A stretch of DNA of 7,312 nucleotides from Candidatus Zixiibacteriota bacterium (GTDB lineage Bacteria > SM23-81), in contig DAOVRJ010000121.1 of the NCBI GenBank assembly GCA_030628225.1, positions 1-7,312 on the forward strand, given 5' to 3'. Positions 1 to 7,312 of the stretch are shown here, one piece after another. How positions within the stretch are numbered: the first letter of the stretch is position 1; each line of letters opens with the position of its first letter. The notes beneath the pieces were generated by a model that worked only from the letters and a program-made list of their open reading frames with translations, was not told where the DNA came from and did no database searches. Position numbers and translations under genes: made by a program.

Positions 1-1
1 A

Positions 2-733
2 ACCACTATAGTTTTACAAGCTCAGAGTAAAAAGGGGTGGGAAGATATTGCTTTGCTCCACCCCAGGGAGAATTGGTCAACGCAACTGATAGACCTTTCC
101 TCCACTATGGCGCCTGTCAGCGAGGGACTTAAGCTCAGGCTATTTTGGAGGGCAGACCATAAACTGGATTATGTCGGCCTGGCCCAGCCGCATCCGTCTG
201 ATCTTATGGTACAAGAATGTCCATTAAAGTCGGCTGTCCATTCCCAGATAGGTCCGGCAGCAAAATATCTGCTGTCTGTCGATAAAGAATATGTTGAATT
301 GTTTCCTGGTGAGCAAATTGATCTTGCCTTTTCTTCCTTGAAACCGCCGCCCAACGGTTATAAGCGGGACTTCATTTTGGTATCAACTGGATATTATACC
401 GAAGACAAAACTTATGTTAATTTGCCCGAAGCTAGTGGCGACCATCAGATCCCCACAGCTTTCTCCCTTTCTCAAAACTATCCCAACCCCTTTAACTTAC
501 AAACGGAAATCGAGTATGCTTTGCCTAAGGATAGTCATGTAACTCTTCAGATTTACAATGTTCAGGGACAGTTGGTCAGGACCTTAGTGGATGAGGATCA
601 AGGGCCCGGCTACCATAAAATCCTTTGGGATGGTAGAGATTCTGTTGTTGAAGAGGTAGCTAGCGGAATTTACTTCTACCAGATAAAGGCAAGGGAGTTT
701 GTTCAGAGCAAGAGAATGGTTTTACTCAAATAG
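2..733 (+). CDS. Secreted protein, C-terminal part, with type IX secretion sorting domain (5' partial)
   Basis: The reading frame is open from base 2 without a start I would trust, so this is the 3' end of a longer gene. A TTG at 53 exists but has no convincing ribosome binding site. The last ~90 residues form a Por/type IX C-terminal sorting domain: the NYPNPFN motif (bases 476-496), then beta strands reading VTLQIYNVQGQLVRTL, a GYHKILWDGRD turn, and ASGIYFYQIKA before the basic tail ending MVLLK. In FCB bacteria this domain directs export through the outer membrane and is usually cleaved at the surface. The upstream ~150 residues (LKLRLFWRAD, then an LFPGEQIDLAF to RDFILVSTGYY stretch) resemble the C-terminal region of large secreted FG-GAP/ASPIC-UnbV-like proteins, but I hold this loosely. 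The gene is visibly AT-richer than everything after base 1200. The stop is TAG. Confidence 0.8.
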   Translation, partial: TTIVLQAQSKKGWEDIALLHPRENWSTQLIDLSSTMAPVSEGLKLRLFWRADHKLDYVGLAQPHPSDLMVQECPLKSAVHSQIGPAAKYLLSVDKEYVELFPGEQIDLAFSSLKPPPNGYKRDFILVSTGYYTEDKTYVNLPEASGDHQIPTAFSLSQNYPNPFNLQTEIEYALPKDSHVTLQIYNVQGQLVRTLVDEDQGPGYHKILWDGRDSVVEEVASGIYFYQIKAREFVQSKRMVLLK

Positions 734-953
734 CTGCAACAAATTGGATGGCTCTGTCTCAAGAGAGCAATGGAGCATTGGCGCTGCTGTGACATTGAGA
801 TCGTGGACCGTTTGCTCCGGTCTTGGCGATTTTTGAAACTTTGCTAAGGAGCTTTTTGGTGAAGCATCAGAGCGTTTCTGCTGTTAATTTTCCGGCTCGT
901 CCCTGTGATCTAGTGCCAAACCTATAGTGATTTCCTATAAAGAACAATCCTTA
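734..953. other. Non-coding 3' region after the secreted-protein gene
   Basis: No ORF with a ribosome binding site or recognisable product lies here. A short GACCG/CGGTC inverted repeat (806-810 with 818-822, seven-base loop) is followed seven bases later by a T run, and could be a weak first terminator. TATAGT (923-928) and TATAAA (936-941) resemble -10 boxes, but no -35 box sits at the right distance from either. I see no tRNA, riboswitch or repeat array. The stretch is most simply the untranslated tail of the upstream transcript leading to the stronger hairpin just downstream. Confidence 0.4.
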
Positions 954-981
954 AAAGCCCCGGTCCAGCGGCCGGGGCTTT
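954..981 (+). terminator. Intrinsic terminator hairpin between the secreted-protein gene and the C1 operon
   Basis: A perfect ten-base inverted repeat, AAAGCCCCGG at 954-963 and CCGGGGCTTT at 972-981, encloses an eight-base loop. The GC-rich core is flanked by A residues 5' and T residues 3', so it could work in either direction, although the T run is short (TTTCC). It lies about 220 bases after the stop of the upstream gene and about 130 bases before the next promoter, so it separates the two transcription units. Confidence 0.75.
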
Positions 982-1113
982 CCAGCACCTAAATGGATAT
1001 CGACCCTTCTCAAAAAACCCCTCTACAACTTACCTTTTTGCGAATCCTTTGTGCGAGAAAAGCTCCCGGAAAAGAAAATGGGGCCACAAAAGGCGAAAAA
1101 GGGAAATAATCCC

Positions 1114-1142
1114 TTGACATCCGGGCCGGTAGTTGCTACCAT
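1114..1142 (+). promoter_or_regulatory. Sigma-70-type promoter of the corrinoid/C1 operon
   Basis: A perfect -35 box TTGACA (1114-1119) is followed after exactly 17 bases by TACCAT (1137-1142), which matches four of six -10 consensus positions. Transcription would start near 1149, giving a leader of about 50 bases before the first gene. That leader is too short for a cobalamin riboswitch and I see none. The next -10-like sequence, CATAAA (1140-1145), would need a 20-base spacer and is less likely. Confidence 0.65.
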
Positions 1143-1200
1143 AAAAAGTTCTGCGCAACCTCTGACTCACAGTAGAGCATAGACCAGGGACAAAAAACAA

Positions 1201-1860
1201 ATGACTGACCTGGAACAGATCACCCAGCGCCTCATCGGGGGAGACATCCCGGGTGTGCAAAAACTCGCCAAAGAGGCCCTGGATGCCGGCATCCCGGCTC
1301 AGGAAATACTGAATCAGGGACTGCTTCCGGGCATGAATGTAGTGGGCGACAGATTCAAGCAGAACCAGATCTACATCCCGGAGGTGGTCCTGTCGGCCAA
1401 GGCCATGCACGCCGGGGTGGAGCTTCTTCGCCCCCACCTGGAGGCCGGTCAGATAAAACCATCGGCCACTGTGGTCATTGGCACGGTCCAGGGGGATCTC
1501 CACGATATCGGCAAAAACCTGGTCACCATGATGCTCAAGGGCGCTGGATTCGAGGTGGTGGACCTGGGCATCGATGTGGACCCCGAGCGGTTCGCCGAGG
1601 AAGTGGCCGAGAGAAAAGCCCATATTCTGGCTCTTTCGGCCCTGCTGACCACATCCATGCCCAACATGAAAAAGACCCTGGACCTGCTCTCGGAAAGGGG
1701 TCTTCGTCAGGGAGTGATCGCCATGGTGGGCGGAGCCCCGGTCACCCAAACCTATGCCGACGAGATCGGGGCCGACGGATATGCCCAGAACGCCAGCCTG
1801 GCTGTGGACCGGGCCAGAGAATTGTTGAAATCCAGTACTTCTTCGGAATCAGGAGGTTAG
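1201..1860 (+). CDS. Corrinoid (vitamin B12-binding) methyl-carrier protein, MtbC/MtaC/MtgC-like
   Basis: This 219-residue protein carries a methyl group on the cobalt of a bound corrinoid and hands it between methyltransferases. An N-terminal helical cap domain (about residues 1-85, with the typical EILNQGLLPGMNVVGDRF stretch) precedes a Rossmann-like B12-binding domain (about 88-212). The lower-ligand motif DLHDIG is at 99-104, with H101 as the expected cobalt ligand. The companion motifs LSALLT (145-150) and VGGAPV (176-181) are intact. Length and residues are normal for cognate corrinoid proteins of methylamine, methanol or glycine-betaine systems, but these cannot be told apart by the carrier alone. 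The ATG at 1201 follows AGGGA (1186-1190) at ten bases. It is first in the operon, and the methyltransferase begins seven bases after its stop. Confidence 0.9.
   Translation: MTDLEQITQRLIGGDIPGVQKLAKEALDAGIPAQEILNQGLLPGMNVVGDRFKQNQIYIPEVVLSAKAMHAGVELLRPHLEAGQIKPSATVVIGTVQGDLHDIGKNLVTMMLKGAGFEVVDLGIDVDPERFAEEVAERKAHILALSALLTTSMPNMKKTLDLLSERGLRQGVIAMVGGAPVTQTYADEIGADGYAQNASLAVDRARELLKSSTSSESGG
1851..1856 (+). promoter_or_regulatory. Ribosome binding site of the methyltransferase gene
   Basis: A full AGGAGG lies inside the last codons of the corrinoid-protein gene, 11 bases before the ATG at 1868. It supports that start and links translation of the two genes. Confidence 0.7.
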
Positions 1861-1867
1861 CTGCCAC

Positions 1868-2665
1868 ATGCTCGTCGTGGGAGAACTGATCAACGGTAGC
1901 CGGAAGGCCATTAGCCAGGCCATAACCCAGCGGGACGCTCAGACCATCCGGAAAGTGGCCAGAGAACAGTACCAGGCCGGCGCTCAGCTGCTGGACGTCA
2001 ATGCCGGAACGAGCCCGGATCAGGAAATCGACGATCTCCTCTGGCTATTGGATGTGATCCTGGGCGAGCTGGACGTCCCTCTGTGCATCGACAGTCCCAA
2101 TGTCTATGCCATGGAAGCCGGTCTCGATCGAGCCGGGGACCGTGCTGTCATGGTCAATTCCATCACCGCCCAGAAAAGCCGCCTGGAGAGCTTCCTGCCG
2201 CTCATAGAGGCTCACCAGAGCCAGGTCGTCGCCCTGTGCATGGACGAGGGCGGGGTTCCCCAGCAAGCCCAGGAGCGTTATGAGATCGCTGCTCGTCTGG
2301 TGAAGAAGCTGGCTTCCCGGGGCATCGCGCCAGAGAAGATCTTTCTGGATCCCATCGTCTGCCCGGTGAGCGTCGACTACCATGCTGCCCAAGTGGCCCG
2401 GGAAACCCTGCGGCTGATTAAGAAACACCTCCCTCAGGCCAAAACCATCTGCGGGTTGAGTAATATCTCCTTCGGGCTCCCCAGCCGGCGATTGCTCAAC
2501 CATAACTTTCTCTCCCTCATGCTGGCTGAGGGCCTGGATGCCGCTATCATCGACCCCACCGACGATGCTCTGATGGCCAATCTCACAGCCACACAAACCC
2601 TGATGGGCCGCGACGAACACTGTCTGGGCTACATCACCGCTCACCGGGAGGGCAAACTCACCTGA
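1868..2665 (+). CDS. Methyltetrahydrofolate:corrinoid methyltransferase (AcsE/MtgA/MtvA-like, pterin-binding TIM barrel)
   Basis: This 265-residue enzyme moves a methyl group between methyltetrahydrofolate and the corrinoid protein, in either direction; partner enzymes decide which. It belongs to the pterin-binding (dihydropteroate-synthase-like) TIM-barrel family and has the normal single-domain length. The opening VGELINGSRKAI and the pterin-site motifs are intact: LDVN with D43, CIDSPN with D75, NSI with N97, FLDP with D161, and GLSNISFGLPSRR with N199. These align with D75, N96, D160 and N199 of the Moorella thermoacetica enzyme, from my memory of that family. The closing GLDAAIIDPTDD is also typical. 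The ATG at 1868 lies 7 bases after the corrinoid-protein stop, and the following gene starts 14 bases after this stop. Nothing in it looks degraded, so it is probably the functional folate-side transferase of the operon. Confidence 0.9.
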   Translation: MLVVGELINGSRKAISQAITQRDAQTIRKVAREQYQAGAQLLDVNAGTSPDQEIDDLLWLLDVILGELDVPLCIDSPNVYAMEAGLDRAGDRAVMVNSITAQKSRLESFLPLIEAHQSQVVALCMDEGGVPQQAQERYEIAARLVKKLASRGIAPEKIFLDPIVCPVSVDYHAAQVARETLRLIKKHLPQAKTICGLSNISFGLPSRRLLNHNFLSLMLAEGLDAAIIDPTDDALMANLTATQTLMGRDEHCLGYITAHREGKLT

Positions 2666-2679
2666 ATCCGGAAGGACAC

Positions 2680-3594
2680 ATGGCAACGACTCCCTTTCTA
2701 AAAAAGCTGCGGTCTCAACCGGTTCTGTTCGACGGGGCCATGGGATCTGTGCTGGCCCAAAAGGGTCTTCTGCCCGGGGATTGTCCCGAGGAGTGGAACA
2801 GATCCCACCCTCATATAGTGGCCGAAATACACCGGGCTTATGTACAGGCCGGGGCTCAGGTAATCACCACTAACAGCCTGGGAGCCAACAGAATCGGGCT
2901 GAAACGCTATGGCTTGGCCGACCAGGTGACCTTCCTGAACCAAAGTGCGGCTCAAATCGCCCGAGAGACCTGCCCCGCAGAAGTTTATGTGGCCGGGACC
3001 GTGGGTCCCACCGGAGAGTTTCTCCCACCCCTGGGCAATATGACCTACGACCGGCTGGTGGCCATCTTCCGCGAACAAATCGCCGGTCTGGTGTCAGGCG
3101 GCATAGACCTGATCTGCGTGGAGAGCATGAGCCAGCTGCACGAGGCCAGGGCGGCTGTCACCGCCGCAGGCCATTTCCCCCAGGTCCCGGTGCTGGCCAC
3201 CATGGTCTTTATAGCCGGTCCCCTGGGGTTCCGTACGACCATGGGGGTTGATCCCCAATCGGCGGTCCTGGAGCTGGCGGCCGCCGGCGCCGATGCCATC
3301 GGCTGCAGTTGCGGTCAACTCACCCTCCGGCAGATGACCAAGCTGATGGGCGAGCTGAGGACCCTGACCGAGCTGCCGCTCATCGCCCAGCCTGATGCCG
3401 GCAAAGCCAAGCTGGCCAGTGGGAACACCGTCTACTCGCGCACACCCAAACAATTGGCCGAATGGGCGGATCAGATCCTTCAAGAGGGGGCCACCATCGT
3501 CGGCGGATCATGGGGAACCACCCCGGCACACATCGCCGCCATGGCCACGACCTTCGCCCCGACCAAGAAAAAAATGGGGAAGGGACAATCGTGA
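2680..3594 (+). CDS. Homocysteine S-methyltransferase-family protein lacking the Cys-Cys zinc pair
   Basis: This 304-residue barrel resembles the N-terminal (homocysteine) module of MetH and betaine-homocysteine methyltransferase. Family motifs are FDGAMGS (17-23), CPEEWN (35-40), ITTNSLGANR (62-71), AGTVGPTGEFLPPLG (105-119), an ICVESM barrel strand (145-150) and GCSCGQ (208-213). True homocysteine methyltransferases hold zinc with one Cys after the fifth strand (here C211, retained) and a Cys-Cys pair in a GGCCGT loop. Here that loop reads GGSWGTTPAHI (275-285), so both Cys are replaced by S277 and W278. Zinc-thiolate chemistry on homocysteine is therefore unlikely. By position it may be the substrate-side partner of the corrinoid protein, acting on another methyl donor or acceptor; that is inference. 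The ATG at 2680 follows GGAAGGA. The TGA stop overlaps the next gene's GTG start. Confidence 0.8.
   Translation: MATTPFLKKLRSQPVLFDGAMGSVLAQKGLLPGDCPEEWNRSHPHIVAEIHRAYVQAGAQVITTNSLGANRIGLKRYGLADQVTFLNQSAAQIARETCPAEVYVAGTVGPTGEFLPPLGNMTYDRLVAIFREQIAGLVSGGIDLICVESMSQLHEARAAVTAAGHFPQVPVLATMVFIAGPLGFRTTMGVDPQSAVLELAAAGADAIGCSCGQLTLRQMTKLMGELRTLTELPLIAQPDAGKAKLASGNTVYSRTPKQLAEWADQILQEGATIVGGSWGTTPAHIAAMATTFAPTKKKMGKGQS
3581..3594 (+). promoter_or_regulatory. Ribosome binding site and overlapping GTGA stop/start
   Basis: AGGGA at 3581-3585 lies five bases before GTG at 3591. That GTG shares bases with the TGA stop (3592-3594) of the preceding gene. The arrangement fixes the start of the aldolase-like gene despite the frame staying open further upstream, and implies translational coupling. 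Confidence 0.65.
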
Positions 3595-4277
3595 GAGATC
3601 AGGATATCAGGACCGAGATGATCCGGATCTGTCACTGGTTGGCCAGACAGACCTTTGTGGTTGCCGACGACGGGGCCCTCAGCGCGCGAATCTCCCGCGA
3701 TCAAATTCTGATCACGCCCCGGGGCAAGAACCTGGGCTGGGTTACCTGCCAGCAACTGGTCCTGCTGAACATGGACGGACAGCAGGAAAAGGGGAAGCCG
3801 GAACCTTCCCCGGCCTATCAGCTTCACCTGGCCGCTTACCGTCACAGGGATAAAATCCAGGCTGTTATCCACGCCCAGCCCCCCACTGCCACCGCCTTCG
3901 CCGTGGCCGGTATCCCTTTGGTCCAGCCTGTCCTTCCGGAAACGGTTCTCACCCTGGGCTCGGTGCCGGTGACAGAATACGCCACCCCGTACACCGAAGA
4001 GGCTGCCCGGGCCATCGGCGACCTGATCGGGGAACACGACGCCCTGCTGCTCAGAAACCGCGGCCTGCTGGCCGTGGGCTGCAACCTCAGCGAAGCCCTG
4101 CAGAAATTGGAGCGGGTAGAACAACTGGCCCGCGTCCTTCTGAAGGCCAAATCTCTGGATCATGTCGACCTTCTCACGGGCACCCAGGTGAAGAAATTGA
4201 TGTCCCTTCGGAAAAGGATGAATCTGGGGGGAAAGAACCCGTGGTCCCCAGCCGACCAGGAGAAAAATGATGGCTGA
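3591..4277 (+). CDS. Class II aldolase/adducin-family protein with most catalytic residues missing
   Basis: This 228-residue protein, read from GTG 3591, has the full length and fold pattern of fuculose-phosphate-aldolase-like (AraD/FucA) enzymes, which cleave sugar phosphates with a zinc ion. The scaffold is well preserved: ILITPRGKNLGW (39-50), LHLAAYRHRDKIQAVIHA (78-95), TAFAVAGIPL (101-110), TPYT (132-135), LLLRNRGLLAVG (152-163). The working residues are not. The phosphate loop GN(I/L)S reads GALS (28-31). The PSSE motif holding the catalytic Glu reads PSPA (72-75). The HxH zinc pair reads HAQ (94-96). The third zinc His in NHG reads NRG (R157). Only H94 remains. The frame is intact with no stops, so this looks like a maintained pseudoenzyme, a regulatory or structural subunit, or a protein with new chemistry. 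Its end overlaps the next gene by 11 bases. Confidence 0.8.
   Translation: MRDQDIRTEMIRICHWLARQTFVVADDGALSARISRDQILITPRGKNLGWVTCQQLVLLNMDGQQEKGKPEPSPAYQLHLAAYRHRDKIQAVIHAQPPTATAFAVAGIPLVQPVLPETVLTLGSVPVTEYATPYTEEAARAIGDLIGEHDALLLRNRGLLAVGCNLSEALQKLERVEQLARVLLKAKSLDHVDLLTGTQVKKLMSLRKRMNLGGKNPWSPADQEKNDG
4258..4262 (+). promoter_or_regulatory. Ribosome binding site of the thymidylate-synthase-like gene
   Basis: AGGAG sits four bases before the ATG at 4267 and seven before a second in-frame ATG at 4270. The second has the more usual spacing, so the true start may be one codon later than annotated. Confidence 0.6.
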
Positions 4278-5085
4278 GGGACAAATCCCCCTTCTCTCTG
4301 TTCGGGCCAGAACTCTTCCCCTGGCCTGGGAAAAATCGGTGCTGCTCTGTTGGAATAAGGGCGCCGCGGTGCGTACCGAATACGACCGGCCCAAGGATCC
4401 GCCCAGCCGCGACTGCACCATGGTCATCACCGTAACTGCTCCCCTGGCCGAGCCCAAGATTCACCGCGCATTCCCCGGCAGCCTGGAGGATTTGGAGATC
4501 TACCGGCTGGAGGTGGTCACGGGCATCCACGACCATTGGATCTCTCCCCGGGAGGGGAAATGGACCTACACCTATCACCAGAGACTGTTTAACTACAGCG
4601 CCGATGACCAGCCCGTCGACCAGATCGCTTACCTGGTGGAAAAACTCTCCCAGACTCCCTATTCCCGCCGGGCTCAGGCCATCACATGGAACCCCAAGAC
4701 CGATCCCCCCACCGAGGATCCCCCCTGTCTGCAGCGGATCTGGTGCCGTTTGCTCCCCGGCCGCTCCGGCCCTGTGCTGAACATGAACGCCCACTGGCGA
4801 TCCCGGGATGCCTACAAGGCAGCTTTCATGAACATGTTCGCCCTGACGGATCTGCAGCGACAGATTGCTGAGGCAATATCGGCTCGCCTGGGCCAAAAAG
4901 TCAGGGTGGGCCGATATGTGGACATCAGCGATAGCTTTCACATCTACGGCTCCTATGCCCAGGAGTTCCAGCAGTTCCTGCGCACCACCCAGGAGAGGAC
5001 CTTCGCTGAACGAGTGTGGAACTCCTCCTTCGCCGAGCCATTCTTCCAGGAGGCTCGTCAGAGGGTCGCCGACGAAAGACCCTGA
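4267..5085 (+). CDS. Thymidylate-synthase-family protein (divergent)
   Basis: This 272-residue protein matches thymidylate synthase (ThyA fold) across its second half. The classical enzyme methylates dUMP with methylenetetrahydrofolate. Visible motifs are WTYTYHQRLFNY (99-110), DQI (118-120), SRRAQAITWNP (133-143; the Arg pair that holds the phosphate), DPPC (151-154, nucleophile C154), RSRD (178-181), N189, and SDSFHIY (221-227) with the nucleotide-ribose His and Tyr. The residue after the nucleophile is Leu (L155), where ordinary ThyA has His. The N-terminal ~100 residues lack a recognisable phosphate-loop Arg motif and the usual LLWFL region. It resembles atypical archaeal-type thymidylate synthases more than E. 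coli ThyA. It may make dTMP or transfer a C1 unit to another pyrimidine-like substrate. Its start overlaps the aldolase-like gene. A folate-using enzyme fits beside the methyl-folate transferase. Confidence 0.75.
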   Translation: MMAEGQIPLLSVRARTLPLAWEKSVLLCWNKGAAVRTEYDRPKDPPSRDCTMVITVTAPLAEPKIHRAFPGSLEDLEIYRLEVVTGIHDHWISPREGKWTYTYHQRLFNYSADDQPVDQIAYLVEKLSQTPYSRRAQAITWNPKTDPPTEDPPCLQRIWCRLLPGRSGPVLNMNAHWRSRDAYKAAFMNMFALTDLQRQIAEAISARLGQKVRVGRYVDISDSFHIYGSYAQEFQQFLRTTQERTFAERVWNSSFAEPFFQEARQRVADERP

Positions 5086-5099
5086 GGCTGGAAATTCCC

Positions 5100-6464
5100 T
5101 TGATCGACAGAGAATTACAAAAGCAACTCCAGGAAATACTTGAAACAGAGAAACTTCTGGTTGCCCCCCAGACCCTGTCTTCCTTCTCCCGGGATGCTTC
5201 CGGCATCTGCTCCCCACCATCCCTTCTCCTCCAGCCGCAAACCACCACACAGATCGCCAGGATCGTGAGCCTGGCCCACAAACACCATTTCCCCCTGACC
5301 ATCCGTGGCGGAGACACGGCACCTTCCGGCGGCGCGATGGCCACCAGGGGCGGCATCCTGCTCAGTCTGAGCAAAATGAGCCGGGTCACGGAGATCTCCT
5401 CCCGGAACATGATGGTAGTGGTTCAGCCGGGTGTGATCACTGCCCAGATCAACGCCCAGCTAAAACCCCATGGCCTCTTCTACCCCATAGATCCTGCCAG
5501 CCAGGATCTATGCACCATCGGCGGAAACGTGGCCACCAGGGCTCATGGACTGCACGGAATAAAATACGGCACTATCGACAATTACCTGCTGGGCCTGGAG
5601 GCTGTTGTGCCCCCTGGAGAGATCATCCGCTGCGGCGCCAAAACTATCAAATGCGCCACAGGATACCGTCTCACAGACCTGCTGGCCGGCTCTCGCGGAC
5701 AGATCGGAATCATCACCGAGATCATCCTCAAACTTCTGCCCAGGCCCCAGGCTCAGGCTTCCCTGATGGCCACCTTCGGCGGCATGGGTCAGGCTTGCCG
5801 GGTTAAAGAGGTGCTGCACAAAAAGGGTATTCGCCCCTCCCGGATGGAATTGATGGACCACCGGTCAGCCCACAGCGGGCTGGTAGATCTAAATCTGTCC
5901 CTCTCCTCCGGCCAGGCTTTGCTGCTGGTAGAGCTGGACGGGGAGGAATCCATGGTGCAGAAGGATGCGCAGATGACCGGCAAGCTTTTGGTTGAGCAGG
6001 GCGGAGAGGGGGTACGTCTGGCTCAAGACGAGAGGGAAAGCGACCGGTGGTGGCAAGCCCGGGGCACACTGCTCTCCCATCTAACAGAGCAAGAAGATGC
6101 ATTCCTCTTGCTGACCACCATCATCCCGGGAGCAAAAGCGACTCGCTTTTTTCAGAAGGTCGCCGAGGCCTCTCCAAGAAAAGGCGCAGATCTGGCTATT
6201 TTCGGCCACCTGGGAGAGGGGCGCTGGCACTCGGTGATCTCCGCCAGGAAACACGGGACAGCGGCGAAACGGGCTCTTCCAAAACTGGCGGAAGCCATTC
6301 ATAAAATCGCCGTCTCTTTGGGCGGCAGAAACCGGCCACTTTACGCCGTCGGGTTCGCTGCCGGCGCATTCCCCCCACCCCCGGGGGATGCCGGAGCGGA
6401 AATGCTATACAGGACACTGAAGGCCAGCTTCGACCCCAGGGGCATCCTCCAGCCCATGGAGTGA
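5100..6464 (+). CDS. GlcD-like FAD-binding oxidase/dehydrogenase with altered C-terminal active site
   Basis: This is a 454-residue flavoprotein of the FAD-linked oxidase family (glycolate oxidase GlcD, D-lactate and D-2-hydroxyglutarate dehydrogenases). I chose TTG 5100 because the protein then begins MIDRELQKQLQEIL, the usual GlcD-type start, 14 bases after the preceding stop. An ATG at 5016 would add 28 residues inside the upstream gene. The PCMH-type FAD domain is clear: RGGDTAPSGGA (69-79), VVVQPGV (106-112), PIDPASQDLCTIGGNVA (129-145), KYGTIDNYLLGLEAVVP (155-171), and GSRGQIGIITE (197-207), where the family usually has GSEGTLGIITE. In the C-terminal domain the two His of GHxGDGNxH survive (GHLGEGRWH, 369-377), but the GG-EHG motif carrying a metal-binding Glu and catalytic His reads GGRNRPLY (408-415). 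The substrate is probably not a simple 2-hydroxyacid. No iron-sulfur partner subunit follows. Confidence 0.8.
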   Translation: MIDRELQKQLQEILETEKLLVAPQTLSSFSRDASGICSPPSLLLQPQTTTQIARIVSLAHKHHFPLTIRGGDTAPSGGAMATRGGILLSLSKMSRVTEISSRNMMVVVQPGVITAQINAQLKPHGLFYPIDPASQDLCTIGGNVATRAHGLHGIKYGTIDNYLLGLEAVVPPGEIIRCGAKTIKCATGYRLTDLLAGSRGQIGIITEIILKLLPRPQAQASLMATFGGMGQACRVKEVLHKKGIRPSRMELMDHRSAHSGLVDLNLSLSSGQALLLVELDGEESMVQKDAQMTGKLLVEQGGEGVRLAQDERESDRWWQARGTLLSHLTEQEDAFLLLTTIIPGAKATRFFQKVAEASPRKGADLAIFGHLGEGRWHSVISARKHGTAAKRALPKLAEAIHKIAVSLGGRNRPLYAVGFAAGAFPPPPGDAGAEMLYRTLKASFDPRGILQPME

Positions 6465-6500
6465 GACCTAGCTTTTATTGGCCCTTGCCGAAAAAGATGG

Positions 6501-6528
6501 GGAATATTTCCGGCCGGTGAACGTATAA
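6501..6528 (+). promoter_or_regulatory. Possible ECF-type (autoregulatory) promoter upstream of the sigma factor
   Basis: GGAATA (6501-6506) and CGTATAA (6522-6528) are separated by 15 bases, like the GGAA-type -35 and CGT-type -10 boxes that ECF sigma factors often use for their own genes. A CCGGCCGG palindrome (6510-6517) lies between them. Against this, the start point would fall near 6535, leaving a leader of only about eight bases with the ribosome binding site at its very end. Read-through from the operon upstream is an alternative, since no terminator hairpin is visible after 6464. Confidence 0.3.
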
Positions 6529-6542
6529 GAGAGTGGAGAAGG

Positions 6543-7133
6543 ATGCCCAACCCATCCGCTGAACAAACAGAAGCTCTCCAGACAACCGATGCCCAGCTGA
6601 TTCGAGAGCTCAAGGGCGGTCGAAAAAAATCTTTTGACCAGCTGGTCCTTCGCCACCAGCGGAGGATATACGCCATCACCTTTCGGATGACCGCCAACCA
6701 TCATGACGCCGACGACCTTGCTCAGGAGACTTTTCTGGCCGCCTATCGCGCCTTAGACCGGTTTGATGAGAGACAAAGCTTCGCAGCATACATCTCCCGG
6801 ATCGCCATCAATCTGTCCATCAACCACCTGCGCAGGAAAAAACGGTGGCTGAAGATCTGGACTCAGGGGAGAAGAGAGGTGGGAAAAGCTCTCCTGGGCG
6901 CAAAGGACCCGGGCCCTCAGAAGAACCTGGAGCAGAAAGAGCTGCTTCACAGGCTAAACCAGGCCATGGAAACCCTGCCAGCTCATCAAAAGGCCGTTTT
7001 GGTTCTTAAAGTGTATCAGGAAATGAGCTATGAAGAAATCGCCATGACATTAAAAATCTCCACGGGCACAGTGATGTCGCGCTTGCATCGCGCCAGAAGC
7101 CGCCTGCACGTCCAGATCAAAGATCTCATCTGA
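6543..7133 (+). CDS. ECF-subfamily RNA polymerase sigma factor (RpoE/SigW-like)
   Basis: This 196-residue protein directs RNA polymerase to a specific set of promoters. Region 2 spans about residues 27-98, with FDQLVLRHQRRIYAITFRMT (31-50) and the core-binding DADDLAQETF (55-64), ending in INHLRRKKR (93-101). Region 4 spans about 135-190, with LPAHQKAVLVLKV (145-157) and the helix-turn-helix MSYEEIAMTLKISTGTVMSR (161-180). No region 3 or extra C-terminal domain is present, and the length is typical. The ATG at 6543 follows GGAG (6535-6538) at four bases. The next gene is a zinc-finger anti-sigma factor, the usual partner, which would hold it inactive until a signal arrives. Whether it controls the C1 operon cannot be seen; the operon's own promoter looks like a housekeeping one. 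Confidence 0.92.
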   Translation: MPNPSAEQTEALQTTDAQLIRELKGGRKKSFDQLVLRHQRRIYAITFRMTANHHDADDLAQETFLAAYRALDRFDERQSFAAYISRIAINLSINHLRRKKRWLKIWTQGRREVGKALLGAKDPGPQKNLEQKELLHRLNQAMETLPAHQKAVLVLKVYQEMSYEEIAMTLKISTGTVMSRLHRARSRLHVQIKDLI

Positions 7134-7152
7134 GTTCAAGAGGTGAATTCCC

Positions 7153-7312
7153 ATGCGTTGCCGAAAGGTCAGAAAACTGCTTGGTCCGCTCATCGACAAA
7201 GAGCTGTCCGAGAAACAGCGCCAAGAGGTGGCCGCCCATCTAGAGGGATGTTCCGGCTGCCGGGCTGAGTTGGAGTCTCTGGGCAAAGCCGAAGCCCTGA
7301 GCCGGCAATTGG
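7153..7312 (+). CDS. Zinc-finger anti-sigma factor, N-terminal part (3' partial)
   Basis: The gene begins at ATG 7153, seven bases after the strong site AAGAGGTGA (7138-7146) and 19 bases after the sigma factor stop. It runs off the window after 53 codons. The visible part is a zf-HC2/ZAS domain with C3, H29, C33 and C36 in the classical Cys-x25-His-x3-Cys-x2-Cys spacing; the last three lie in HLEGCSGC. Such domains bind zinc and clamp the cognate sigma factor, and in some members oxidation or a membrane-linked signal releases it. The rest of the protein, including any membrane segment or sensor domain, lies outside, so its signal is unknown. Confidence 0.85.
   Translation, partial: MRCRKVRKLLGPLIDKELSEKQRQEVAAHLEGCSGCRAELESLGKAEALSRQL

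Follow-up and report, generated by a model that had tools for sequence, protein, structure and literature searches.

The window analysed here (the whole stretch of 7,312 nucleotides) is contig C24, from a 92% complete genome of 2.34 Mb in 306 contigs (G000, below the window genome). The six-gene operon that the preliminary description placed at 1201–6464 was recovered by open reading frame and Pfam annotation as six same-strand genes, whose domains are, in order, B12-binding_2 + B12-binding; Pterin_bind; S-methyl_trans; Aldolase_II; Thymidylat_synt; and FAD_binding_4 + FAD-oxidase_C. The features of the locus are as follows:

1114..1142, + strand: candidate sigma-70-like promoter, TTGACA-17-TACCAT with an extended -10, found by pattern scan upstream of the operon
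1201..1860, + strand: corrinoid-binding protein of the MtgC/MtbC type, with a B12-binding_2 cap and a B12-binding domain; DLHDIG motif intact
1868..2665, + strand: methyl-tetrahydrofolate:corrinoid methyltransferase of the MeTr/MtgD type (PRK07535, 317.9 bits, cut-off 259)
2680..3594, + strand: homocysteine S-methyltransferase relative (hcy), with Ser-Trp in place of the last two zinc cysteines (codons 3508–3513)
3591..4277, + strand: pseudoenzyme of the class II aldolase/adducin type, GTG start; without the catalytic Glu and two of the metal His (second and third)
4267..5085, + strand: archaeal-type thymidylate synthase (TS), active-site residues intact
5100..6464, + strand: GlcD-type FAD protein, TTG start; EHG gone, GHxGDGNxH and ED residues altered, FAD-binding domain kept

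The promoter pattern scan returned 2 sites where 1.7 are expected, which is not above chance, so only the position of the 1114..1142 site is suggestive; an Rfam search of the window gave no match to an RNA element. As had been described, genes in the operon overlap: the GTG start of the aldolase relative overlaps the hcy stop codon in the window, and the 3′ end of the aldolase relative overlaps the TS start in both of the genomes that carry the operon (below). An ECF sigma factor gene lies downstream at 6543, and one also follows the operon in the second genome.

Related loci were collected with the TS protein as query, and of the 174 confirmed stretches, which come from many bacterial phyla and some archaea, 80 were kept. 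Among these 80 TS-like loci the gene set recurs besides the window only in L016, from candidate division Zixibacteria bacterium SM23_81 (contig coordinates the same as those of genome G001), which belongs to the same family as the window genome and has no hcy; about 60 bases lie between its methyltransferase and aldolase genes, where hcy sits in the window. A search of 386 genomes turned up close relatives of the aldolase and GlcD proteins in the window family alone. That the six genes keep their order widely is thus ruled out (1 of 80 loci): the preliminary description had proposed a test for the same order across distant genomes and had named rare adjacency elsewhere as evidence against its reading, and the arrangement is found in two genomes of one family, with the genes rarely neighbours outside it.

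Residues were compared in alignments with relatives from the 386-genome search, and these bear out the earlier statements that the corrinoid protein and the methyl-folate transferase are intact and that the three non-TS relatives have lost their defining residues. The aldolase relative carries N29A, E75A, H96Q and H157R, each at a position invariant in 28/28 relatives, and its H94 is His in the window and Gln in the L016 orthologue; of the catalytic Glu and three metal His of a class II aldolase, the window protein therefore lacks the Glu and two His, and the L016 protein lacks all three His. The GlcD relative has lost EHG in both operons (present in 24/24 relatives), its GHxGDGNxH reads GHLGEGRWH in the window, and its ED residues are altered, so that the window protein lacks the metal and substrate motifs of a GlcD-type 2-hydroxy-acid dehydrogenase. 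Its FAD-binding PCMH domain is recognised (PF01565, 136.5 bits), with an FAD loop that is off consensus in the window (GGDTAPSGGA) and deviates differently in the sister copy. The aldolase and GlcD site losses are common to both genomes, with later divergence at the H94 and EHG positions.

The third altered protein, hcy, has Ser-Trp at the positions of Cys277-Cys278 (first Cys in 30/30 relatives, second in 29/30) and so keeps one of the three zinc-binding Cys of a homocysteine S-methyltransferase; N210S, N239D and T149S change three further positions that are each invariant in 30 relatives. A sequencing error is an improbable source of Ser-Trp, which requires three bases to differ across two neighbouring codons of an otherwise clean frame. 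The only other operon has no hcy, so the change is private to the window and occurs in no syntenic orthologue; the substitutions that had been expected to be shared by such orthologues are shared in the aldolase and GlcD relatives, and the proposed parallel loss in three adjacent genes does not hold as a single unit. The window hcy would be a zinc-site-lost paralogue confined to one genome, either repurposed or being lost.

The proposed dN/dS comparison could be made for the genes common to both operons. NG86 estimates between the window and L016 orthologues are ~0.13 for the corrinoid protein, ~0.25 for the methyltransferase, ~0.28 for the aldolase relative, ~0.12 for TS and ~0.26 for the GlcD relative, ratios that are approximate because dS is near 1. 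All are well below 1, which makes decay unlikely for these genes; for hcy, dS against its paralogues is saturated and there is no usable ratio. Ordinary metabolic duplicates, caught in the operon under relaxed constraint and with no tie to methyl transfer or TS, might account for the three altered genes, and the missing hcy of the sister operon, the several invariant residues lost from the window hcy and the FAD loops that depart from consensus in different ways all fit such an origin. We nevertheless think it unlikely, although it deserves more weight than the other alternatives considered below, since the aldolase and GlcD relatives are full-length in both genomes with ratios near that of the intact methyltransferase, their altered residues are common to both genera, and the aldolase–TS overlap is kept in both. 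Sites lost in both genomes, together with purifying selection, argue that these two are real pseudoenzymes kept by selection, and on their sequences it is unlikely that either performs its family reaction. The aldolase relative would then be a non-catalytic or re-purposed partner, probably a scaffold or regulator that is translationally coupled to TS, and the GlcD relative would probably be an FAD protein that acts on a new substrate; these two assignments are the weakest steps of the scheme.

The corrinoid protein and the methyltransferase, which keep their family motifs and active-site residues, are separate methyl-folate (PF00809) and corrinoid (PF02607+PF02310) proteins, as in a split methionine synthase. 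The operon methyltransferase and dihydropteroate synthase (FolP) are the only pterin-binding proteins in the window genome, which has two corrinoid proteins, and profile searches of this draft (92% complete) found neither a fused MetH nor MetE; at that completeness a missing MetE, DHFR or ThyX is no proof of absence. One MTHFR is present, adjoining a 222-residue cysteine-rich protein that has no NCBIfam match and that we read as MetV. Contig C154 of the same genome carries an intact homocysteine methyltransferase, with GSNCG and GGCCGT and thus all three zinc Cys expected of the acceptor enzyme, together with a Met_synt_B12 activation protein and MttB. Among the related loci, L158 clusters a corrinoid protein, an MttB-like protein, the methyltransferase and an intact homocysteine methyltransferase, and in L162 a similar set is accompanied by a RACo-type activase, a folD-like gene and an activation protein. 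The sister family (f2) has MetE-type genes and not this methyltransferase. A separate MetE check, in genome G109, is weak, since the profile was small and one of its members is really a homocysteine-methyltransferase frame.

On these sequences, the most fitting role for the corrinoid protein and the methyltransferase is that of donor half in a split cobalamin-dependent methionine synthase. MetF/MetV, encoded elsewhere in the genome, would make methyl-H4folate; the window methyltransferase would pass its methyl group to the corrinoid protein, from which the C154 homocysteine methyltransferase would take it to form methionine, with the Met_synt_B12-type protein serving for reactivation and MttB as a possible second methyl source. 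Either of the two corrinoid proteins of the window genome could serve the methionine synthase.

TS scores 47.2 bits against PF00303 (cut-off 24.3), and Cys154, Arg134, Arg135, Arg178, Asp181, Asn189 and His225 are invariant in an alignment of 86 members, with Tyr227 in 85/86; the domain and the catalytic and dUMP residues of the ThyA fold are therefore all present. The best NCBIfam model, TIGR03283 (methanogen TS), gives 126.6 bits, below its equivalog cut-off of 174.55, and among solved structures its nearest matches are canonical thymidylate synthases. The intact residues rule out a dead or non-TS enzyme. The window genome has no other PF00303 gene. Forty genome records were searched, of which 38 carry a TS-like gene and the other two (G002 and G003) belong to the sister family; G001 and G098 have identical contig coordinates and are probably one genome. 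The PF00303 model detected 36 of the 40, since the Pfam search missed the TS-like genes of G058 and G118. ThyX is present in 16 of the 40, among them the TS-less G002 and G003; G000 and G001 have none. The window TS, with its intact active site, would make dTMP as the only recognisable thymidylate synthase of the cell; its score below the TIGR03283 cut-off and the failure to find DHFR, with which ThyA is usually paired, count against this assignment.

DHFR (PF00186), which the canonical ThyA–DHFR cycle includes, was found in 0 of 39 genomes (G098 left out as a repeat; 37 with a TS-like gene), and the same search found it in 9 of 14 control genomes. Most of the genomes in these inventories are drafts and the search profiles built for the analysis were small, which limits how its absences are to be read. 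A PF00303 TS with no DHFR also occurs in two methanogen control genomes. FolP in the window phylum has an N-terminal extension of ~130 residues that might, by analogy, be a DHFR2-type domain; a fusion of DHFR2 with FolP has been described for Helicobacter (PMC1971073).

What might stand in for DHFR bears on two further alternatives. The GlcD-type FAD protein, whose gene lies directly 3′ of TS in both operon genomes and which keeps its FAD domain while having lost the hydroxy-acid metal site, could be a re-purposed reductase that recycles TS-made dihydrofolate in a cell with no DHFR found (39 genomes searched). We consider this extremely unlikely, because none of the other TS-like loci examined has its gene beside TS and the FolP extension offers a possible DHFR2-type domain instead.

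The second would remove the need for recycling: not methylene-H4folate but the methyl-corrinoid protein would supply the methyl group to the TS-like protein, with the result that dihydrofolate does not form and DHFR is not required. If so, the window operon would bring together the donor enzyme, the carrier and the acceptor, and dTMP would be made without dihydrofolate. Besides the lack of any DHFR family gene in the same 39 genomes, several observations agree with this: TS-like genes adjoin corrinoid genes in at least three lineages, namely the window family, a euryarchaeon (L067) in which a corrinoid gene and the TS-like gene overlap, and Nitrososphaeria/Brockarchaeota, where the TS-like gene lies within MtaB-MtaC-RACE clusters in which RACE and TS converge on MtaB-MtaC; and a complete Omnitrophota chromosome (64 kb masked) has the methyltransferase, the corrinoid protein and TS with no homocysteine acceptor found. 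Yet a Paceibacterota genome (659 kb, all 15 contigs, with ~1.6 kb at two contig ends left out) has a TS-like gene and no corrinoid protein, methyltransferase or FolP, and such a near-minimal genome argues against an obligate corrinoid link. Most TS-like loci, moreover, have neighbours unrelated to corrinoids, the TS-like proteins retain the residues that align with the pterin-contacting Trp80 and Asp169, and the two methanogen controls likewise manage with a PF00303 TS and no DHFR; direct methyl transfer from the corrinoid thus seems to us very unlikely. A limited literature search found no published link between TS and a corrinoid protein in titles and abstracts. The Omnitrophota TS-like neighbourhoods were also considered as C1 clusters, which was ruled out, their conserved neighbours including HIT and HD-domain proteins and, by sequence inspection, an ATPase and a phosphodiesterase.

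The preliminary description had proposed that all six proteins co-evolved into a single pathway or complex, so far undescribed, that depends on folate and corrinoid and has an unknown substrate. Overlapping genes, residue losses shared for two of the three relatives, purifying selection and the ECF sigma gene after both operons would suit a single unit of this kind. It is nonetheless distinctly improbable, since the second operon has no hcy, the operon turned up in a single family against 174 confirmed TS-like stretches, and a split methionine synthase accounts for the methyl-transfer genes; with TS predicted to make dTMP, an undescribed pathway is not needed and, as it was stated, is unsupported. 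We favour, at a probability of roughly 60%, a lineage-specific folate C1 operon that would combine the donor half of a split methionine synthase, a dTMP-making TS, two kept pseudoenzymes and a zinc-site-lost hcy paralogue.

If that reading is true, the locus shows split methionine synthase genes in a new arrangement, and its TS belongs to a large, mostly uncultured clade with unexplained folate recycling: no DHFR is recognisable in the genomes checked, and more than half of the TS carriers also lack ThyX. Whether this TS makes dihydrofolate, and what reduces it, is a testable question raised by the locus, and the two pseudoenzymes kept by selection may have a regulatory or structural part to play around thymidylate synthase.

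The individual proteins resemble known families to different degrees. The aldolase relative has a full-length class II aldolase/adducin domain (PF00596, 136.9 bits) but other residues stand in for its catalytic Glu and its metal ligands in both operon genomes, and the GlcD relative is over the cut-off for both domains of the GlcD/FAD-linked oxidases (PF01565 + PF02913) whereas the EHG, GDGN and ED residues are gone in both. TS is like the archaeal-type enzyme of methanogens in that all 48 of the 48 TS-like members scanned match TIGR03283 and in that it occurs with no recognisable DHFR, as in the two methanogen control genomes; it differs in that the window protein falls below the model's cut-off, the clade extends into many bacterial phyla, and its N-terminal part is unmatched by PF00303.

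The closest parallels for the methyl-transfer genes are split cobalamin-dependent methionine synthase / glycine betaine demethylase systems: that of Phaeobacter inhibens, whose split methionine synthase was established by genetics (PGA1_c13370-c13350-c16040; PMC5764234), and MtgBCDE of Ruegeria (PMC12478193). Like these, the window genome has separate methyl-folate, corrinoid and homocysteine proteins and no fused MetH, a separate reactivation protein, and an MttB-type protein in the genome. Unlike them, its methyl-folate and corrinoid genes share an operon with TS and two pseudoenzymes, and a second locus carries its acceptor, its reactivation protein (of the PF02965 type) and its MttB.

The operon is followed on its 3' side by an ECF sigma factor gene and an anti-sigma-like gene in 2 of 2 genomes, that of the window and that of L016 (the only other locus found with the operon, from a genome of the window's family), and the gene beside the sigma factor looks like one for a zinc-finger anti-sigma factor. 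The flanking genes are as follows:

Window 2-733: secreted protein (C-terminal portion); Pfam places FlgD-like and type IX secretion sorting domains here
Window 6543-7133: ECF sigma factor gene, 3' of the operon
Window 7153-7312: start of a gene resembling a zinc-finger anti-sigma factor, adjoining the preceding gene
L016:10271-11996: counterpart pair, ECF sigma factor and zinc-finger anti-sigma-like gene

Other folate and corrinoid genes were seen in the window's genome and its relatives: each of the four genomes of the phylum has a dihydropteroate synthase extended at its N-terminus by ~130 residues, and each of the family's two genomes has a second corrinoid protein whose neighbour is a URO-D family protein.

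L225:1072-2286 (also L224, L226 and L227): dihydropteroate synthase with N-terminal extension
L231:993-2900 and L232:2872-4713: second corrinoid protein and URO-D family protein

The complete Omnitrophota chromosome G109 (loci L244-L300; positions 189983-190621 and 787538-788371) encodes a methyltransferase and a corrinoid protein; a homocysteine methyltransferase domain was not found in this chromosome, of which 64 kb was masked.

Five Aminicenantes/Acidobacteriota genomes that carry the TS-like gene (G102, G104, G105, G106 and G112) have a single frame of ~500 residues that gives two ThyX matches. ThyX is also present in all four Nitrososphaeria/Brockarchaeota genomes of L071, L073, L077 and L090, loci where a RACE-type activase and MtaB-MtaC are encoded near the TS-like gene. 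In a euryarchaeon (L067:7306-8990), the TS-like gene is overlapped by a corrinoid protein gene.
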